This document shows, in pieces, positions 1 through 64,000 of a stretch of 64,000 nt of DNA. The position numbers and the translations under genes were made by a program. Every line of letters starts with the position of its first letter. Position 1 is the stretch's first letter. The notes below the pieces were generated by a model that was given only the letters and a program-made list of their open reading frames with translations, was not told the origin of the DNA and searched no databases. Location of the stretch: positions 1 through 64,000 of the forward strand of contig JAHUUI010000007.1 in the NCBI GenBank assembly GCA_019218315.1, read 5' to 3'. The DNA is from Cardiobacteriaceae bacterium TAE3-ERU3 (GTDB lineage Bacteria; Pseudomonadota; Gammaproteobacteria; Cardiobacteriales; Cardiobacteriaceae).

Positions 1-34
1 GCACAAACTATCTTATTTTGTTGTTAAAGATCTG
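1..34 (-). other. rRNA operon leader with boxA-like element (16S gene off the left edge)
   Basis: Read on the minus strand, positions 34 to 21 give GCAGATCTTTAACAA, which closely matches the boxA antitermination element TGCTCTTTAACA found upstream of 16S rRNA genes. The next bases (AAATAAGATAGTTTGTGC) also resemble the sequence that follows boxA in enterobacterial rrn leaders. The 16S gene itself would lie beyond position 1 and is not visible. In many relatives folP is followed by glmM; here an rRNA operon seems to follow instead. Confidence 0.65.
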
Positions 35-80
35 CTTCATTAGTGCCGCCTTAGTGGCCGCCCCGTGAAGCGAGAGGCGT

Positions 81-108
81 ATTATAGACATTTCTCATGC
101 CTACGCAA
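81..108 (-). promoter_or_regulatory. Probable rRNA operon promoter
   Basis: On the minus strand there is a -35 box TTGCGT (108-103), a 16 bp spacer and a perfect -10 box TATAAT (86-81). A GC-rich discriminator (ACGCCTCTCGC) follows, as is typical of stringently controlled stable-RNA promoters. An AT-rich stretch at 121-140 lies upstream and could act as an UP element. The promoter sits about 45 bases before the boxA-like element, which supports an rRNA operon reading leftward. Confidence 0.65.
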
Positions 109-113
109 GCCTC

Positions 114-150
114 AGCGCCAAAAAAAAATTATATTATTTCTTTTGGCGCT
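114..150 (+). terminator. Inverted repeat, possible terminator
   Basis: A perfect 10-bp inverted repeat (AGCGCCAAAA at 114-123 and TTTTGGCGCT at 141-150) encloses an AT-rich loop. It is followed on the plus strand by a T-rich stretch, so it could stop transcription arriving from the left. On the minus strand it lies between the folP stop codon and the rRNA promoter but has no T-run after it, so termination of folP there is less certain. Confidence 0.45.
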
Positions 151-165
151 GTTTTTAATATATTT

Positions 166-1002
166 TTACTTTGAATTTTTGAGCGCTTTAACCATTTTCA
201 AGGCATCCCCTGTCTCTTTTACGTCATGCACCCTAACTACCGCAGCGCCTAGCCAAGCCCCTAATGCTGCCAATGTAACACTGCCATGCAAGCGCTGCTC
301 AACTGGAGCATCGCCGAGGTAGTACCCGATAGTTGATTTACGAGACACTCCAATCAATTTTGGCAATGCTGGTACAAAAGATGCAATTTGCTTAATCAGC
401 ATCATATTCTGCGAAGGATTTTTCCCAAAACCAAAACCAGGATCAACAATAATCCGATTTTGGGCAACACCTGCTTTTTCAGCACTTATTATGCGCTCTT
501 CCAGATAACGCTCTACCTCACCGACCACGTCACTATATTGGGTATTAGTTTGCATATTTTCAGGCATACCGCGCATATGCATGATGCACAATGCACAATT
601 TGAGGCTGCGGCAGTCGCTAGCGCTCCATCATCTTCAAAGCCATGTACATCATTAATCATGTCTACACCAAGCTCCAGCACCGCACGCATCACTGCTGTT
701 TTTTTTGTATCTATTGAAATTGGAACACGCCCATCTCTCACCAACACCTCTACCACTGGTAATAAACGTGCAAGTTCTTCTTCAATGGATACAGCCTTTG
801 ACCCAGGACGGGTAGACTCCGCACCAACATCAATAATATCGACTCCTTCGTCAATCATCTTCGCCGCACGCTCCAAAGCTGCTTGCGGTGTGACAAAATG
901 ACCACCATCCGAAAATGAATCGGGCGTGCAATTCAGCACGCCCATAATTTTGGTTTCACTTAGATCAAGCTGGAAACGACCAGCTCGCAAATAGTTAGAC
1001 AT
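166..1002 (-). CDS. folP: Dihydropteroate synthase
   Basis: This enzyme condenses 6-hydroxymethyl-dihydropterin pyrophosphate with p-aminobenzoate in cytoplasmic folate synthesis and is the sulfonamide target. The 278-residue product has the expected TIM-barrel motifs: GVLNCTPDSFSDGG near residues 21-34, DVGAESTRPGS at 58-68, INDV near 116, DPGFGFGK at 187-194, GVSRKS at 218-223 and RVHDV near 257. Length is normal for the family. It starts 5 bases after the ftsH stop codon, so the two are almost certainly co-transcribed, matching the conserved rlmE-ftsH-folP order of gammaproteobacteria. Confidence 0.97.
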   Translation of the reverse strand: MSNYLRAGRFQLDLSETKIMGVLNCTPDSFSDGGHFVTPQAALERAAKMIDEGVDIIDVGAESTRPGSKAVSIEEELARLLPVVEVLVRDGRVPISIDTKKTAVMRAVLELGVDMINDVHGFEDDGALATAAASNCALCIMHMRGMPENMQTNTQYSDVVGEVERYLEERIISAEKAGVAQNRIIVDPGFGFGKNPSQNMMLIKQIASFVPALPKLIGVSRKSTIGYYLGDAPVEQRLHGSVTLAALGAWLGAAVVRVHDVKETGDALKMVKALKNSK

Positions 1003-1007
1003 TTAAC

Positions 1008-2975
1008 TCATCCTGCAAAATTAGCATTCGATCCACCTTTCGGTGAACTGTCATTCTCAATAACCGGATGATCGCCTCCAATGATGATACCATCGCGGCG
1101 ATTGCTATCATCACTGCCATTGCCATCATCTGTAGAAGAGTCCGTCCAATCTTTAGGCTCACGAACAGGACGACGATTCATCAAGTCATCGATCTGATCT
1201 TCATCGATGGTTTCATACTTAACCAGTGCTTTGGTCATCTCATGCAAAATATCCATATTATCTTTAAGGATTTGCTCAGCACGATCATAGTTACGATCAA
1301 TAATGGCTCGAATTTCTGTATCGATCATATGCGCTGTTTCATCGGATACATTTTTATGCTGAGTAACCGAACGTCCTAAGAAGACTTCATTTTCTTCTTC
1401 ACCATAAGCCAATGGACCGAGCTTATCTGACAAACCCCATTGCGTCACCATATTACGTGCAATAGAGGTGGCACGTTCAATATCATTAGATGCACCTGTC
1501 GACACATGATCGTGACCATAAATTAGCTCTTCAGCGATCCGACCACCATAGAGACTGGATATCTGACTCTCTAGGCGCTCACGCGAGTAGCTATAACGAT
1601 CCTGCTCAGGCAGGAACATCGTTACACCCAATGCCCGACCACGAGGAATGATAGTCACTTTATACACAGGGTCGTGTGATGGAACGATGCGACCAACGAT
1701 ACAGTGTCCAGCTTCGTGATAAGCAGTCATTTCTTTCTCTGCATCACTCATCACCATTGAACGGCGCTCTGCACCCATCATAATTTTATCTTTCGCATCC
1801 TCCATGTCTTGCATGGTGATGGTTTTACGATCACGACGTGCAGCAAAAAGTGCAGCTTCGTTAACCAAGTTAGCCAAATCGGCACCTGAAAAACCAGGTG
1901 TACCACGTGCAATATCACGAGCCTTGACGTCGTCATCAATTGGCTTCTTGCGCATATGCACTTTAAGGATTTGCTCACGTCCTTTGAGGTCTGGTAAGCC
2001 GACCACAACCTGACGGTCAAAACGGCCAGGGCGCAATAATGCAGGATCGAGTACATCCGGACGGTTGGTTGCCGCAATCACAATCACACCTTCGTTGCCT
2101 TCGAAGCCATCCATTTCAACCAGCAACTGGTTCAGTGTTTGCTCACGCTCATCGTGCCCACCACCAACACCAGCACCACGTTGTCGACCGACAGCATCGA
2201 TCTCATCGATGAAAATAATACAAGGCGCATGCTTTTTCGCTTGCTCGAACATATCACGAACACGCGACGCACCGACACCAACAAACATCTCAACAAAATC
2301 AGAACCCGAAATAGTAAAGAAAGGCACTTTAGCTTCACCTGCGATGGCTCTTGCGAGTAACGTCTTACCGGTACCAGGAGGACCGACCATCAAAACGCCA
2401 CGAGGAATCTGACCGCCAAGATGACTAAATTTGGTTGGATCACGCAAGAACTCAACCATCTCAACGACATCCTCTTTGGCTTCTTCAGCACCTGCAACAT
2501 CAGCAAAAGTCACTTTGATTTTATCTTCAGGAATCAGTTTGGCACGGCTTTTGCCAAAAGAAAATGCGCCGCCTTTGCCACCACCGCCCTGCATTTGTCG
2601 AGTGACAAAAATGAACAGTGCGATCAAAATGATGATCGGCAACAAATTGATCAGAATCTTGCTGAGCAGGCTTTCTTTTTCAATTGGATCAGCACTAATA
2701 GTCACATTGTGATTGCGCAGATCACCGATAAGTGCAGCTGTATTCACTTCTGGGTTGTTAGTAACGAAGCGCTTGCCAGAGTTATCAGTAAAGTTGATCT
2801 TCATCTCTTGCAGATCAATATCTGCAGCTCTTACCTGACCATCCTCAACTTGATCCAAAAACTGGGAGTAACTAACTTCTCGGGTATTGCCCTTTAATCC
2901 CAGATTATCTACTTCACCCACCAAAAATAGAAACAGCAAGATCAAGCCGCCCCAAATTAATATGGATTTTTTCAT
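1008..2975 (-). CDS. ftsH: ATP-dependent zinc metalloprotease FtsH
   Basis: FtsH is the membrane-anchored AAA+ protease that degrades misfolded membrane proteins and regulators such as LpxC. The 655-residue product has two membrane segments (about 5-20 and 108-124), Walker A GPPGTGKT at 198-205, Walker B IIFIDEID at 253-260, a second region of homology [11 protein letters not shown] at 311-321 and the zinc motif HEAGH at 420-424. The C-terminus is glycine-, serine- and asparagine-rich. I chose the start at 2975 ([10 protein letters not shown]) because it places the first helix at the N-terminus; a longer frame to 3038 adds 21 residues that do not belong to the family. rlmE ends 31 bases upstream. 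Confidence 0.96.
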
Positions 2976-3006
2976 ATCGTTCAAAATAATTTCCTCTTCA
3001 AAGTGA

Positions 3007-3639
3007 TCACCGACCGTTACCCTTAAATCCTTTAGCAAGCAAATATGTTTCTTGACTACGCTGCCTTGATGCTTGAGGTTTTCTCGTTAAAACAGCGGTA
3101 AAATCCTGTTTAAGCGAACGCATTAGTGTATCAAAACCAGGGCCATGAAAAACCTTGGTTAATAAATTGCCATCACGCTTTAAGTGTGAACAAGCAAACT
3201 CAACTGCAAGCTCGACCAAATGCATGCTTTTGGCCTGATCAGCCGACTTTATTCCACTGGTATTGGGGGCCATATCAGAAATTACAAGGTCAATTGCAAC
3301 ATCACTGCCCAAAGTTTTCTCAAGCTCATCGAGTACTGACTGCTCACGAAAATCACCTTGGATGAAAGTTACATCTGGCAATGAATCCATAGGCAAAATA
3401 TCCAGTGCAAAAATATGACCTCGCCCCTGCATACATTCCGCCACATACTGCGACCACCCTCCCGGCGCCGCACCTAGCTCAACTATAGTCATGCCTGGCT
3501 TGATCAATTTATCTTTTGCTTGAATTTCTTTGAGTTTATACACCGCACGAGAGCGATACCCCTCCTCTCGAGCCTGCTGTACGTACATATCATTATGATG
3601 TTCTTTTAGCCAGCGTTTACTGGTTTTACTGCGTGCCAT
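3007..3639 (-). CDS. rlmE: 23S rRNA (uridine2552-2'-O)-methyltransferase
   Basis: RlmE (RrmJ/FtsJ) methylates the 2'-OH of U2552 in the ribosomal A-loop late in 50S assembly. The 210-residue product has the SAM-binding motif [13 protein letters not shown] at 53-65 and the catalytic tetrad: an N-terminal lysine (K35 or K37), D122 in LVISDMAP, K162 in LTKVFHG and E197 in SQETYL. Length is typical. It is the first gene of the rlmE-ftsH-folP run and is divergent from yhbY, 50 bases away, a pairing conserved in many gammaproteobacteria. Confidence 0.96.
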
Positions 3640-3689
3640 GTATTGGTTCTGCTATGCTGTAGGTTTTTACGATCGAACAGGATACTGCA

Positions 3690-3986
3690 ATGTTAAACAA
3701 AGCCCAAATTCGTCATCTCAAAGCACTGGCACATCATCTGCAACCAGTCATATTAATCGGCAGCAATGGCATTACTGATGCTGTAGATAAAGAAATTAAT
3801 AACGCATTAATTTCTCATGAATTAATCAAAGTAAAACTTGGCAACCTTGATGATACTGAGCAAGCTAAAATGATTGAGCATATCAGTACGGAACAACATG
3901 CAGAGTGTGTTCAAAAAATTGGCCACACCGCCGTTTTTTTCCGTCGCAACCCTGAAAAACCAAAAATTGAGCTACCAAAAAAATAA
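3690..3986 (+). CDS. yhbY: CRM-domain RNA-binding protein YhbY
   Basis: This 98-residue single-domain CRM/YhbY protein binds pre-50S ribosomal particles. It shows the family features: an N-terminal LKALAHHLQPVILIG segment, the GxxG-like loop at GSNGITDAV, and ELIKVKLGN before the C-terminal strand VFFRRNPEKPKIELPKK. It diverges from rlmE, so both probably start from promoters in the 50-base gap. AGGAT lies 6 bases before its ATG. A strong terminator follows directly at 3994. Confidence 0.93.
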   Translation: MLNKAQIRHLKALAHHLQPVILIGSNGITDAVDKEINNALISHELIKVKLGNLDDTEQAKMIEHISTEQHAECVQKIGHTAVFFRRNPEKPKIELPKK

Positions 3987-3993
3987 TTTTTTG

Positions 3994-4026
3994 AATGGCG
4001 TCTTTTAGCAGACGCCATTTTTTAGA
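3994..4026. terminator. Bidirectional rho-independent terminator
   Basis: A perfect 10-bp stem (AATGGCGTCT and AGACGCCATT, loop of six) is preceded by A-rich and followed by T-rich sequence. It lies between the convergent yhbY and aminotransferase genes and probably serves both. Confidence 0.9.
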
Positions 4027-4035
4027 CAGTTCAAA

Positions 4036-5295
4036 TTATTGCTGCGACAGCAGCTTCTCTCCACATACTTGCTGAACAACTGCAACCAACACATCAGCTG
4101 CCAAAGCAACATCATCTAACGACGGGAAAGATGGTGCAATACGAATATTGCTGTCCTTTTCATCACGTCCATATGGAAACGCAGAACCAGCCGGTGTCAA
4201 CTTTAAACCTAATTCAGCACATTTGGCTACCACTTCTTTTGCACACCCTGGCAAAACATCTAAGCTAATAAAATACCCACCCTTAGGGTTGGTCCATTTA
4301 GCCAAACCAGTATTGCCAAGCCCACTTTCCAACCGCTCAAGCATCTTGGAAAAGCGTGGTTGAAGCAGCTCCGCATGACGCTTCATATGCTCTTCGACCC
4401 CATAACGCTCAAAAAAACGAATATGGCGCAACTGATTTACCTTATCTGGCCCGATGGTCTGAAAACCAAAATGCTTGACCAGCCACGCTACATTTTCAGG
4501 ACTTGAAAGAATGGCAGAAACACCAGAGCCCGCGAAAGTGATTTTTGATGTTGAAGCAAACATGACCACACGCTGTGGATGACCTGCTGCACGGCATGCT
4601 TCAAAAATATCCGCTAGCTGTTCATGTTCGTCACCAAGATGGTGAACACAATAAGCATTGTCCCAGAAAATACGGAAACCATCTGCTGCTGTCTGCATTG
4701 TGGCCAAACGGCGAACCACATCATCACTATAGGTTATACCTGTTGGATTAGAATACTTAGGCACGCACCACATACCCTTGATACTGTTATCAGAAGAAAC
4801 CAGCGCTTCGACTGCATCCATATCAGGACCATTCTCATCCATGCCAACGGCTATCATCTCGACACCCAAATGCTCACAAACTGCAAAATGGCGATCATAA
4901 CCAGGCACAGGACAAATAAATTTCGCTTGTTGTTTACCCCATGGTGGACGCGCCTCACCAGCACCATAGCGCAAATAGGTTGAAATCGTATCGTGCATCA
5001 AGTTAAGGCTAGAATTCCCACCAATCAAGACACTCTCTTGCGAACTGGCGCCCGTCATATCACGGAATAACGCCTTCATTTCTTCCAAACCATCAATACC
5101 GCCATAATTTCGCACATCAGGTTGGTAAGCGCGAAGATCATCAGCTGACAAAATATCCAGAATAGGCATTGATAAATCAAGCTGCTGCTGACTCGGTTTC
5201 CCACGCGTTATATCCAGTGCCAATTTTTTATTAGCAAACTCATCAATTTTAGACTGTGCTTCAGAAACAATCTGCTCAAGCGCCATTTTATCCAT
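4036..5295 (-). CDS. PLP-dependent aminotransferase, probable aspartate aminotransferase (Asp_aminotransf/MocR-like subgroup)
   Basis: The 419-residue product is a fold-type I aminotransferase. With the start at 5295, the PLP-contacting motifs are SNPTG near residue 183, WDNAYC near 212 and the Schiff-base lysine in ASTSKITFAGSG at K251. The N-terminal DITRGKPS pattern resembles a subgroup of aspartate aminotransferases (e.g. from Corynebacterium), so aspartate/2-oxoglutarate is the likely substrate pair; this is inferred from family resemblance. AAGGAT sits 5 bases before the ATG at 5295; an upstream in-frame start at 5337 lacks such a site. It converges on yhbY across a shared terminator. 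Confidence 0.85.
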   Translation of the reverse strand: MDKMALEQIVSEAQSKIDEFANKKLALDITRGKPSQQQLDLSMPILDILSADDLRAYQPDVRNYGGIDGLEEMKALFRDMTGASSQESVLIGGNSSLNLMHDTISTYLRYGAGEARPPWGKQQAKFICPVPGYDRHFAVCEHLGVEMIAVGMDENGPDMDAVEALVSSDNSIKGMWCVPKYSNPTGITYSDDVVRRLATMQTAADGFRIFWDNAYCVHHLGDEHEQLADIFEACRAAGHPQRVVMFASTSKITFAGSGVSAILSSPENVAWLVKHFGFQTIGPDKVNQLRHIRFFERYGVEEHMKRHAELLQPRFSKMLERLESGLGNTGLAKWTNPKGGYFISLDVLPGCAKEVVAKCAELGLKLTPAGSAFPYGRDEKDSNIRIAPSFPSLDDVALAADVLVAVVQQVCGEKLLSQQ

Positions 5296-5390
5296 ACAAT
5301 ATCCTTTACATAAATCAACTGTTAATCTGACAATCAACCAAAGCGATATGATACTGCATTCAGATGCCGTGCTGTAACTGATAATAACTT

Positions 5391-5426
5391 TTTTATAAAA
5401 AAGGCAGGATTAATATCCTGCCTTTT
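5391..5426 (-). terminator. Rho-independent terminator of the TbpB-like lipoprotein gene
   Basis: A 12-bp stem (AAAAGGCAGGAT and ATCCTGCCTTTT, loop TAAT) lies 26 bases after the lipoprotein stop codon. On the minus strand it is followed by a T-rich tract. Confidence 0.88.
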
Positions 5427-5452
5427 AAGACACTATCTATTCAGTGAGTCAT

Positions 5453-6676
5453 TTAACGCTTTGCGCCAAAGCCTCCGACATATTGCGTAGTATCATTTTG
5501 TAGGCCGTATACACCCCCAACCTCTTCCGCATTTGGCCCATAGAATTGGCCTTCAATATGCCCATTTAGGCCTCCTGCTGTATTAGCCTTTCCTTCAAAA
5601 CGATTCTTGCCAGCCCATGTAGCACTTGCAGACACATTTAAATCTGGACGCTCTTGAATAATGTGCTCTCCCCCTTTGAGGGTATGGAGTATTGCAGACC
5701 CAGTAGTTTTATAATCCAGAGTCCTAGCCCCAAAATCCACATCAATTATATTTTCACTAGTTACTTGATTACCATTATAAAATGCATGAGAGATACCATT
5801 ATAGGTGAAGCTATTTTGATTAGGCAGTTGGGCTGTATTATCGCCAATTGTCTGATAACCAACAACTTGATCACGCAAATTTCCTAAAAGTGGATCTCTA
5901 CTAGTAGAAAGATAATAACCAAAAGTTTGGAAGCTCCATCCAGCCACAGATGGGTCACGATAATATGAGTTCAAATATTCTGGCGCTTTTTGCCCTGGCG
6001 GGCTGATATCTATTACTTTAAATCCAAGTACGCCGTTAAACTTTCTATCAACCACACCACCATAATCAACTAAGCTACCATCAGGCATTCGTTTTTTATT
6101 AATCTTTGCAACCCCAAGATCCATAGACGGCTGATTACCCAAGTCAACCGTTGACCATGACTTAAGAATTAAAATACGGTCATTAATATCCCGAATCACT
6201 CTTTTCCCATCACCAGGAAATTGAGACTCTATTTTGTTAGCCCATGCATTCAAGTGAGCCTTCTGCGGATTGTCCTCCTCTAATTTATCAGCTTGCTCAC
6301 GAAGTTTCTCTACAAATTTGACAGCATTTTCATCGCGACAGTCTGCCCCCCAACCACATACTTCACTAACCATAGCAGGTTGGTTAAAACGTACTTCATT
6401 GCTTGTATTGGGAGGAATGGCAATATTTGCTGATCCTCTATTAGCAATCGAAGCCACACTGGGGTTTACCTGCTGTCCTTTTCCGGACATATCCGACAAA
6501 AATACATTTACTGTTGGAACGACTTCTCCTCCAGCAGGATCAGAAGTACTAGTAGTACTACCTGTTTGTGAAGACTTAGGAACACCTAGAAAACTAGCTT
6601 CTCCTCCGCCGCATGCATTAAGAGCAGTAGCACATAATGTACTAATAGCAAGTAATTTAAAGCCATTAATTTTATT
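5453..6676 (-). CDS. Surface lipoprotein with a TbpB-like C-terminal barrel
   Basis: The product begins MNKINGFKLLAIST and has a lipobox LNAC with the acylated cysteine at residue 23, then a Gly/Ser/Thr-rich linker to about residue 60. The C-terminal third is beta-rich and ends with FYGPNAEEVGGVYG (about 379-392), a hallmark of the TbpB/Slam-dependent eight-stranded barrel (Pfam TbpB_B_D). Relatives are surface-exposed lipoproteins that bind host iron or heme proteins or complement regulators, exported by Slam translocons. No Slam gene, TonB receptor or partner lies nearby, so the ligand is unknown. It is monocistronic with its own terminator. The ATG is at 6679 in the genome numbering of the first base of the codon. 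Confidence 0.78.
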   Translation of the reverse strand, partial: NKINGFKLLAISTLCATALNACGGGEASFLGVPKSSQTGSTTSTSDPAGGEVVPTVNVFLSDMSGKGQQVNPSVASIANRGSANIAIPPNTSNEVRFNQPAMVSEVCGWGADCRDENAVKFVEKLREQADKLEEDNPQKAHLNAWANKIESQFPGDGKRVIRDINDRILILKSWSTVDLGNQPSMDLGVAKINKKRMPDGSLVDYGGVVDRKFNGVLGFKVIDISPPGQKAPEYLNSYYRDPSVAGWSFQTFGYYLSTSRDPLLGNLRDQVVGYQTIGDNTAQLPNQNSFTYNGISHAFYNGNQVTSENIIDVDFGARTLDYKTTGSAILHTLKGGEHIIQERPDLNVSASATWAGKNRFEGKANTAGGLNGHIEGQFYGPNAEEVGGVYGLQNDTTQYVGGFGAKR

Positions 6677-6798
6677 CATATCTATTCCCTTATCACTATA
6701 TTCCTATTTTATAACAATCTACAATCATAAGTTTTTAATCACCTTTAGCCTAAGACTATAAGCTAGTTATGTAACTCTTACAAGAATTTAAATTACGC

Positions 6799-7305
6799 TC
6801 AAAAATGTAATACCCAATAGGTAACACCGAGCCACTGATTATTTTTAAAGCCTACATCATGAAATACAGCTTGTTTCTTAAACCCCAGTTTTTCATGTAA
6901 ACGCTCACTGGCAATATTACCCAGAGTTGGTACGCCAAATAAGACTTTTACATAGCCTTCTTCACGCAGTACTTCAATTAATTTTTGATATAGCGCTGTA
7001 CCTAAGCCTTTACAAATCTGTGGGTCTCGCTGGTGATCGAGATAGATAGTACTTTCATAAGTATGGGCATAGGCAGCCAGACTATGCCACGGCTTTGCGT
7101 ATGCATAACCAACAACCCGCCCATCCAACTCTGCAACAAAATAAGGGGATTTTTTACGGATTTTCTCTGCACGCTCAGCGATTTCCCTGACGCTAACTGG
7201 CTCCGTCTCAAAAGAGATATTTGTATCCAGCACATAGTAGTTATAGATACGACAAATATCAGCCGCGTCACTCTCTTGATATTGGCGAATATACCATTCA
7301 GGCAT
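6799..7305 (-). CDS. GNAT N-acetyltransferase, phosphinothricin/methionine-sulfone acetyltransferase type
   Basis: The 168-residue product is an acetyl-CoA-dependent N-acetyltransferase. It has the family opening IRxYxxSDAxDICRIYNYYV, the SFETEP segment, GYAYAKPW, TYESTIYLD and the acetyl-CoA loop in QICKGLGTALY, then LHEKLGFKKQAVFHDVGFK. This pattern is typical of the Pat/MnaT (YncA) group acting on amino-acid analogues such as phosphinothricin or methionine sulfone; the true substrate cannot be read from sequence. I chose the ATG at 7305, which overlaps the DUF808 stop codon by 8 bases and suggests translational coupling. A longer frame to 7371 would run into DUF808. Confidence 0.85.
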   Translation of the reverse strand: MPEWYIRQYQESDAADICRIYNYYVLDTNISFETEPVSVREIAERAEKIRKKSPYFVAELDGRVVGYAYAKPWHSLAAYAHTYESTIYLDHQRDPQICKGLGTALYQKLIEVLREEGYVKVLFGVPTLGNIASERLHEKLGFKKQAVFHDVGFKNNQWLGVTYWVLHF

Positions 7306-8236
7306 GCTGTTTTTTTGCAGGTTTACCACGCAGCTTTCCCCATAGTGCAGTAAGAGGTGCAACCAAAGCATACACCGCTAATCCTACCAAGATACCAACA
7401 GCGATATCAGCTAAGGCCGTCAACAACCATGATAGGCCAATCTGAATAGTTTCAAGCCAATGGGCAATCGTGTGATGAATAGCTGGTACGCCTTCAACCC
7501 AAATATGCCCCCCGACAATAAACATGGCTATTGTGCCAATGACTGAAAGTGCCTTCAGCATACGTGGGGCAAACCACAGAAGACCACGACCAACTTTGTG
7601 CATCAAGCCAACGCGGTTTTCGACCCAATATTTACCGACATCGTCCATCTTGACAATCATCGCAACCACGCCGTAAACCAAAAAAGTAATCAGCAATGCA
7701 ATGATACTTAATGCAATGATATTCATGGTCAAAGACATATCGTATTTGAGAATTTCTCCCAATGCGATCACGATAATTTCTGCTGAGAGAATAAAGTCCG
7801 TACGGATTGCACCACGGATTTTAGCGCGCTCAAACTCAACAAAGTTTATAGCCTGAGCATTGGCCGCAACACGCAGGGCACGGCGCTCAATCTCCTGCTG
7901 ACGATGAAATAGAATGTGCATCACTTTTTCTATCCCTTCATAGCAAAGATACGCACCACCTACCATCAGTAAATACGGCACGACCCACGGCACAAAAAAG
8001 GACAGCAGTAACGCGATTGGCACCAAAATTACTTTATTGACAATCGAGCCTTTTGCAACCGCCCAAACTACTGGAAGCTCACGCTTGGCACTAATTCCAG
8101 TCAATTGATTGGCATTAAGCGCCAGATCATCGCCCAAAACGCCAGCTGTCTTTTTGGTTGCGGCTTTAGTAAGTAGTGCAACGTCGTCCAACAGTGCGGC
8201 AATGTCATCAAACAGGGCGAAAAAACTGGCGGCCAT
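7298..8236 (-). CDS. yedI: DUF808 inner-membrane protein (YedI family)
   Basis: The 312-residue product begins MAASFFALFDDIAALLDDVA and contains the family-typical KTAGVLGDDLALNA segment, followed by several hydrophobic helices (about 70-100, 150-180, 185-210, 230-255 and 275-300). It matches the YedI/DUF808 family of inner-membrane proteins of unknown function. It lies 3 bases after ybeY and overlaps the acetyltransferase gene, so it belongs to the miaB-phoH-ybeY transcription unit. In many gammaproteobacteria corC/ybeX stands in this place. Confidence 0.88.
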   Translation of the reverse strand: MAASFFALFDDIAALLDDVALLTKAATKKTAGVLGDDLALNANQLTGISAKRELPVVWAVAKGSIVNKVILVPIALLLSFFVPWVVPYLLMVGGAYLCYEGIEKVMHILFHRQQEIERRALRVAANAQAINFVEFERAKIRGAIRTDFILSAEIIVIALGEILKYDMSLTMNIIALSIIALLITFLVYGVVAMIVKMDDVGKYWVENRVGLMHKVGRGLLWFAPRMLKALSVIGTIAMFIVGGHIWVEGVPAIHHTIAHWLETIQIGLSWLLTALADIAVGILVGLAVYALVAPLTALWGKLRGKPAKKQHA

Positions 8237-8239
8237 AAA

Positions 8240-8740
8240 TTAATTACTCTCTTCTTTTTTTACTGTACCGCACTCGATTGCATAAGGATCAGGAAAGCCC
8301 AGCTTTGCAAGAATCTTTCGCTCAGTTGATTCCATCACTTCTGCATCATTATCCTCAATGTGATCAAAGCCCATCAAGTGTAAAAAGCCGTGAATAACAA
8401 TGTGTGCCCAATGTTGCTCCATGGTTTTCCTCTGCGCTTTGGCCTCCTGATTAACCACATTCACAGCGATAACAACATCACCGAGCAAGCGCGGCTCTTC
8501 CGGCAAATCCCAATCGCAAGGGAAAGCCAATACATTGGTCGGCTTACGTTTATCACGATACTCGTCATTGAGCTCTGTGATTTCATCATCATCGACCAAG
8601 CGTACAGTCACTTCCAGTGCTTCGTCATGTTCAAGCACTTCAAGTGCCGTATCTAGCCAACGCTGCAAGCGTTTTTCGCCAGGGTACAGCCAGTCATCGG
8701 GTACATCTTCTACCTGATAGTCAATAACGATTGGCGTCAT
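8240..8740 (-). CDS. ybeY: Endoribonuclease YbeY
   Basis: YbeY is a zinc-dependent RNase involved in 16S rRNA 3'-end maturation and ribosome quality control. The 166-residue product has the family zinc motif HGFLHLMGFDH with ligands H117, H121 and H127, the preceding NVLAFP block near 69-74 and GDVVIA near 87-92. It follows phoH by 3 bases, the conserved phoH-ybeY arrangement. Length is normal and the C-terminal tail is charged. Confidence 0.96.
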   Translation of the reverse strand: MTPIVIDYQVEDVPDDWLYPGEKRLQRWLDTALEVLEHDEALEVTVRLVDDDEITELNDEYRDKRKPTNVLAFPCDWDLPEEPRLLGDVVIAVNVVNQEAKAQRKTMEQHWAHIVIHGFLHLMGFDHIEDNDAEVMESTERKILAKLGFPDPYAIECGTVKKEESN

Positions 8741-8743
8741 TTA

Positions 8744-9721
8744 TTAAGCATCCTCATGGTTTGATTGTTGTGCGTGATCATACGCTTCAATAATGCGCTG
8801 AACCAACGGGTGGCGCACCACATCCTGCGATTCAAAACGCGTGAAAGAAATGCCTTCTACATCACCGAGCACTTTAGCTGCATGGCGCAAGCCAGACATC
8901 ACACCACGTGGTAAATCAATTTGCGTAACGTCTCCAGTGATCACTGCTGTAGAGCCAAATCCTTGCCGGGTCAAAAACATCTTCATCTGCTCGACCGTGG
9001 TATTTTGTGCTTCATCAAGAATGATAAATGCGTCGTTTAGCGTGCGCCCTCGCATAAAGGCAAGTGGTGCAATTTCAATCACATTGCGCTCCATTAGCTT
9101 AGCTACACGCTCAGGCCCGAGCATATCATTGAGTGCATCATATAAAGGGCGAAGATAAGGATCGACTTTTTGCGTCATATCTCCGGGTAAAAAACCCAGG
9201 CGTTCACCAGCCTCAACGGCCGGACGCACCAGCACCAATTTACGAACTTTATCTTCTGCAAGATAGGACACTGCAGCCGCAACCGCGAGGTAAGTTTTCC
9301 CCGTACCAGCTGGGCCAATCCCAAAGTTTACCGAATGAGAAAAGATACGGCGAAGATAGCGGCGCTGATTTGATCCACGTCCTGAAATAGTGCCACGCTT
9401 GGTTTCAATGAAGATATCCTTGCCTTCATCCTTTGCCGCAAACTCCGTAGACAAAGTTGCGCCTGCATCACGCAAGGCTAGGTGCACATCATCATTATTC
9501 AAAACATTACTGCCAGTTTGCTCGTAAAGCGTCTCTATGACAAACCGTGCCTGTACCACGCGACCTTCATCCCCTTTAACATGGAACAAATGACCACGAT
9601 TGTGAATATTGACCCCAAGCTGGTCTTCAATCAGGCGTAAATGTGCGTCCATTTGACCACACAATTCGGCGAGACGCTGTTGATCTTGCGGCGCAAGTTG
9701 GAAAGCGAGAGTATGTTGCAT
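8744..9721 (-). CDS. phoH: PhoH-like ATPase (YbeZ)
   Basis: This 325-residue cytoplasmic P-loop ATPase works with YbeY in RNA metabolism. It has a short KH-like N-terminal domain, Walker A GPAGTGKT at 136-143, the VRPAVEAGERLGFLPG block near 165-180, Walker B in AFIILDEAQNT at 231-241, and ITGDVTQIDLP near 261-271. It stands between miaB and ybeY, the usual gammaproteobacterial order. A TATAAT and a leader hairpin in the 78-base gap upstream suggest a promoter of its own besides read-through from miaB. Confidence 0.94.
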   Translation of the reverse strand: MQHTLAFQLAPQDQQRLAELCGQMDAHLRLIEDQLGVNIHNRGHLFHVKGDEGRVVQARFVIETLYEQTGSNVLNNDDVHLALRDAGATLSTEFAAKDEGKDIFIETKRGTISGRGSNQRRYLRRIFSHSVNFGIGPAGTGKTYLAVAAAVSYLAEDKVRKLVLVRPAVEAGERLGFLPGDMTQKVDPYLRPLYDALNDMLGPERVAKLMERNVIEIAPLAFMRGRTLNDAFIILDEAQNTTVEQMKMFLTRQGFGSTAVITGDVTQIDLPRGVMSGLRHAAKVLGDVEGISFTRFESQDVVRHPLVQRIIEAYDHAQQSNHEDA

Positions 9722-9738
9722 GCAAATCCTGTCGATGA

Positions 9739-9771
9739 ATAATGGTTGCCATTATGGCAAAGCTGATTATA
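9739..9771 (-). promoter_or_regulatory. Candidate phoH promoter -10 box and leader hairpin
   Basis: On the minus strand a perfect TATAAT lies at 9771-9766. Just downstream, at about the expected transcription start, is an inverted repeat (ATAATGG, loop of 3, CCATTAT; 9739-9755). I see no convincing -35 box, so the promoter call is tentative. Confidence 0.35.
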
Positions 9772-9799
9772 CTTGCAACGTTACACGCATACCATTGTG

Positions 9800-11173
9800 T
9801 TATGCAGTTTGATACATCGCTGGTGCGGCCATACCTTCAGCCTCAAGCAAACGCCCACGTAGAGAATTTTTGTATGCAGCAGTAATTTGCACTTTAGCAA
9901 AGCGGCCTATCAGTGCCTTAGGTGCTTGGAAGTTGACCACACGGTTGTTTTCCGTACGCCCTGATACTTCGCTAGCATCTTTTTTCGATACACGATCGAC
10001 CAACACCCACTGCTCCGTGCCTACCATATTTTCTGAAATATCAGCCGCCATTTCGAGAATACGCTTTTGCAAACGAGCCAAGCGAGCTTTCTTCACATCC
10101 ATAGAAATCCGATCTGGCATTGCCGCTGCTGGTGTACCTGGGCGCGGGCTATAAATAAAACTAAACGAAGTATCGAAAAATACATCTTCAATTAGCTGCA
10201 TCGTATCTTCAAAATCAGCATCCTCTTCACCTGGGAAGCCAATGATAAAATCAGAAGAGAAGCTAATATTTGGCCTAATTTCACGAATACGCGCCAACTT
10301 TTCTTTATAAATATCTACTTTGTGACCGCGTTTCATCAGCGCAAGTACTTTATTCGATCCACTTTGAACCGGTAAATGCAGATGACTAACCAACTCTGGC
10401 ACTCTGCGGTAAGCTTCAATCAGGCTGTCACTGAACTCAAGGGGGTGAGAAGTAGTGAAGCGAATACGATCTATTCCATCAATCGCAGCTACCATTTCAA
10501 TCAAAAACGCCAAGTCTGCCACATCACCATCGTGCATTTCACCACGATAAGCATTGACGTTCTGACCTAATAGATTGATTTCACGAACACCTTGTGCCGC
10601 TAAAGAGGCACATTCTGCAATCACATCATCAAATGGACGGCTAACCTCTTCACCACGCGTATAAGGCACCACACAGAATGTACAGTATTTTGAGCACCCT
10701 TCCATGACCGACACATACGCCGATGGTCCTTCAGCTCGGGGTTCTGGTAAATGGTCAAATTTTTCGATTTCAGGGAAGGATACATCCACGACACCATCGC
10801 GCTTGAGCTGAGCTTCAGAGATTAAATTCGGCAAGCGGTGTAATGTCTGAGGGCCAAATACGACATCAACAACTGGAGCGCGGCGGCGCAATTCTTCACC
10901 TTCTTGCGAAGCAACACAGCCACCAATACCAATGATAACATGTGGATTTTTTTCTTTTAATGGCTTCCAGCGGCCAATCTGTGAGAACACTTTATCTTGT
11001 GCTTTTTCACGAATGGAGCAAGTATTGAGCAACAATACATCTGCTTCCTCAGGATTATCTACACGCACCATACCGTGTGATACGTTCAAAACCGCCTGCA
11101 TTTTTGAAGAGTCGTACTCGTTCATTTGGCAGCCGTGTGTTTCGATATAGAGTTTTTTGAGGGTTTGCGCCAT
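9800..11173 (-). CDS. miaB: tRNA-2-methylthio-N6-dimethylallyladenosine synthase MiaB
   Basis: MiaB is a radical-SAM methylthiotransferase that modifies i6A37 of tRNAs reading UNN codons. The 457-residue product has the N-terminal UPF0004 domain with cluster cysteines C15, C52 and C86, the radical-SAM triad C160, C164 and C167 in [11 protein letters not shown], and a C-terminal TRAM domain. It leads the miaB-phoH-ybeY run. Length and all six cluster ligands are intact. Confidence 0.97.
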
Positions 11174-11264
11174 GACTTGTCACCATTTTTTAGTTAGCCG
11201 GATATTATAGCGCAATGAGTTGAGGCTACCAATACCACATAATTCCTATCAAATTAAATTCATT

Positions 11265-11292
11265 AAAAAAGCCACCCTTAGGTGGCTTTTTA
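11265..11292 (-). terminator. Rho-independent terminator after the Sel1 lipoprotein
   Basis: A stem of about 11 bp (AAAAAGCCACC and GGTGGCTTTTT, loop CTTA) lies 23 bases past the Sel1-lipoprotein stop codon. On the minus strand the stem ends in a T-run. Confidence 0.9.
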
Positions 11293-11314
11293 TCACAGTT
11301 ACAAAATGCGGAAA

Positions 11315-11860
11315 TTACTGTGCCTGCTGTAATGCTTGCTGTGCAGGTGCAAAGCCTTGCTGAGCAGCTTGCTGAATCAGTGCAATACCTACATCCTTAT
11401 TCTGCTCTACGCCATCACCACGAACCAGCATGACACCGAGGTTGAACTGGGCAGGTGCATAGCCTTGCTCTGCTGCTGCTTGAAACAGAGGTGCTGCTTG
11501 TGTGGCATCGCCTTGCTGCAAATAAAAGCTACCCATATCATAAACAGCAGGAACATAACCTTGCTCTGCAGACTTAACCAAGAAATCAAGCGCCATTTGC
11601 TCGTCTTGTGCAGCACCATCACCAGTGCGATAAACGACTGACAGATTGTGCTGCGCTGCAGCATTACCAGCCTCAGCTGCCATTTTCCATGCTTCAATCG
11701 CTGCAGCTTTATCACCACTTTCATAAGCTTCTTGAGCTTGAACCAGTAATGCTTCAGGATTATTTTGTTGGGCAGTATCTGTCATATCTTTATTTGCGTT
11801 ACCACCGCAAGCACCAAGTACCAGCGCAACAGCACCGATTAGCATATATTTTTTCATCAT
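11315..11860 (-). CDS. Sel1-repeat lipoprotein
   Basis: The 181-residue product starts MMKKYMLIGAVALVLGAC, a lipoprotein signal with lipobox LGAC, so it should be anchored in the envelope. Three to four Sel1-like helical repeats follow, with the alanine/glycine pattern AAEAGNAAAQHNLSVVY, SAEQGYVPAVYDMGSFY and AAEQGYAPAQFNLGVML. Such proteins are protein-protein scaffolds; no specific role can be read. An AGGAG 7 bases upstream fixes the ATG at 11860, rather than a start at 11911 that would hide the signal peptide. It is last in the hemH-SDR-folE2-trmB run. Confidence 0.85.
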   Translation of the reverse strand: MMKKYMLIGAVALVLGACGGNANKDMTDTAQQNNPEALLVQAQEAYESGDKAAAIEAWKMAAEAGNAAAQHNLSVVYRTGDGAAQDEQMALDFLVKSAEQGYVPAVYDMGSFYLQQGDATQAAPLFQAAAEQGYAPAQFNLGVMLVRGDGVEQNKDVGIALIQQAAQQGFAPAQQALQQAQ

Positions 11861-11923
11861 GAATACTCTCCTCCAGATTAAAATCGAAAACAAATAACCA
11901 TTTACAAGCAATGCTTGGTCTAG

Positions 11924-12601
11924 CTAGTTATTTAGGGTTTTACCATAACGCAAATCCCAAACACCATGGCCTTTATTGATGCCACGTTGCTCAAATTTGG
12001 TTAGCGGACGCCACGATGGGCGTGGTGCAAATCCGTCTTCACCGCCTAGGTTAACCCATTTTTCATCTGCAACAAAGACATCACGCATCCACTCTGCGTA
12101 ATTTTCCCAATCTGTCGCGCAATGCAGCTCTCCCCCATCACGTAATCTTGCATATATCAAGTCAGTAAAAGGCTGCTGGATAATCCGTCGCTTGTGGTGC
12201 CGTGCTTTTGGCCATGGATCCGGAAAATATACTTGAACACGAGACAAGGAAGATTCCACAACATAATCACGCAGCACTTCTACTGCATCATGGCAAATCA
12301 GGCGTAAATTCTCTATTCCAGCCTGCTCTATTTTTAATAAAGCATGACCAACACCAGGGCGGTGCACTTCAATACCAATAAAGCCTTTTTCCGGTTCAGC
12401 ACTGGCCATTTCAACCAGTGTTTCACCATTGCCAAAGCCTATTTCAATAACCAAATCACGATCATCACCAAAGACAGTTGATGCATTAATGACATCTCCT
12501 TCTTGAAGATCAATGCCATATTTTGGCCATAACTCGGTAAAAGCACGCTCTTGCCCGGGCGTCATTCGCCCTTGACGAAGTACAAAACTGCGAATAGTCA
12601 T
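11924..12601 (-). CDS. trmB: tRNA (guanine46-N7)-methyltransferase
   Basis: TrmB makes m7G46 in the tRNA variable loop using SAM. The 225-residue product has the SAM motif VIEIGFGNGETLVEMA near residues 50-65, GIEVHRPGV, and the signature VYFPDPWPKARHHKRRI near 128-144 that binds the substrate guanine. The C-terminus carries the PTKFEQRG-like motif as LTKFEQRGINKGHGVWDL. Its start codon overlaps the folE2 stop by one base (ATGA), indicating coupling. Confidence 0.96.
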   Translation of the reverse strand: MTIRSFVLRQGRMTPGQERAFTELWPKYGIDLQEGDVINASTVFGDDRDLVIEIGFGNGETLVEMASAEPEKGFIGIEVHRPGVGHALLKIEQAGIENLRLICHDAVEVLRDYVVESSLSRVQVYFPDPWPKARHHKRRIIQQPFTDLIYARLRDGGELHCATDWENYAEWMRDVFVADEKWVNLGGEDGFAPRPSWRPLTKFEQRGINKGHGVWDLRYGKTLNN

Positions 12602-13395
12602 CAGCTGATCTTGACGTGTTCAATCATGGCATAAGCAGAGTGACTGTGAATGGATTCAAAGTTCTCTGATGAGACGCGATATGCCGAAATACGCTCATCT
12701 GCATTCAATACAGCGGCAACATCACGCACGATATCCTCAACAAATTTCGGATTTTCATAAGCGCGCTCGGTAACGTACTTTTCATCCGGTCGCTTTAATG
12801 TTGACCAAATTGGGCAAGAGCCACCTTCTTCACCAATAACAATCAGATCCTCTGTCGAAAACGGCTTCTGAGGATCAAATGTTGCCATAATGATGACATG
12901 AGAACGTTGGTTATGTGCACCGTATTTAGAAATTTCCTTTGAACACGGGCACAGGCTGGTTACCGGCACAGTCACCTCAACACTCAGCTCAGCATCTTCA
13001 CGCGAACCATCAACGATCCAACTGACTTCGTAATCCAGCAAGCCAGGCACACCACTGACTGGTGCAGGCTTATTGATAAAAAATGGGAAGCTCAAGGAGA
13101 TAGTTCCCTCTTCAGCGTGTAGCAACTCAAGCATTTCAGCATGCAACTCAGCGAAGCTCGCCAAATCCAGCGCTTTTTCGCGGTTGATCAGCTGAATAAA
13201 GCGCGACATATGCGTTCCTTTCTGGTCATGCGGTAACGCAACTGTCATCTCAGCCTTAGCGACCGTATGCTGTATGCCGCTTTCGCTCTGTACAGATAGA
13301 GGAATAGTAATATCACTGACGCCAACTCGTGTAATCGCAATTTTGCGCGTATCCGGGCTGCCCTGTACGTCGGGTATAGGATGGTGTTCTGTCAT
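12601..13395 (-). CDS. folE2: GTP cyclohydrolase FolE2 (type IB)
   Basis: FolE2 converts GTP to 7,8-dihydroneopterin triphosphate for folate or queuosine synthesis and can use metals other than zinc. The 264-residue product shows PDVQ near the N-terminus, the catalytic cysteine region TSLCPCSKEISKYGAHNQRS, and EEGGSCPIWSTLKRPDEKYVTE toward the C-terminus. The start at 13395 (MTEHHPIPDVQ) fits the family; a few codons of open frame precede it. It overlaps trmB by one base. In many bacteria folE2 is under Zur; I found no clear Zur box here. Confidence 0.95.
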   Translation of the reverse strand: MTEHHPIPDVQGSPDTRKIAITRVGVSDITIPLSVQSESGIQHTVAKAEMTVALPHDQKGTHMSRFIQLINREKALDLASFAELHAEMLELLHAEEGTISLSFPFFINKPAPVSGVPGLLDYEVSWIVDGSREDAELSVEVTVPVTSLCPCSKEISKYGAHNQRSHVIIMATFDPQKPFSTEDLIVIGEEGGSCPIWSTLKRPDEKYVTERAYENPKFVEDIVRDVAAVLNADERISAYRVSSENFESIHSHSAYAMIEHVKIS

Positions 13396-13427
13396 GAAAA
13401 GCACTCTGGCAAATAAAAATGGCGGGC

Positions 13428-13455
13428 ATTATACAGCAAATCTGTTGGCTGCCCA
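13428..13455 (-). promoter_or_regulatory. Candidate folE2-trmB promoter
   Basis: On the minus strand a perfect TATAAT (13433-13428) is preceded, after 16 bp, by TGGGCA (13455-13450), a 4 of 6 match to the -35 consensus. It lies 32 bases upstream of the folE2 start. Confidence 0.4.
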
Positions 13456-13475
13456 TGATCCACCATTACCAGCAA

Positions 13476-14360
13476 TTACTTGCTGTAACGGCTCCTTTCT
13501 TTTTCGGCAAGTCGCAATACTACGCGGTCCATCATCGTCGTCGGTAAAAGACGACGTGCGAGCGACATGAGCCACGTTGCTCTAGTCACGTAATAACGCG
13601 GCTTTGGTTTCTTGGCTTCAAGCGCATGGATCAGCTTATCGACAACGGCTTCAGGCCCCAGCGTAAATGGCTCACGCTTATCACTTTCCAAGTGTTGGAT
13701 CATATTCAAATATTGCTGCTTATGGACGCTACCTGAGGCATCAATCCAATCCTGAAACTCCACAAAAGCATTTTCGCGAAACTTACTGACAATCGGGCCG
13801 GGCTCAATTAAGCTGACATGAACACCACTGCCATTTAATTCCAAACGCAGTGCATCAGACAACGCTTCCAACGCAAATTTCATCGCACAATACGAGCCAC
13901 GATAACGCATCACCGCAAGCCCCAACACCGAACTATTCTGCACAATTCGACCATGCCCTTGGTAGCGCATCAAAGGCACGATACGACGGGTCAGGTCATG
14001 CCAGCCAAGCAAGCCGTTATCTAGCTGATAAGCCAGTGCATTACGTGGCAAATCCTCGACCGCCCCGGGAATGGCAAAAGCACCATTATTAAACAGTGCA
14101 TCAAGTCGCCCCCCAGTGTGTTTAAGCGTCCAGTCAAGGGCTATGGTGATTGAATCCGGCGATGCCAAATCCAGTTGTACAGCAGACAACCCTTCATCCT
14201 TGAGCCGCTCAACATCAGCCGCATCGCGCGCGCTAGCAACAACCTGCCAGCCACGATCATGCAATGTGTGTGCCGCTGTATAACCAATGCCGCTGGAGCA
14301 GCCGGTAATTAAAATACTGCGTTGCTTGTCTGATTTAAGGGGTTGCTCTGCGGCATTCAT
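13476..14360 (-). CDS. Short-chain dehydrogenase/reductase
   Basis: The 294-residue product is a classical SDR oxidoreductase. It has the nucleotide-binding motif ITGCSSGIGYTAA near residues 18-30, the NNGA-type block as LFNNGAFAIPG, the catalytic serine in QNSSVLG and the YxxxK pair in YCAMKFAL. The C-terminal RYYVTRATWLMSLARRLLP looks amphipathic and could touch the membrane. NAD(P) preference and substrate are unknown. Its ATG overlaps the hemH stop by 4 bases, so it is coupled to hemH, although no heme role is implied. Confidence 0.85.
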   Translation of the reverse strand: MNAAEQPLKSDKQRSILITGCSSGIGYTAAHTLHDRGWQVVASARDAADVERLKDEGLSAVQLDLASPDSITIALDWTLKHTGGRLDALFNNGAFAIPGAVEDLPRNALAYQLDNGLLGWHDLTRRIVPLMRYQGHGRIVQNSSVLGLAVMRYRGSYCAMKFALEALSDALRLELNGSGVHVSLIEPGPIVSKFRENAFVEFQDWIDASGSVHKQQYLNMIQHLESDKREPFTLGPEAVVDKLIHALEAKKPKPRYYVTRATWLMSLARRLLPTTMMDRVVLRLAEKERSRYSK

Positions 14361-15451
14361 TTTAAAGCCTCGGTATTGTTTGTCCGGTCTTGGTGGTGAG
14401 ATAATCCATGATCGTTGCGCTCATTAGCATGTTGATCAAATGCATTAAATTCAGGCCAACCTTGCCCATTCTGACGCACCAAATCGCGCAACAATGTAAT
14501 GTGCGCAGCATCTTCGTTCAAGCACGGAATATAGTCATAGCGTTCACCGCCATTTGCCATAAATAAATCGCGATTACCCATTGCCATTTCTTCTAATGTC
14601 TCTAGGCAATCCGCGCTAAAGCCCGGGCAAATCACACTGACTGACTTAACACCTTGACCAGGCAAGGCCTCGATTGTCTTATCCGCGTAAGGCTGCAACC
14701 ACTCTTCTTTACCAAAGCGCGACTGAAAAACAAGCTGGTATTCATCAGCACTCAACCCAAGCTCTTCTGCCAGAAGAGCTACTGTTTGCTGGCAATGATA
14801 ATAATATGGATCGCCTTCATCCAGATAGCGCTTGGGTACACCATGAAATGACATCAGCAATTTTTGCGGCTTGCCGTATTTAGCAAAATGTCTGCGCACA
14901 CTCTCAGCCAGCGCTGCTATATATTGCGGATGATCTTGCCAATTTCGTATCACTCGCAGCTCGGGAATAAATCGCTGCTTGGCCAATGCTTGCGCCACAC
15001 CATCAAACACACTTGCCGTCGTTGCATCAGCGTACTGCGGATACATCGGCACCACCATCAGCCGCTCGACGCCCTGCGCCGCAAGTGCTTTTAGCTTATC
15101 CGCAATCGAAGGCTGACCGTAGCGCATCGCATAATCGACGATCACCTCACCCAAGCCACATGCAGCCAATTGCTCACGCAATGCACTGACCTGTCGCTCA
15201 GTAATCACAATCAGTGGCGATCCCTCATCCCACCAAATTTGCTCATAGGCATGTGCCGATTTTTTCGGACGAACATTGAGCACAATACCGTGCAAAATAG
15301 GCAGCCATTGCCACCGAGGTAAATCAATAACGCGTGGGTCAGATAAAAACTCAGCGAGATATGGGCGCAAAGCCTGCTTCGTCGGAGCCTCAGGCGATCC
15401 CAAATTAATGAGTAGGACAGCAGTTTTTGCTGTATTAGGAAGTTGTCTCAT
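14357..15451 (-). CDS. hemH: Ferrochelatase
   Basis: HemH inserts ferrous iron into protoporphyrin IX, the last step of protoheme synthesis. The 364-residue product begins MRQLPNTAKTAVLLINLGSP and has the signature LLMSFHGVPKRYLDEGDPYY with the catalytic histidine, plus VSVICPGFSADCLETLEE. The final twenty or so residues are an unusual His/Asn/Asp-rich tail (NDHGLSHHQDRTNN) beyond the conserved core. I prefer the ATG at 15451 over 15502 because the conserved domain starts immediately after it. It overlaps the SDR gene by 4 bases. Confidence 0.94.
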   Translation of the reverse strand: MRQLPNTAKTAVLLINLGSPEAPTKQALRPYLAEFLSDPRVIDLPRWQWLPILHGIVLNVRPKKSAHAYEQIWWDEGSPLIVITERQVSALREQLAACGLGEVIVDYAMRYGQPSIADKLKALAAQGVERLMVVPMYPQYADATTASVFDGVAQALAKQRFIPELRVIRNWQDHPQYIAALAESVRRHFAKYGKPQKLLMSFHGVPKRYLDEGDPYYYHCQQTVALLAEELGLSADEYQLVFQSRFGKEEWLQPYADKTIEALPGQGVKSVSVICPGFSADCLETLEEMAMGNRDLFMANGGERYDYIPCLNEDAAHITLLRDLVRQNGQGWPEFNAFDQHANERNDHGLSHHQDRTNNTEALK

Positions 15452-15581
15452 GCGATTTAAAACGTGTCTCTGTAATAATGGGCATATTGTATCAGGGCGC
15501 AACGTGTTCCCCTAGGCGCTGCAATTACCATTATCATAACCAATCATTAAAAGATTATACGTCATGGATTTTTAATCATAC

Positions 15582-15621
15582 AAAAATAAAAGCAGATGTC
15601 TAGACACCTGCTTTTATTTTA
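15582..15621 (-). terminator. Rho-independent terminator of pckA
   Basis: A 13-bp stem (AAAATAAAAGCAG and CTGCTTTTATTTT) encloses a loop that can itself pair (TGTCTAGACA). It lies 41 bases after the pckA stop codon, and A/T tracts on both sides make it potentially bidirectional. Confidence 0.88.
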
Positions 15622-15661
15622 ACTGTTGGCGCAGGCATTATGTTGCCGCACCAAACGCTAT

Positions 15662-17260
15662 TTATACTTCTACCGGCACAGCAGCACAAATATCATCGCT
15701 TGCCTGATCACGGTACTTGGAGAAGTTCTCGCTGAACATCTTAGCTAGCGCATTAGCTTGGCTATCATACGCATCTTGATCTGCCCAAGCATTGCGTGGA
15801 TCGAGAATTTCTGCAGGCACATTACTGCATTCAGTCACGATTTCAAAGCCAAAGCGTGGATCCTCTTTGGTTGGAGCCTTCGCCAGCTCACCACTATTGA
15901 TCGCATCAATAATCGCACGCGAGTACTTGAGCTTGATTCGTGAACCAACACCATACGCACCGCCGGACCAGCCTGTATTGACCAGCCATACATTGACGTT
16001 GTGCTTGCGGATACGATCAGCCAGCAATTCTGCGTATTTAGTTGGGTGCCAAACCATAAATGGCGCACCAAAGCAGGCTGAGAAAGTAGCTTCAGGCTCA
16101 GTGACGCCAACTTCAGTACCGGCAACTTTCGCGGTATAACCGGAAATAAAGTGGAACATCGCTTGTGCAGGGCTGAGTTTAGCAACTGGTGGCAATACGC
16201 CAAAGGCATCACAAGTGAGGAAAATCACATCGCTGGCTTGGCCAGCTTCACATGGAATACGCGCATTGCCGATGTGTTCAATCGGGTAACTACCGCGGGT
16301 GTTTTCAGTGATCGAAGTATCTTCGTAGTCAACTTCGTGCTCTTCGTTATACACGACGTTCTCGAGTACTGCGCCGAACTTGAGTGCAGCAAAGATGTCC
16401 GGCTCTTTTTCTGCGGACAAATCAATCACCTTGGCGTAGCAGCCACCCTCGATATTGAACACACCTTTATCTGTCCATACGTGCTCGTCATCGCCGATCA
16501 ATTCACGGTTTGGATCCGCAGATAGCGTGGTTTTACCGGTACCGGATAAGCCAAACAAAATCGCAGAGCGCTCACCACCGGATTCAGCTGTCGCTGAACA
16601 GTGCATCGACAACTCACCTTTAAGCGGCATCAGGTAGTTCATTACCGTAAATACACCCTTCTTCATTTCCCCGGCATATTCAGTGCCGAGAATGACGATT
16701 TCACCGCGCTCGAAAGACAGCGAAACAGAAGTTTCACTTTCAACCCCTTCAACCGAGGTATCAGCAGGACGGTGACCCGCGTTATAAATAACGTACTCTG
16801 GCTCACCAAACTGATCGAGCTCTTCCAAAGTTGGACGAATCAGCATGTTGTTCATGAACAGTGCGTGGTAAGGGCGAGTCGTGATCACGCGTACTTTGAT
16901 GCGGTGCTCCTTATCCCAACCGGCAAAACCATCAAACACATAAATCTGCTCAGCTTCATTCAGGTACTTGACCGCCAGTTCCTGATTCTTGATATGAGAC
17001 GCCTCAGGGAAAGGAATATTGATGTTACCCCACCAAATATTGTCTTTTGAATCAGGATGCTCAACAACACGCTTGTCTTTTGGTGAGCGCCCGGTTTTAG
17101 CACCTGAATAAGCAATCAAAGAACCAGCTGAAGAAATGACAGATTCACTATCGCGCTCCAAAGCTTCCTTATATAGAACTGCTGGTGGAAGATTTCGCAA
17201 TGCAGTGTGATCAATGCCGTAACTGGAAAGATTAAGTGTATGGCGAGTGTCCTGACTCAT
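15662..17260 (-). CDS. pckA: Phosphoenolpyruvate carboxykinase (ATP)
   Basis: PckA converts oxaloacetate and ATP to phosphoenolpyruvate, CO2 and ADP for gluconeogenesis; some bacteria run it in reverse to fix CO2. The 532-residue product has the kinase-1a P-loop GLSGTGKTTL at 237-246, the substrate-binding segment YSGAKTGRSPKDKR near 51-64, and ELIGDDEHVW with metal-binding acidic residues near 253-262. Length matches the ATP-type family. It is monocistronic, with a terminator downstream and a 182-base gap upstream. Confidence 0.97.
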   Translation of the reverse strand: MSQDTRHTLNLSSYGIDHTALRNLPPAVLYKEALERDSESVISSAGSLIAYSGAKTGRSPKDKRVVEHPDSKDNIWWGNINIPFPEASHIKNQELAVKYLNEAEQIYVFDGFAGWDKEHRIKVRVITTRPYHALFMNNMLIRPTLEELDQFGEPEYVIYNAGHRPADTSVEGVESETSVSLSFERGEIVILGTEYAGEMKKGVFTVMNYLMPLKGELSMHCSATAESGGERSAILFGLSGTGKTTLSADPNRELIGDDEHVWTDKGVFNIEGGCYAKVIDLSAEKEPDIFAALKFGAVLENVVYNEEHEVDYEDTSITENTRGSYPIEHIGNARIPCEAGQASDVIFLTCDAFGVLPPVAKLSPAQAMFHFISGYTAKVAGTEVGVTEPEATFSACFGAPFMVWHPTKYAELLADRIRKHNVNVWLVNTGWSGGAYGVGSRIKLKYSRAIIDAINSGELAKAPTKEDPRFGFEIVTECSNVPAEILDPRNAWADQDAYDSQANALAKMFSENFSKYRDQASDDICAAVPVEV

Positions 17261-17442
17261 GGCTGTGGCCTCTATGTGATTAGAAAACGGTTGAAACCAA
17301 TGCTAATGATGCAGATTGTTGTCGCTTTAATAATTTATATCATAGCCATCACAGCATTAGCCTACACCACATATAGTAACAAATTTTTGATAATAGGCCT
17401 ATCTTAACTGCTGCTAAAAAGGCTTTATTACCAACCGTTATA

Positions 17443-18441
17443 TCAACCTTGGCTTACAGCTGACAGTGCTTCGTCCCACACCTCAATACCAGCGCCATCA
17501 ATACGTGCTTGCTCACTGAGCACACGGCGAAAACGGCGCGCACCAGAGCAACCATTGAAGAGCCCCAGAATGTGTCGTGTGTAACGACTCAACGCATCTC
17601 CTTGAGCCAATGCCGCAATGAGCAACGCACGAATATCAGCCAAAGCATCTGCCATCGGCACAACTGGCGCATCATATAGCGCATCAGCTTCAAGCAACAA
17701 AGCAGGCTGTTGGTAGGCAGCCCGGCCAAGCATCACGCCGTCCACATACTGCAAGTGGGCTTTGCTTTGTGCAATCGTATCAATCCCGCCATTAATCACC
17801 ACGGTTAAATCCGGGAAACGCTGCTTGATCTCATAGACCAGTTCATAATTGAGTGGCGGCACGTCGCGGTTCGCTTTTGGGCTAAGCCCTTCCAGCCACG
17901 CCTTGCGCGCATGAACGATAAACACGCGGCATTCACTATTCGAAGCAATAGTATCGACAAAATCAAGCACGCCACGCTCAGGCTGTTCATCAATACCCAA
18001 GCGGTGCTTAACCGTCACTGGCACATCACTTTCGCGCTGCATCGCCGCAAGGCAACGCGCCACCAGATCAGCATCATCCATTAAGCACGCGCCGATACGG
18101 TTATTCTGCACGCGATCACTGGGGCAGCCAACATTCAGGTTAATTTCATCATAGCCGTAGGGCTGTGCTATTGCTGTCGCGCGCGCCAATTGCTCAGGGT
18201 CTCCACCACCGAGCTGCAATACAACCGGATGCTCACTGGATTGATATTCGAGATGACGCGCGACATCACCATAAATCAGCGCCCCTGTCGTCACCATTTC
18301 GCTATAAAGCCTGGCGTGCTTACTCAAGCAACGGTGCAACTGCCGGCACTCACTTGTCGTCCAGTCCATCATGGGTGCAACGCTGAACGTCCATGGGTTA
18401 GATGCTGGCAATGGCTTCTCCACGTCTGGCTTTTTCTGCAT
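17443..18441 (-). CDS. dusA: tRNA-dihydrouridine(20/20a) synthase
   Basis: DusA is an FMN enzyme that reduces uridines 20 and 20a of tRNA to dihydrouridine. The 332-residue product has the flavin-binding opening FSVAPMMDWT, EMVTTGALIYGD, the catalytic cysteine in NLNVGCPSDRVQNNRIGACLM, VKHRLGID and the C-terminal LGLFNGCSGARRFRR. I placed the start at 18441, which overlaps the upstream plsC by 44 bases. The frame stays open for 80 more codons, but that extension lies entirely inside plsC and has no family resemblance. It is the last gene of the glyQ run. Confidence 0.92.
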   Translation of the reverse strand: MQKKPDVEKPLPASNPWTFSVAPMMDWTTSECRQLHRCLSKHARLYSEMVTTGALIYGDVARHLEYQSSEHPVVLQLGGGDPEQLARATAIAQPYGYDEINLNVGCPSDRVQNNRIGACLMDDADLVARCLAAMQRESDVPVTVKHRLGIDEQPERGVLDFVDTIASNSECRVFIVHARKAWLEGLSPKANRDVPPLNYELVYEIKQRFPDLTVVINGGIDTIAQSKAHLQYVDGVMLGRAAYQQPALLLEADALYDAPVVPMADALADIRALLIAALAQGDALSRYTRHILGLFNGCSGARRFRRVLSEQARIDGAGIEVWDEALSAVSQG

Positions 18442-19141
18442 TGACGATTCTGGCTCGCTCAGTACTGATCCAGGTTTCGGCCATTTGGTTAATTTCCTTA
18501 GCGGATTTTCCTTCAATATTGATTGGTTCACCAACGATGATTTGAACCGTACCACTATGCATACACCCTTTTTTTGGCCAAAACTGACCAGCATTGTGTG
18601 CAATGGGAATAACCGGCACACCCACATCATGCGCCAAACGCCCTGCACCAACCTTAAATGGCTGTGGCGCATCAACGGCACTGCGCGTACCCTCAGGATA
18701 AATCACCAATGAATAACCACTATCGAGACGCTGCTTACCTTCTTCCATCAGCATTTTCAACGCTTCACGCCCCTGCTTACGGTCTATAGCAACCGGACCC
18801 ATCGCATGCATCGCCCAACCGACATAAGGCATTTTCACCAGTTCTTTTTTCAGCAGCCATACCTGCTTGCGCTGTAAAAGCGTCGTAAAAAAAGTCTCCC
18901 AATTCGATTGGTGATTGACCACCAAAATACACGCCTGATCAGGAATATGCTCATGACCGTGTACTTCCCAGCGAATCCCGCAAATGACACGCGCTAACCA
19001 GATGACCGTATCAGCCCAAAAAGTACCAATATAATGCCGCCATTTAAATGGCAAAACCAACATCATTAAGATCAACGTAGACCAAAAAAACGTAGCCAGT
19101 ATAAAAGCCACTTTAAATACCAAACTTCTGAGCATCATCAT
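18398..19141 (-). CDS. plsC: 1-acyl-sn-glycerol-3-phosphate acyltransferase, copy 1
   Basis: The 247-residue product is a membrane acyltransferase that makes phosphatidate from lysophosphatidate. It has an N-terminal hydrophobic segment (about 8-32), the acyltransferase block NHQSNWET with H77 and E82 (an HX4E variant of the usual HX4D), and YPEGTRS for glycerol-phosphate binding. It lies 3 bases after a close paralogue and shares about the same length and every block with it, so the pair is a tandem duplication. Confidence 0.9.
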   Translation of the reverse strand: MMMLRSLVFKVAFILATFFWSTLILMMLVLPFKWRHYIGTFWADTVIWLARVICGIRWEVHGHEHIPDQACILVVNHQSNWETFFTTLLQRKQVWLLKKELVKMPYVGWAMHAMGPVAIDRKQGREALKMLMEEGKQRLDSGYSLVIYPEGTRSAVDAPQPFKVGAGRLAHDVGVPVIPIAHNAGQFWPKKGCMHSGTVQIIVGEPINIEGKSAKEINQMAETWISTERARIVNAEKARRGEAIASI

Positions 19142-19144
19142 TGA

Positions 19145-19876
19145 TTAACTTTCCCTGCGCTGATCTTCGCGCTGCTCCAGCATGGCTACAGTAGTGTGCA
19201 CCCACTGTTCAATCTCGTCATTTAGCTCCTCAATTGGTTTGCCAACAGCCAAAACAGGCTCGCCAATCACGACTTGAACCGTACCACTATGCATCCAGCC
19301 GCGCTTGGGCCAAAACTGACCGGCATTGTGCGCAATTGGCACAATTTGCACACCAAGCTCATTCGCCAATTTAACCGCTCCGGTTTTAAATGGTCGTGGC
19401 TGGTGAGGCAGGCTGCGCGTTCCTTCCGGATACATCACCACCCAAAAGCCCATCGAGAGCCGTTGCCGCCCTTGATCTATCACTTGCGCCATAGCCGCTT
19501 TGCGCTTATTGCGATTAATTGCAATTGGGCGCAGCGAACCCATTGCCCAGCCAAAAAAAGGAATATGGATCAATTCCTTTTTTAATACCCAGACCTGATC
19601 GCGTAACAACAGCGGCGTAAATACAGTTTCCCATGTCGATTGGTGATTGAGCACCATCACAGAAGCCTGCTTCGGTAAATTTTCTATCCCGTGAACTTCC
19701 CAGCGGATACCGCAAATAATCCGTGCCAACCATACCACCGTATCGCCCCATCCCGTTGCCAAACGGTGACGTACGCGAAACGGCAGCACGATCATTAGCA
19801 TAATTAAAATCGCCCACAGCAGCGTAAACACCACAAAGGCAAGTTTAAACAATATGGTACGCAATCCCATCAGCAT
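19145..19876 (-). CDS. plsC: 1-acyl-sn-glycerol-3-phosphate acyltransferase, copy 2
   Basis: This 243-residue protein is the upstream member of the tandem pair. It has the same layout: hydrophobic N-terminus, NHQSTWET (HX4E), AINRNKRKAAMAQ and YPEGTRS. The ATG at 19876 lies 5 bases past the glyS stop; a TTG at 19885 is also in frame but less likely. Both copies keep the catalytic blocks, so neither is visibly decayed. They may differ in acyl-chain or substrate preference. Confidence 0.9.
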   Translation of the reverse strand: MLMGLRTILFKLAFVVFTLLWAILIMLMIVLPFRVRHRLATGWGDTVVWLARIICGIRWEVHGIENLPKQASVMVLNHQSTWETVFTPLLLRDQVWVLKKELIHIPFFGWAMGSLRPIAINRNKRKAAMAQVIDQGRQRLSMGFWVVMYPEGTRSLPHQPRPFKTGAVKLANELGVQIVPIAHNAGQFWPKRGWMHSGTVQVVIGEPVLAVGKPIEELNDEIEQWVHTTVAMLEQREDQRRES

Positions 19877-19881
19877 TGAAA

Positions 19882-21951
19882 TCAACCGGACAACAGCGAC
19901 AGATCAGCAATCTGATCAAAGCCGGTTTGTAGCGTTGCGAGCAAAGCAAGGCGATTGCGCTGCAAGGCAGGATCATCCGCCATGACCATCACATCTTCAA
20001 AGAAGCTCGCCAATGGTGCAGCAAGGGTTGCAAGGGCTTTGAGTGCTGCATCGTAGTCGCCATCAGCAACCGCTGCGTCAATATCACTAGCCACACCTTG
20101 CCATGCCTGATACAAATCTTTCTCTGCAGCCTCGGCAAACACTGCTTCATCGACTTGTGCATCACCACCGCCATTCTTTCTCAGAATATTGCGGATACGC
20201 TTAGCACTGTCGAGCAAGCTATGCGCATTACTGTCTTGAGTGAAGCGATTGAGCGCCTGAACACGGTGATCAAAATCGCGCAGATCGTCAATTTCAAGTG
20301 CCCTGACAGCCTGATAAACCTCAGCAGCAACGCCTTGCTCACGATAATAGGCAAGCAAGCGCTCAAGAATATAGTCACGGACTTCACTGACTTGCGCCTT
20401 GGCATTGAGCTCGGCTGGGAAAGTCTCGGCGACTTTATCCAACCATTCAGTAAGTGGCAACTTGAGGTCATTTTCAACCACCAAACGAATCACACCAATC
20501 GCCATACGACGCAGTGCGTACGGATCTCGGCTACCGGTTGGCTTCGCGCCGATGGCAAAGCCACCGACCAGAGTATCAAATTTTTCCGCCAATGCGAGGG
20601 TTAAGCCGGTACGGGTTTCCGGCAATGCGCCACCAGCATTCAACGGGAAATACTGCTCTTCCAGTGCGGCGGCAATCTCGTCGCCCAAGCCATCATGCTT
20701 GGCGTAGTAACGCCCCATCAAGCCTTGCAGCTCAGGGAATTCCATCACCATTTCACTGAGCAAGTCGCACTTGGCAAGCTTGGCGGCCTGCTGTGCCTGT
20801 GCGCTATCAGCACCACACAGCGGCGCAAGTTCACCAGCAACTTGCGCGACACTGGCTGATTTATCAGCCAGTGAGCCAAGCTGCTCTTGATAAACCACCT
20901 TGGCAAGCTTGTCGCAATGCGTTGACAGTGGCTTTTTCAAATCCTGCTGCCAGAAAAATTCTGCATCAGCAAAGCGGGGGCGGATAACTTTTTCATTACC
21001 TTCGCGTACCACATCAGGCTTTTTCGATTCGATATTGGCAATCGCAATAAAGTGCGGCAACATCTTGCCGTCGTGATCGGTAACCGCAAAAGTTTTCTGA
21101 TTATCTTGCATCGTCGTAATCAGTACTTCTTGCGGCACATCGAGGAAGCGCGCTTCAAAGTGCCCAATGACCGCAACCGGCCATTCGACCAATGACGCAA
21201 CTTCTGTCACCAACGCATCCGGCATGACTGCCTTGGCGTTAAGTGAATCAACTGCTGCGCCAACCTGCGCGCGGATTTTGCTTTCACGCGCTGGCAATGA
21301 CGCAATGACATACGCCTTTTCCAGTGCGGCTTCATAGTCGAGCGCATTATTAATAACGACGGCATCAGGATGGTGTACGCGATGACCAAGCGATTCACGA
21401 CCGGCTTCCACACCAAAGAACGACAATGGCCACACTTCATCATCGGCCAGCACCACCAAAGTCAATACCGGACGCACAAACGGCTGATCATAGTCGCCCC
21501 AGCGCATACGCTTGGCAATCGGCAGCTTGTTCATTACTTCGGCAAACATACCTGGCAACAAGTCACGCAATGCCTGACCTTTCTCCGTGCCGTAATACAT
21601 CAGCCATTGTCCTTTCGGCGTATCAGCCACGGTCAGATCTTCTGGTGCGACACCACATGAAGCGGCAAAGCCCTGTGCCGCTTTCGTCCAGTTGCCGTCT
21701 GCATCTTTGGCAGCTTTCAGTGCCGGGCCTTTGCGCTCGATTTCCTGATCAGGTTGGTTGAGCGCAACATCGCGCAAACGCCATGCGAGGCGGCGTGGGC
21801 TGGCAAAGGTTTCGATTTTGGCAAATGGCACGCCAGCATCATTCAACACTTGCTGCCACAGTTGTTCACCAGCAGTCGATAAAGTAGTAACGGCTTTGGT
21901 CGGCAATTCTTCAATGCCGAGTTCAATCAAAAGATTGGTTGTATCACTCAT
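19882..21951 (-). CDS. glyS: Glycine-tRNA ligase beta subunit
   Basis: GlyS is the large subunit of the bacterial alpha2beta2 glycyl-tRNA synthetase. The 689-residue product starts [15 protein letters not shown] and contains the [23 protein letters not shown] and [19 protein letters not shown] blocks of the family, followed by an HD-like region and a C-terminal anticodon-binding (DALR-like) domain. Length is normal. It overlaps glyQ by 4 bases (ATGA), so the subunits are translationally coupled. Confidence 0.97.
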
Positions 21952-22859
21952 GCTTGCGCCTCCTTTTGCTCACGGCACAGCGGGAAGCCCAGTGCCTTGC
22001 GGCTTTCATAAAATGCCTCGGCGGCAGCTTTCGATATGGTGCGTACGCGCAAAATGTAGCGCTGGCGCTCGGTCACAGAAATTGCGCGGCGTGCATCAAG
22101 CAGGTTGAACAAATGCGATGCTTTCAGCGCCTGCTCATACGCTGGCAATGGCAAGCCTTCTTCCGCCAAACGAAGAGACATTTTCTCCGCCGCGTCAAAC
22201 TGCGCAAACAAATCGTCAACGTCTGCATATTCAAAGTTATAGGTCGACTGTTCACGCTCGTTTTGCTGGTAAACGTCACCGTAGTAAACAGTGCCTTGCG
22301 GCGTTTCTGTCCACACCAAATCGTAAACGCTTTCAACGTCCTGCAAATACATCGCAATGCGCTCAAGGCCGTAAGTCAGCTCACCCATCACCGGCTTGCA
22401 TTCCAAACCGCCAGCCTGCTGGAAGTATGTAAACTGCGAAATTTCCATGCCGTTTGCCCATACTTCCCAGCCAAGTCCCCATGCGCCGAGGGTTGGCGAC
22501 TCCCAGTTATCTTCAACAAAGCGAATATCGTGTACCGCAGGGTCGATACCGATGGCTTTCAGCGAGCCAAGGTAGAGTTCCTGAAACTTCGGCGGTGATG
22601 GCTTCATCACCACCTGAAACTGGTAGTAACGCTGCAAGCGGTTAGGGTTTTCCCCGTAACGTCCATCCGTTGGGCGGCGTGAAGGCTGTACATAAGCCGC
22701 ATTCCACGGCTCCGGCCCCAGCGCACGCAGGAAAGTTGCAGTGTGGAACGTGCCCGCACCGACTTCCATATCCAGCGGTTGCAGTAAAACGCAGCCCTGC
22801 TCCGCCCAGTAGCGTTGCAGGGTGAAAATCATGTCCTGAAAATTGAGCACATCGGCCAT
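21948..22859 (-). CDS. glyQ: Glycine-tRNA ligase alpha subunit
   Basis: GlyQ carries the class II catalytic core of the tetrameric glycyl-tRNA synthetase. The 303-residue product has [17 protein letters not shown] at the N-terminus, the class II motif region [40 protein letters not shown], and [22 protein letters not shown]. It is the first gene of the glyQ-glyS-plsC-plsC-dusA run. Confidence 0.97.
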
Positions 22860-22890
22860 TATTTATTGTCCGGCTAAAAAGAAAGCGGCT

Positions 22891-22918
22891 ATTGTAACGG
22901 CAAAGGGTAAAAGACCAA
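22891..22918 (-). promoter_or_regulatory. Candidate glyQ operon promoter
   Basis: On the minus strand TACAAT (22896-22891) is preceded, after 16 bp, by TTGGTC (22918-22913). The -10 is good and the -35 weak. It lies 32 bases upstream of the glyQ start. Confidence 0.35.
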
Positions 22919-23149
22919 AACCGCAGCAATACAGGACAGCAAAATAACCGAAAGAAATCATGCTTATCAAGCAAATCAACATCGGCAACAGCATTACAAG
23001 TACTTCATGAAAACATCCCGCTCTATGCCCAATCCAACCAAATCCGAGGATTTAAAATCACGCAAAATAGGTTAAGAGTTAATTATCGTCTCATCAGACA
23101 TAATTGATAATTGTTGGGTTATACTCGCGCATTTTTTACGGAACTGCAC

Positions 23150-23614
23150 ATGAAGAGCCTCTACCGCAAAGTCCTTGCCATTATTTTCTCTGCTATTTTT
23201 CATGGCATCTCACTATTGATGGTCATCTTGACCCTGCACTCGTTTGTGCTGACTCTATACAGTGATGGCACTGCAGAATTGATTGCCGTACTGCTCAAAG
23301 CGATCAATACACTGGTGATTGCGCTTGCGATGTTCGAGCTCGGCATCGGGGTTGGCAAAGAGTACACCAACAGCGAAGAAGGCAATATTTATCGCGATAT
23401 TCGCCGCACCATTACCCGCTTCGTCGGCACGGTGACTATTGCTTTGGTACTCGAAGGGTTGATCATGATCATCAAGTACAGCCAGCTCGATATGGCCGGT
23501 AATCTGATCTATCCAATATTAGTGATCGTCGCGGCTGCAATATTACTCGTCGGGCTGGGCGCTTTCTTGCACCTGAGCAAGACCAGTAGCCACGAACACA
23601 ATAAAGCCAATTAA
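23150..23614 (+). CDS. Small four-helix membrane protein of unknown function
   Basis: The 154-residue product begins MKSLYRKVLAIIFSAIFHG and has about four hydrophobic segments (near 8-38, 46-68, 95-112 and 120-142) separated by short charged loops, with a His-containing polar tail. The layout recalls the PsiE-like fold, but I do not recognise the family with confidence. The start at 23150 follows ACGGAA; an upstream frame to 23111 lacks a ribosome site. TATACT at 23120-23125 could be its -10 box. It converges on the entericidin-like gene across a shared terminator. Confidence 0.7.
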   Translation: MKSLYRKVLAIIFSAIFHGISLLMVILTLHSFVLTLYSDGTAELIAVLLKAINTLVIALAMFELGIGVGKEYTNSEEGNIYRDIRRTITRFVGTVTIALVLEGLIMIIKYSQLDMAGNLIYPILVIVAAAILLVGLGAFLHLSKTSSHEHNKAN

Positions 23615-23630
23615 AGCATTTCCAGCGCAC

Positions 23631-23660
23631 AAAAAAAGCCGGGGGATTCCCGGCTTTTTT
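23631..23660. terminator. Bidirectional rho-independent terminator
   Basis: A 6-bp GC stem (GCCGGG and CCCGGC, loop GGATT) is flanked by A7 on the left and T6 on the right. These extend the stem and give a U-run in both directions. It sits between the convergent membrane-protein gene and the entericidin-like gene. Confidence 0.9.
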
Positions 23661-23678
23661 GCGTCAAGCAAGCAAAAA

Positions 23679-23822
23679 TTACATTTTTGCTTCTGTTTTG
23701 ACTGCAGCTTCAGTAACTTTCTCACCAGCTTTCTGGACGTCTTGACCAGCGCCAGCAACAGTGTTGCAGCCAAACATTGCGAATGCACTCAAAGCAGCAA
23801 CAACAGGAAGTAATTTACGCAT
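23679..23822 (-). CDS. Entericidin-like lipoprotein (EcnA/EcnB family)
   Basis: This 47-residue gene is easily missed. The product begins MRKLLPVVAALSAFAMFGC, a lipoprotein signal with the acylated cysteine at C19. The short mature part has NTVAGAGQDVQKAGEKVTEA, matching the entericidin pattern of CNTxxGxGxDVxxAGxxI. Entericidins are small cell-envelope lipoproteins; in enterics EcnB is bacteriolytic and EcnA its antidote. Only one copy is present here. A strong AGGAG stands 6 bases before the ATG, and a clear promoter and a terminator frame it. Confidence 0.88.
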   Translation of the reverse strand: MRKLLPVVAALSAFAMFGCNTVAGAGQDVQKAGEKVTEAAVKTEAKM

Positions 23823-23874
23823 AATGATCTCCTACGAGGTTGATGATCAAGGCCACAGTGGCCTCTTGTCGCGA

Positions 23875-23902
23875 ATTATCGCACACTTTGGCTGTTGTAC
23901 AA
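23875..23902 (-). promoter_or_regulatory. Promoter of the entericidin-like gene
   Basis: On the minus strand the -35 box TTGTAC (23902-23897), a 16 bp spacer and the -10 box GATAAT (23880-23875) form a good sigma-70 promoter, about 53 bases upstream of the ATG. The -35 is embedded in the palindrome at 23894-23909. Confidence 0.6.
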
Positions 23903-23909
23903 GTACAAC
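23894..23909. promoter_or_regulatory. Palindrome over the -35 box, candidate operator
   Basis: GTTGTAC, two bases, then GTACAAC form an inverted repeat with 7-bp arms that covers the -35 box of the entericidin-like promoter. The position suits a repressor or activator site; the protein is unknown. Confidence 0.45.
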
Positions 23910-24015
23910 AATCATATACATTACTTAATGTTTCTCCTTCCGAAACAAACTGGAACCCACATCACAATTCCTGTACTGCATACACCCTTATGCACGCTCT
24001 ATAGGCACGAATTTT

Positions 24016-24023
24016 GCTATACT
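24016..24023 (+). promoter_or_regulatory. Candidate extended -10 promoter of the SPFH operon
   Basis: TGCTATACT is an extended -10 element (TGN plus TATACT) 31 bases upstream of the SPFH start codon. No good -35 box is visible, which extended -10 promoters tolerate. Confidence 0.4.
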
Positions 24024-24054
24024 CGCCCTGATCATTTTTGTTGAGGGTTTGACC

Positions 24055-25002
24055 ATGCAGGATTTACTCGGCGGCGCAGAAATTGGCTTTCCGATTTTCG
24101 TCATAATTATTGTTTTTCTCGTCTTTTGGCTTGGTAAAAAAGCCATTCAGATCGTCAGCCAAGGGATGGAGTACACCGTCCTGCGCTTTGGTAAATACAA
24201 CCGCACTTTAGAGCCAGGCTTCCATATTCTTGTGCCTTTTTACGAAAAAATTGGCCATAAGATCAACATGAAAGAGCGCGTCCTTGACGTCCCGCGCCAA
24301 GAAGTCATTACGCTTGATAATGCCATCGTCAGCGTTGACGGCGTAGTCTTTTTCCAAGTGATGGACGCAGCAAAAGCGGCCTACGCCGTTGATGAGCTCG
24401 AATACGCCATTTTAAATTTGAGCATGACCAACTTGCGTACGGTAATGGGTTCTATGGCACTCGACGACCTGCTTTCCAAACGCGACGACATCAACATCCG
24501 CCTGCTATCAACCATCGATCATGCCACCAACCCTTGGGGCGTCAAAGTGACCCGCGTTGAAATCAAGGATATTTCGCCGCCAATTGAGCTCGCCGAAGCC
24601 ATGGCTCGCCAAATGAAAGCCGAGCGTATCAAGCGTGCAGAAATTCTCGAAGCCGAAGGCCGCCGTCAATCAGAAATTCTCGCAGCAGAAGGTGAAAAAC
24701 AATCTGAAATCCTGCAAGCCGAAGGCCGCAAAGCGGCAGCATTTCTCGATGCAGAGGCGCGTGAACGCATGGCGCAAGCTGAAGCACGCGCAACTGCCAT
24801 GGTCTCTCGTGCCATTGCCGAAGGTGATATGAACGCGATCAACTACTTCGTCGCGCAGAAATACGTCGAGGCACTGGGCAAATTTGCTGACAGCGATCAG
24901 CAAAAAACCTTCTTCATGCCGATGGAATCCAACGGCATTCTTGGCGCACTTGGCGGCATGGCTGAAATGCTCAAGCAAGCCAGCAAGGAAGACAAATCAT
25001 GA
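24055..25002 (+). CDS. SPFH/stomatin-like membrane protease-associated protein (QmcA family)
   Basis: The 315-residue product has an N-terminal membrane anchor ([18 protein letters not shown], about 11-28), an SPFH/Band-7 domain ([21 protein letters not shown] to about residue 190), then a charged Ala/Glu coiled coil with an approximate ten-residue repeat ([30 protein letters not shown]). Such proteins form membrane cages or microdomains with partner NfeD proteins, and the next gene is one, overlapping by 4 bases. The real ATG is at 24055, 9 bases after GAGG; a TTG two codons upstream is unlikely. Confidence 0.93.
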
Positions 25003-25457
25003 GCCACTGGCTGATTGAGCCCGTATTTTGGAATTGGCTGATTTTATGCGGGCTGTTCATGTTGATGGAGATTTTTACGGTCACGTTCTTCTTCCTCACA
25101 TGGGCAACTGCCGCAGCCATCATGGCTGTGATCCTGCTCATGTGGCCGACATTATCATGGCAAAACCAAGGGCTGATCTTCGCGGTATTGTCTTTACTCG
25201 CCATCGGCTTTTGGTGGCTTTTTGCCCGCCACTGGCAGAAAAACCCGAACGACCAAGCTGGCAAGCTTAACAATCGTGGCCGCGCCTTGCTTGGGCGTAC
25301 CTTTATCTTGCGCCAGCCGATTGAGCAGCAATACGGGCAATTGCATATTGACGACAGCTTATGGACGATCCACTGCGCAGAAGACTTACCCGCTGGCACT
25401 AAAGTGATCATCACCGATATCGACAGCCTCACACTCTTGGTGAAACGTGCCGATTAA
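24999..25457 (+). CDS. NfeD-family membrane protein
   Basis: The 152-residue product is a short NfeD (NfeD1b type). It has hydrophobic segments near 9-30, 32-50 and 57-73, then an OB-fold C-terminal domain with [18 protein letters not shown] and [21 protein letters not shown]. It partners SPFH proteins such as the one encoded just upstream, with an ATGA overlap. It lacks the ClpP-like protease domain of long NfeD proteins. Confidence 0.9.
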
Positions 25458-26229
25458 TAGCCATCTGATATCTACTCTTCTTATCACACTGCGCAACAGC
25501 CTCTGCGCATTGCTCAGCGCAATCGTGCTGGGCGCAAGCAACCTCGCCTATGCCAACTACAGCCAACAAACCATTGACGGCATCACCTACGGCATTTTTC
25601 AAGCCGAACCGGCACAAGTATCGCTGCATTGGCGCGATGGCAACGACCAAGCCTACCGTAGCCTTGGCAAGCTGAAATCGGCACTGACGGCAGAAAACCG
25701 CCAAGTTTTAATGCTGATGAATGCCGGTATTTACAGTAAGGATTACACCCCCGCCGGGCTATGGGTTGAGCACGGCAAGTTAATCGCGCCACTTAACCGC
25801 AACGCCGGAAAAGGCAACTTCCACATCCAGCCCAACGGTGTTTTTTGGCTCAAGAATGGCCGTGCGCACATCAACACCACCGCGGCTTACGCGAAATACG
25901 CACCCAAGCCCGACTACGCTGTGCAATCTGGCCCAATGCTCGTCATCGACAGTAAAATCAACAGCCGCTTCATCAAAGGCCTATCCAGCCCCTATTCACG
26001 CAATGCCGTCTGCACGACCAAAGACAACAAGCTGCTCTTTATTCTCACTGAAAAGCGCCAAGACGAATGGCCGAGCTTTTACCGCCTAGCCAGTGCTCTA
26101 CAAGACATTGGCTGCCATCAAGCACTCTACCTCGATGGCTCAATCTCGAACTGGTACATCCCAGGCGTCAGCAGTACTTTTCATTGGCCTGATTTTGTCG
26201 GCATCATCGCCGTCACAACCGCGAAATAA
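25447..26229 (+). CDS. Exported phosphodiester glycosidase (NAGPA domain) family protein
   Basis: The 260-residue product has a signal peptide (to about NLAYA, residue 36) and a NAGPA/DUF2233-type domain. It shows LMLMNAGIYSKDYTPAGLWVE, NGVFWLKNG, YAVQSGPML, SRNAVCTT and the C-terminal ALYLDGSISNWY. Family members hydrolyse phosphodiester-linked sugars, but the substrate here is unknown. The start appears to be GTG at 25447, overlapping nfeD by 11 bases after GGTG, since no suitable ATG precedes the signal peptide. Confidence 0.82.
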   Translation: MPINSHLISTLLITLRNSLCALLSAIVLGASNLAYANYSQQTIDGITYGIFQAEPAQVSLHWRDGNDQAYRSLGKLKSALTAENRQVLMLMNAGIYSKDYTPAGLWVEHGKLIAPLNRNAGKGNFHIQPNGVFWLKNGRAHINTTAAYAKYAPKPDYAVQSGPMLVIDSKINSRFIKGLSSPYSRNAVCTTKDNKLLFILTEKRQDEWPSFYRLASALQDIGCHQALYLDGSISNWYIPGVSSTFHWPDFVGIIAVTTAK

Positions 26230-26234
26230 TCATC

Positions 26235-27782
26235 ATGACTTCAATAAACCCCTATTACGCAGCACTCGACCTCGGCTCTAACAGCTTCCACCTGATCATC
26301 GTTAAAGTCACCGACAGTGGCATACAGGAAGTTGACAAGGTCAAGCACATGGTTCGCCTCGGCGAAGGTCTGACCAAAGACGGCGTCATCAGCCACGACG
26401 CCTTTGATCGCGGCCTCGAAGCACTCACGCAAATGGGGCAGCTGATCAGCAATATTCCGCGTGAGCAGGTCCGCGCGGTCGGCACCAATACCTTACGTGT
26501 CGCCGAGAATGGCGCAGAGTTTCTTGCCAAAGGTGAAGCCGTACTCGGGCACAACATCGAAATCATCAGTGGGCAGGAAGAAGCACGCCTGATCTATCTC
26601 GGCATCACAGAGCACAACCACTTTAAAGACCACAACCTCGTCATCGACATTGGCGGCGGCTCAACTGAGATGATCGCCGGGCAAAACAGCCAGCCCGAAC
26701 TATTGCGCTCAATGAAAATTGGCTGCGCCAATATGGCACGACGCTTTTTCCACAAAGGCCGAATCAACAAAGGGGCAATCAAAAAAGCGATGAATCACGT
26801 CGGGCAAACTGTCGAGCCACACATTCTCGCTTATCAAAATTACCCGCGCCAGCGCGTTATCCTCAGCTCCGGCACAGCCAAAAGCGTACTGCGCGTCATT
26901 CAAAACGAACGCCCTGAAGCCAACCACGTCACCGCCAAAGATTTAAACCGCCTGCTCGATACCCTGCAAATGATCGGCCATGCAGATAAAATCAGTGCGG
27001 CGCTCGGCATCGACCCCGCGCGTGCCTATGGCTTTACTGGCGGCGTCTGTATCCTCGCAGCATTATTCAAGCATCTTGATATAGAGGCTGCCGTCGTCTC
27101 ACAGGAAGCCTTGCGCGAAGGTGTCCTGCTCGAACTGATGGGGCGCACCGACGGCTACGGCGATGAACGCGAGCGTACCGTCACGGCTTTGCAGCAACGC
27201 TTTAATATCGACACCACGCACGCAGCACGCGTAACCATTCTCGCTCGCCATTTAAGCCGCAGTCTTGGCGTCAACGCGCCACCACGCTTTGATCCACTAC
27301 TCGAATACGCCGGTGAATTACACGAGATTGGCCTTGCTGTTTCTCTCGGCAAGCACCAAAACCACGGTGCATACCTGATCCGCCATCTCGACATGCCCGG
27401 CTTCTCCCACCTCATGCAGCAGATCATGGCTCTGCTGGTCAAAGGTCAGCGTAAAAAACTACCTGGCAAGTATCTCGACAAACTGCCCAAAGCTCAGCGT
27501 AAGTTCACTTGGCAATTCTGCCTGTGCCTGCGCCTTGCTGTCTTGATTTACCGCAGCCGCATCGACCTTGACCCGGCAAACTACCCCACTTTCAGCGTTG
27601 ATGAACACAAGAATTACACCCTCACCTTCCCGGCTGGTTACCTCGATGCACACCCACTCACCATGGCCGACTTGCAAGAGGAAAGTGAATTGTGGGCTGA
27701 ATCCGGCAAGCTCACACTAAATATCATTGAAGCACCACAAAGTGAGGCTACTGCATCAACGCCAGAATCAACGGAAAAGTAA
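26235..27782 (+). CDS. ppx: Exopolyphosphatase (Ppx/GppA family)
   Basis: Ppx removes terminal phosphates from polyphosphate; close relatives hydrolyse pppGpp. The 515-residue product has the ASKHA phosphate loops ALDLGSNSFHLII near residues 10-22, VGTNTLRVAENG near 83-94 and VIDIGGGSTEM near 136-146, then the C-terminal HD-like domain (about 310-500). Length fits full-size Ppx rather than the short form. It starts 5 bases after the NAGPA gene. Whether it prefers polyphosphate or pppGpp cannot be decided from sequence. Confidence 0.92.
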   Translation: MTSINPYYAALDLGSNSFHLIIVKVTDSGIQEVDKVKHMVRLGEGLTKDGVISHDAFDRGLEALTQMGQLISNIPREQVRAVGTNTLRVAENGAEFLAKGEAVLGHNIEIISGQEEARLIYLGITEHNHFKDHNLVIDIGGGSTEMIAGQNSQPELLRSMKIGCANMARRFFHKGRINKGAIKKAMNHVGQTVEPHILAYQNYPRQRVILSSGTAKSVLRVIQNERPEANHVTAKDLNRLLDTLQMIGHADKISAALGIDPARAYGFTGGVCILAALFKHLDIEAAVVSQEALREGVLLELMGRTDGYGDERERTVTALQQRFNIDTTHAARVTILARHLSRSLGVNAPPRFDPLLEYAGELHEIGLAVSLGKHQNHGAYLIRHLDMPGFSHLMQQIMALLVKGQRKKLPGKYLDKLPKAQRKFTWQFCLCLRLAVLIYRSRIDLDPANYPTFSVDEHKNYTLTFPAGYLDAHPLTMADLQEESELWAESGKLTLNIIEAPQSEATASTPESTEK

Positions 27783-27898
27783 TTCACCATCAAATATATA
27801 ATGACATTATCAAGATCGAAAATTCGTAACATTTATCGTGCTTTAATGGTATTAAATTGATAAATTTTGTAAAATAAATCCTTTTCAGCGATTAATTT

Positions 27899-28573
27899 AT
27901 GCTCGACTCACTGCTGTCATTTTTCATGGACTACGGATACGTTGCAGTATTCTCGATACTGCTGCTATGCGGCATGGGCGTTCCTATCCCTGAGGACGTT
28001 ACCCTCGTTGCAGGCGGCGTACTTGCCGGGCTTGGCGCAGCGAATGTGCATATCATGGTCTTGGTCAGCTATCTCGGCGTCATGGCCGGGGACTCCATCA
28101 TGTTTGGCCTTGGTTATTTCTTTAATGATCGCCTGCGCCAAAGCCGCTGGTTCGCAAAAATTCTCAGCCCGCCGCGGATGATGAAAATCGACAGCCTTTA
28201 CGGCCGCTACAACAACCGCGTGCTATTCATGGCGCGCTTTATGCCCGGCTTGCGCGCACCTGTATTCGTCATGGCGGGGATGAATCCGCACATTTCATTT
28301 TGGCGCTTTCTGGTCATGGACGGCCTCGCGGCACTGATTTCCGTGCCTGTCTGGGTCTATATCGGTGACTACGGCGCAGAAAACCACGACTGGCTGCTGA
28401 AAGTCATTCACGAATTCAAATGGGCTATTTTTGCACTGATCGCTGTCGCCATTATTTACTGGTGGTTCTACCGCCGCGGCAAACAAAAACGCCTGAAAAG
28501 CCTCATCGCTGAGCGCGCTGCCCGCGCTTGCAACAGAAAGAACCATAAAGACGACGATCAGCAAGACGACTGA
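27899..28573 (+). CDS. DedA-family membrane protein
   Basis: The 224-residue product is a DedA/SNARE-associated (VTT) membrane protein, a family implicated in undecaprenyl-phosphate or phospholipid flipping. It has the family motif GVPIPEDVTLVAGG near 27-40 with the conserved acidic pair, GDSIMFGLGYFF, and the RFMPGLRAPVFVMAGM block near 112-127, plus a basic C-terminal tail. It begins after an AT-rich 116-base gap and is followed 5 bases later by the radical-SAM gene. Confidence 0.92.
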   Translation: MLDSLLSFFMDYGYVAVFSILLLCGMGVPIPEDVTLVAGGVLAGLGAANVHIMVLVSYLGVMAGDSIMFGLGYFFNDRLRQSRWFAKILSPPRMMKIDSLYGRYNNRVLFMARFMPGLRAPVFVMAGMNPHISFWRFLVMDGLAALISVPVWVYIGDYGAENHDWLLKVIHEFKWAIFALIAVAIIYWWFYRRGKQKRLKSLIAERAARACNRKNHKDDDQQDD

Positions 28574-28578
28574 CGCAG

Positions 28579-29841
28579 ATGATTAATCACGACCGTCTGC
28601 AAAACAAACTCACCATCCTCGCCGACGCAGCAAAATACGACGTTTCATGCTCATCCAGCGGCGGCAAGCGCGATAATAAAGGCGGCCTCGGCAATGCTTC
28701 AAAAAGCGGCATTTGCCACACCTACACCGAAGACGGCCGCTGCGTCTCCCTGCTGAAAATTCTGCTCAGCAATCACTGCATCTACGACTGTGCCTATTGC
28801 GTCTCACGTAGCAGCAATGATGTCGAGCGGGCTGCATTCACCGTCGAAGAAGTCGTCGCGCTAACCATCAACTTCTACCGCCGCAACTACATCGAAGGGC
28901 TCTTTCTCAGCTCAGGCATCTTCAAAAATCCTGATCACACCATGTCGCGCATGATCCTGATCGCCAAAAAGCTGCGCGAAGAGGAAAACTTCCACGGCTA
29001 CATCCACTTAAAAACCATCCCCAAAGCTGCGCCTGAGCTGATCCGCGAAGCCGGGCTTTACGCTGACCGCCTCAGCATCAACATGGAAATTCCCACTCCT
29101 TCAGGTCTTGCCAAACTCGCGCCGGAAAAAGACCATCAAGACATGATCGCACCAATGAAAACCGTGCGTGATGAAATCGTCGCACTCAAAGACATGCGCA
29201 AGACGATCAAATCCACCCCAAAATTCGCCCCGGCCGGGCAAAGCACCCAGCTCATCGTCGGCGCAACTGCGGAAACCGACCGCCAAATTATCGACGTCGC
29301 CAATAACTGCTACAAAAAGCTACAGCTCAAGCGCGTCTATTATTCCGGCTACGTTCCTGTACTTGAGGACAGTCGCCTGCCGGCCATCGGCACTGCCGTA
29401 CCGCAAGTGCGTGAGCACCGCCTCTATCAAGCTGACTGGCTGATGCGCTTTTACGGCTTTCAGGCTGATGAAATTCTCGACCGACAAAGCCCGTTTCTAG
29501 ACCTCGACATAGACCCCAAGCTTGCGTGGGCACTACGCCACCGCCACCAATTCCCCATCCACATCCAATACGCGCCGCTGGAAATGATTCTGCGCGTCCC
29601 CGGCATCGGCAGCAAAAGCGCACATAAGATCGTCGCCGCGCGGCGTAACGAACGTCTCACCCTTGAGCACATCCGCAAAATGGGCGCTGCAGTCAATCGC
29701 GCAAAATACTTCATCATCACCAACGAACACAATCCGCACCTGCACCAGCTTGACGACCTCGACCTCAAGCAGCGCCTCGCAACTGGCAGCCACAGTAAAT
29801 ACAAGCAGGCATTATCCGGGCAAATGCCGCTGTTCACATGA
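28579..29841 (+). CDS. Radical SAM protein, putative DNA modification/repair (TIGR03916 type)
   Basis: The 420-residue product has the radical-SAM cluster C67, C71 and C74 in NHCIYDCAYC, a preceding CSSSGGKRDNKGGLGNA segment, and a helix-hairpin-helix DNA-binding motif in RVPGIGSKSAHKIVAARR near 340. Nearby segments (NMEIPTPSGLAKLAPEK, YYSGYVPV) match a widespread family always found beside a TIGR03915/DUF4130 partner. The pair is thought to act in DNA metabolism, with no settled reaction. The partner follows with a 4-base overlap. Confidence 0.9.
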   Translation: MINHDRLQNKLTILADAAKYDVSCSSSGGKRDNKGGLGNASKSGICHTYTEDGRCVSLLKILLSNHCIYDCAYCVSRSSNDVERAAFTVEEVVALTINFYRRNYIEGLFLSSGIFKNPDHTMSRMILIAKKLREEENFHGYIHLKTIPKAAPELIREAGLYADRLSINMEIPTPSGLAKLAPEKDHQDMIAPMKTVRDEIVALKDMRKTIKSTPKFAPAGQSTQLIVGATAETDRQIIDVANNCYKKLQLKRVYYSGYVPVLEDSRLPAIGTAVPQVREHRLYQADWLMRFYGFQADEILDRQSPFLDLDIDPKLAWALRHRHQFPIHIQYAPLEMILRVPGIGSKSAHKIVAARRNERLTLEHIRKMGAAVNRAKYFIITNEHNPHLHQLDDLDLKQRLATGSHSKYKQALSGQMPLFT

Positions 29842-30641
29842 AAGACGTCATCCTGCGCCACGACGGCAGCTTCGACGGATTCCTTAGCGCCGTATTCACC
29901 GCCTACGAACGCAAACTCATCAAAAGTGACATACGTTTGCGCATCACCAATACAAACGCGCCAGCAGACCTCTTTGCACGTAGCTTTGAGCTCACAACCG
30001 ACCCTGAAAAAGCGCAGCGTGTATGGCGTCGGCTCCATGCCTTGTGGGGCGCAGAAGGCGTACGCTATTTTCTCAAAGGCGCACTCTACGACTGCACCGA
30101 ACGCGACACCGTACTGCTCGGCGTGATCCGCCACAGTATTGCCAATGCACCGCGCAGCGTTTTTACTGATTACGCCCACGACGACATCCTGACCCTCAGC
30201 CAGTGGGTCAAAAGCGTCCAGCGAGAAATGCACCGCATGAAAGCCTTTGTCCGCTTTGCCAAAGCCGCAGACGGCATTTATTGCGCCCCCGTTGCACCGG
30301 ATTTTGACGTCCTGCCCCTGATCGCGCCCTTCTTTGCCCGCCGCTACGCAGATCAGCGTTGGTTAATTGCCGACATGCGCCGCCAATACGCCGTTTACTA
30401 CGACCTCACCAGCACAACCTTACTTGCGCTAGATGAGCTGGCTATTCAAGGCTGGGAGCAGCAAAATGTTGATGCCGAAGAACCTTTCTACCAGCGCCTG
30501 TGGCAAGACTATTTCCGCGCTACCAACATTGCAGAGCGCGCCAACCGCCGCCTGCACATCCAGCATATGCCGCTGCGTTACTGGCGCTACCTCACTGAAA
30601 AACAGCATGCCCCAAAGCCAATTACAACGGAGAAGAAGTAA
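29838..30641 (+). CDS. TIGR03915-family probable DNA metabolism protein (partner of the radical SAM protein)
   Basis: The 267-residue product opens LRHDGSFDGFLSAVFTAYE, the hallmark of the TIGR03915/DUF4130 family, and continues with the conserved GDVVLL-like and HRMKAFVRFAK segments (REMHRMKAFVRFAKAADG) and the C-terminal RQYAVYYDL and YFRATNIAERANRRLHIQHMP. Its catalytic role is unknown. It overlaps the radical-SAM gene by 4 bases, so the two are made together. Confidence 0.9.
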   Translation: MKDVILRHDGSFDGFLSAVFTAYERKLIKSDIRLRITNTNAPADLFARSFELTTDPEKAQRVWRRLHALWGAEGVRYFLKGALYDCTERDTVLLGVIRHSIANAPRSVFTDYAHDDILTLSQWVKSVQREMHRMKAFVRFAKAADGIYCAPVAPDFDVLPLIAPFFARRYADQRWLIADMRRQYAVYYDLTSTTLLALDELAIQGWEQQNVDAEEPFYQRLWQDYFRATNIAERANRRLHIQHMPLRYWRYLTEKQHAPKPITTEKK

Positions 30642-30719
30642 AGCGTGTTGCACAATGTTCATAGTCAAACAGCGTTGGCTATGTGAAGATAAATCTTTCA
30701 TATTTTTGAGGATAAAGAC

Positions 30720-31205
30720 ATGAGCAATCACGACACGATCGAAATTATCCGCAGCATCATTGCAGACGCCAAGTTTGCCATGCTCACGACGCAATGTGAC
30801 AAAGGCCATCTGCACGCCAGCCCAATGACCACTCAAAAAACCGACGACCAGCCACACAAGCTTTGGTTTTTGATGAGCAAAGGCAGCGACGCGGTCAAGC
30901 ACATGCAAGAACGCCCACAAGTGAACCTCGCCTATCAAGATGGCGGTGACTATCTCTCAATCAGCGGCACAGCATCCCTGCTCAATGATCAAGCAAAAAT
31001 TGATGTATTGTGGAGCGATGCCTATGAAGCCTTTTTTGACGGCGCCCACGACTCAGACATCCAGCTGGTCTGCATCGAAGCAAACAGCGCGCAATACTGG
31101 AAAAGCGGCGGCAAAGTAAATAGCGCCTTCCAACTCGCCAAAGCAGCATTAACCGGCGACAAAACCGCCGATGATCTTGGTGAAACCCGCTCAATTGATC
31201 TGTAA
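30720..31205 (+). CDS. Pyridoxamine 5'-phosphate oxidase-fold stress protein (general stress protein 26-like)
   Basis: The 161-residue product has the split-barrel flavin-binding fold: AKFAMLTTQCDKGHLHASPMTTQ, KLWFLMSKGSDAVKHMQERPQVNLAYQD, YLSISGTASLL and the C-terminal YWKSGGKVNSAFQLAKAALTGDK typical of the GSP26 family. Members bind FMN or FAD and are linked to stress, with no firm reaction. A GAGGATAAAGAC ribosome site fixes the start. A terminator shared with rtcR follows. Confidence 0.88.
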   Translation: MSNHDTIEIIRSIIADAKFAMLTTQCDKGHLHASPMTTQKTDDQPHKLWFLMSKGSDAVKHMQERPQVNLAYQDGGDYLSISGTASLLNDQAKIDVLWSDAYEAFFDGAHDSDIQLVCIEANSAQYWKSGGKVNSAFQLAKAALTGDKTADDLGETRSIDL

Positions 31206-31231
31206 CACATAATGCACAGTGACTACCCGCC

Positions 31232-31256
31232 AAGCCCTGCTTTACGCAGGGCTTTT
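31232..31256. terminator. Bidirectional terminator between the stress gene and rtcR
   Basis: A perfect 9-bp stem (AAGCCCTGC and GCAGGGCTT, loop TTTAC) is followed by TTAC. It lies between the convergent flavin-stress gene and rtcR, abutting the rtcR stop codon. Confidence 0.8.
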
Positions 31257-31257
31257 A

Positions 31258-32853
31258 CTATCTAGCCAAATCACTGAACGTCAAATTGTACTTAGCCAAA
31301 TATTTGCGCAGGCGGTCGCTGTCGTTGGGGTTTTTCAGCTTTTTACGCGACTCGGCAAACAATGCACGCCCCGCCTCGGCTTGGCTACGGTACTGACGAC
31401 AGACGCGCACCACACCGGCCAGCTGGATGCGCTCAAATTCATCCATAGCCGCAACGGCTTCAGCACCGAGTAATTCACCCAGCTGCTCGGCTTCATCGTG
31501 ATTTCTCCTATCCACATCTCCAGCCCACAGACGGCGCAATCGTGCAATTTCAGCGGCGACGTCATCGCGGGTGATGCGTTGCTTGTCAGCAAGCGTGGTC
31601 ATGCGTGTCATTGATGCGGCCAGATCGCGGAAATTGCCGCGCCAAGTTGCTTCCGCACTGGTGGCAAAATCAAGATAATCAGCGCGTGCGTCAGTGTTAA
31701 AGCGGTAATTGCGCTGATCGAGCTGGCTCAGGCGCGCCAGCTCAAAGTCGAGGTTAGCCGGTAAGTCTTCGAGGCGGTCTTTCAGCGCGGGCAAGAAGAA
31801 CGTCCATGTATTCAAGCGCGAGAACAAATCCTCGCGGAAGCTGCCCTCGCGTACTGCGTCGCGCAGGTCTTTATTCGTCCCGGCCATCAGTTGAAAATCC
31901 GCCTTGACCGGCTTGTCGCTACCGACCGGATAAAAATGCTTTTCTTCCAGTACAGTGAGCAGCATCGCCTGCTCATCCAACCCCAGCTCACCAATTTCAT
32001 CGAGGAACAGCAAGCCACCATCGGCTTTTTTGAGCAAACCGTCGCGTGCCTGCACTGCGCCGGTAAATGCACCGCGCACATGACCAAACAGCGTACTGCT
32101 TGCGGTATCGCCGCGTAAAGTTGCGCAGTTAATATCAACCAACTCACCGCTCAGCTGATGGCGGCTTTTCTTGAGCCGGTAAAGCTGGCGCGCCAACTGG
32201 GACTTACCCGCACCAGTCGCACCAATCAGCAGAATTGGTGCAGTGGAGCGCTGCGCGACGGTTTCCAATTCGCGAATCATGCGGTTATACGCCGGATTTT
32301 CGGTCGCAATATTGGCTTTCAGCGTCTGCCAGTTTTCTTCCAAGCGCGCCTGCACACTGGCGGTAAGCTGATCGTAGCGCGATAGATCGAGGTCGATAAT
32401 CTGGTACTCACCGCGGATGTCGCTACGATTACGCGGCACTGGTGAGCTTTGAATCAATTGCGCCGGAAGATAACCGGCATTGACGAGCATAAACCAGCAA
32501 ATCTGCGCCACGTGCGTGCCGGTGGTGAGGTGCAGCAAGTAGCGCGCATCGCGCTCAAAAGTAAAATCCGCACAGAAGTCGTAAAGCAGCTGATAGACGT
32601 CAGCAAAATCCCACGGGTTGGGCATTCGCACGGGGATCGAGACAACCTGCGTATGCGGGCTAACCAGAGCAATATCTTCTGCAACTTGCTTAAACAGCCG
32701 CTGTGCTTCCGGTTGGTGGAGTAAGTACAGCGTATCGATCAATAAATCATCCTGCATACACAGGCCGACATTTGGCCGCCAGCGCAACCAGCGGTTATCA
32801 CTAAAGCCGTTATCAAGCGTTGTGCCAAGAAAGCCAATCACACAGGTTTTCAT
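31258..32853 (-). CDS. rtcR: Sigma-54-dependent transcriptional activator RtcR
   Basis: RtcR activates the RNA-repair genes from a sigma-54 promoter. The 531-residue product has an N-terminal RtcR/CARF-like sensory domain (about 1-180), Walker A GATGAGKS at 211-218, the sigma-54 contact loop GAFTGA at 261-266 and Walker B LLFLDEIG at 281-288, then a C-terminal helix-turn-helix region rich in charged residues. It is divergent from rtcB, with 256 bases between them that hold the target promoter. All activator motifs are intact. Confidence 0.96.
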   Translation of the reverse strand: MKTCVIGFLGTTLDNGFSDNRWLRWRPNVGLCMQDDLLIDTLYLLHQPEAQRLFKQVAEDIALVSPHTQVVSIPVRMPNPWDFADVYQLLYDFCADFTFERDARYLLHLTTGTHVAQICWFMLVNAGYLPAQLIQSSPVPRNRSDIRGEYQIIDLDLSRYDQLTASVQARLEENWQTLKANIATENPAYNRMIRELETVAQRSTAPILLIGATGAGKSQLARQLYRLKKSRHQLSGELVDINCATLRGDTASSTLFGHVRGAFTGAVQARDGLLKKADGGLLFLDEIGELGLDEQAMLLTVLEEKHFYPVGSDKPVKADFQLMAGTNKDLRDAVREGSFREDLFSRLNTWTFFLPALKDRLEDLPANLDFELARLSQLDQRNYRFNTDARADYLDFATSAEATWRGNFRDLAASMTRMTTLADKQRITRDDVAAEIARLRRLWAGDVDRRNHDEAEQLGELLGAEAVAAMDEFERIQLAGVVRVCRQYRSQAEAGRALFAESRKKLKNPNDSDRLRKYLAKYNLTFSDLAR

Positions 32854-32920
32854 CGAGATATTTTTCTATATTGATAGATTAATTTCTATTTTACCAACAA
32901 AAACAGATTTCCATTCATAA

Positions 32921-32973
32921 AATTTATTTTTGCAAAATAAAATAATATTCAAATAGATATGAATTTATTTTGC
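32921..32973. promoter_or_regulatory. Direct repeats upstream of the rtcB promoter, candidate RtcR or IHF sites
   Basis: AATTTATTTTTGC (32921-32933) and AATTTATTTTGC (32962-32973) are near-identical repeats about 40 bp apart in the AT-rich rtcR-rtcB gap. The first also forms a palindrome with the following AAAATAA (TTATTTT, three bases, AAAATAA; 32924-32940). Upstream activator sites for RtcR are expected in this region. The assignment is inferred from position only. Confidence 0.35.
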
Positions 32974-32987
32974 TACTTTACGCTTTT

Positions 32988-33003
32988 TGGCACATCCACA
33001 GCA
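32988..33003 (+). promoter_or_regulatory. Sigma-54 promoter of the rtc operon
   Basis: TGGCACATCCACAGCA carries the -24 GG and -12 GC doublets separated by exactly 10 bases, as in the sigma-54 consensus. The TT before the -12 GC is CA here, a tolerated deviation. It lies about 107 bases before rtcB and next to the sigma-54 activator gene rtcR. Confidence 0.7.
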
Positions 33004-33109
33004 AAGTAAGCACCGAGTTGGTTTTATGCCAAGCAACACATAATGCCTCTGGCAAAGACCAAATCCGCTAATAACGAAAGAAATTGACGATAAAAAGAAG
33101 GAACACAAC

Positions 33110-34342
33110 ATGACACAACCAATCGGACACTCAATCTTACAACCGGACAACGCACACCCAATCCGCTTGTGGACGAATGGTGTGCCGGTCGATGAAAAAG
33201 CCAAAGATCAGCTCACCAAAGCCGCACAAATGCCGTTTATCTACAAATGGCTGGCGGTGATGCCGGATGTACACGTCGGCATTGGTGCGACGATTGGCAG
33301 TGTCATCCCGACCAAAGAGGCGATCATTCCAGCAGCGGTTGGGGTTGATATTGGCTGTGGCATGATGGCGGTGCAAACCAGCCTGCATGCCAATGACTTA
33401 CCCGACAACTTGCACGGTTTGCGCAGCGAACTCGAGCGCGTGATCCCACATGGCCGCACCGGCAGACGCGGCGGCAAGCGCGACAAAGGTGCATGGGAAA
33501 ACCCGACCGAGCGCGTCGATCACGGCTGGGCAAAGCTGGCCGATGATTTCGCGCTGATTTGCGACAAGCATCCGCGCCTGAAAAACACCAACAACCGCAA
33601 GCATCTCGGCACGCTGGGGACGGGTAACCACTTCGTTGAAGTCTGCCTCGATGAGCATCAGCAAGTATGGATCATGCTGCATTCCGGCAGCCGCGGAGTT
33701 GGTAACGCGATCGGCAACTACTTTATCGAGCTGGCGCGGGAAGACATGCGCAAATGGTTCATCAATTTGCCAGACAAAGATTTGGCTTACTTTGCCGAAG
33801 GTACTGAGCATTTTGACGACTACTGGTTTGCGGTCGGCTGGGCACAACGCTTTGCCTACACCAACCGCGAAATCATGATGGAAAGCGCGATTACCGCACT
33901 GCGCAAGGTGATCGATAAGCCGTTTGACGCTGCGGTGAAAGCGGTGAATTGCCACCACAACTACGTGGCGCGCGAAGAACACTACGGCGAGGAAATACTC
34001 GTCACACGTAAAGGTGCGGTGCGTGCAAGAGTTGGTGAATACGGGATTATTCCCGGCTCGATGGGTGCAAAGTCGTTCATCGTGCGCGGCAAAGGCAACG
34101 CCGAATCGTTTTGCTCGTGCTCGCACGGCGCAGGACGGGTGCTGTCGCGCACCGAAGCGAAAAAGCGCTTTGGCATTGACGACCAAATTGCGCAGACCGA
34201 AGGCGTCGAGTGCCGCAAGGATGCTGCGGTGATTGATGAAATCCCCGCAGCATACAAAGACATCGATGCTGTCATGCAGGCGCAGAATGAACTTGTCGAA
34301 ATTGTGCATACGCTAAAGCAAGTCGTATGCGTTAAAGGATGA
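33110..34342 (+). CDS. rtcB: RNA-splicing ligase RtcB
   Basis: RtcB joins RNA 3'-phosphate or 2',3'-cyclic phosphate ends to 5'-OH ends using GTP and Mn2+. The 410-residue product has the metal-binding GVDIGCGM, GTLGTGNHFVEV, LHSGSRGVG and NCHHNYV blocks, the GSMGAKSFIV segment and the histidine of CSHGAGR that forms the guanylate adduct. It matches the roughly 408-residue E. coli-type RtcB. It is the first gene after the sigma-54 promoter; a good ribosome site AAGGAACACAAC precedes the ATG. No archease gene is visible. Confidence 0.96.
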   Translation: MTQPIGHSILQPDNAHPIRLWTNGVPVDEKAKDQLTKAAQMPFIYKWLAVMPDVHVGIGATIGSVIPTKEAIIPAAVGVDIGCGMMAVQTSLHANDLPDNLHGLRSELERVIPHGRTGRRGGKRDKGAWENPTERVDHGWAKLADDFALICDKHPRLKNTNNRKHLGTLGTGNHFVEVCLDEHQQVWIMLHSGSRGVGNAIGNYFIELAREDMRKWFINLPDKDLAYFAEGTEHFDDYWFAVGWAQRFAYTNREIMMESAITALRKVIDKPFDAAVKAVNCHHNYVAREEHYGEEILVTRKGAVRARVGEYGIIPGSMGAKSFIVRGKGNAESFCSCSHGAGRVLSRTEAKKRFGIDDQIAQTEGVECRKDAAVIDEIPAAYKDIDAVMQAQNELVEIVHTLKQVVCVKG

Positions 34343-34419
34343 TTGCCGAGCCCTTTCGCTTTCAATCATGAATTTTGCCTGAAAGCGAAGCTTATGCGGC
34401 AATAAAACAGGAGGTAAAT

Positions 34420-34848
34420 ATGACGATTATTCTCACCGGAAGCGGCAGTATCGTTTACTGCCACTTTGAGCACGAACCACAACCAAGCGACATCGCCCTG
34501 CTGCGCGACTGGATCAATACCCAGCGCGGCACGGTCACCCTATGCGGTGAATACGCCGCCAATGTGTTCGCCGAGCTGTTAACTGACAAGCCCGCCAATT
34601 GCCACCTGAATTACCGCAATAACGACGCGATGCCAACCAATAAAGACTGGCAACTAACCATAAACGGAGTAAACCATGAAACTTGCTGGAGCCCTGATTA
34701 TCCGCGCGGATTTGCAAAAAAAAGCGCGCCGCGCTCAAGCAGCGCCTTACCGCCAACTGCCAAGTGCAGGAAGGCGAACTGCCAGCTGAATCACCACAGG
34801 ATTTGCTGGTTGAAGCGCAGCGCGTCATTGGCGAGCTCGGTACGCTGA
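34420..34848 (+). CDS. Unknown protein encoded between rtcB and rtcA
   Basis: A perfect AGGAGG five bases before the ATG at 34420 supports translation. The first 85 or so residues (MTIILTGSGSIVYCHFEHEP, then LLRDWINTQRGTVTLCGEYAANVF and KDWQLTING) look like a small mixed alpha/beta domain that I do not recognise. From about residue 86 the frame overlaps the 5' end of the DIP1984-family gene and becomes Ser/Pro/Arg-rich, so the true protein may be the N-terminal part with an over-run. It appears to be co-transcribed with rtcB. Confidence 0.5.
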   Translation: MTIILTGSGSIVYCHFEHEPQPSDIALLRDWINTQRGTVTLCGEYAANVFAELLTDKPANCHLNYRNNDAMPTNKDWQLTINGVNHETCWSPDYPRGFAKKSAPRSSSALPPTAKCRKANCQLNHHRICWLKRSASLASSVR

Positions 34849-35135
34849 TCCAGCGTATTCACCGCACCAATGCCGAAGCCAAAGCTGCTGATGGGCGCAG
34901 TATGCTTGATCTGTTGATTGAGCGTGATACGCTGGCTGACCGCCACGCCTTGCTGCAACACGCCATTGCAAGCTGCGACACCAGCAACGGGCGCTATAGC
35001 TACCGCGAAATCCGCTGGCAAACCATGCTCGACATCGCTGCTTTGCAAAAGCAGGCCGATGACATTGCCGTCAAGCTGCGCAACCTGAATATGACAATTC
35101 AAGCTGCGAACTGGCAAGTCGAGCTGATGGAATAG
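34676..35135 (+). pseudogene. DIP1984-family protein, frameshifted at an A8 tract
   Basis: The gene starts at 34676 with GGAG upstream and reads MKLAGALIIRADLQKK. It then meets eight A residues at 34716-34723, after which the family sequence continues in another frame: KRAALKQRLTANCQVQEGE and on to IQAANWQVELME. Removing one A restores one uninterrupted 152-residue DIP1984-type product (N-terminal LRADLQK motif, long helices, C-terminal AIQATNW-like end). It may be a real mutation, a sequencing error in a homopolymer, or a slippage site giving both products. DIP1984 proteins have no known function. It sits between rtcB and rtcA. Confidence 0.75.
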
Positions 35136-35376
35136 TATTTTTACGTTTTCGGACACATCGGGCGAGTACAAAGATGCCGTTGCCGCCACAAGCGAGGCAT
35201 TGAAAATATATCGCAGTGGCAAATACGATGCATGTGAGCCGTGCAATGTGCAAAAAGGCACTCACTACTCAGGCTCAATATCATGCACAAGGCAAAACGG
35301 TCTTCCCGGCTGCATACTTGTTATTATTCATTACCATGTACTGACGATGTGTCCCCTCTTTATTCAGGAACCAACC
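35128..35376 (+). other. Open frame upstream of and in frame with rtcA, possible gene remnant
   Basis: The reading frame of rtcA stays open for 83 codons before its likely ATG at 35377. The first part reads IFTFSDTSGEYKDAV, then EALKIYRSGKYDACEPC and QKGTHYSG. The first phrase vaguely recalls the second strand and metal loop of a von Willebrand A domain, which I cannot confirm. No ribosome site is seen. It could be the 3' fragment of a lost rtc-linked gene, or a chance open frame. Confidence 0.3.
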
Positions 35377-36402
35377 ATGCACAAGCTAATCCTCGATGGC
35401 CGCCACGGCGAAGGTGGCGGGCAAATCCTACGCACTGCGCTGGCGTTATCGGTCATCACCGGTACGCCGTTCACGCTAAACCACATCCGTGCCGGGCGTG
35501 CCAAGCCGGGCCTGATGCGTCAGCATCTCGCCTGCGTCCGCGCCGCACAAACCATCAGCGATGCAGACGTCATTGGCGGAGAATTGGACAGCCAGACCTT
35601 GCACTTCCATCCGCATGCTCTGCGCGGCGGCGACTACGTATTTGATATTGGCAGCGCGGGCAGCACTACCCTCGTACTACAAACCATATTGCCAGCCCTG
35701 CTTTGCGCTGAGGATGCCAGCAGCGTCAACATCAAAGGCGGCACGCACAACCCGTTTGCACCTACTGCCGATTTTCTAATTGACGCCTTTGCGCCTGCTA
35801 TTGCGGACATGGGGTTGCACGTCGACCTCGATTGCTCGCAGGCGGGATTTTATCCACTCGGTGGCGGTACGTTAACCGCACATATCAAGCCACGCAGTGC
35901 CACGAAAATACCTTTTGATCGCCGTGAACGCGGCAATTTACGCAACGTACGCATCTGCGTTGGGGCACTCAACCTTGAGCGCAAGATTGCCGAGCGCATC
36001 ATTAAAAGCGCAAGCAAGCATCTCAACCATATCGAAGCAACATACGACATTGTGCATTTCAAAGGCATTGGGCAAGGCATCGTCGCCAGCGCTACGGTCG
36101 AGAGTGAGCATCACCGCGAAGCATTTACCGTACTTGGTGACCCCAAAGTTCGTGCTGAAAACGTCGGCAAACGCCTCGCCGGGCAGGTCAAACGCTATTT
36201 GCAGCAAAATGCCTGCGTCGATGAGTACCTAACCGATCAGTTGCTATTGCCTCTTGCACTCACTGGTGGCGGACAATTCAGCTCGCGCTTCATCAGCGAA
36301 CATACCCGCACGCAGATCAACACCATCAGCCAGTTTTTGCCTTGCCACATCAGCCATGATGAAGATGAGCACGGCGCACACACATTAATCGTCAAGCCAT
36401 AA
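35377..36402 (+). CDS. rtcA: RNA 3'-terminal phosphate cyclase RtcA
   Basis: RtcA converts RNA 3'-phosphate ends to 2',3'-cyclic phosphates using ATP. The 341-residue product starts MHKLILDGRHGEGGGQILRT, the family signature, and has VNIKGGTHNPFAP, GFYPLGGG and the C-terminal SEHTRTQINTISQFL with the histidine that carries AMP. I chose the ATG at 35377, preceded by AGGA; the upstream open frame (see 35128-35376) has no family resemblance. A terminator follows. Confidence 0.95.
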   Translation: MHKLILDGRHGEGGGQILRTALALSVITGTPFTLNHIRAGRAKPGLMRQHLACVRAAQTISDADVIGGELDSQTLHFHPHALRGGDYVFDIGSAGSTTLVLQTILPALLCAEDASSVNIKGGTHNPFAPTADFLIDAFAPAIADMGLHVDLDCSQAGFYPLGGGTLTAHIKPRSATKIPFDRRERGNLRNVRICVGALNLERKIAERIIKSASKHLNHIEATYDIVHFKGIGQGIVASATVESEHHREAFTVLGDPKVRAENVGKRLAGQVKRYLQQNACVDEYLTDQLLLPLALTGGGQFSSRFISEHTRTQINTISQFLPCHISHDEDEHGAHTLIVKP

Positions 36403-36436
36403 AAAAACGCCCCGTCATTTACGACGGAGCGTTTTT
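36402..36436 (+). terminator. Rho-independent terminator of the rtc operon
   Basis: A stem of about 13 bp with one mismatch (AAAACGC-C-CCGTC and GACGG-A-GCGTTTT, loop ATTTAC) overlaps the end of rtcA and is followed by T-rich sequence. A-tracts on the left make it potentially bidirectional with gpmA. Confidence 0.87.
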
Positions 36437-36479
36437 CTCTCATTCAGCAATAGCTGAACTTTAAAGGCATTTAGCTAAA

Positions 36480-37229
36480 TTAAGATTTTTTGCCCTGATT
36501 AGCCACCGCCTCCATCAACTTCGCCACTTCTTCCTCACTACCGAGGAAGCGGCAGTTCAGTGGGCGCAGGTTGTCGTCGAGCTCATAAACGATCGGCACG
36601 CCGGTCGGGATATTGAACTCAAGGATTTCTTCGTTGCTCATATCGTCGAGGTATTTAACCAATGCACGCAGGCTGTTGCCGTGTGCGACGATGAGTGGCG
36701 TTTTGCCGCTGCGCAGTGCTGGCACGATGCGATCCTGCCAATAAGGCAATACGCGCTCGATGGTCATTTCCAGGCTTTCCCCGCGTGGCAACGATTTAGC
36801 GTCCATTTTTGCGTAGCGCGCATCATTCTGCGGCAGGCGCTCGTCGCCATCTTCAAGGAACGGAGGTGGCACGTCAAAACTGCGGCGCCAGATTTTCACC
36901 TGATCCTCGCCGTGCTTTTCAGCCGTTTCAGCTTTATTCAGGCCTTGCAGTGCACCGTAGTGGCGCTCATTCAAGCGGAAGCTGCGCTCAACCGGCAGAT
37001 ACATCAAGCCCATTTCATCAAGCGCAATCCACATGGTGCGAATCGCGCGCTTGAGTACCGAGGTGAATACGGTATCAATCCCCAGATCAGCTTCCTTAAG
37101 CTGCTGACCGGCGCGCTTTGCTTCTTCACGACCCTGATCAGTCAAATCAACATCATGCCAACCGGTAAAGCGGTTTTCCAGATTCCAGGTGCTCTGCCCG
37201 TGGCGCAATAAAACAAGCGTATAAGCCAT
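36480..37229 (-). CDS. gpmA: 2,3-bisphosphoglycerate-dependent phosphoglycerate mutase
   Basis: GpmA interconverts 3- and 2-phosphoglycerate in glycolysis. The 249-residue product has [25 protein letters not shown] with the phosphorylated histidine near residue 10, the [15 protein letters not shown] block, and the second active-site histidine in [15 protein letters not shown]. Length is normal. It is read alone, facing the rtc terminator, with a 228-base gap upstream. Confidence 0.97.
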
Positions 37230-37390
37230 GCCAACTCCTTAGTTATTGACAAATAAACAGGCTGCATCATAGCAGAACAGCGCAATTTAGGGCGAGGCGA
37301 AGATATCCTCAGGCAACCATTACCCATTTCACCCCATGACCACGAGCAGATACAGCAAATAACGCCCCCTCCAAACCGGTTTAATTATTC

Positions 37391-37416
37391 CGTAATTATA
37401 GAATTTTGGAATTACG
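37391..37416. promoter_or_regulatory. Inverted repeat before the ArsR-fold gene, candidate operator
   Basis: CGTAATT (37391-37397) and AATTACG (37410-37416) form a perfect inverted repeat with 12 bases between the arms, 42 bases upstream of the ArsR-fold gene. The position suits autoregulation by that protein, which is inferred. Confidence 0.4.
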
Positions 37417-37457
37417 ATATTATTTTTAACAAAATCAGAGAAGGTATAGGAGACTTT

Positions 37458-37976
37458 ATGCAAGTTAAGAATATTGACGAACGCGTACGGATACTCGAAG
37501 ATCAAGTTGCGCAACTACTGGCACAACTCAATACACCTGCGCCAACAACTAAAGCAACCGACAAGACATTTGCCGCACTCAATAACCTACAGCAACAAAC
37601 AGCAGATGCAGCACAAGGCGCTGTGATGTTCAGCGGCTATTACCGCCAGAATGCAGGCAGTAAAAATGAAGCCGAATGGCAATATACGGTGGAAAACAGC
37701 GAACTGCTAGCTAGTGACTGGGCATCATTAGCCGAGCCGCTGGCCGCCCTCTCTCATCCGGTGCGTTTGTCTTTACTGCAAGGGATTTTTCAAGGCGAAA
37801 CCACAGCCGCAAACTTGGCAGCCCAGCTCGGGCTAGGCTCGACGGGGCAGGTTTATCACCATCTCAACGCGCTACAGAGTGCCGGCTGGATTCGCCGCAC
37901 TGTAGCCGAAGGCTATAACGTCCCGGCAGAGCGCATGATTGCGCTGCTGGTTATTCTACTTGCTGCGCAGCGCTAA
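37458..37976 (+). CDS. ArsR-fold winged-helix regulator with N-terminal coiled coil
   Basis: The 172-residue product begins with a short coiled coil (IDERVRILEDQVAQLLAQL) and a linker. A winged helix follows near 88-160 with LAALSHPVRLSLLQGIFQGETTAANLA, the recognition helix GSTGQVYHHLNALQSAG and the wing RRTVAEG. No CxC or other metal site of classical ArsR sensors is seen, so the signal is not obviously a metal. AGGAGACTTT precedes the ATG. It is followed 42 bases later by an M23 peptidase gene, its likely target. Confidence 0.8.
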   Translation: MQVKNIDERVRILEDQVAQLLAQLNTPAPTTKATDKTFAALNNLQQQTADAAQGAVMFSGYYRQNAGSKNEAEWQYTVENSELLASDWASLAEPLAALSHPVRLSLLQGIFQGETTAANLAAQLGLGSTGQVYHHLNALQSAGWIRRTVAEGYNVPAERMIALLVILLAAQR

Positions 37977-38018
37977 TCTTTCATCACCATCATCATTTCT
38001 TCACTGAGGAGAACGATT

Positions 38019-38855
38019 ATGCAAAAGCCAACCGTCATAGACCGCGCACGACGTGCCATCTCCGGCATAACGCCCCTACCATTCTGGCTGTTTATTGGCT
38101 GGATAGGCTTGGCAGCAGCTTTGAACATACCACCACATGCACCGTTCTTTACCGTATTTGTCCTGCTGCTAGCGATGATGTTCATCCAGCCGCGCAAAGT
38201 AGATTATGACCCTGTCGAGATTACATCTCCCGTGCAAGGCACATTCATGGCATTAAACAGCCCGGCTGATAAAGTACCCAGCCACGGCACCCGCCACTTG
38301 GGGCAAACCTGGGGCATTGATTTTTTGCATAGACGCGAAGACTTCGGCACAGTACCGTGGTGCAACGGCTTCAGACCCGCCACGTCTTTCTCCTCATTCG
38401 GTGAACCGGTTTACGCCGTTGCTGATGGTGTGGTGGTCAGTTGCGATCAACAGCTCAACGACCATCGCAGCCGCAGCAGCTATCCTGCACTGCTGTTTAT
38501 GATGACGCTGGAAGCACTGGTGCGCAGCATACTGCCGCCACGCTTCACGCTCGGCAACCATATCGTCATCGATCACGGCAATGGCGTGTACTCGCTCTAT
38601 GCACACCTGCGCAAAGGAAGCGCATGGGTCAAGATTGGCGACAGCATCTCGCAAGGCGCAGTCATAGCCGAAATTGGCAATACCGGCAACAGCTCGGAAC
38701 CGCATTTGCACTTCCAGCTGATGGATCGCAAGTACGCCGCCTCCGCAGCCGGCATACCCTTTCAGCTGAGCGATATCCGCGACGAGGAAGGTAATCGCAT
38801 CGCAATACCTGAAACTGGCAAGTGCTTTTCTACAGCAGGTGCTAAAGAACTGTAG
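38019..38855 (+). CDS. Membrane-anchored M23 (LytM-like) peptidase
   Basis: The 278-residue product has two hydrophobic segments (about 20-37 and 41-56) and a peptidase M23 domain in the rest. Likely zinc ligands are H93 and D101 in HLGQTWGID, and H231 in HLHF at 229-231, with YAHL (H196) completing the site. An insertion of about 50 residues lies between the first ligands and the core GNHIVIDHGNGVYSLYAHL. It may cleave peptidoglycan cross-links; the substrate is not proven. AGGAG precedes the ATG by 7 bases. It forms a two-gene unit with the ArsR-fold regulator. Confidence 0.82.
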   Translation: MQKPTVIDRARRAISGITPLPFWLFIGWIGLAAALNIPPHAPFFTVFVLLLAMMFIQPRKVDYDPVEITSPVQGTFMALNSPADKVPSHGTRHLGQTWGIDFLHRREDFGTVPWCNGFRPATSFSSFGEPVYAVADGVVVSCDQQLNDHRSRSSYPALLFMMTLEALVRSILPPRFTLGNHIVIDHGNGVYSLYAHLRKGSAWVKIGDSISQGAVIAEIGNTGNSSEPHLHFQLMDRKYAASAAGIPFQLSDIRDEEGNRIAIPETGKCFSTAGAKEL

Positions 38856-38865
38856 AAAATATCGA

Positions 38866-39216
38866 TCAAAGGATCTCGTTAAGTAACGCTTCCGGCCGAC
38901 ACAGGCGCGTGCCTTTCTCCGTCGTCACAAACGGGCGCTGAATCAGCACAGGATGGGCGAGCATCATCGCGATGCGCTCGCCGTCATCTAATTCACGCCC
39001 TTGTGGATTGAGCTCCTGATACAGCGCTTCATTTTCACGCATAGCCTCGCGTACGCTGATGCCGCTGTCGGCAATCAACTTGCGCAATGTTGCCTCATCC
39101 GGCGGATTGTCGAGGTAGTGAATAATCTGCGGCTCGATACCACGCTCACAAATAGCCGCCAGCGTATTGCGCGATTTACTGCATTTCGGGTTGTGGTAAA
39201 TGGTGATTTGACTCAT
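38866..39216 (-). CDS. arsC: Arsenate reductase, glutaredoxin-dependent (ArsC/Spx family)
   Basis: ArsC reduces arsenate to arsenite with glutathione and glutaredoxin. The 116-residue product starts SQITIYHNPKCSKSRNTL with the catalytic cysteine at residue 12, and has the family segments EPQIIHYLDNPP, LIADSGISVREAMRENE and LIQRPFVTTEKGTRLCRP. I chose the ATG at 39216 with AGGAAAGC upstream; the open frame to 39366 overlaps trhP. It follows trhP by 7 bases. Some close paralogues (YfgD-like) are not true arsenate reductases, and the arsenite exporter lies elsewhere (45822). Confidence 0.85.
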   Translation of the reverse strand: MSQITIYHNPKCSKSRNTLAAICERGIEPQIIHYLDNPPDEATLRKLIADSGISVREAMRENEALYQELNPQGRELDDGERIAMMLAHPVLIQRPFVTTEKGTRLCRPEALLNEIL

Positions 39217-39223
39217 GCTTTCC

Positions 39224-40567
39224 TCACAAATTCCTTGCCAACAACGCGTATTGATCAATCTCACCAATATCGGCTTGCACGATCCAGCCGCTGCCTTTGG
39301 CTGCATCAATTGCTTCACCATTTTTTGCCAGCCACAATTGATCAAGGGTAATTTCGCGGTTACCACTTGGCGTAATCACTTCGAGGCGGTCGCCAATCGC
39401 AAAATGGTTTTTTGCTTCAATCGTCGCGCGACCACTTGCCGGATCATAGCTGGTAATTTCACCGACGAACTGCTGTGTCGCGGCATTGGATGAACCATTG
39501 GCGTAATTTTGCTGTGCCTTGATTTGACGGCGCACAAAAAAGCCATCGGTATAACCACGGTTCGCCAGCCCTTCGAGCTTGTCATTAAGTATGGGATTAA
39601 ATTCACGCCCCGCCAGTGCATCATCTATTGCTTGGCGGTAGAGCTGCGCGGTACGCGCGGCGTAGTAATACGACTTGGTGCGCCCTTCTATTTTCAGGCA
39701 ATCCACGCCAATCCGCACCAGTTCACCAACGTGCTCAATGGCACGCAGGTCTCGGCTGTTCATAATATAAGTGCCGTGCTCGTCCTCACTGATTTCCATG
39801 TATTCACCGGGGCGCTCTTTTTCTTCGAGAAAATACACGCCATCTGCTGCCGGATGGCGCTCGCGGCTGTCCGTGATGCCTTGCAGTGCATCAGGGGAGA
39901 AGATCTGATCAGGCGTAGGAATAAAGCTGCCGTCGCTTTCCTCTTGCGCGCCGTGGGTGCTGTATTGCCAGCGGCAAGCATTGGTGCAAGTGCCCTGATT
40001 GGGATCGCGGTTATTGAAGTAACCCGAAAGCAGGCAGCGCCCTGAATAAGCGATACACAGCGCGCCGTGAACAAAGACTTCCAGCTCAATGTCCGGGCAA
40101 CGTTCACGGATTTCAGCGATTTCCTTGAGCGACAGTTCACGCGACAAAATTACGCGGCTAATACCGTTCTGCTGCCAGAACTTGACCGTCGCCCAGTTGA
40201 CCGTATTGGCCTGCACCGACAAATGGATCGGCAAGTCAGGAAATGCTTCGCGCACTAGCATAATCAAGCCGGGGTCGGACATAATCACCGCGTCCGGCTT
40301 AGCTGATAGCGATGGCGTCAGGTCGCGGATCGCCGTTTGCAACTTGTAGTTATGCGGCATGGTATTGACGGTGAGGAAGAACTGCTTGCCTTGCGCATGC
40401 GCCTCATCAATCCCGGTTTTCAGGTTGTCGTCGTTAAACTCGTTGCCGCGCATGCGCAAAGAGTAGCGCGCGGCACCGGCATAAACCGCATCCGCACCGT
40501 AAGCAAAGGCATAGCGCATGGTTTTTAGCGACCCGGCGGGCGCGAGTAATTCAATATTTGGCTTCAT
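39224..40567 (-). CDS. trhP: tRNA hydroxylation protein TrhP (YegQ, peptidase U32 family)
   Basis: TrhP/YegQ is needed to hydroxylate uridine 34 of some tRNAs for 5-carboxymethoxyuridine-type modification. The 447-residue product has the U32 domain opening ELLAPAGSLKTMRYAFAYGADAVYAG, the cysteine set in VFHGALCIAYSGRCLLSGYF and CTNACRW, and EYMEISEDEHGTYIMNSRDL, then a C-terminal barrel-like region. Length matches E. coli YegQ. arsC follows closely. Confidence 0.92.
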   Translation of the reverse strand: MKPNIELLAPAGSLKTMRYAFAYGADAVYAGAARYSLRMRGNEFNDDNLKTGIDEAHAQGKQFFLTVNTMPHNYKLQTAIRDLTPSLSAKPDAVIMSDPGLIMLVREAFPDLPIHLSVQANTVNWATVKFWQQNGISRVILSRELSLKEIAEIRERCPDIELEVFVHGALCIAYSGRCLLSGYFNNRDPNQGTCTNACRWQYSTHGAQEESDGSFIPTPDQIFSPDALQGITDSRERHPAADGVYFLEEKERPGEYMEISEDEHGTYIMNSRDLRAIEHVGELVRIGVDCLKIEGRTKSYYYAARTAQLYRQAIDDALAGREFNPILNDKLEGLANRGYTDGFFVRRQIKAQQNYANGSSNAATQQFVGEITSYDPASGRATIEAKNHFAIGDRLEVITPSGNREITLDQLWLAKNGEAIDAAKGSGWIVQADIGEIDQYALLARNL

Positions 40568-40958
40568 GAAGACTGCTATCGTTTTTAGAATAATATTCGT
40601 AATATCCTAGCACAACAGCGGCAAAATCGTCACTGCCACAAATAATACAACTATAGTATGCATTATAAAATTTATACAAATTAAATTAAACTAAATATTT
40701 GCAAGTTATGCCAGGTAAGCTAAAATAGCTATCTAGATGGCAACATCTTAATATCAGTTCAACTTTTTTAAAAAATTTTACCACTGAGAAAATAAATTTA
40801 GTATAAAAATTACATCACATAAGCGAACTTTTTAACAAAAATCAGGTAACCATTACCGTTTTATAGTAATTTAAAAAATAACTATAAAATACGAATTTTC
40901 CAGCAATCAAGCTGGCAATCTTTTTCTACAAAGAATCCATTGCATATTTGGAGCAATC
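40568..40958. other. AT-rich intergenic region upstream of the autotransporter
   Basis: This 391-base gap holds no gene that I can support. It contains GGTAA-CCA-TTACC (40845-40857), a small palindrome; TATAAA at 40883-40888, a possible -10 box without a clear -35; and a leader hairpin CCAGC (40900-40904) with GCTGG (40911-40915) followed by a T-run, which could be an attenuator. The minus-strand promoter of trhP must also lie at its left end. Confidence 0.5.
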
Positions 40959-43900
40959 ATGCACATACCTAATCTCAAACCTACACTACTCGCCAGCGTC
41001 ATTACTGCAGCAATTTATACACCAGATATCCAAGCTTATTCTTGTTCTCTCAACTCTCCCTCTAATTTTTCCTTATTTCATATAAATAATGGAGAGTACG
41101 AAGGAAACTGCACCATTGATAATGGTCGATTCTATATGAATTTAGACTATTCAACCATAGAGTTTAATACACCTTTAACTGTTACAAGCATTGCTAACGC
41201 ACCTAATGTTCCAGGTAGAGGCAAAGGCGCTATCACGTCTGGCAACCACGGCAACCTCATTTTTAATGACACCGTAACCATTCAAGATACAGAGAACGCT
41301 GATCGCCAAAGAAGTCCTCGTTTAATTCTTATACGTAATAAAAAGGATAATTATGGAGGAGTTGAAAAAGAAAATTCAGGCGTAACATTCAAAGGGGATA
41401 ACAACATACTGAGTATTGCTGCTAATGCAACGCCATATTTTTATACAGGTGCTGCTATAGCCAATTACAATTATTTTGCGGCATTAAACTCAGATTATAA
41501 AACAACAATCAATAACACTGGTACAGTCAATGGTATTAACCAAAACTATGGTAAGCTGATATTTGAGCAAGATCTCACTATTAATAGTCAAATAAGCCAA
41601 CTTGACTCCCTCGGAGCAATAAAACGTCAAAATGCAGCTATCCTTATTAGCGGTGGTACTGCTGAGTTTGGAAAAGTTACAATTAATACGGACATCAGCG
41701 ACCTCACACAGACACCTAGTGAAGGTGCTGGCCTAATATCACATGCCTATGAATATGAAAAAAGCCTTTTTGGGCATGCTAGAGGGACCGGTGAAGGCAG
41801 TGACGACGCAATACCTCAAAGCACATTTAACAAAGACCTAACCATTAATACCCACAATGGCGCTGCTATTCAGTTTACTCATGGCAAAATTGAGCAAAGT
41901 GGTAGCAAGGCAACCATTAATGTTAGTGGTGACGGTCATGGCATTGCAATCACTGATGAAGCAGGTGGATTACTTGCTGATAATACAACAAAAAGCAAGT
42001 TCAACTGGATTCAACTTGCTGGTGGTGCGCTCACTTTTGTAGACGGCAAGACTCAGTCAGATGCACCAAATCAACTCACTATCGGGCTTGGTGAAAATAC
42101 CACGATTACTACTAACAATGGTGATGGTATCAACATTGCCAATATACCCGAAGACAATATCAAACACATCAATATCAATAATACTGGAATAATCACCGCA
42201 GAAAACGGAGATGCAATTGATTTAAGTTTGTTAGAGCCAGATCCAAGTATACAAGATGATAAAGCACAGCTAACTGCAGCTCGTACCATTAATATCATTA
42301 ATGGTGCTACTCTCAGTGCCCAAAGTGGCTATTCTTTATATGGCAGCAACTACAATGAGAGTTTCACCTCAAATGGTGGCAAACTAGTTGGCAAAATTGA
42401 TATGCAAAATGGTTGGGATACAGTCAAATTCGATGGATCGACAAAGGCTGTAGATATCTCTGAACTAACTGAACTTAATGGAGGCCTTGATTCTAATAGT
42501 AACAACGAATTTGACACCCTAACGCTTATTGGCAACATCATAAACCCAGCAAATGGTTTTAATGGTAGCCAACTTACAAATTGGGAAAAAATTGAGTTAA
42601 CAGAAGAAGCCACGCTTGCATTAACTGGGCCAGATCCAGTGAAAATTGGTGATAAACAAAATGACAGCGGCCTATTTATTGATCAAAATACAACACTTAT
42701 TTCCAAAGGCGATAGCACTACCATTGTCGGCAATGTTTCCAACCAAGGTACTATCGAACTCGATAATGATTCAGGTGCTGCTTCCCCTACGTTTAACACT
42801 CTAACTATTGATGGTGACTACGAAGGCGGTGGCAAAGTTAAGCTACATACGCTACTTACTGATAATCCACAAACAGATAAACTTATTCTGAAAGGTAACG
42901 TATCCGGCGAGACAGAAGTTGAAGTTGTTAAAGTAAACAAACCAGGTGAAGAACCTACAAAAGCCGATACAAATGGTATTCAGCTAATTGATACAAGTAC
43001 AGCAACAATGCCAATAACTGATGCGGATAAATCTTTCACTTTATCTAGTGATGTTGAAGCAGGTGCGTATCTTTACAATAAATTAGCTTATAAAAAGAAT
43101 GAAGGCTTCTATCTACAAAGTAAGCGTAAGCCTTCTGATGACAACTCTATCCAACCCGACGAAGGACAAAACCCCGACGAAGGACAAACCCCCGACGAAG
43201 GACAAAAATCTGGCAAAGGTAACAGCAATGATAGTAATCATGGTGCCTATCAGCCCGAAGTCTATCGCCCAGCTGTAGCAGGCTATAGCGTTGCCCAACT
43301 CGCCAACCGTAATGCTGTTATAGGTATGTTGGGCAATCACCTGCACCAACGCGTCGATGAACAGCAAGTCCTAAACTGGAATGATGACCACAATGATCAA
43401 CAGATATGGGGTCGTATTCGCCATGAGTCACTCTCTCTCAATGGAAAACAGCGTTTTGATTTGGATCAGAAAACACAATATGCACAACTTGGCTGGGATT
43501 TAGATATCAATCGCGACAACCAGAACAGTCGCCAACATAGCGGTATTTACGTAGCCTATGCACACGCCAATGCCGATATTTCTGATCGTGCACGTATCAC
43601 TCTGGGGCAACAAAGTTTCACTGGCAAGATCAGAGGCGATATCTACGGCGTTGGTGGCTACCATACTCGCTATGATGAAGATGGCAATTACGTTGATCTG
43701 ATCGGTGGCATACACTTCATCAATAACAAATACAGCGATGTACTCAATGGTAACAGTAACCAAAAAGGTTGGGGTTTGTCTGCATCAGCAGAAGCCGGCA
43801 TGCCGATAACTGTTAGCGACAGTGATCATGGTAACTGGTTTATTGAGCCACAAGCTGAGCTGACTTGGCAAATGACCAACTACCATAGTTTCAAAGACGG

Positions 43901-44240
43901 CATCACTGAAATTGATGGTTACAACAGCCACAGCCTGCGCCCTCGCCTTGGCTTACGCTTTGGATATAACGACAAGCCAGCTGATAGGGAAGCAGCAAAA
44001 GACTTCCACCTCACAGCCAGTATCGTTCACGAACTGATTGCTCCTACACAAGTAACCGTTGGTGGTACCGACATCAAAGAAGATATAGGTAAAGATACCT
44101 GGCTTGAAATTGGCGCTGGTGGTCAATTCCCAATCAATAAGTCAACCTATATCTATGGCAGTGCACAATACTTACACACCCTGAACAACAATACCCGTCG
44201 TGGTATTACTGGTCAGGTTGGTATTCGCCATAGCTGGTAA
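40959..44240 (+). CDS. Type Va autotransporter with AT-type beta-barrel
   Basis: The 1093-residue product has a signal peptide (cleavage near PDIQA-YSC), a passenger of about 700 residues rich in Asn/Thr/Gly/Ile beta-helix repeats (TINNTGTVNG, LTINTHNGAAI, ININNTGIITAENGDAI), and a C-terminal barrel from about residue 765 ending GITGQVGIRHSW with a terminal aromatic residue. A linker at residues 733-750 carries three PDEGQN-type repeats. Passengers like this are adhesins or haemagglutinins; no catalytic triad or adhesin signature is visible. Two cysteines lie near the N-terminus. GGAGCAATC precedes the ATG. Confidence 0.92.
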   Translation: MHIPNLKPTLLASVITAAIYTPDIQAYSCSLNSPSNFSLFHINNGEYEGNCTIDNGRFYMNLDYSTIEFNTPLTVTSIANAPNVPGRGKGAITSGNHGNLIFNDTVTIQDTENADRQRSPRLILIRNKKDNYGGVEKENSGVTFKGDNNILSIAANATPYFYTGAAIANYNYFAALNSDYKTTINNTGTVNGINQNYGKLIFEQDLTINSQISQLDSLGAIKRQNAAILISGGTAEFGKVTINTDISDLTQTPSEGAGLISHAYEYEKSLFGHARGTGEGSDDAIPQSTFNKDLTINTHNGAAIQFTHGKIEQSGSKATINVSGDGHGIAITDEAGGLLADNTTKSKFNWIQLAGGALTFVDGKTQSDAPNQLTIGLGENTTITTNNGDGINIANIPEDNIKHININNTGIITAENGDAIDLSLLEPDPSIQDDKAQLTAARTINIINGATLSAQSGYSLYGSNYNESFTSNGGKLVGKIDMQNGWDTVKFDGSTKAVDISELTELNGGLDSNSNNEFDTLTLIGNIINPANGFNGSQLTNWEKIELTEEATLALTGPDPVKIGDKQNDSGLFIDQNTTLISKGDSTTIVGNVSNQGTIELDNDSGAASPTFNTLTIDGDYEGGGKVKLHTLLTDNPQTDKLILKGNVSGETEVEVVKVNKPGEEPTKADTNGIQLIDTSTATMPITDADKSFTLSSDVEAGAYLYNKLAYKKNEGFYLQSKRKPSDDNSIQPDEGQNPDEGQTPDEGQKSGKGNSNDSNHGAYQPEVYRPAVAGYSVAQLANRNAVIGMLGNHLHQRVDEQQVLNWNDDHNDQQIWGRIRHESLSLNGKQRFDLDQKTQYAQLGWDLDINRDNQNSRQHSGIYVAYAHANADISDRARITLGQQSFTGKIRGDIYGVGGYHTRYDEDGNYVDLIGGIHFINNKYSDVLNGNSNQKGWGLSASAEAGMPITVSDSDHGNWFIEPQAELTWQMTNYHSFKDGITEIDGYNSHSLRPRLGLRFGYNDKPADREAAKDFHLTASIVHELIAPTQVTVGGTDIKEDIGKDTWLEIGAGGQFPINKSTYIYGSAQYLHTLNNNTRRGITGQVGIRHSW
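43155..43208 (+). repeat. Three tandem 18-bp repeats in the autotransporter linker
   Basis: Three copies of CCCGACGAAGGACAAAMC, differing in only the last few bases, lie head to tail and encode PDEGQ-N/T/K repeats just before the barrel. The period is a multiple of three, so copy-number change would keep the frame. Confidence 0.9.
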
Positions 44241-44260
44241 GTCTACACTACACTATTAGC

Positions 44261-44297
44261 AAAAATGCCGCAGGATACTCATCCTGCGGCATTTTTG
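44261..44297. terminator. Rho-independent terminator of the autotransporter
   Basis: A perfect 16-bp stem (AAAAATGCCGCAGGAT and ATCCTGCGGCATTTTT, loop ACTC) lies 20 bases past the autotransporter stop codon and can work in both directions. Confidence 0.95.
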
Positions 44298-44363
44298 TTA
44301 TAACGACTAAAGCAAAATTCTGCTTTATTTACCCTAATTCATACCCGTTTTACGAAAATATTT

Positions 44364-45056
44364 TTATATACCTGCAAACCAGCTCATCATCACTTGCTCA
44401 CCAGCTGCAGTAAGCGCCGCGCCATACTGTTGTGCATCGTCGCGTAATCGCTGTAGGTCAATACCCGCTTGCGCGAGTTCACAGGCGTGGCCGATGAGCC
44501 ATTGCTCCAGCTTGTGCGGGTCAGCCTCGAGATGAAATTGCAGTGCAAGTACATTCTCACCATAGCTAAATGCCTGATTTGGGCAAGCAGCACTGGCTGC
44601 AAGGTGGGCGGCACCATCGGGAATGGCAAATTGGTCGCCGTGCCAGTGCAATACTGGTACATCTGCCAATCCAGCCAAGGGATTATTCTGCACTTCTTCA
44701 TTCAGTTGCAAAGGCGCAAATCCAATTTCCTTATGCCCCATACTTTTTACTTTTGCACCGAGCAACCGCGCAATCAACTGCGCACCAAGACACACGCCAA
44801 GCATGGCTTTATTCGCTTGCAGGCGCTGCTCGATAAAACCGAGTTCATCACGCAGAAATGGGTAAGCTGCTTCTTCATACGCGCCAATCGGCCCACCAAG
44901 GATAATCAGCAAATCATCGGCAACTGGATCTAGCGCACAAAAATCACACAACCCGGCTTCGACATAACGGACTTGATAACCTTGTTCGTGCAGGACACCA
45001 GCAATGATGCCGAGGTCTTCAAAATGGAGATGGCGGATAACGAGTGCAGTTTTCAT
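44364..45056 (-). CDS. Class I glutamine amidotransferase-like protein
   Basis: The 230-residue product begins MKTALVIRHLHFEDLG and has the amidotransferase nucleophile elbow LGVCLGAQL with C89, HWHGDQF, and the catalytic histidine in ALQFHLEAD. This matches stand-alone GuaA-like amidotransferases (YfeJ group) of uncertain substrate. AAAGGTG upstream supports the ATG at 45056, four bases past the yggS stop; the open frame to 45194 lies inside yggS. Confidence 0.85.
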   Translation of the reverse strand: MKTALVIRHLHFEDLGIIAGVLHEQGYQVRYVEAGLCDFCALDPVADDLLIILGGPIGAYEEAAYPFLRDELGFIEQRLQANKAMLGVCLGAQLIARLLGAKVKSMGHKEIGFAPLQLNEEVQNNPLAGLADVPVLHWHGDQFAIPDGAAHLAASAACPNQAFSYGENVLALQFHLEADPHKLEQWLIGHACELAQAGIDLQRLRDDAQQYGAALTAAGEQVMMSWFAGI

Positions 45057-45060
45057 GTGT

Positions 45061-45819
45061 TCACCTTTGTTCCGGCCAATAGTGGCTGTCCGGTAAATCG
45101 CGCACACCGAAGATTGCTTGCCCAATACGGACGATGGTTGCGCCCTCGGCAATCGCCATTTCAAAATCACCAGACATGCCCATCGATAGTTCATCCATGC
45201 TCATACCTGCGGGTAAATCACGGCGCAATTCATCGCGCAATTGGCGCAGCAGGACAAAGCAATCGCGTACTTTTTCATTGTTATTCGACAGTAGCGCCAG
45301 CGTCATCAATCCTTTGATATTGAGGTTTTGATATCGTGCGAGTTGTTGCACAAAATCGTGTACATCAGCAGGTGCGAGGCCGTATTTGCTTTCTTCGCCA
45401 GAGGTGTTGACTTGAACCAGCACGTCAAGCGTCCGCCCTTCTGCGCCTAAGCGTTCGTCGAGTTTCTCCGCGACGCGCAGGCTGTCGAGCGCCTGAAATT
45501 CGCTGGCAAAGCGCGCGACGTATTTGATTTTATTGGTTTGCAGGTGCCCGATTACTGACCACTGAATCGGCAAATCATTCATGGTGTTGTATTTATCCCA
45601 TGCTTCCTGCACTTTGTTTTCACCAAAGCCGTGGTAGCCGAGTTCGTAAGCCTCACGAATGATGGCGGCATCGACGGTTTTGCTCACCGGCAACAGGCGC
45701 ACGCTGCTTGGATCACGCCCTGCACTGGCGCAGGCAGCATCGATGCGCTGTTGAATGTCGGCAAAATTGGCTGCAAGTGCCTCACGGCTATCAGCTTTTG
45801 GGTAGTGACGCTCAGTCAT
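45061..45819 (-). CDS. yggS: PLP homeostasis protein YggS (YBL036C family)
   Basis: YggS binds pyridoxal phosphate and balances vitamin B6 and amino-acid pools without a known reaction. The 252-residue product has the PLP lysine in LLPVSKT, YHGFGENKVQEA, WSVIGHLQTNK, VQVNTSGEESKYGL and the C-terminal MGMSGDFEMAIAEGATIVRIG. The start is decided by AGGAGG lying within the last acr3 codons: it is 7 bases from the ATG at 45819 but only 1 base from the ATG at 45825. Confidence 0.94.
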   Translation of the reverse strand: MTERHYPKADSREALAANFADIQQRIDAACASAGRDPSSVRLLPVSKTVDAAIIREAYELGYHGFGENKVQEAWDKYNTMNDLPIQWSVIGHLQTNKIKYVARFASEFQALDSLRVAEKLDERLGAEGRTLDVLVQVNTSGEESKYGLAPADVHDFVQQLARYQNLNIKGLMTLALLSNNNEKVRDCFVLLRQLRDELRRDLPAGMSMDELSMGMSGDFEMAIAEGATIVRIGQAIFGVRDLPDSHYWPEQR

Positions 45820-45821
45820 GA

Positions 45822-46829
45822 TCATGCCTCCTTATGCGTGCGATTGAGTAACCAAACCAGCGACAGCATCACCGGTACTTCAACCAGTACCCCGACTACG
45901 GTTGCAAGCGCCGCGCCAGAGTGCAGACCGAAGAGCGAGATAGCAACCGCAACTGCCAGCTCAAAGAAATTACTGGTGCCGATCAGGCAAGCTGGGGCTG
46001 CGATATTAAACGGCAAGCGCAAGGCTTTGGCGGCCAACCAACCAACGGCAAAAATACCATAGGTTTGCAGCAGTAAAGGAATGGCGATCAGCACGATCAA
46101 AAGCGGCTGCGCAATGATGGTTTGTGCCTGAAAGGCAAACAGCAGCACCACGGTCAGCATCAAGCCGCCGATGGACCAAGGCTTAAGTTGTGCTGCCAGT
46201 TCATTAATTGATTTGCCACGACGCAGGTAATGGTTGCGGGTCAAGATGCCTGCAACCAGCGGCAAGACTACGTACAGTAGCGTCGAGAGCAACAAAGTCG
46301 CCCACGGAATATGGATGTCGCTGATCCCAAGCAATAATCCGGCGATTGGTACAAAGGCAAAGATCATGATGACGTCGTTCACCGCGACCTGCATCAGGGT
46401 GTAATTGGCATCACCTTTAACCAGCTGACTCCAGACAAACACCATCGCGGTACATGGTGCAACGCCGAGCAGGATCATACCGGCAATATAGGCTTGTGCG
46501 TCGTCCGCACTGACCCAGTTCGCATACAGGCCACGGAAAAACAACCACGCAATTAGCGCCATGGTGAATGGCTTGATTAGCCAGTTAATCGTGACCGTGA
46601 GCAGTAGTCCTTTAGGCTTGCTGCCAATATCCTTCATTGCAGACCAATCGATTTGCAACATCATTGGAAAAATCATCAGCCAAATCAGTATGGCAACAAC
46701 AAGATTGACGTGCGCGACTTCTGCCGCCGCGACAACGCCAATCGTATCGGGTGCAAGCAAACCCAGCACGACGCCGATGAGCATCGCCAGCCCCACCCAC
46801 ATACTCAGCCAGCGTTCAAATAAGCCCAT
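45822..46829 (-). CDS. acr3: Arsenite efflux permease, ACR3 family
   Basis: Acr3 exports arsenite, and in some lineages antimonite, across the inner membrane. The 335-residue product has about ten hydrophobic helices and the family's conserved cysteine in [18 protein letters not shown], plus [20 protein letters not shown] near the C-terminus. AGGAG before the ATG at 46829 supports that start. No arsR is adjacent; arsC is at 38866. It overlaps no gene upstream and is 62 bases past aroB. Confidence 0.93.
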
Positions 46830-46891
46830 AGCATCTCCTGAATTGGTTGCCAAGATTGAGGCGCAAACCGCACCACTCTTGAAATAATTAC

Positions 46892-47983
46892 TTACATCGC
46901 ATTTACTGCGGCAATGGCGGCAAGAATATGCTCTTTATCCGCGCCCATAATGGTGCAATCGGCAAAGCCCTGCATGACGATGAGGCGCAACTGACCTTTG
47001 GCAACTTTTTTGTCGAGCAGCATTGCATCGTAAACGGCTTCATTGCTGAGGTTCGCGTCGAGAACCGTAGGCAGGTTGGCGCGCTGGCACAGCGCCACAA
47101 TACGCTCAATATCGGCATCTGTGATATAGCCAAGGTTGCGCGACAAATGTGCGGCCATAACCATGCCGATGGCAACCGCTTCGCCGTGCAGGTAGCGCTG
47201 ATAGTGAGTCAGTGATTCAATCGCATGGCCAAACGTATGCCCGAGGTTAAGCAGAGCGCGCTGCCCGCTTTCGCGCTCATCAGCAGCAACCACATCAGCT
47301 TTGTTCTGGCAGCAGTGGGCAATCATTTCAATTTGCGTGGCGCGGTCGTGTGCCATGATCGCGTCGATATTTTGCTCAAGCCAAACGAAAAAATCAGGAT
47401 CGTTGATCAAGCCGTACTTAATCACTTCGGCGAGCCCGGCGCTGTATTCACGCGGTGGCAAAGTTTCAAGCACATCGAGATCAATCAGCACCGCTTGTGG
47501 TTGGTGAAATGCACCGATCATGTTTTTGCCGCGTGGATGGTTAACGCCAGTCTTGCCGCCAACCGAAGAATCAACTTGCGCGAGTACGGTGGTCGGGATT
47601 TGCACGCAATGGATGCCGCGCTGATAGCTCGCTGCCGCGTAGCCGGATATGTCGCCGACGACCCCGCCGCCAAGCGCGACAATCACTGCGTCGCGGTTAA
47701 AGCGTGCATCGACCAGTGCGTCGAGGATAGCGCTAACTGCGTCGAGGTTTTTGTATTGTTCGCCGTCTTTGAGAATAACTTCAATCACGGTTTTGCCATC
47801 AAGTGCGGATTTGAGCGTATCGAGATACAACGGCGCGATGGTATCGTTACTAACGATGCACACTTGCTGCGCTTTGATGTGCTGCTGTACTACGCTGCTG
47901 TCACCAAGTATCGCCGCATCAATGACGATGGGGTAAGTGCGTGCCTGCCCGACGGGTAGGTTGACGTTAAGTGTGGTGGTCAT
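46892..47983 (-). CDS. aroB: 3-dehydroquinate synthase
   Basis: AroB closes the ring of DAHP to 3-dehydroquinate in the shikimate pathway, using NAD and a divalent metal. The 363-residue product has [52 protein letters not shown] and [14 protein letters not shown] with the metal-binding histidines. Length is normal. It overlaps the lytic transglycosylase gene by one base. In many gammaproteobacteria aroB follows aroK, which is not present here. Confidence 0.96.
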
Positions 47984-49221
47984 TAGAAAAGTCCTTGTGT
48001 GGTTTGCTCGGCGACGAAGCCATCAGCAAAGATGCCTTGGCTGCGTTGCCATGCCTGAAAAGCGCTACGCGTGTTGGCACCAAGGATGCCATCAGCTTTA
48101 CCGGGATCAAAGCCAAGTGCTTGCAAACGTTGCTGCAAAGCGGTGACTTGCGCAGTGGAAAGCGGCTGTGCACTGCGTGGCCATGTCGTATGTAGCGATG
48201 CGCGCCCTACAATGGCATCCCCGAGTAGCGAAACAGCAAGCGCGTAACTCGATGCGTTGTTATAAACCTTGATGACATCGAAGTTTTTAGTGGTCAAAAA
48301 TGCCGGACCATGCACACCACCCGGTAGCCACAGCGTGGCTTGGGCATTGGCTGGTAATCCGCCACTCGTGGCTTGAACACCGAGTGCTTGCCAGCTAGAC
48401 CAAGGCAACGTTGCACCGACATATTGGTCGCTAAACCCTATGGGCAAACTGACTTCAATCCCCCACGGCAAGCCAAGTTGCCAGCCAGACTCACTGAGAT
48501 AGCTGGCTGTCGAGGCAAGTGCATCTGCGGTCGTCCACAGGTTACGGCGGCCGTCACCATCGCCATCAACGGCATGCGCGGCGTAAGTGGTCGGGATAAA
48601 CTGGGTTTGCCCCATGCCACCTGCCCATGAACCACGCAATTGTTGCGGCTCAATATCCCCTGATTCGACCAGCTGCATCATCGCAATCAGCTGATTTTCA
48701 GCAAAATCACGGCGGCGGCCATCATAGGCGAGCGTCGAGAGTGCCGAAGCGAGATCGCTATTGCCGGTATTCGCACCATACGACGTTTCCAAGCCCCAAA
48801 TAGCTGTGACGATTTCAGGCGGTACCCCATAGCGCTGAGCGAGATTATTGAGCAGGTTGCGCTGCTGATTAAAGTTTTGCTGCCCTTGGCGGATACGGCT
48901 ATCGGACACGGCACTATCGAGATACGACCAAATATGCTTGCTGAATTCTGGCTGCTTGCCATCGAGATTGGCAATACTTTGCTGGTAGTCCGCGCCAGCC
49001 ATGACGGCATTGACGGTTTGCGGGTTGATGCCGCGCGCGATTGCCCGCTGGATAAAGCTTTGCCGCCAATCAGCAAAACTACTGTATTGCTGTGTTACAA
49101 CCGGAACTGAAGCTGAGCTGACGGGTAATTTTTCACCATCAGAAACCACCGTCGGCGCACCGGTCGCGCAGCCAAACAGCAGCAAGCTCAGGAATACGAC
49201 GGGATGACGATGATGAATCAT
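47983..49221 (-). CDS. Lytic murein transglycosylase (MltB/SLT family) with C-terminal peptidoglycan-binding domain
   Basis: The 412-residue product has a lipoprotein signal (LLLFGC, cysteine at about residue 18), an SLT_2-type catalytic domain with WGLETSYG near residue 144 carrying the catalytic glutamate, GSWAGGMGQTQFIPTTY, and GDGRRNLWTTADALASTASYL, and a C-terminal peptidoglycan-binding domain (VTALQQRLQALGFDPGKADG and GANTRSAFQAWQ). It cleaves the glycan strand to 1,6-anhydro products. GGAG precedes the ATG. It is the first gene of the aroB run. Confidence 0.9.
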   Translation of the reverse strand: MIHHRHPVVFLSLLLFGCATGAPTVVSDGEKLPVSSASVPVVTQQYSSFADWRQSFIQRAIARGINPQTVNAVMAGADYQQSIANLDGKQPEFSKHIWSYLDSAVSDSRIRQGQQNFNQQRNLLNNLAQRYGVPPEIVTAIWGLETSYGANTGNSDLASALSTLAYDGRRRDFAENQLIAMMQLVESGDIEPQQLRGSWAGGMGQTQFIPTTYAAHAVDGDGDGRRNLWTTADALASTASYLSESGWQLGLPWGIEVSLPIGFSDQYVGATLPWSSWQALGVQATSGGLPANAQATLWLPGGVHGPAFLTTKNFDVIKVYNNASSYALAVSLLGDAIVGRASLHTTWPRSAQPLSTAQVTALQQRLQALGFDPGKADGILGANTRSAFQAWQRSQGIFADGFVAEQTTQGLF

Positions 49222-49274
49222 ATGACGGCTCCAATATACAAAGGGGTTATATTAGTCTGTGCGTTAATTCGCGT

Positions 49275-50639
49275 CTATGCTTGCGGAACACTGCGATCAA
49301 GATGCGCCAGCTGCCACACGCGCCGCGCGCCAAGGATCGCATTGACGCTCAACCCGATCACCAAGCCCGACCACAATCCATAGATACCATAATCAAAGAC
49401 GTAGGCGAGAATCAATGCAGAAGGAAAGCCGAGCATCCAATAGCCGATCAGAGCGTAGATCATCGCCATCTTACTGTCATTTAGCCCACGCATCACACCA
49501 GCCGCAACGACCTGTATGCCATCACCAATTTGGAACACGGCGGCAAAGAGCAGGATAGTCGAGGCAATCTCGATAATTTCCGGCACGTCGCTATACACTT
49601 CGGCAATTTGGCGACTAAATACCGCAATCACGGTAGCGGTAACCAACATCAGCAACACCGACAAACCAAGCCCGATAAACGACACATAGCGCACGCCGCG
49701 CCAGTCCTTGCGCCCGCGTTCGTTGGCGGCAAGGATAGTCATTGCCGACGACAGCCCCAATGGCAACATAAAGACCATCGCCGAGAAGTTGATCGCAATC
49801 TGATTAGCTGCGGTCAGTGTTTCATTAGTACGGCTGACGATCATACCGATGACATTAAATAGCCCCGCTTCCATGACGATCGCCAAGGAAATGGGAATAC
49901 CGAGGCGTAAGAACAGGCGTAAATCGACCCAGTCCGGTGCGCCAAAATGGGTGAACAAGCGATAGCGCCGCCAGCGTGGATTGCGGTAAATGCCGGCAAA
50001 CAACAAAATCGCGTAGAGAAAGCTCGCGACATTTGTCGCAATTGCCATCCCTTGCGCCCCAAGCTGTGGGAAAATCCACCAGCCGGTGAGGAATGCGTAG
50101 TTGCCGAGAATATTGACCGGTATCAGCGCGACCTGAATAATGATATTGCTGCGCGGCCACGCCATGCCTTCGAGGAAATAGCGCCCGCCAAGGGCAAAGA
50201 CGAATACCGCAGCACCCGGCGCTAAAGTGAGCAAATACATTTTCGCTTCGTGGGCGATATCCGGTGCACTGCCGATCCAGCCCGGAATATAGGCGCTGAT
50301 GATGGTCAAGATAAAAGTCACTACACCGAGCATACCGGACATCCACAAGCCTTGCTGGAAGCTGCGGCGAATGCCTTTAGCGTTGTCGTCGCCGTGGTAG
50401 CTGGAGACGGTCGCGGAAATAGCAATCGTCACCCCAATCATGAGCAGGAATACCAGCGCATAGACTTGACTGGCAAGCCCAACGCTCGCCTGAGTCAATG
50501 GGCTGTGCCAACCTGCCATAACCGTATCAACCACTTGCGGCATATAGCCGAGCAACTGGGTAAAAATCAGCGGCAGCCCTAAGCTGACCGTCCGCCCTAG
50601 TTTGCTGCGCAACAGCGCTGTATCAACCGACTTGAACAT
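49275..50639 (-). CDS. MATE-family multidrug efflux transporter
   Basis: The 454-residue product has about twelve membrane helices and the MATE layout: LGLPLIFTQLLGYMPQVVDTVMAGWHSP near the N-terminus, a duplicated half beginning near 235, and GDGIQVVAAGVMRGLNDSKMAM in the second half. It is of the NorM group by length and motif; substrates and coupling ion (Na+ or H+) are not decided. Its start overlaps ktrB by 17 bases. Confidence 0.92.
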   Translation of the reverse strand: MFKSVDTALLRSKLGRTVSLGLPLIFTQLLGYMPQVVDTVMAGWHSPLTQASVGLASQVYALVFLLMIGVTIAISATVSSYHGDDNAKGIRRSFQQGLWMSGMLGVVTFILTIISAYIPGWIGSAPDIAHEAKMYLLTLAPGAAVFVFALGGRYFLEGMAWPRSNIIIQVALIPVNILGNYAFLTGWWIFPQLGAQGMAIATNVASFLYAILLFAGIYRNPRWRRYRLFTHFGAPDWVDLRLFLRLGIPISLAIVMEAGLFNVIGMIVSRTNETLTAANQIAINFSAMVFMLPLGLSSAMTILAANERGRKDWRGVRYVSFIGLGLSVLLMLVTATVIAVFSRQIAEVYSDVPEIIEIASTILLFAAVFQIGDGIQVVAAGVMRGLNDSKMAMIYALIGYWMLGFPSALILAYVFDYGIYGLWSGLVIGLSVNAILGARRVWQLAHLDRSVPQA

Positions 50640-51936
50640 TGGTATCCGGATATTTTATACGACGTTTTTTAGGAAGAGCGATGAAGTACGCCAGAGTTAG
50701 TGGCCCTAATCGCCCGGCGAACATCATGATGATAATGACAAACTCACCCAGCTCAGAGAGGCTACCGGTGATCCCGCGTGACAAACCAACCGTACTCAGT
50801 GCTGAAATGACCTCAAAAGTCACATCAAGGAAGTTGTGCTCATCCTCAATCACCAGCAAAGTGTAGATTGCAATCACCATCATAAACAACGAAATAATCG
50901 TCACTGCCAGTGCTTTTTTCACCAAGCGCTCAGGAATAGTGCGCCCCATTGCCGTGACTTGCTCCTGCTGGCGCAAATACGACCATGTGGTTAAAAGCAG
51001 CACGACAAATGTGCCTATTTTCAAACCACTGGCAGTTGAGAGTGAACCACCACCGACGAACATCAGCAAGATGGTCAGGAACGTCGTGCCATCAGTAGTT
51101 AAGTCCGTCGGGATGGTATTAAAGCCCGCAGTACGTGGTGTGACCGCCTGGAACCATGAGCGCAATGCCTGATCGTACCACGACATATCGGCCATGGTAT
51201 TGATGTTGTTACGCTCCATCAGCCAAATAGCGGCAAATGCAAATAGGTTCAGCCCCACAGTGGCCATGATCACCAAGCGGCTGTTGAGGCTAAGCTTCGA
51301 CCAACGGCGCTGATCGCGAATATCGACCAGAACCAAAAAGCCCAAGCCGCCGATGATGATCAACAACGTCACCGTCATATTGATCACAAAGCTGCCAGCG
51401 TAGGGGATCAAGCTATCTGACGACAGGGCAAACCCCGCGTTATTAAATGCAGAAATAGAATAAAAAAGCGCTTGATACATTGCCCGGCCAAGCCCGACAT
51501 CTCCCCACCAGTAGAGCGTCATAATGACAAAGGCAATACTTTCAAAGATCAGGGAAAATACCACCACCGACTTAGCGGTACTAAATATCTTGTTAAGCCC
51601 GACATTGCCCAATGCTTCTTGCGCTGCCATCTGCCCGGTCATGCTGAATTTGCCGTGCAAGCTCATCACCGCCAAGACCGCAAAAGTCATGAAACCAAGC
51701 CCGCCAAGCTGAATCAGCACCGCAATCACCATTTGCCCGAATACGGTGTACTCATCAGTACTCACCACAGCCAAGCCGGTGACGGTTACCGCAGAAGTTG
51801 CAGTAAAAATGGCTTCAATAATGCTGATGTCGCGAATCGCAGCAAATGGCATCGACAGCAAAAAAGCGCCGACCAGAACCAGCGCCAAAAAACCCAGCGT
51901 CAGAATTGCTGGCGGGTGTTTACTAAAGAAATTCAT
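50623..51936 (-). CDS. ktrB: Potassium uptake protein KtrB/TrkH
   Basis: The 437-residue product is the membrane subunit of a Ktr-type K+ channel-transporter. It shows the four P-loops of the superfamily with selectivity glycines in AVTVTGLAVVST, FNNAGFAL, TPRTAGFNT and STVGLSRGIT. Size fits KtrB (about 440) rather than the larger enteric TrkH. It overlaps ktrA by 4 bases and MATE by 17. Bacterial KtrAB is often Na+-dependent, which the sequence alone does not settle. Confidence 0.92.
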   Translation of the reverse strand: MNFFSKHPPAILTLGFLALVLVGAFLLSMPFAAIRDISIIEAIFTATSAVTVTGLAVVSTDEYTVFGQMVIAVLIQLGGLGFMTFAVLAVMSLHGKFSMTGQMAAQEALGNVGLNKIFSTAKSVVVFSLIFESIAFVIMTLYWWGDVGLGRAMYQALFYSISAFNNAGFALSSDSLIPYAGSFVINMTVTLLIIIGGLGFLVLVDIRDQRRWSKLSLNSRLVIMATVGLNLFAFAAIWLMERNNINTMADMSWYDQALRSWFQAVTPRTAGFNTIPTDLTTDGTTFLTILLMFVGGGSLSTASGLKIGTFVVLLLTTWSYLRQQEQVTAMGRTIPERLVKKALAVTIISLFMMVIAIYTLLVIEDEHNFLDVTFEVISALSTVGLSRGITGSLSELGEFVIIIMMFAGRLGPLTLAYFIALPKKRRIKYPDTNVQVG

Positions 51937-52622
51937 GACGACAACTGATCGCCTGATTCACGATTGCGCTCAATCACTTTAAATGCCTTGCTTAGCTGCT
52001 TGAGCGCTTCAAGCGGCCCTGAAAGCACCAGACGATCGCCCTGCTCAATCACAAAATCACGCTGATCGCAGCGCATGACGCTTGCCCCACGCTTAATCAT
52101 AAAGACCTCAATAGAATCGTGCCCGGTAAATGCCTGCTCAATGGTCTGACCATTTAAAATATCATTGGCAATAACCTGAATCAGATACAAATCATCACCG
52201 AGTGCCATATGGTCTACAACGATTGGGTAGTTCATTGCCTGCGCAATACGGATGCCCATATCGTGCTCTGGCTGGATGATGTGGCGTACTTTCAGCGCTG
52301 AAAGAATCGCACCATGAGATTCTGTTTTCGCTTTTACCCACACGTTGCGAATACCCATCTCGCGCAAGTTAAGCGTACACAATACGCTCGCCTCGAGGTT
52401 ATCACCAATACTGACGAGGACCCCATCACAGCGGGTCAAATTCAACTCTTCGAGCATGCCTTTATCCGTCGCATCAGCGATGGCGGAATACTGCAAAATA
52501 TCACTGACTTTGTCGATTTCTTTACTATCGATATCAACACCAATCACTGTATTGCCCATGCGCTGCAGCTCCAACGCTGCACTACGACCGAGTACACCAA
52601 GACCGATCACGGCAAATAACAT
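51933..52622 (-). CDS. ktrA: Ktr/Trk potassium system peripheral protein (RCK domain)
   Basis: KtrA gates KtrB by binding nucleotides at its RCK domain. The 229-residue product has the Rossmann signature VIGLGVLGRSAALELQRMG with the ribose-binding acid in GVDID, a TKV/C-terminal RCK_C domain with VFMIKRGASVM, and single-domain size. GGAGGATGTT precedes the ATG at 52622; a longer frame to 52682 lacks a site. TATAAT at 52687-52692 could be its -10. Confidence 0.92.
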   Translation of the reverse strand: MLFAVIGLGVLGRSAALELQRMGNTVIGVDIDSKEIDKVSDILQYSAIADATDKGMLEELNLTRCDGVLVSIGDNLEASVLCTLNLREMGIRNVWVKAKTESHGAILSALKVRHIIQPEHDMGIRIAQAMNYPIVVDHMALGDDLYLIQVIANDILNGQTIEQAFTGHDSIEVFMIKRGASVMRCDQRDFVIEQGDRLVLSGPLEALKQLSKAFKVIERNRESGDQLSS

Positions 52623-52808
52623 AACATCCTCCAAGCGATGATTATCTGTTCGCAGCCAACCCCAAAGAACAGATGCAAACAATCAAATTATATGAAACAA
52701 GACAATGTCTTATTCTTTTATTTCAACATCTGTCTTACCGGGTTTTAACCGTATAAGGTCGCATATCATACACTGAAATAGCCCAGCTTTATTGCACTTA
52801 ATATACAG

Positions 52809-52835
52809 AAAAAGCGCGGTAGAACCGCGCTTTTT
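52809..52835 (-). terminator. Rho-independent terminator after the membrane/coiled-coil gene
   Basis: A perfect 12-bp stem (AAAAAGCGCGGT and ACCGCGCTTTTT, loop AGA) lies 37 bases past the stop codon of the 52872-53852 gene. It is symmetrical and so potentially bidirectional. Confidence 0.92.
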
Positions 52836-52871
52836 CCAATGCCAAACAGTGGCACTATGCGTATCGTGAAC

Positions 52872-53852
52872 TTAATCGCGGATACGACCTGCAGCACTGT
52901 GTGCACCGGCAAGTGTCGCCATGAAAGTCAGGAACGCACTGATCAGCCAGCTTAACGCAGCCCAACGCGCTGCACTACGAGCAGCAGCTTCTGCTTCTTC
53001 AACAGCTTGCTTCGCTTTAGCAACTGCTTGCTCAGCTTCTTTCTCGATCTCATTTGCCTGCTTAACCAAGTACTGCTGAACGTCAACCGCTTCAGCACGA
53101 GTCAAGCCTTCACGCTGCAAACGAGTAATCAATTCATCATCAGTCAGCTGGTTTTTCACTGCTTCATAACGGGTCTTGACGTATTCTTGTGCGTTATCCA
53201 AAGTGATTTCTTTATTTTTGAAATCCTTGGAAACTTGCTCTTTGCTCTGCTCAATCGTGCTCTTAACAACTCCGGCAATAGCCTGAATCTGCTCTTCGTT
53301 GAGTTCGTCGTTGTTGTTGGCAACAAACTTGGCAATATCTTCTTCACTGACGTTACCCAGCGCATTTTTCACATTAGGCAGATCATCCATGCTGAAGTCG
53401 CTATTTGAACCAGCAATTGCCGCAGTTTGTGCAGCACCACCAACGGCATTACCTATAGCACCACCAACGGCGTTAGCTGTCGTACCGACGATTGCGCCGA
53501 TGCTGCTAACAGTGAAAAACGTAGTGAACAGAACCAACAGCGCAGCAGTTACGCCGCCAGTCAGAGTAGCGTGCGCTTTAGAAACGACTTGATAGGCAAA
53601 ATTGTCATCACGAGCTGGAGCTTGGGCATTAACAGCAACGTTACCCGCAACAAATGCGCCAACGATTGCAGACAAAGCAAACCAGAATAACCCCATGAAA
53701 CCGGTCAGGCTAAAAGACAGACCGAATAAGAAAGTAATAAATGCACCAATAGCGAGGATGGCCATAGATGCTACTGCACCGACGACAACGCCGGCAAAAA
53801 CCGCGCCCCAGCTGAATGGGCGTGAGGCACGCGCAGAAATGATGCTTTTCAT
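52872..53852 (-). CDS. Unknown membrane protein with glycine-zipper and coiled-coil region
   Basis: The 326-residue product has hydrophobic segments near 14-40, 48-72 and 98-120, then a Gly/Ala-rich stretch (NAVGGAIGNAVGG). A polar helical domain of about 130 residues with acidic and Gln-rich heptads (EQIQAIAGVV, ELITRLQREGL, EIEKEAEQAVAKAKQAVEEA) follows, ending in a C-terminal membrane helix. I do not recognise the family. AGGAG with 8 bases before the ATG at 53852 fixes the start. It is monocistronic, with a strong promoter, a GC-rich 5' hairpin and a terminator. Confidence 0.8.
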   Translation of the reverse strand: MKSIISARASRPFSWGAVFAGVVVGAVASMAILAIGAFITFLFGLSFSLTGFMGLFWFALSAIVGAFVAGNVAVNAQAPARDDNFAYQVVSKAHATLTGGVTAALLVLFTTFFTVSSIGAIVGTTANAVGGAIGNAVGGAAQTAAIAGSNSDFSMDDLPNVKNALGNVSEEDIAKFVANNNDELNEEQIQAIAGVVKSTIEQSKEQVSKDFKNKEITLDNAQEYVKTRYEAVKNQLTDDELITRLQREGLTRAEAVDVQQYLVKQANEIEKEAEQAVAKAKQAVEEAEAAARSAARWAALSWLISAFLTFMATLAGAHSAAGRIRD

Positions 53853-53971
53853 CAAGTTAACTCCTGAGTTAGTTTAGTGGGGTTTCTTAAACTATAGTTT
53901 TGACACAAGTGCAATTGTTTTAATGAAACCTGAACAATCATTCGCATCAGGCTCAAACTTGGTCGCTATAG

Positions 53972-53992
53972 CCCCGCCAGAGAGCGGCGGGG
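53972..53992 (-). promoter_or_regulatory. GC-rich hairpin at the 5' end of the transcript
   Basis: CCCCGCC and GGCGGGG form a perfect 7-bp GC stem around AGAGAGC. On the minus strand it starts about 6 bases after the -10 box, so it would cap the 5' end of the roughly 140-base leader of the downstream membrane-protein gene. Such hairpins can protect mRNA from decay or hide a processing site. Confidence 0.6.
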
Positions 53993-53997
53993 CGCAT

Positions 53998-54025
53998 ATT
54001 ATATAGGACGAAAATCGTTCGACAA
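53998..54025 (-). promoter_or_regulatory. Promoter of the membrane/coiled-coil gene
   Basis: On the minus strand TTGTCG (54025-54020), a 16 bp spacer and a perfect TATAAT (54003-53998) make a good sigma-70 promoter. The transcript would start near 53992, inside the GC hairpin. Confidence 0.6.
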
Positions 54026-54136
54026 CTTGATTACCTTACTGAAATAGTTAATTTTTATTTACTTTAGGTTGGGTGAGCTATCAACTTAATCCCTTTCGGG
54101 GCCGGGTTATCCAATATCTGTGCTCCGTGCAAGCTC

Positions 54137-54202
54137 AAGGTTTATTTACCTGATTATGAATCGTAATGCCTCCATAGTAGCTCTGGTGATCAGATAAACC
54201 TT
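54137..54202. repeat. Interrupted 14-bp inverted repeat in the gap
   Basis: AAGGTTTAT (54137-54145), a 4-base bulge and CTGAT (54150-54154) pair with ATCAG (54189-54193) and ATAAACCTT (54194-54202). They form a 14-bp stem with a 34-base loop. It lies alone in a gene-free region and could be part of a structured RNA or a small mobile-type repeat. Confidence 0.5.
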
Positions 54203-54299
54203 CACTGATATAACGTTTTTTGCAAACGCACCATAATTGGTAATGGTTTATACCGCATCACAATGAGAGATATTGATGAGCGTCAAATACCTACGCCAT

Positions 54300-54920
54300 C
54301 TACATAACTGAGCCAACACGGCGTTCATCAAGTGCCTGACGCACAATGCGCAGCGCGGAGGACAAAAACAAACTTGCCATCAGTAGTGCCACGGCAATAT
54401 CCGGCCATGCGCTGCGCGTCTGATACACCACAAAAGCAGCAACCATCACCGCAATATTACCAATCGCATCATTGCGCGAGCACAGCCACACCGAGCGCAC
54501 ATTGGCATCACCATCCTTGTATTTCAGAAGAAGTGCCACGCTGAGCAAGTTTGCCGCCAGTGCCAACAGCCCAACGCCGCCCATGATCTTTGCTTCCGGC
54601 ACACCGAGCACCAGCACTTGATAGAGCGTATCGCCGAGCACCCACATCCCCATCAATGCAAGGCTTGCGCCTTTGAACAACGCAGCATTACTACGCACGC
54701 GGATCGACGATCCAATCACCCATAGCGACAAGCCATAAGTCAGCGCATCACCGAGAAAATCCAGTGCATCGGCCTGCAACGCCTGCGAACCGGCAAGATG
54801 CCCCGCCGCAATTTCAAAGGCGAACATCAGCGCATTAATCGCAATGACAGCCCAAAGGCGACGCTTATAGCTGGCTGAAACGCCATCAAAGCACGCATTT
54901 TGATTACAACATCCGGCCAT
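54300..54920 (-). CDS. czcD: CDF-family divalent metal cation exporter
   Basis: The 206-residue product is a short cation diffusion facilitator with six hydrophobic segments. The metal-site helix reads QADALDFLGDALTYGLSL with the DxxxD pair, and a second site has SRNDAIGNIAVM. The N-terminus is MAGCCNQNAC, a cysteine cluster that may bind metal. This layout resembles MerR-linked Zn/Cd/Pb exporters. The ATG at 54920 lies about 18 bases after the expected transcription start; an alternative ATG at 54932 would leave almost no leader. The symbol is by analogy. Confidence 0.85.
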   Translation of the reverse strand: MAGCCNQNACFDGVSASYKRRLWAVIAINALMFAFEIAAGHLAGSQALQADALDFLGDALTYGLSLWVIGSSIRVRSNAALFKGASLALMGMWVLGDTLYQVLVLGVPEAKIMGGVGLLALAANLLSVALLLKYKDGDANVRSVWLCSRNDAIGNIAVMVAAFVVYQTRSAWPDIAVALLMASLFLSSALRIVRQALDERRVGSVM

Positions 54921-54945
54921 GTTTATTCCCATCACAAAAGCCGCT

Positions 54946-54976
54946 ATGCTAAAACCTCCAGTGACTGGAGGGTCAA
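54946..54976 (-). promoter_or_regulatory. MerR-type promoter with 19-bp spacer and dyad operator
   Basis: On the minus strand TTGACC (54976-54971), a 19-base spacer and TAGCAT (54951-54946) form the stretched promoter used by MerR activators. A perfect dyad CCTCCAGT-G-ACTGGAGG (54955-54971) sits in the spacer. It drives the CDF exporter gene and lies 6 bases before the divergent merR-type gene, so it probably also represses that gene. Confidence 0.85.
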
Positions 54977-54981
54977 GTGCC

Positions 54982-55392
54982 ATGTACACGATAGGACAAC
55001 TCGCGAAGCTGAGCGGCGTCAAAGCCACCACTATTCGCTATTATGAAAGCATTAACTTGCTCGATGCGCCCGAGCGTAGCGCCGGCAACCAGCGCCGCTA
55101 CCCACAATCGGCCATCGCTCGCCTTGCATTCATTCGCCATGCTCGAGCTTTGGGCTTTGGGATCGACGCAATTGCCAACCTCATTCAACTGCAAAATTAT
55201 CCGGATCAATCCTGCGCCGAAGCCGCACAACTCGCGGGTGACCTACTCGCCAATGTACGCGAGCGTATCTCGCAATTACAGCAATTAGAAAAGGAGTTAA
55301 GCGCGATTAACGATGGCTGCCAAAGTGACGATGGCACAGTTGCCAACTGCCACATTCTCGGCACTTTGACGCAAAATCCTCAGGCTACTTAG
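54982..55392 (+). CDS. MerR-family metal-responsive regulator (ZntR/CadR/PbrR-like)
   Basis: The 136-residue product begins MYTIGQLAKLSGVKATTIRYYE, the MerR helix-turn-helix and wing, and has a dimer helix and a metal loop. C78 (QSCAEA), C113 (DGCQSDD) and C123 (ANCHILGTL) match the three-cysteine pattern of divalent-metal sensors, most like ZntR, CadR or PbrR rather than CueR. GGAGGG with 9 bases precedes the ATG. It is divergent from the CDF exporter, whose spacer-embedded dyad it should bind. It overlaps acuI by 8 bases at its 3' end (convergent). Confidence 0.9.
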   Translation: MYTIGQLAKLSGVKATTIRYYESINLLDAPERSAGNQRRYPQSAIARLAFIRHARALGFGIDAIANLIQLQNYPDQSCAEAAQLAGDLLANVRERISQLQQLEKELSAINDGCQSDDGTVANCHILGTLTQNPQAT

Positions 55393-56380
55393 CCGCTCCA
55401 ACGCACACGACTACACGCCCAGTGATACGCCCTGCGAGTAAGTCTTTCGCACTGGGAATTGCCTCATCGAGGCTAATGTCTCGACTGATACGCTGATAAA
55501 AAGATGCAGGTAACAGCTCAGCCAGCGCAGACCACACAGCCACGCGCTGCTCATACGGGCAGGTCACTGAATTGATGCCGAGTAATGATACTCCGCGCAA
55601 AATAAACGGCATCACGGTCGTCGGCAAATCTGCACCACCTGCCAGACCACAAGCCGCCACTGCGCCACCTTCCTGTATTTGCGCTAATACTTTGGCGAGC
55701 ACCGTGCTGCCAACCGTATCGACAGCCGCCGCCCAGCGTGCTGCTTCGAGCGGCTTGGCTGACTCATCGAACTGCGCTCGATCAAGCACCTCATGCGCAC
55801 CAAGCTCACATAAGTAATCACCATTTTCAACCACACGCCCCGTCACCGCACAGACTTCAAACCCAAGTGCTGCAAGAAGTGCTACGGCAACTGAGCCAAC
55901 CCCACCACTCGCACCGGTCACCAGCACCGCACCATCTTGCGGCTCAATACCGTGGCGCTGCAATGCTTGTACGCATAGCATCGCAGTGAACCCAGCCGTA
56001 CCGAGCACCATTGCTTGGCGCGTATTCAAGCCAGCAGGCAACGGCACCAGCCAATCGGCGGCTACCTGCACCTGCTCAGCAAGCCCACCCCAGTGTTTTT
56101 CACCCACGCCCCAGCCGGTCAAGACCACTTCATCACCGACCCGATAGCGCTGATCTGTGGATTCCAGTACACGACCAGCAAAATCAATCCCCGGCACCAT
56201 TGGAAAGTGGCGAATAATTTTGCCGCGACCAGTGATTGCCAACGCATCCTTATAATTCAGGGTTGAATAGTCAACCGCGACCCGCACCTCACCTTGCGGT
56301 AATTGTGACTCGCTGATTTCCTCAAGCACAGCCCGCGTTTTGCGGCTTTCTACCTCCTGACGTACGACGATTGCTTTCAT
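55385..56380 (-). CDS. acuI: Acrylyl-CoA reductase AcuI (YhdH-type MDR oxidoreductase)
   Basis: AcuI reduces acrylyl-CoA to propionyl-CoA with NADPH, detoxifying acrylate-type compounds. The 331-residue product has the quinone-oxidoreductase fold with MKAIVVRQE at the N-terminus, DYSTLNYKDALAITGRGKIIRHFPMVPGIDFAG, VLTGWGVGEKHWGGLAEQ and the NADPH loop VLVTGASGGVGSVAVALLAALG. GGAGG and GGGAGA before the ATG at 56380 support that start over 56392. It converges on the merR-type gene. Confidence 0.92.
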   Translation of the reverse strand: MKAIVVRQEVESRKTRAVLEEISESQLPQGEVRVAVDYSTLNYKDALAITGRGKIIRHFPMVPGIDFAGRVLESTDQRYRVGDEVVLTGWGVGEKHWGGLAEQVQVAADWLVPLPAGLNTRQAMVLGTAGFTAMLCVQALQRHGIEPQDGAVLVTGASGGVGSVAVALLAALGFEVCAVTGRVVENGDYLCELGAHEVLDRAQFDESAKPLEAARWAAAVDTVGSTVLAKVLAQIQEGGAVAACGLAGGADLPTTVMPFILRGVSLLGINSVTCPYEQRVAVWSALAELLPASFYQRISRDISLDEAIPSAKDLLAGRITGRVVVCVGAAK

Positions 56381-56543
56381 TCTCCCCTCCAATTAATGCG
56401 AACCTTCCAGCCAATCACTACGGCATATTTGCGAGTATATAACAAGGCACTAGCAAGACGTACCGCACACACATCTAATACGGAATGGTTTAAAGAAGCC
56501 ATTTCATCTAGCCATCAAATAATAAATCAATAACTTAGAATCA

Positions 56544-56560
56544 TATAAGCAATGCTTATA
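56544..56560. promoter_or_regulatory. 17-bp palindrome before the nitrilase gene, candidate operator
   Basis: TATAAGCA-A-TGCTTATA is a perfect inverted repeat with 8-bp arms. It lies about 75 bases before the nitrilase start and 37 bases before a TATAAT (56597-56602) that could be its -10 box. It looks like a regulator site; the protein is unknown. Confidence 0.4.
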
Positions 56561-56635
56561 ATCAGGTGTTGACTGTTTCTCATTACACTAAATTTTTATA
56601 ATGCCGAGCAATAGCCATCATCTCAGGGAACAAAA

Positions 56636-57484
56636 ATGCACAAAGACGACCATCAAGACCGTAACAAACTGCCGCTGAAAGTCGCCGGCATCCAGTTCGC
56701 TGCCAGCAGCAATTGGCAGCTCAATCTCGACTATTGCAGCGCTGCCATTCGCCGCGTCGCCGCACAAGGCGCAAGCCTGATTGTCCTGCCCGAATGCGCA
56801 CTGCATACCCGTGAACCGGGTGAAACCACGCTCTACGCACAACCACTCGATGGCGAATTTGTCAGTGCATTGTGTGCATTGTCGGCCGAGCTCGGCGTGT
56901 GTATCGTCGCGGGCATCACTGAACCAAGCGACGAAGAACGCATCTATAACACCGCGGTCGTCATCCAAAACGGCGCACTGAGCTGCACGTACCGCAAGCT
57001 GCATTTATACGATGCGTTTGCGTTCAAGGAATCGGACAGCTTCATCCCCGGCGACAATGCGCCGGTCACGTTCACCCATCAAGGGCTGACTTTTGGCGTG
57101 ATGACTTGCTACGACTTGCGCTTTCCCGAACTTGCCCGCCTGCTCGCCGAACAAGGTGCGGATGCCATTATTCTGCCGACGTCGTGGTTTGCCGGTGATT
57201 TGAAAGAGTGGCATTGGCAGGTACTCTGCGCCGCGCGGGCGTTGGAAAACGGCGTGTATGTACTTGGCGTAGATGCTTGTGGCACCAAGCGCATCGGCCT
57301 CAGCCGCCTGGTCGATCCTTACGGCGTGACGACTGCACAAGTTGGCAGTACGCCTGCCGACCTGATCGGCACCATCGATCCCGACATGATTGCGCAAGCC
57401 CGCCACAGCATGCCCTTGCTCAGCCAGCGTCGCTTTAAAATCGACCCGACCGTGCAGCCAATTGCCTCACATGCGAAAGCGTAA
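56636..57484 (+). CDS. Carbon-nitrogen hydrolase (nitrilase superfamily, Nit2/omega-amidase-like)
   Basis: The 282-residue product is an amidase of the nitrilase superfamily with the Glu-Lys-Cys triad: E53 in VLPECAL, K121 in YRKLHLYDAF and C158 in GVMTCYDLRFPELA. The N-terminal HxDDHQDRNK is a short charged extension. By motif it is nearest deaminated-glutathione amidase or omega-amidase, but substrate is not decided. AGGGA precedes the ATG by 6 bases. Its 3' end overlaps the convergent metallohydrolase gene by 18 bases. Confidence 0.88.
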   Translation: MHKDDHQDRNKLPLKVAGIQFAASSNWQLNLDYCSAAIRRVAAQGASLIVLPECALHTREPGETTLYAQPLDGEFVSALCALSAELGVCIVAGITEPSDEERIYNTAVVIQNGALSCTYRKLHLYDAFAFKESDSFIPGDNAPVTFTHQGLTFGVMTCYDLRFPELARLLAEQGADAIILPTSWFAGDLKEWHWQVLCAARALENGVYVLGVDACGTKRIGLSRLVDPYGVTTAQVGSTPADLIGTIDPDMIAQARHSMPLLSQRRFKIDPTVQPIASHAKA

Positions 57485-58213
57485 TTTGCTGCGGATGAGC
57501 TCGCGAATCGTGCGCCGCTGATCGGGTATTTGCGCTGAAAATAGCGACCAGTCAACCTCGTCAGCGGGCAATGTGTCGTGGTGCGCGAGTAGGTAATCAC
57601 GCACCGGCAAGGCGCGAATCCGCGCCAGTGATTGACGGTAGGCAAGCGGGTCGGTGATCGGGAATGGTGAAATCAGCCCGCGTCGTACTTTGATGATGAG
57701 GTCGGCGACGTAAAGCTGTGCGCTGTCCTCATGCCACAAGGATAAATCGCTCATGGTATGCCCCGGCGTGTGCAGAACCTTCCAATCGGGAAAGTCGGGC
57801 AAGCTGTCACCATCATGCAGCACAACATCGCCGCGCAAACGGCGGTGATAATAAATATTGCGCCACGGCTGGCGCTTTTTGCGCGCCATGTAATAGGCGA
57901 GCAGCAAGTCGATTTTGTGTTGCAGCCAGCCGCTAAAGCCTGCGTATAAATCGTTGGCATTTGCCGCGACCCACAGCGCGCAGCCAGTACGCTTGCGCAA
58001 CAATGCCGCGCCGCCGCCGTGGTCAGGGTGCATGTGGGTGACGACCACAGCGTGCAAATCACTTAACGGACGCTGCAATTCATCTTCGATAAACGCGCAA
58101 ATCTTGCCGACATCGCAACGGCAAGCGCCATCGAGCAGTAGCAACTTGTCGTCATATTCCGCGAGGTAAACCGTTTCGATATAGCCGGCAATGGCGTGCA
58201 GGGTAAAAGCCAT
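57467..58213 (-). CDS. Metallo-beta-lactamase-fold hydrolase
   Basis: The 248-residue product has the metal motif THMHPDHGGG near residues 58-67, VLHTPGHTMSDLSLW, VADLIIKV and the C-terminal LLAHHDTLPADE. This is a generic glyoxalase-II/MBL hydrolase; substrate is unknown. It follows the luciferase-like gene with a one-base overlap, so the two form an operon, and it converges on the nitrilase gene. Confidence 0.85.
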   Translation of the reverse strand: MAFTLHAIAGYIETVYLAEYDDKLLLLDGACRCDVGKICAFIEDELQRPLSDLHAVVVTHMHPDHGGGAALLRKRTGCALWVAANANDLYAGFSGWLQHKIDLLLAYYMARKKRQPWRNIYYHRRLRGDVVLHDGDSLPDFPDWKVLHTPGHTMSDLSLWHEDSAQLYVADLIIKVRRGLISPFPITDPLAYRQSLARIRALPVRDYLLAHHDTLPADEVDWSLFSAQIPDQRRTIRELIRSKLRFRM

Positions 58214-59199
58214 CAGCTAGCGACCACATCACGCAGCAATGTATAGGATTGGTGCTGCAAGGCTTCATCGTAAATATAGCTGACCGCCATCAATTCATCG
58301 GCATGGACGGTGCGTTGTAGCGCATCGAGCTGATGACGCAATGTCGCTTTGCCGCCGACCAGCGAACAGGCGGTCATTTGCTCGACCATATAACGGCTGC
58401 GCACATCCCACAGCCCCTCCATTGAATCGACCGGCGGTTGCAACGGACGACGGCGGTTGGTGACGATACCGAGAAACGCCTGCTGCTGCGTGGTACGCAA
58501 AAACTGCGCGCTGGCGTCATCTTCAGCGGTGATCACGTTGACGCAAACAATCACATACGGCTTATCTAGCGCCGGTGACGGCTGAAATTCGGCGCGGTAA
58601 ATCGCCAGCGCCGCTTCGAGTTGCGCAGGCGCAAAATGCGCGGCAAAGGCATAAGGCAGGCCGAGTCGTGCAGCAAGGTGTGCACTGTCGGTGCTAGAGC
58701 CGAGAATATAGCGCGGCACATGCGTGCCCGCGCCGGGATTGGCGCGCACGCGCCCCTGGCTATCAGCATCGCCGAGATAGCGCCCCAGCGTGACCACATC
58801 ATCGCCAAACGTATACGCAGTTTCAACATTGCTGCGCCGCAAAGCTTGCGCGGTTTCCTGATCCGTGCCCGGCGCGCGTCCCAGCCCTAAATCAACACGA
58901 TCCGGATACATCGTCGCCAACGTGCCATATTGCTCGGCGACAATCAGCGGACTGTGGTTGGGCAACATCACCCCACCCGAACCAACGCGAATGCGTTGCG
59001 TGTGCGCCAGTGTCTGCCCGATCAGGATCGATGTCGCCGAACTGGCGAGATTGACCATATTGTGATGCTCGGCAATCCAGTAGCGTTCATAGCCAAGCGC
59101 CTCGACGTGCTGCGCCAGCGCAATCATCTGCGCAATTGCGGTTTGGTTATCGCCACCTGCACGCAGTGGTACCAGATTCAAGACGGACAGTTTCACCAT
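58213..59199 (-). CDS. Luciferase-like flavin monooxygenase (LLM class, YhbW/MsnO8 type)
   Basis: The 328-residue product has the LLM-fold opening [77 protein letters not shown] and the C-terminal [21 protein letters not shown], matching the MsnO8/YhbW group. It uses reduced flavin and O2 on an unknown substrate. A TATAAT at 59228-59233 (minus strand) could be its -10 box, though no -35 is clear. GGAGG stands one base before the ATG, so a GTG one codon later is a possible start. Confidence 0.9.
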
Positions 59200-59344
59200 G
59201 CCTCCGTATCAGCAAAATTGGGCAGATATTATATAGTGGGACTCCAGAAAACGGTTACGACACATAAAAACAAGGCATTGTTCTTATTTTTATTTTTTGG
59301 TTACTTTGTGACTGTTTTTCTGGAATTGGGCTGTATATTGCCAC

Positions 59345-61168
59345 TCACGATGCCAGCGTGCTGTGCGAGTGGTCGTTATGTGCCGGGTTATTGCTGCGGT
59401 GATAGTGGCGCAATGCGTGCTCCTGTCGCCGGCCTGCACTGAAAGCACTGACCCGCTTGAGGTAGCCGATAACGCGCGTGGCGTAATCAATATCGGTACT
59501 GTGGCAGGCGCTGCAATACGGCAAAGTGCGCTTGTCGATGTGGTTACAGGTATTGCACACAGTGATGCGCACATTGATGCAGAAATAGTTGCAGCCGGTG
59601 TGCGCGGCAACGTTGAGCAATTTCAAATAGCCTTCCTGATTGAGTGCCTCGTCGAGATTGAGGTGCAGCGCCGAGCCGCCATCGAGATAGGCGTTGTAGT
59701 CTCTGCCGTGCAAGCGGAATTTGTCCAGCGCATTGGTGTTTTCGTCTTCGACGATATAAAAATAGGAATTGTAACAGTCACGCGGTACTTGGTAGCCGTC
59801 CTTGCTGTCCCAGCGCGCATTTTTCACACCGAGATTTTCTGCGGGCACAAATTCGGTATTAAAGCGCACACCGTAGCGCTTGCTCGCAGCGCGGTTGGCA
59901 TCGTAAATGGTCTTTAGCTGCGCACTGACAAATGCCTGATATTGCGGGTTATCACCGACGCGAATACCAAGGTACTCTGCGGCTTCGGCCATGCCGTTGA
60001 TGCCGATGGTGAGGAATTGCTTGTCCATACTGATAAAGCCCGCATCGTAAACGCCGAGCATGCCCGCCTTGAGGTAATCCTGCATCAGCTCGTGATAGGC
60101 GACCTGATAGCGGTGAATTTTGTCAATTTCCGTGGCCAGATCACGCCCATCCTGAATCAGGCGATTCATGTTGGTGGTGATGACGTTGATCGAACCGGTC
60201 GCTACCCCGCCCGCACCCAGCGTATAGGAAAAGGTATGGTCGCTGATTTCATTGCGCAGGCGGCAGCACGATGCAAGCGAATCTGCACGGTCGGAAAGGT
60301 AAATAAAAAAGCTGTTCCCCGCGGCCAGCTCACCAGCCATCGCAGCGGCAAACGCTTGATCGCAGCAGCGCCCTGCCTTGGTCAGCATCGCCACGGTGAC
60401 GACCGGAAAAGTCAGAATGGCCTTGCATCGCTCCTCATTGAGCCAGCTAAGGAAAAAGCGCTGCAAGCGGTCAATGCGCGCAAAATCCGGACGCTGGAAA
60501 TCGTCGGGGAAAACGAAGTCGGCAAAAATGGCGGAGAAATAATTCCGGTCATAAATGGAAATGTTCCAGAACACACTTTGATAGCCGCGCGCTGCCGCCG
60601 GTTGGTTGAGTGCATAGACCACGCCCTGCAAATGATTGGCGATTTCTGCACCGTGCGTATCGAGATAGTCCGCGCCGTAATCACGTGCAGCAAAGTGGTC
60701 AAAATAAGTCAGGAACTCGACCGTTGCCACCGCACCGGCAAACTGCGCACTGACGGCAAAGACGAAATTGATGAACGTGCCGCAAAAGGACGCGAGATGC
60801 TTCGGCGCCCGCGATTCGCCGCCCAGCCCCTGCAAGCCGTTGAGCAGCAAAGGATACATCGAGACCGACGCACAATACGGCTTGAGGCTGGTTTCATCGT
60901 GCACGTAAATCTCGTGTGCTTCAATCTGTTCGATATAGGACTGCGCCAATGCCTCACCAAAGCGGCTACGGATTTTATCGCTAACCAGCGAACGATTGAC
61001 CTGAATCATGAAATCCTTCATCAACTCGGTTTCCAGCGTGGCAATATTCTTATGGCTGACATTGGCATTGGCATCAACCTGCGAACCATCAGCCGCATTG
61101 AATGCCTGACAGTACGACCGCACAAAATCTGCTTTGTCAGCAAGCTGCGCTGCACTTAACTCGATCAT
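59345..61168 (-). CDS. nrdD: Anaerobic ribonucleoside-triphosphate reductase without ATP-cone
   Basis: NrdD makes dNTPs without oxygen using a glycyl radical. The 607-residue product has NVSHKNIATLETELMKDFMI at the N-terminus, the core barrel, zinc cysteines CNTC and CSAC near the C-terminus, and RVIGYL with the radical glycine at about residue 568. It lacks the roughly 100-residue N-terminal ATP-cone of E. coli NrdD, so allosteric control must differ. The last 30 residues are a His/Asn-rich tail. The ATG at 61168 follows GGAG by 8 bases and overlaps nrdG by 32 bases. Confidence 0.95.
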   Translation of the reverse strand: MIELSAAQLADKADFVRSYCQAFNAADGSQVDANANVSHKNIATLETELMKDFMIQVNRSLVSDKIRSRFGEALAQSYIEQIEAHEIYVHDETSLKPYCASVSMYPLLLNGLQGLGGESRAPKHLASFCGTFINFVFAVSAQFAGAVATVEFLTYFDHFAARDYGADYLDTHGAEIANHLQGVVYALNQPAAARGYQSVFWNISIYDRNYFSAIFADFVFPDDFQRPDFARIDRLQRFFLSWLNEERCKAILTFPVVTVAMLTKAGRCCDQAFAAAMAGELAAGNSFFIYLSDRADSLASCCRLRNEISDHTFSYTLGAGGVATGSINVITTNMNRLIQDGRDLATEIDKIHRYQVAYHELMQDYLKAGMLGVYDAGFISMDKQFLTIGINGMAEAAEYLGIRVGDNPQYQAFVSAQLKTIYDANRAASKRYGVRFNTEFVPAENLGVKNARWDSKDGYQVPRDCYNSYFYIVEDENTNALDKFRLHGRDYNAYLDGGSALHLNLDEALNQEGYLKLLNVAAHTGCNYFCINVRITVCNTCNHIDKRTLPYCSACHSTDIDYATRVIGYLKRVSAFSAGRRQEHALRHYHRSNNPAHNDHSHSTLAS

Positions 61169-61619
61169 GGGATGTTCTCCAAAACAATTCATTGAGATTT
61201 TTGCCATCAGCAACACGAATAAAGCGCTGATTGGTATTGGGGCTGTCAAGCCCGCCAAGCGCGCGGACAAATGCGCCGGTTTTCAGAAACGTGAGGCGGG
61301 ATTTTATCCGTGGCGAGACGTCATCGAGCCCCGTATACAGGCAGGTAGCAAGCCCACGCGATTGCGCAGCATCCAATATTGCGCACAGTTCATCGGGATA
61401 CCATTCCCCGCCCATGAACAATACGCAGCTAATCAGGCCACGATAGTCGTCCATACGCTGTGCGGCATAGGCTGGCGTCAGCAACTCACCTTTATTGGGC
61501 GCCCACGTCTCGGCACTATGGCAACCCGGGCAACGCAAATTACAGCCGGAAATCGTCCATGCCAAGCTGATCTCTCCCGGCACTTCCTGAAACACAACTT
61601 GCTCATCTACATAGCGCAT
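61137..61619 (-). CDS. nrdG: Anaerobic ribonucleotide reductase-activating protein NrdG
   Basis: NrdG is the radical-SAM activase that forms the NrdD glycyl radical. The 160-residue product has the cluster motif SGCNLRCPGCHS with C26, C30 and C33 and the GGEWYPDEL block. TTGGAGGGTTT before the ATG at 61619 sets that start; a frame to 61685 lacks a site. It is the first gene of the nrdG-nrdD operon and carries two NrdR boxes upstream. The order (G before D) is the reverse of E. coli. Confidence 0.94.
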   Translation of the reverse strand: MRYVDEQVVFQEVPGEISLAWTISGCNLRCPGCHSAETWAPNKGELLTPAYAAQRMDDYRGLISCVLFMGGEWYPDELCAILDAAQSRGLATCLYTGLDDVSPRIKSRLTFLKTGAFVRALGGLDSPNTNQRFIRVADGKNLNELFWRTSHDRVKCSAAC

Positions 61620-61632
61620 AAACCCTCCAAGA

Positions 61633-61679
61633 ACACAACATATAGTATTCCTATTGTATTTAAAATCAATATATAGGTA
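61633..61679 (-). promoter_or_regulatory. nrdG promoter with two NrdR boxes 31 bp apart
   Basis: The first box (61633-61648), ACACAACATATAGTAT on the plus strand, matches the NrdR consensus acaCwAtATaTwGtgt at 14 of 16 positions. The second (61664-61679) has a perfect 10-base core CAATATATAG with weaker flanks. Core starts are 31 bp apart, the three-turn spacing seen in known NrdR targets. A sigma-70 promoter TTGATT (61669-61664), 16 bp, TACTAT (61647-61642) on the minus strand is covered by the boxes, consistent with repression. Confidence 0.85.
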
Positions 61680-61809
61680 TATCATTTACATAAAATCATG
61701 AAAAAGATATAAATTATTTATTGAAATTAAGGGAGTCCCTTCCCTGACATGGCAAAGGAGAATATTCGTATCTTAGATCGGGAAATAGCCCATATTTCGC
61801 AAGAAGAAG

Positions 61810-62724
61810 TTACTTTTGCGATAGAGCTGCGAGCTTTTGCAAAAGCTCGCTATAGTTAACGAGAGTCTTCTCGGCGTAGATCAGCCCGGGCGTTCGTCCT
61901 TCGCCATCATCTGAATAGACGACATCAGAAACGACCTTGTATTTGATGTCCTGCTCTTTGGGCGACCAGACAATAACCAACAAAGGAAGCCCTGCATCCA
62001 AAGCGAGCTTATGCGCCACTTTCCAGCGCTGCTCATCTCCTTTATTTGTGCCACCGCGATCACCCGAGTAGCCAAAGTATTTATTGTTGCAATGCCGTGC
62101 AACGCTGATTTTGTTGGTCGTCTGAAACTCAATGACGGCAGCCGGCATTTTTGCCCCACGCGTTAACAGGAGTCCGTCCAAATTTCCCATCCACGGCGTT
62201 CCATGCCTTCTCAGCACTCGATCAAACGCCGGCAAATCCGCTAACTCCATATACTTGCTCGACATCTTCAAATCTCTAACGCGCATTGTTTGCTCACCAA
62301 AAACATCAAAACTGGAGAACATATATTTATCACTTGCGAGCTGGCGCGGCACATCAGGCATAAAGCCCTCTTCTGATATTGAGAAGTACGCATCACCGGC
62401 AAAGCGGTACATCACAACCCGCTCAGGGTTATAGCGGTAAAAAACGTAAAAATAATTGACCTTGAGCATCTGCGCAAATGCCAGCTTGGCATCCAAATTC
62501 GGCTCTTCCAGGCGTATCAGTGCTTCAAGTTCGGCATGCGTGTACGCTTCCAGGCGATCATCAACATATACTCGGCGGTCGAATAGCGCCGTCACGCGGT
62601 TTTGGCGAATGGTGTACCCTTCAAAGCTCTCCAACAAGCAGCCATCTTTGCAGAGCCTGTCCTTTACCCAGTTGTTTTTATCATTCCTTTCTGAGGTTTC
62701 TTTTTTAATGCTTATGTTATACAT
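61810..62724 (-). CDS. Restriction endonuclease of a type II R-M system (PD-(D/E)XK-like)
   Basis: The 304-residue product shows a PD-(D/E)XK-like core: D183 in MGNLDGLLL and E199-x-Q201 in AVIEFQ, then HCNNKYFGYSGDRGG and a Lys/Gln-rich C-terminus. The gene follows an adenine methyltransferase by 46 bases on the same strand, the usual R-M pairing. I do not recognise the specific family or recognition site. Its last codons contain a 22-bp perfect palindrome. The 124 bases beyond it hold the nrdG promoter. Confidence 0.7.
   Translation of the reverse strand: MYNISIKKETSERNDKNNWVKDRLCKDGCLLESFEGYTIRQNRVTALFDRRVYVDDRLEAYTHAELEALIRLEEPNLDAKLAFAQMLKVNYFYVFYRYNPERVVMYRFAGDAYFSISEEGFMPDVPRQLASDKYMFSSFDVFGEQTMRVRDLKMSSKYMELADLPAFDRVLRRHGTPWMGNLDGLLLTRGAKMPAAVIEFQTTNKISVARHCNNKYFGYSGDRGGTNKGDEQRWKVAHKLALDAGLPLLVIVWSPKEQDIKYKVVSDVVYSDDGEGRTPGLIYAEKTLVNYSELLQKLAALSQK
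61829..61850. repeat. 22-bp perfect palindrome at the 3' end of the restriction gene
   Basis: GCGAGCTTTTGCAAAAGCTCGC reads the same on both strands and lies within the last codons of the endonuclease gene. It could form a hairpin in the 3' end of the mRNA and act as terminator or protein site. Confidence 0.7.
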
Positions 62725-62770
62725 GGGCTTGGCCTATTTAACGGTCATACGCAGACCTTATCAATAGATA

Positions 62771-64000
62771 CTACACCATGCTTTTCGCTTTTGTTTCTAT
62801 AAAGGTGATTTCACGCTTATCCAAGCCATACTTCGCATAAAGTTGCTGATCGATCGCTGCAATGGACGCAGACCAGTCAATATCAGAGTTTGTCGTAAAG
62901 TCTTGTAGCGGCACTTTGCGCCATTTTGTGCTGGTATTGTCCTGCGTGATTTTCAAAACGCCGAGCATAATCCGCGCAAATTTGGACTTGATGTATTTCA
63001 GTGCATTTTGCGCTTCCTCTTCATGATCAAAAGCGCCAATGGCGATAAATGTTTCGGTAAAGCCCGTGCCCGGCGGCAAAATCAGAGGCGTGCTTAGAGC
63101 TTCACCAAGCTTTCCCGTGCCATTGGCCTTGGGCAAAATGATTTTGTATTTACTCAGCGTCTTGTCTGCTGTCAGGTAATCCCGCTTGAACCATCTAAAT
63201 ACCCGGTCATTATTTAACCGACCAAAAATTTGTATGTATTGCGCGCCATCATCAGGCTGCCTGTCCGTAAAAAGATCAGGCAATTTGCGAAACGCATTTG
63301 AAGCAATTCTCCGGTCAGAGATTGCCTTCATCTCTACAGGATAGTCTTTATAAATGGCGTCCGAATAGCGGTACTGACCACGGTTAGAGACGATTTCATC
63401 AAGCGTACTGCCCGTAAGGTGAGTTACTTTTTTCAAAATAGAAGTCAGCTCCTCATATACCGAGAAAGTGCCAATCTCGCCAAAATCCTTATGCGCGTTC
63501 CTGTATAAAATGGCCACGCCGCCTTTGATGTCTGTATTCGGGAATATGGATGCAGAGCTTTGCTGATAATGAACGACCCGCAAATGGCGGTCATGCAGCA
63601 TACTTTGATTCCAGCTTTTTGCCGTACTGCCCGCATTGAACAAAAAACGCGCTGGAGAAATCAAACAATAACTTGAGCTTACAGCCTTGGCCAAGTCATA
63701 AAAGAAAGGGTAAATTGGCGTATCTTTTGTGCTCTCGCCCTTGGCACTTTCCTGATAAGGCGGATTACCGACCACGACATCGAACCTCGCTTCCTCTGCA
63801 AAAAGCACCATCTTGTTCGCATCCCAGTCCATGATTTGGGCGCGCCCACCTGATAACGATGGCAGATCGTCAGCAGTATCAAGCAGCGTAAGCTGACCAT
63901 AGCCAATAAGTTCATGACTATCCGATAGCGGTAAAATGCCTTTTAAACCATCCATCTGGAACAGATTAAAGCTAATAATAACGGCGATCTCTTCCAGTAA
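62771..64000 (-). CDS. Eco57I-type N6-adenine DNA methyltransferase, 5' end beyond the window
   Basis: The visible 409 residues contain the adenine-methyltransferase motif NPPY in VVVGNPPYQES and, before it, FNLFQMDGLKGILPLS, which continues in frame to the window edge. So the gene is cut and its motif I lies to the right. The C-terminal part (FGRLNNDRVF, LPPGTGFTETFIAIG, KFARIMLGVLKIT) resembles target-recognition domains of Eco57I/BREX-PglX-like methylases. It precedes the endonuclease gene. Assigning it to a type II system is inferred from the pairing. Confidence 0.75.
   Translation of the reverse strand, partial: LLEEIAVIISFNLFQMDGLKGILPLSDSHELIGYGQLTLLDTADDLPSLSGGRAQIMDWDANKMVLFAEEARFDVVVGNPPYQESAKGESTKDTPIYPFFYDLAKAVSSSYCLISPARFLFNAGSTAKSWNQSMLHDRHLRVVHYQQSSASIFPNTDIKGGVAILYRNAHKDFGEIGTFSVYEELTSILKKVTHLTGSTLDEIVSNRGQYRYSDAIYKDYPVEMKAISDRRIASNAFRKLPDLFTDRQPDDGAQYIQIFGRLNNDRVFRWFKRDYLTADKTLSKYKIILPKANGTGKLGEALSTPLILPPGTGFTETFIAIGAFDHEEEAQNALKYIKSKFARIMLGVLKITQDNTSTKWRKVPLQDFTTNSDIDWSASIAAIDQQLYAKYGLDKREITFIETKAKSMV

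Follow-up and report, generated by a model that had tools for sequence, protein, structure and literature searches.

A frame break at a run of eight A residues in a DIP1984-family gene between rtcB and rtcA

We analysed a stretch of 64,000 nucleotides (the window) at the start of contig JAHUUI010000007.1 of Cardiobacteriaceae bacterium TAE3-ERU3, in which a DIP1984-family (DUF6847) gene sits between rtcB and rtcA. The features of the locus are as follows.

31258-32853, minus strand: rtcR, sigma-54 activator of the operon, intact (NF038308, 740.9 bits, cut-off 650, residues 1-529 of 531)
33110-34342, plus strand: rtcB, RNA ligase, intact (PF01139, 440.6 bits, whole profile)
34420-34848, plus strand: small ORF behind an AGGAGGT ribosome site, open past the DIP1984 start, with no family above cut-off
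34676-34789, plus strand: ATG-frame piece of the DIP1984-family gene, with the family N-terminus, out of frame past the A8 run; TGA at 34787-34789 after 37 codons
34716-34723, plus strand: A8 run, the site of the frame break; Gln-Lys-Lys at the same spot in most relatives
34725-35135, plus strand: rest of the DIP1984 (DUF6847) sequence in the next frame, matching NF038048 and PF20935; family stop TAG at 35133-35135
35377-36402, plus strand: rtcA, RNA 3'-terminal phosphate cyclase, intact (NF003246, 379.7 bits, cut-off 352)

Near end-to-end profile matches were obtained for rtcR, rtcB and rtcA, the genes around the broken one, and the divergent rtcR beside rtcB and rtcA is the arrangement of an RtcR-controlled rtcBA RNA-repair operon. 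Between rtcR and rtcB, a GG-N10-GC site at 32988-33003 is a candidate sigma-54 promoter with three mismatches to the consensus, and such matches number 135 in the window against 150 expected by chance.

The DIP1984-family gene starts at the ATG at 34676-34678, which is preceded by GGAG, and at codon 14 it enters the eight A residues (34716-34723), which are followed by G. The frame next to the ATG frame is open from ahead of the run through 35135. We searched the two pieces of the gene separately against profiles. The results showed that the piece from 34725 matches positions 18-149 of 149 of NF038048 (DIP1984_fam) with 145.8 bits (cut-off 70) and positions 10-141 of 141 of PF20935 (DUF6847) with 152.1 bits (cut-off 27). 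The short ATG-frame piece matched no Pfam family in this search, and its match to NF038048 positions 1-18 is weak (12.6 bits, E 0.12), though 18 residues could hardly score higher; at 10 of its first 15 positions it has the residue that is most frequent among the 52 relatives compared below. Positions 1-18 and 18-149 of NF038048 lie in different frames, and no single frame carries the family over its full length. Codon scores are +0.51 and +0.39 bits per codon for the two pieces and +0.03 for the ATG frame once it has passed the run; since both pieces are coding-like by this score, the frame-broken gene is not a product of chance. Their lengths fit the 151-155 residues of intact relatives. We also considered an internal start for the second piece; the sole ATG, GTG or TTG before the family core is GTG 34764, which by eye has no ribosome site and from which some 30 residues would be lost, and this start was rejected. 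A genome search for a second DIP1984 copy gave a single match at E ≤ 0.001, the gene described here, which is a broken member of the family. The initial annotation had read the locus as a DIP1984-family gene between rtcB and rtcA that begins with a ribosome site and the family N-terminus and changes frame at 34716-34723, and this much of it is borne out by the profile matches, which break exactly at the run, by the GGAG and by the conserved first residues.

We then compared the spot with 82 relatives. A scan covering one genome per species yielded 97, of which we took the best 80, with mostly Psychrobacter and Acinetobacter titles, and two plasmid copies were added; together they represent 81 distinct coding sequences. 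The motifs on which the scan relied lie far from the break, at the other end of the DIP1984 protein, so frame-shifted copies could have been found too. The results showed that all 82 relatives are in frame across the spot. Their longest A-run there is nine in 3 relatives, eight in 14, seven in 40, six in 2, five in 1, four in 20 and three in 2; A7-A9 is thus found in 57 of the 82 and A3-A6, by way of AAG, CAG or other codons, in 25. Mostly the run spells Gln-Lys-Lys as CAA AAA AAG or CAA AAA AAA, elsewhere it is interrupted by AAG or CAG, and three of the 82 relatives have a differing residue in the motif. The presence of the A-run would be explained by the Gln-Lys-Lys that the family usually has there, and the use of AAA there calls for no particular explanation, since the Lys codons farther along the relatives' DIP1984 genes are 499 AAA against 233 AAG. 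With all relatives in frame and 57 of them carrying A7-A9, the frame break is private to the window and the A-run is old, and there is therefore no sign of conserved recoding. A long A-run is thus inherited and does no harm as long as it is in frame, and among the sequences examined the window's alone is off-frame. A comparison with homologues had been proposed in which the same A8 without the family continuation would speak for error or chance; the 14 relatives with A8 are all in frame.

The frame break is known from one assembly, which consists of 11 contigs, and the organism's gene may be intact and the assembly one base too long at the run. A singleton break at a homopolymer in an otherwise undamaged gene, with every relative in frame, is what such an error would look like, and one survey expects BLAST-supported singleton frameshifts to come from sequencing errors and not from true indels (PMC3711429). 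The pattern A8 occurs in the genome 60 times forward and 59 times in reverse (overlapping matches counted), and we scanned a homopolymer sample of 40 stretches of contigs C1-C3 plus the window, which holds part of these places. A first scan by codon score lacked resolution: 64 of 82 runs came out as non-coding, the locus L115 was flagged as a shift, and the DIP1984 case was missed, being labelled a 'strand switch'. An ORF-based scan, with thresholds set after the first scan and the DIP1984 case as its single positive control, covered 77 runs of A8 or T8 and longer. Of these, 41 passed a test for a long ORF with coding-like codon use, and the remaining 36, the DIP1984 case among them, were left unsorted. 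A frame-change pattern appeared in 2 of the 77, the DIP1984 case and L115, and inspection of L115 showed an ordinary junction of two adjoining genes, so that no other frame break was confirmed among the 77 sampled runs. A general homopolymer fault of the assembly is not supported by these results; a single error remains compatible with the scan, which counts against an error only as far as one known positive allows.

To compare constraint, we used 52 of the 82 relatives, those in the Psychrobacter and Acinetobacter lists with a long RtcB match (the Acinetobacter list contains two Alkanindiges). DIP1984 differences per RtcB difference were 2.99 between the window and Psychrobacter, 2.70 between the window and Acinetobacter and 2.13 between Psychrobacter and Acinetobacter, a modest excess for the window, and Glu5, identical in all 52 relatives, is Gly in the window's DIP1984 sequence. 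Of the 73 DIP1984 columns that are invariant in the Acinetobacter list, 24 are broken in the window and 14-20 in the Psychrobacter sequences, and at the 67 fixed in Psychrobacter the window breaks 15 and the Acinetobacter-list sequences 12-16, where a violated 'column 1' is an alignment slip rather than a change and may add one to other column counts. In RtcB, the window breaks 17 of 302 columns fixed in Psychrobacter (Acinetobacter-list mean 36.8) and 29 of 285 fixed in the Acinetobacter list (Psychrobacter mean 29.8). The higher divergence and the Glu-to-Gly change would fit some loss of constraint, and 15 of 67 at the Psychrobacter-fixed columns against 12-16 does not suggest relaxation, so that the signs of constraint appear mixed overall. 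There is no other damage in the rest of the gene, and decay is therefore at most slight. The Gly in place of an invariant Glu and the excess divergence both speak against an assembly error, which we regard as possible but rather unlikely, and we favour a real mutation over it, short of proof.

The explanation that we put slightly above an even chance is an ordinary, recent one-base frameshift at the A-run that leaves an accessory DIP1984 gene off. Such A-runs are prone to slipped-strand errors in replication, and hypermutable poly(A) tracts at the 5' end that turn a gene off have precedents, among them inlA of Listeria monocytogenes (PMC2831843). We infer that the extra base is truly in the organism's DNA and that one slipped-strand event added it, turning the DIP1984 gene off recently and costing the gene its function. 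As assembled, the gene would yield no more than a peptide of 37 residues, about 16 of them family sequence. The genes rtcR, rtcB and rtcA are undamaged and, as far as their sequences tell, should still work.

The run might also act as a reversible switch, its length flipping in the population so that some cells have DIP1984 switched on and the rest do not, and the assembly would then have caught the off state at the conserved Gln-Lys-Lys. Some cells would in that case make the DIP1984 partner of the RNA-repair operon and others just RtcB and RtcA. The inlA tract is the closest comparison (PMC2831843): like the DIP1984 gene, with its run at codon 14, inlA has a short A-run near the 5' end in which a change of length turns the gene off. 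It differs in being documented in several strains with measured frequencies, whereas the DIP1984 case is one assembly. The A7-A9 runs in 57 of the relatives agree with a switch, but A8 is short, none of the 82 relatives is in the off state, and the run is accounted for by the codons of a conserved motif that has A3-A6 in 25 of them. We consider phase variation improbable.

Slippage of RNA polymerase on the A8 run, giving some full-length protein from the shifted gene besides the short product, was the part of the initial annotation that gained no support: the break is found in 0 of 82 relatives, and a frame change that is programmed would be expected to recur among them. Eight A is described as the lower limit of detectable slippage by E. 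coli RNA polymerase, which is inactive on runs of fewer than eight A (PMC6260861), and it is noted that shorter runs may slip in some bacteria (PMC1088944). To restore the frame here, one A would have to be lost or two gained, and on the poly(A) runs examined in PMC6260861 the E. coli polymerase made no deletions and hardly any insertions. A genome-wide study likewise describes deletions within homopolymers as rare in E. coli (PMC5574713), and in a sizeable proportion of genomes selection against slippage is described as evident once runs reach nine (PMC1088944). The known case of tssM1 in Citrobacter rodentium resembles the DIP1984 gene in having an A-run past which the domain continues in another frame, and its slippage is given as about 20-25% (PMC4256274). 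That case differs in that tssM1 has A11 and slips by insertion, whereas the DIP1984 gene has A8, needs the loss of one A and has a break that is not conserved. We regard transcriptional slippage as very improbable.

The small ORF at 34420-34848 has a very good ribosome site, is an orphan and extends about 170 bases beyond the DIP1984 start. It reads GCA AAA AAA AGC through the A8 run and is stop-free up to it, and a -1 ribosomal slip on A_AAA_AAA in this frame would enter the DIP1984 frame and yield a fusion of the small ORF with the DIP1984 domain. The slippery heptamer thus exists on paper for the small ORF; for the frame of ATG 34676 a +1 shift would be needed. Such a fusion would skip the family N-terminus, which is kept in the ATG 34676 frame. 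The codon score of the small ORF falls from +0.09 per codon (as far as 34674) to -0.10 over 34675-34845, a non-coding-like value. We found no stimulator of programmed -1 frameshifting behind the run: the predicted folding is -24.9 kcal/mol (z -0.42), with 63 of 200 shuffles folding at least as well, and no Shine-Dalgarno-like site was seen by eye within the range described in PMC4066793. Among 57 genomes the small ORF matched two, the window's own and one weakly (E 0.004), and it matched no plasmid, so that no good relative shows it to be conserved. Ribosomal frameshifting from the small ORF is barely credible to us.

The proposed recent one-base frameshift has a possible setting in the origin of the operon. 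In a tree of 30 RtcB proteins (midpoint root), the window's RtcB is sister to ten Psychrobacter RtcB with support 98/94, the two together group with Acinetobacter and Alkanindiges (100/98), and the five RtcB proteins from the window's own order fall elsewhere. In G001, a genome of the same genus, neither rtcB nor DIP1984 has a match. From the Psychrobacter affinity of RtcB, a single gene, we judge that the operon probably arrived by horizontal transfer from a Moraxellaceae-like donor. An accessory gene could be dispensable in a new host and could be lost by such a frameshift.

The Acinetobacter baumannii plasmid p2VB280821 has the same layout, with a divergent rtcR and then, arranged as in the window, rtcB, one further gene, DIP1984 and rtcA. 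It differs from the window in that its DIP1984 gene is in frame (A7), a gene annotated as ribonuclease Z (L023:783-1757) stands before rtcB, and the gene before DIP1984 is a hypothetical one of 216 residues. A tblastn search of this locus with the window's small ORF found nothing.

We also examined where the DIP1984 family is found and next to which genes. With the piece past the A8 run as query, 355 plasmid records matched, 343 of them Acinetobacter and all less than 60% identical, as did three phage-collection records labelled Acinetobacter phage. In the DNA fetched for the 82 relatives, 53 loci have DIP1984 flanked by rtcB on the upstream and rtcA on the downstream side, all on one strand, with 98-2462 bases between aligned ends on the rtcB side and 290-2825 on the rtcA side. 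There is therefore often room for further genes between them, and the spacing from rtcB to DIP1984 is variable across the Moraxellaceae loci. Among the other 29, 18 have neither rtcB nor rtcA despite enough DNA, 3 have one gene with enough DNA for the other (2 rtcA only, 1 rtcB only), and 8 end at a contig edge on one side. These results indicate that in Moraxellaceae the family commonly, though not exclusively, resides between rtcB and rtcA. In the window's own order, where 20 relatives picked from 56 were searched for rtcB, six carried both a DIP1984 match and an rtcB match, the latter strong in five and weak in G009, and in each of them the two genes lie far apart or on separate contigs. 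A class-wide draw of 369 genomes gave a DIP1984 match in three: the window's own genome, G254, which has no rtc neighbour within 10 kb of its DIP1984 gene, and G328, whose match (L025) is not a family member by translation and was dropped.

The models NF038048 and PF20935 state no function for the family, and the solved structure of a relative, 3kdq (E 1.4e-30), is named only 'uncharacterized conserved protein'. Among the papers searched we found none that joins the DIP1984 family to RtcB, none that names DUF6847 and none with septicolysin alongside RtcB, and 'septicolysin', an older label in some plasmid records, gains no support from the rtc context. RtcR-controlled rtcBA operons are described as responding to broken tRNAs (PMC7790460), and because of this we guess at a role of the DIP1984 protein near RtcB or RtcA. 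The frame break warns that the gene model is broken and why, and has little significance by itself. More useful is the connection of DIP1984 with RNA repair, since a family that commonly neighbours RtcB and RtcA in the fetched Moraxellaceae loci can be tested directly for an RNA-repair role. In a Xanthomonas plasmid operon (L150:2018-3508), in which no gene is annotated between rtcB and rtcA, a VWA-domain gene stands before rtcB.
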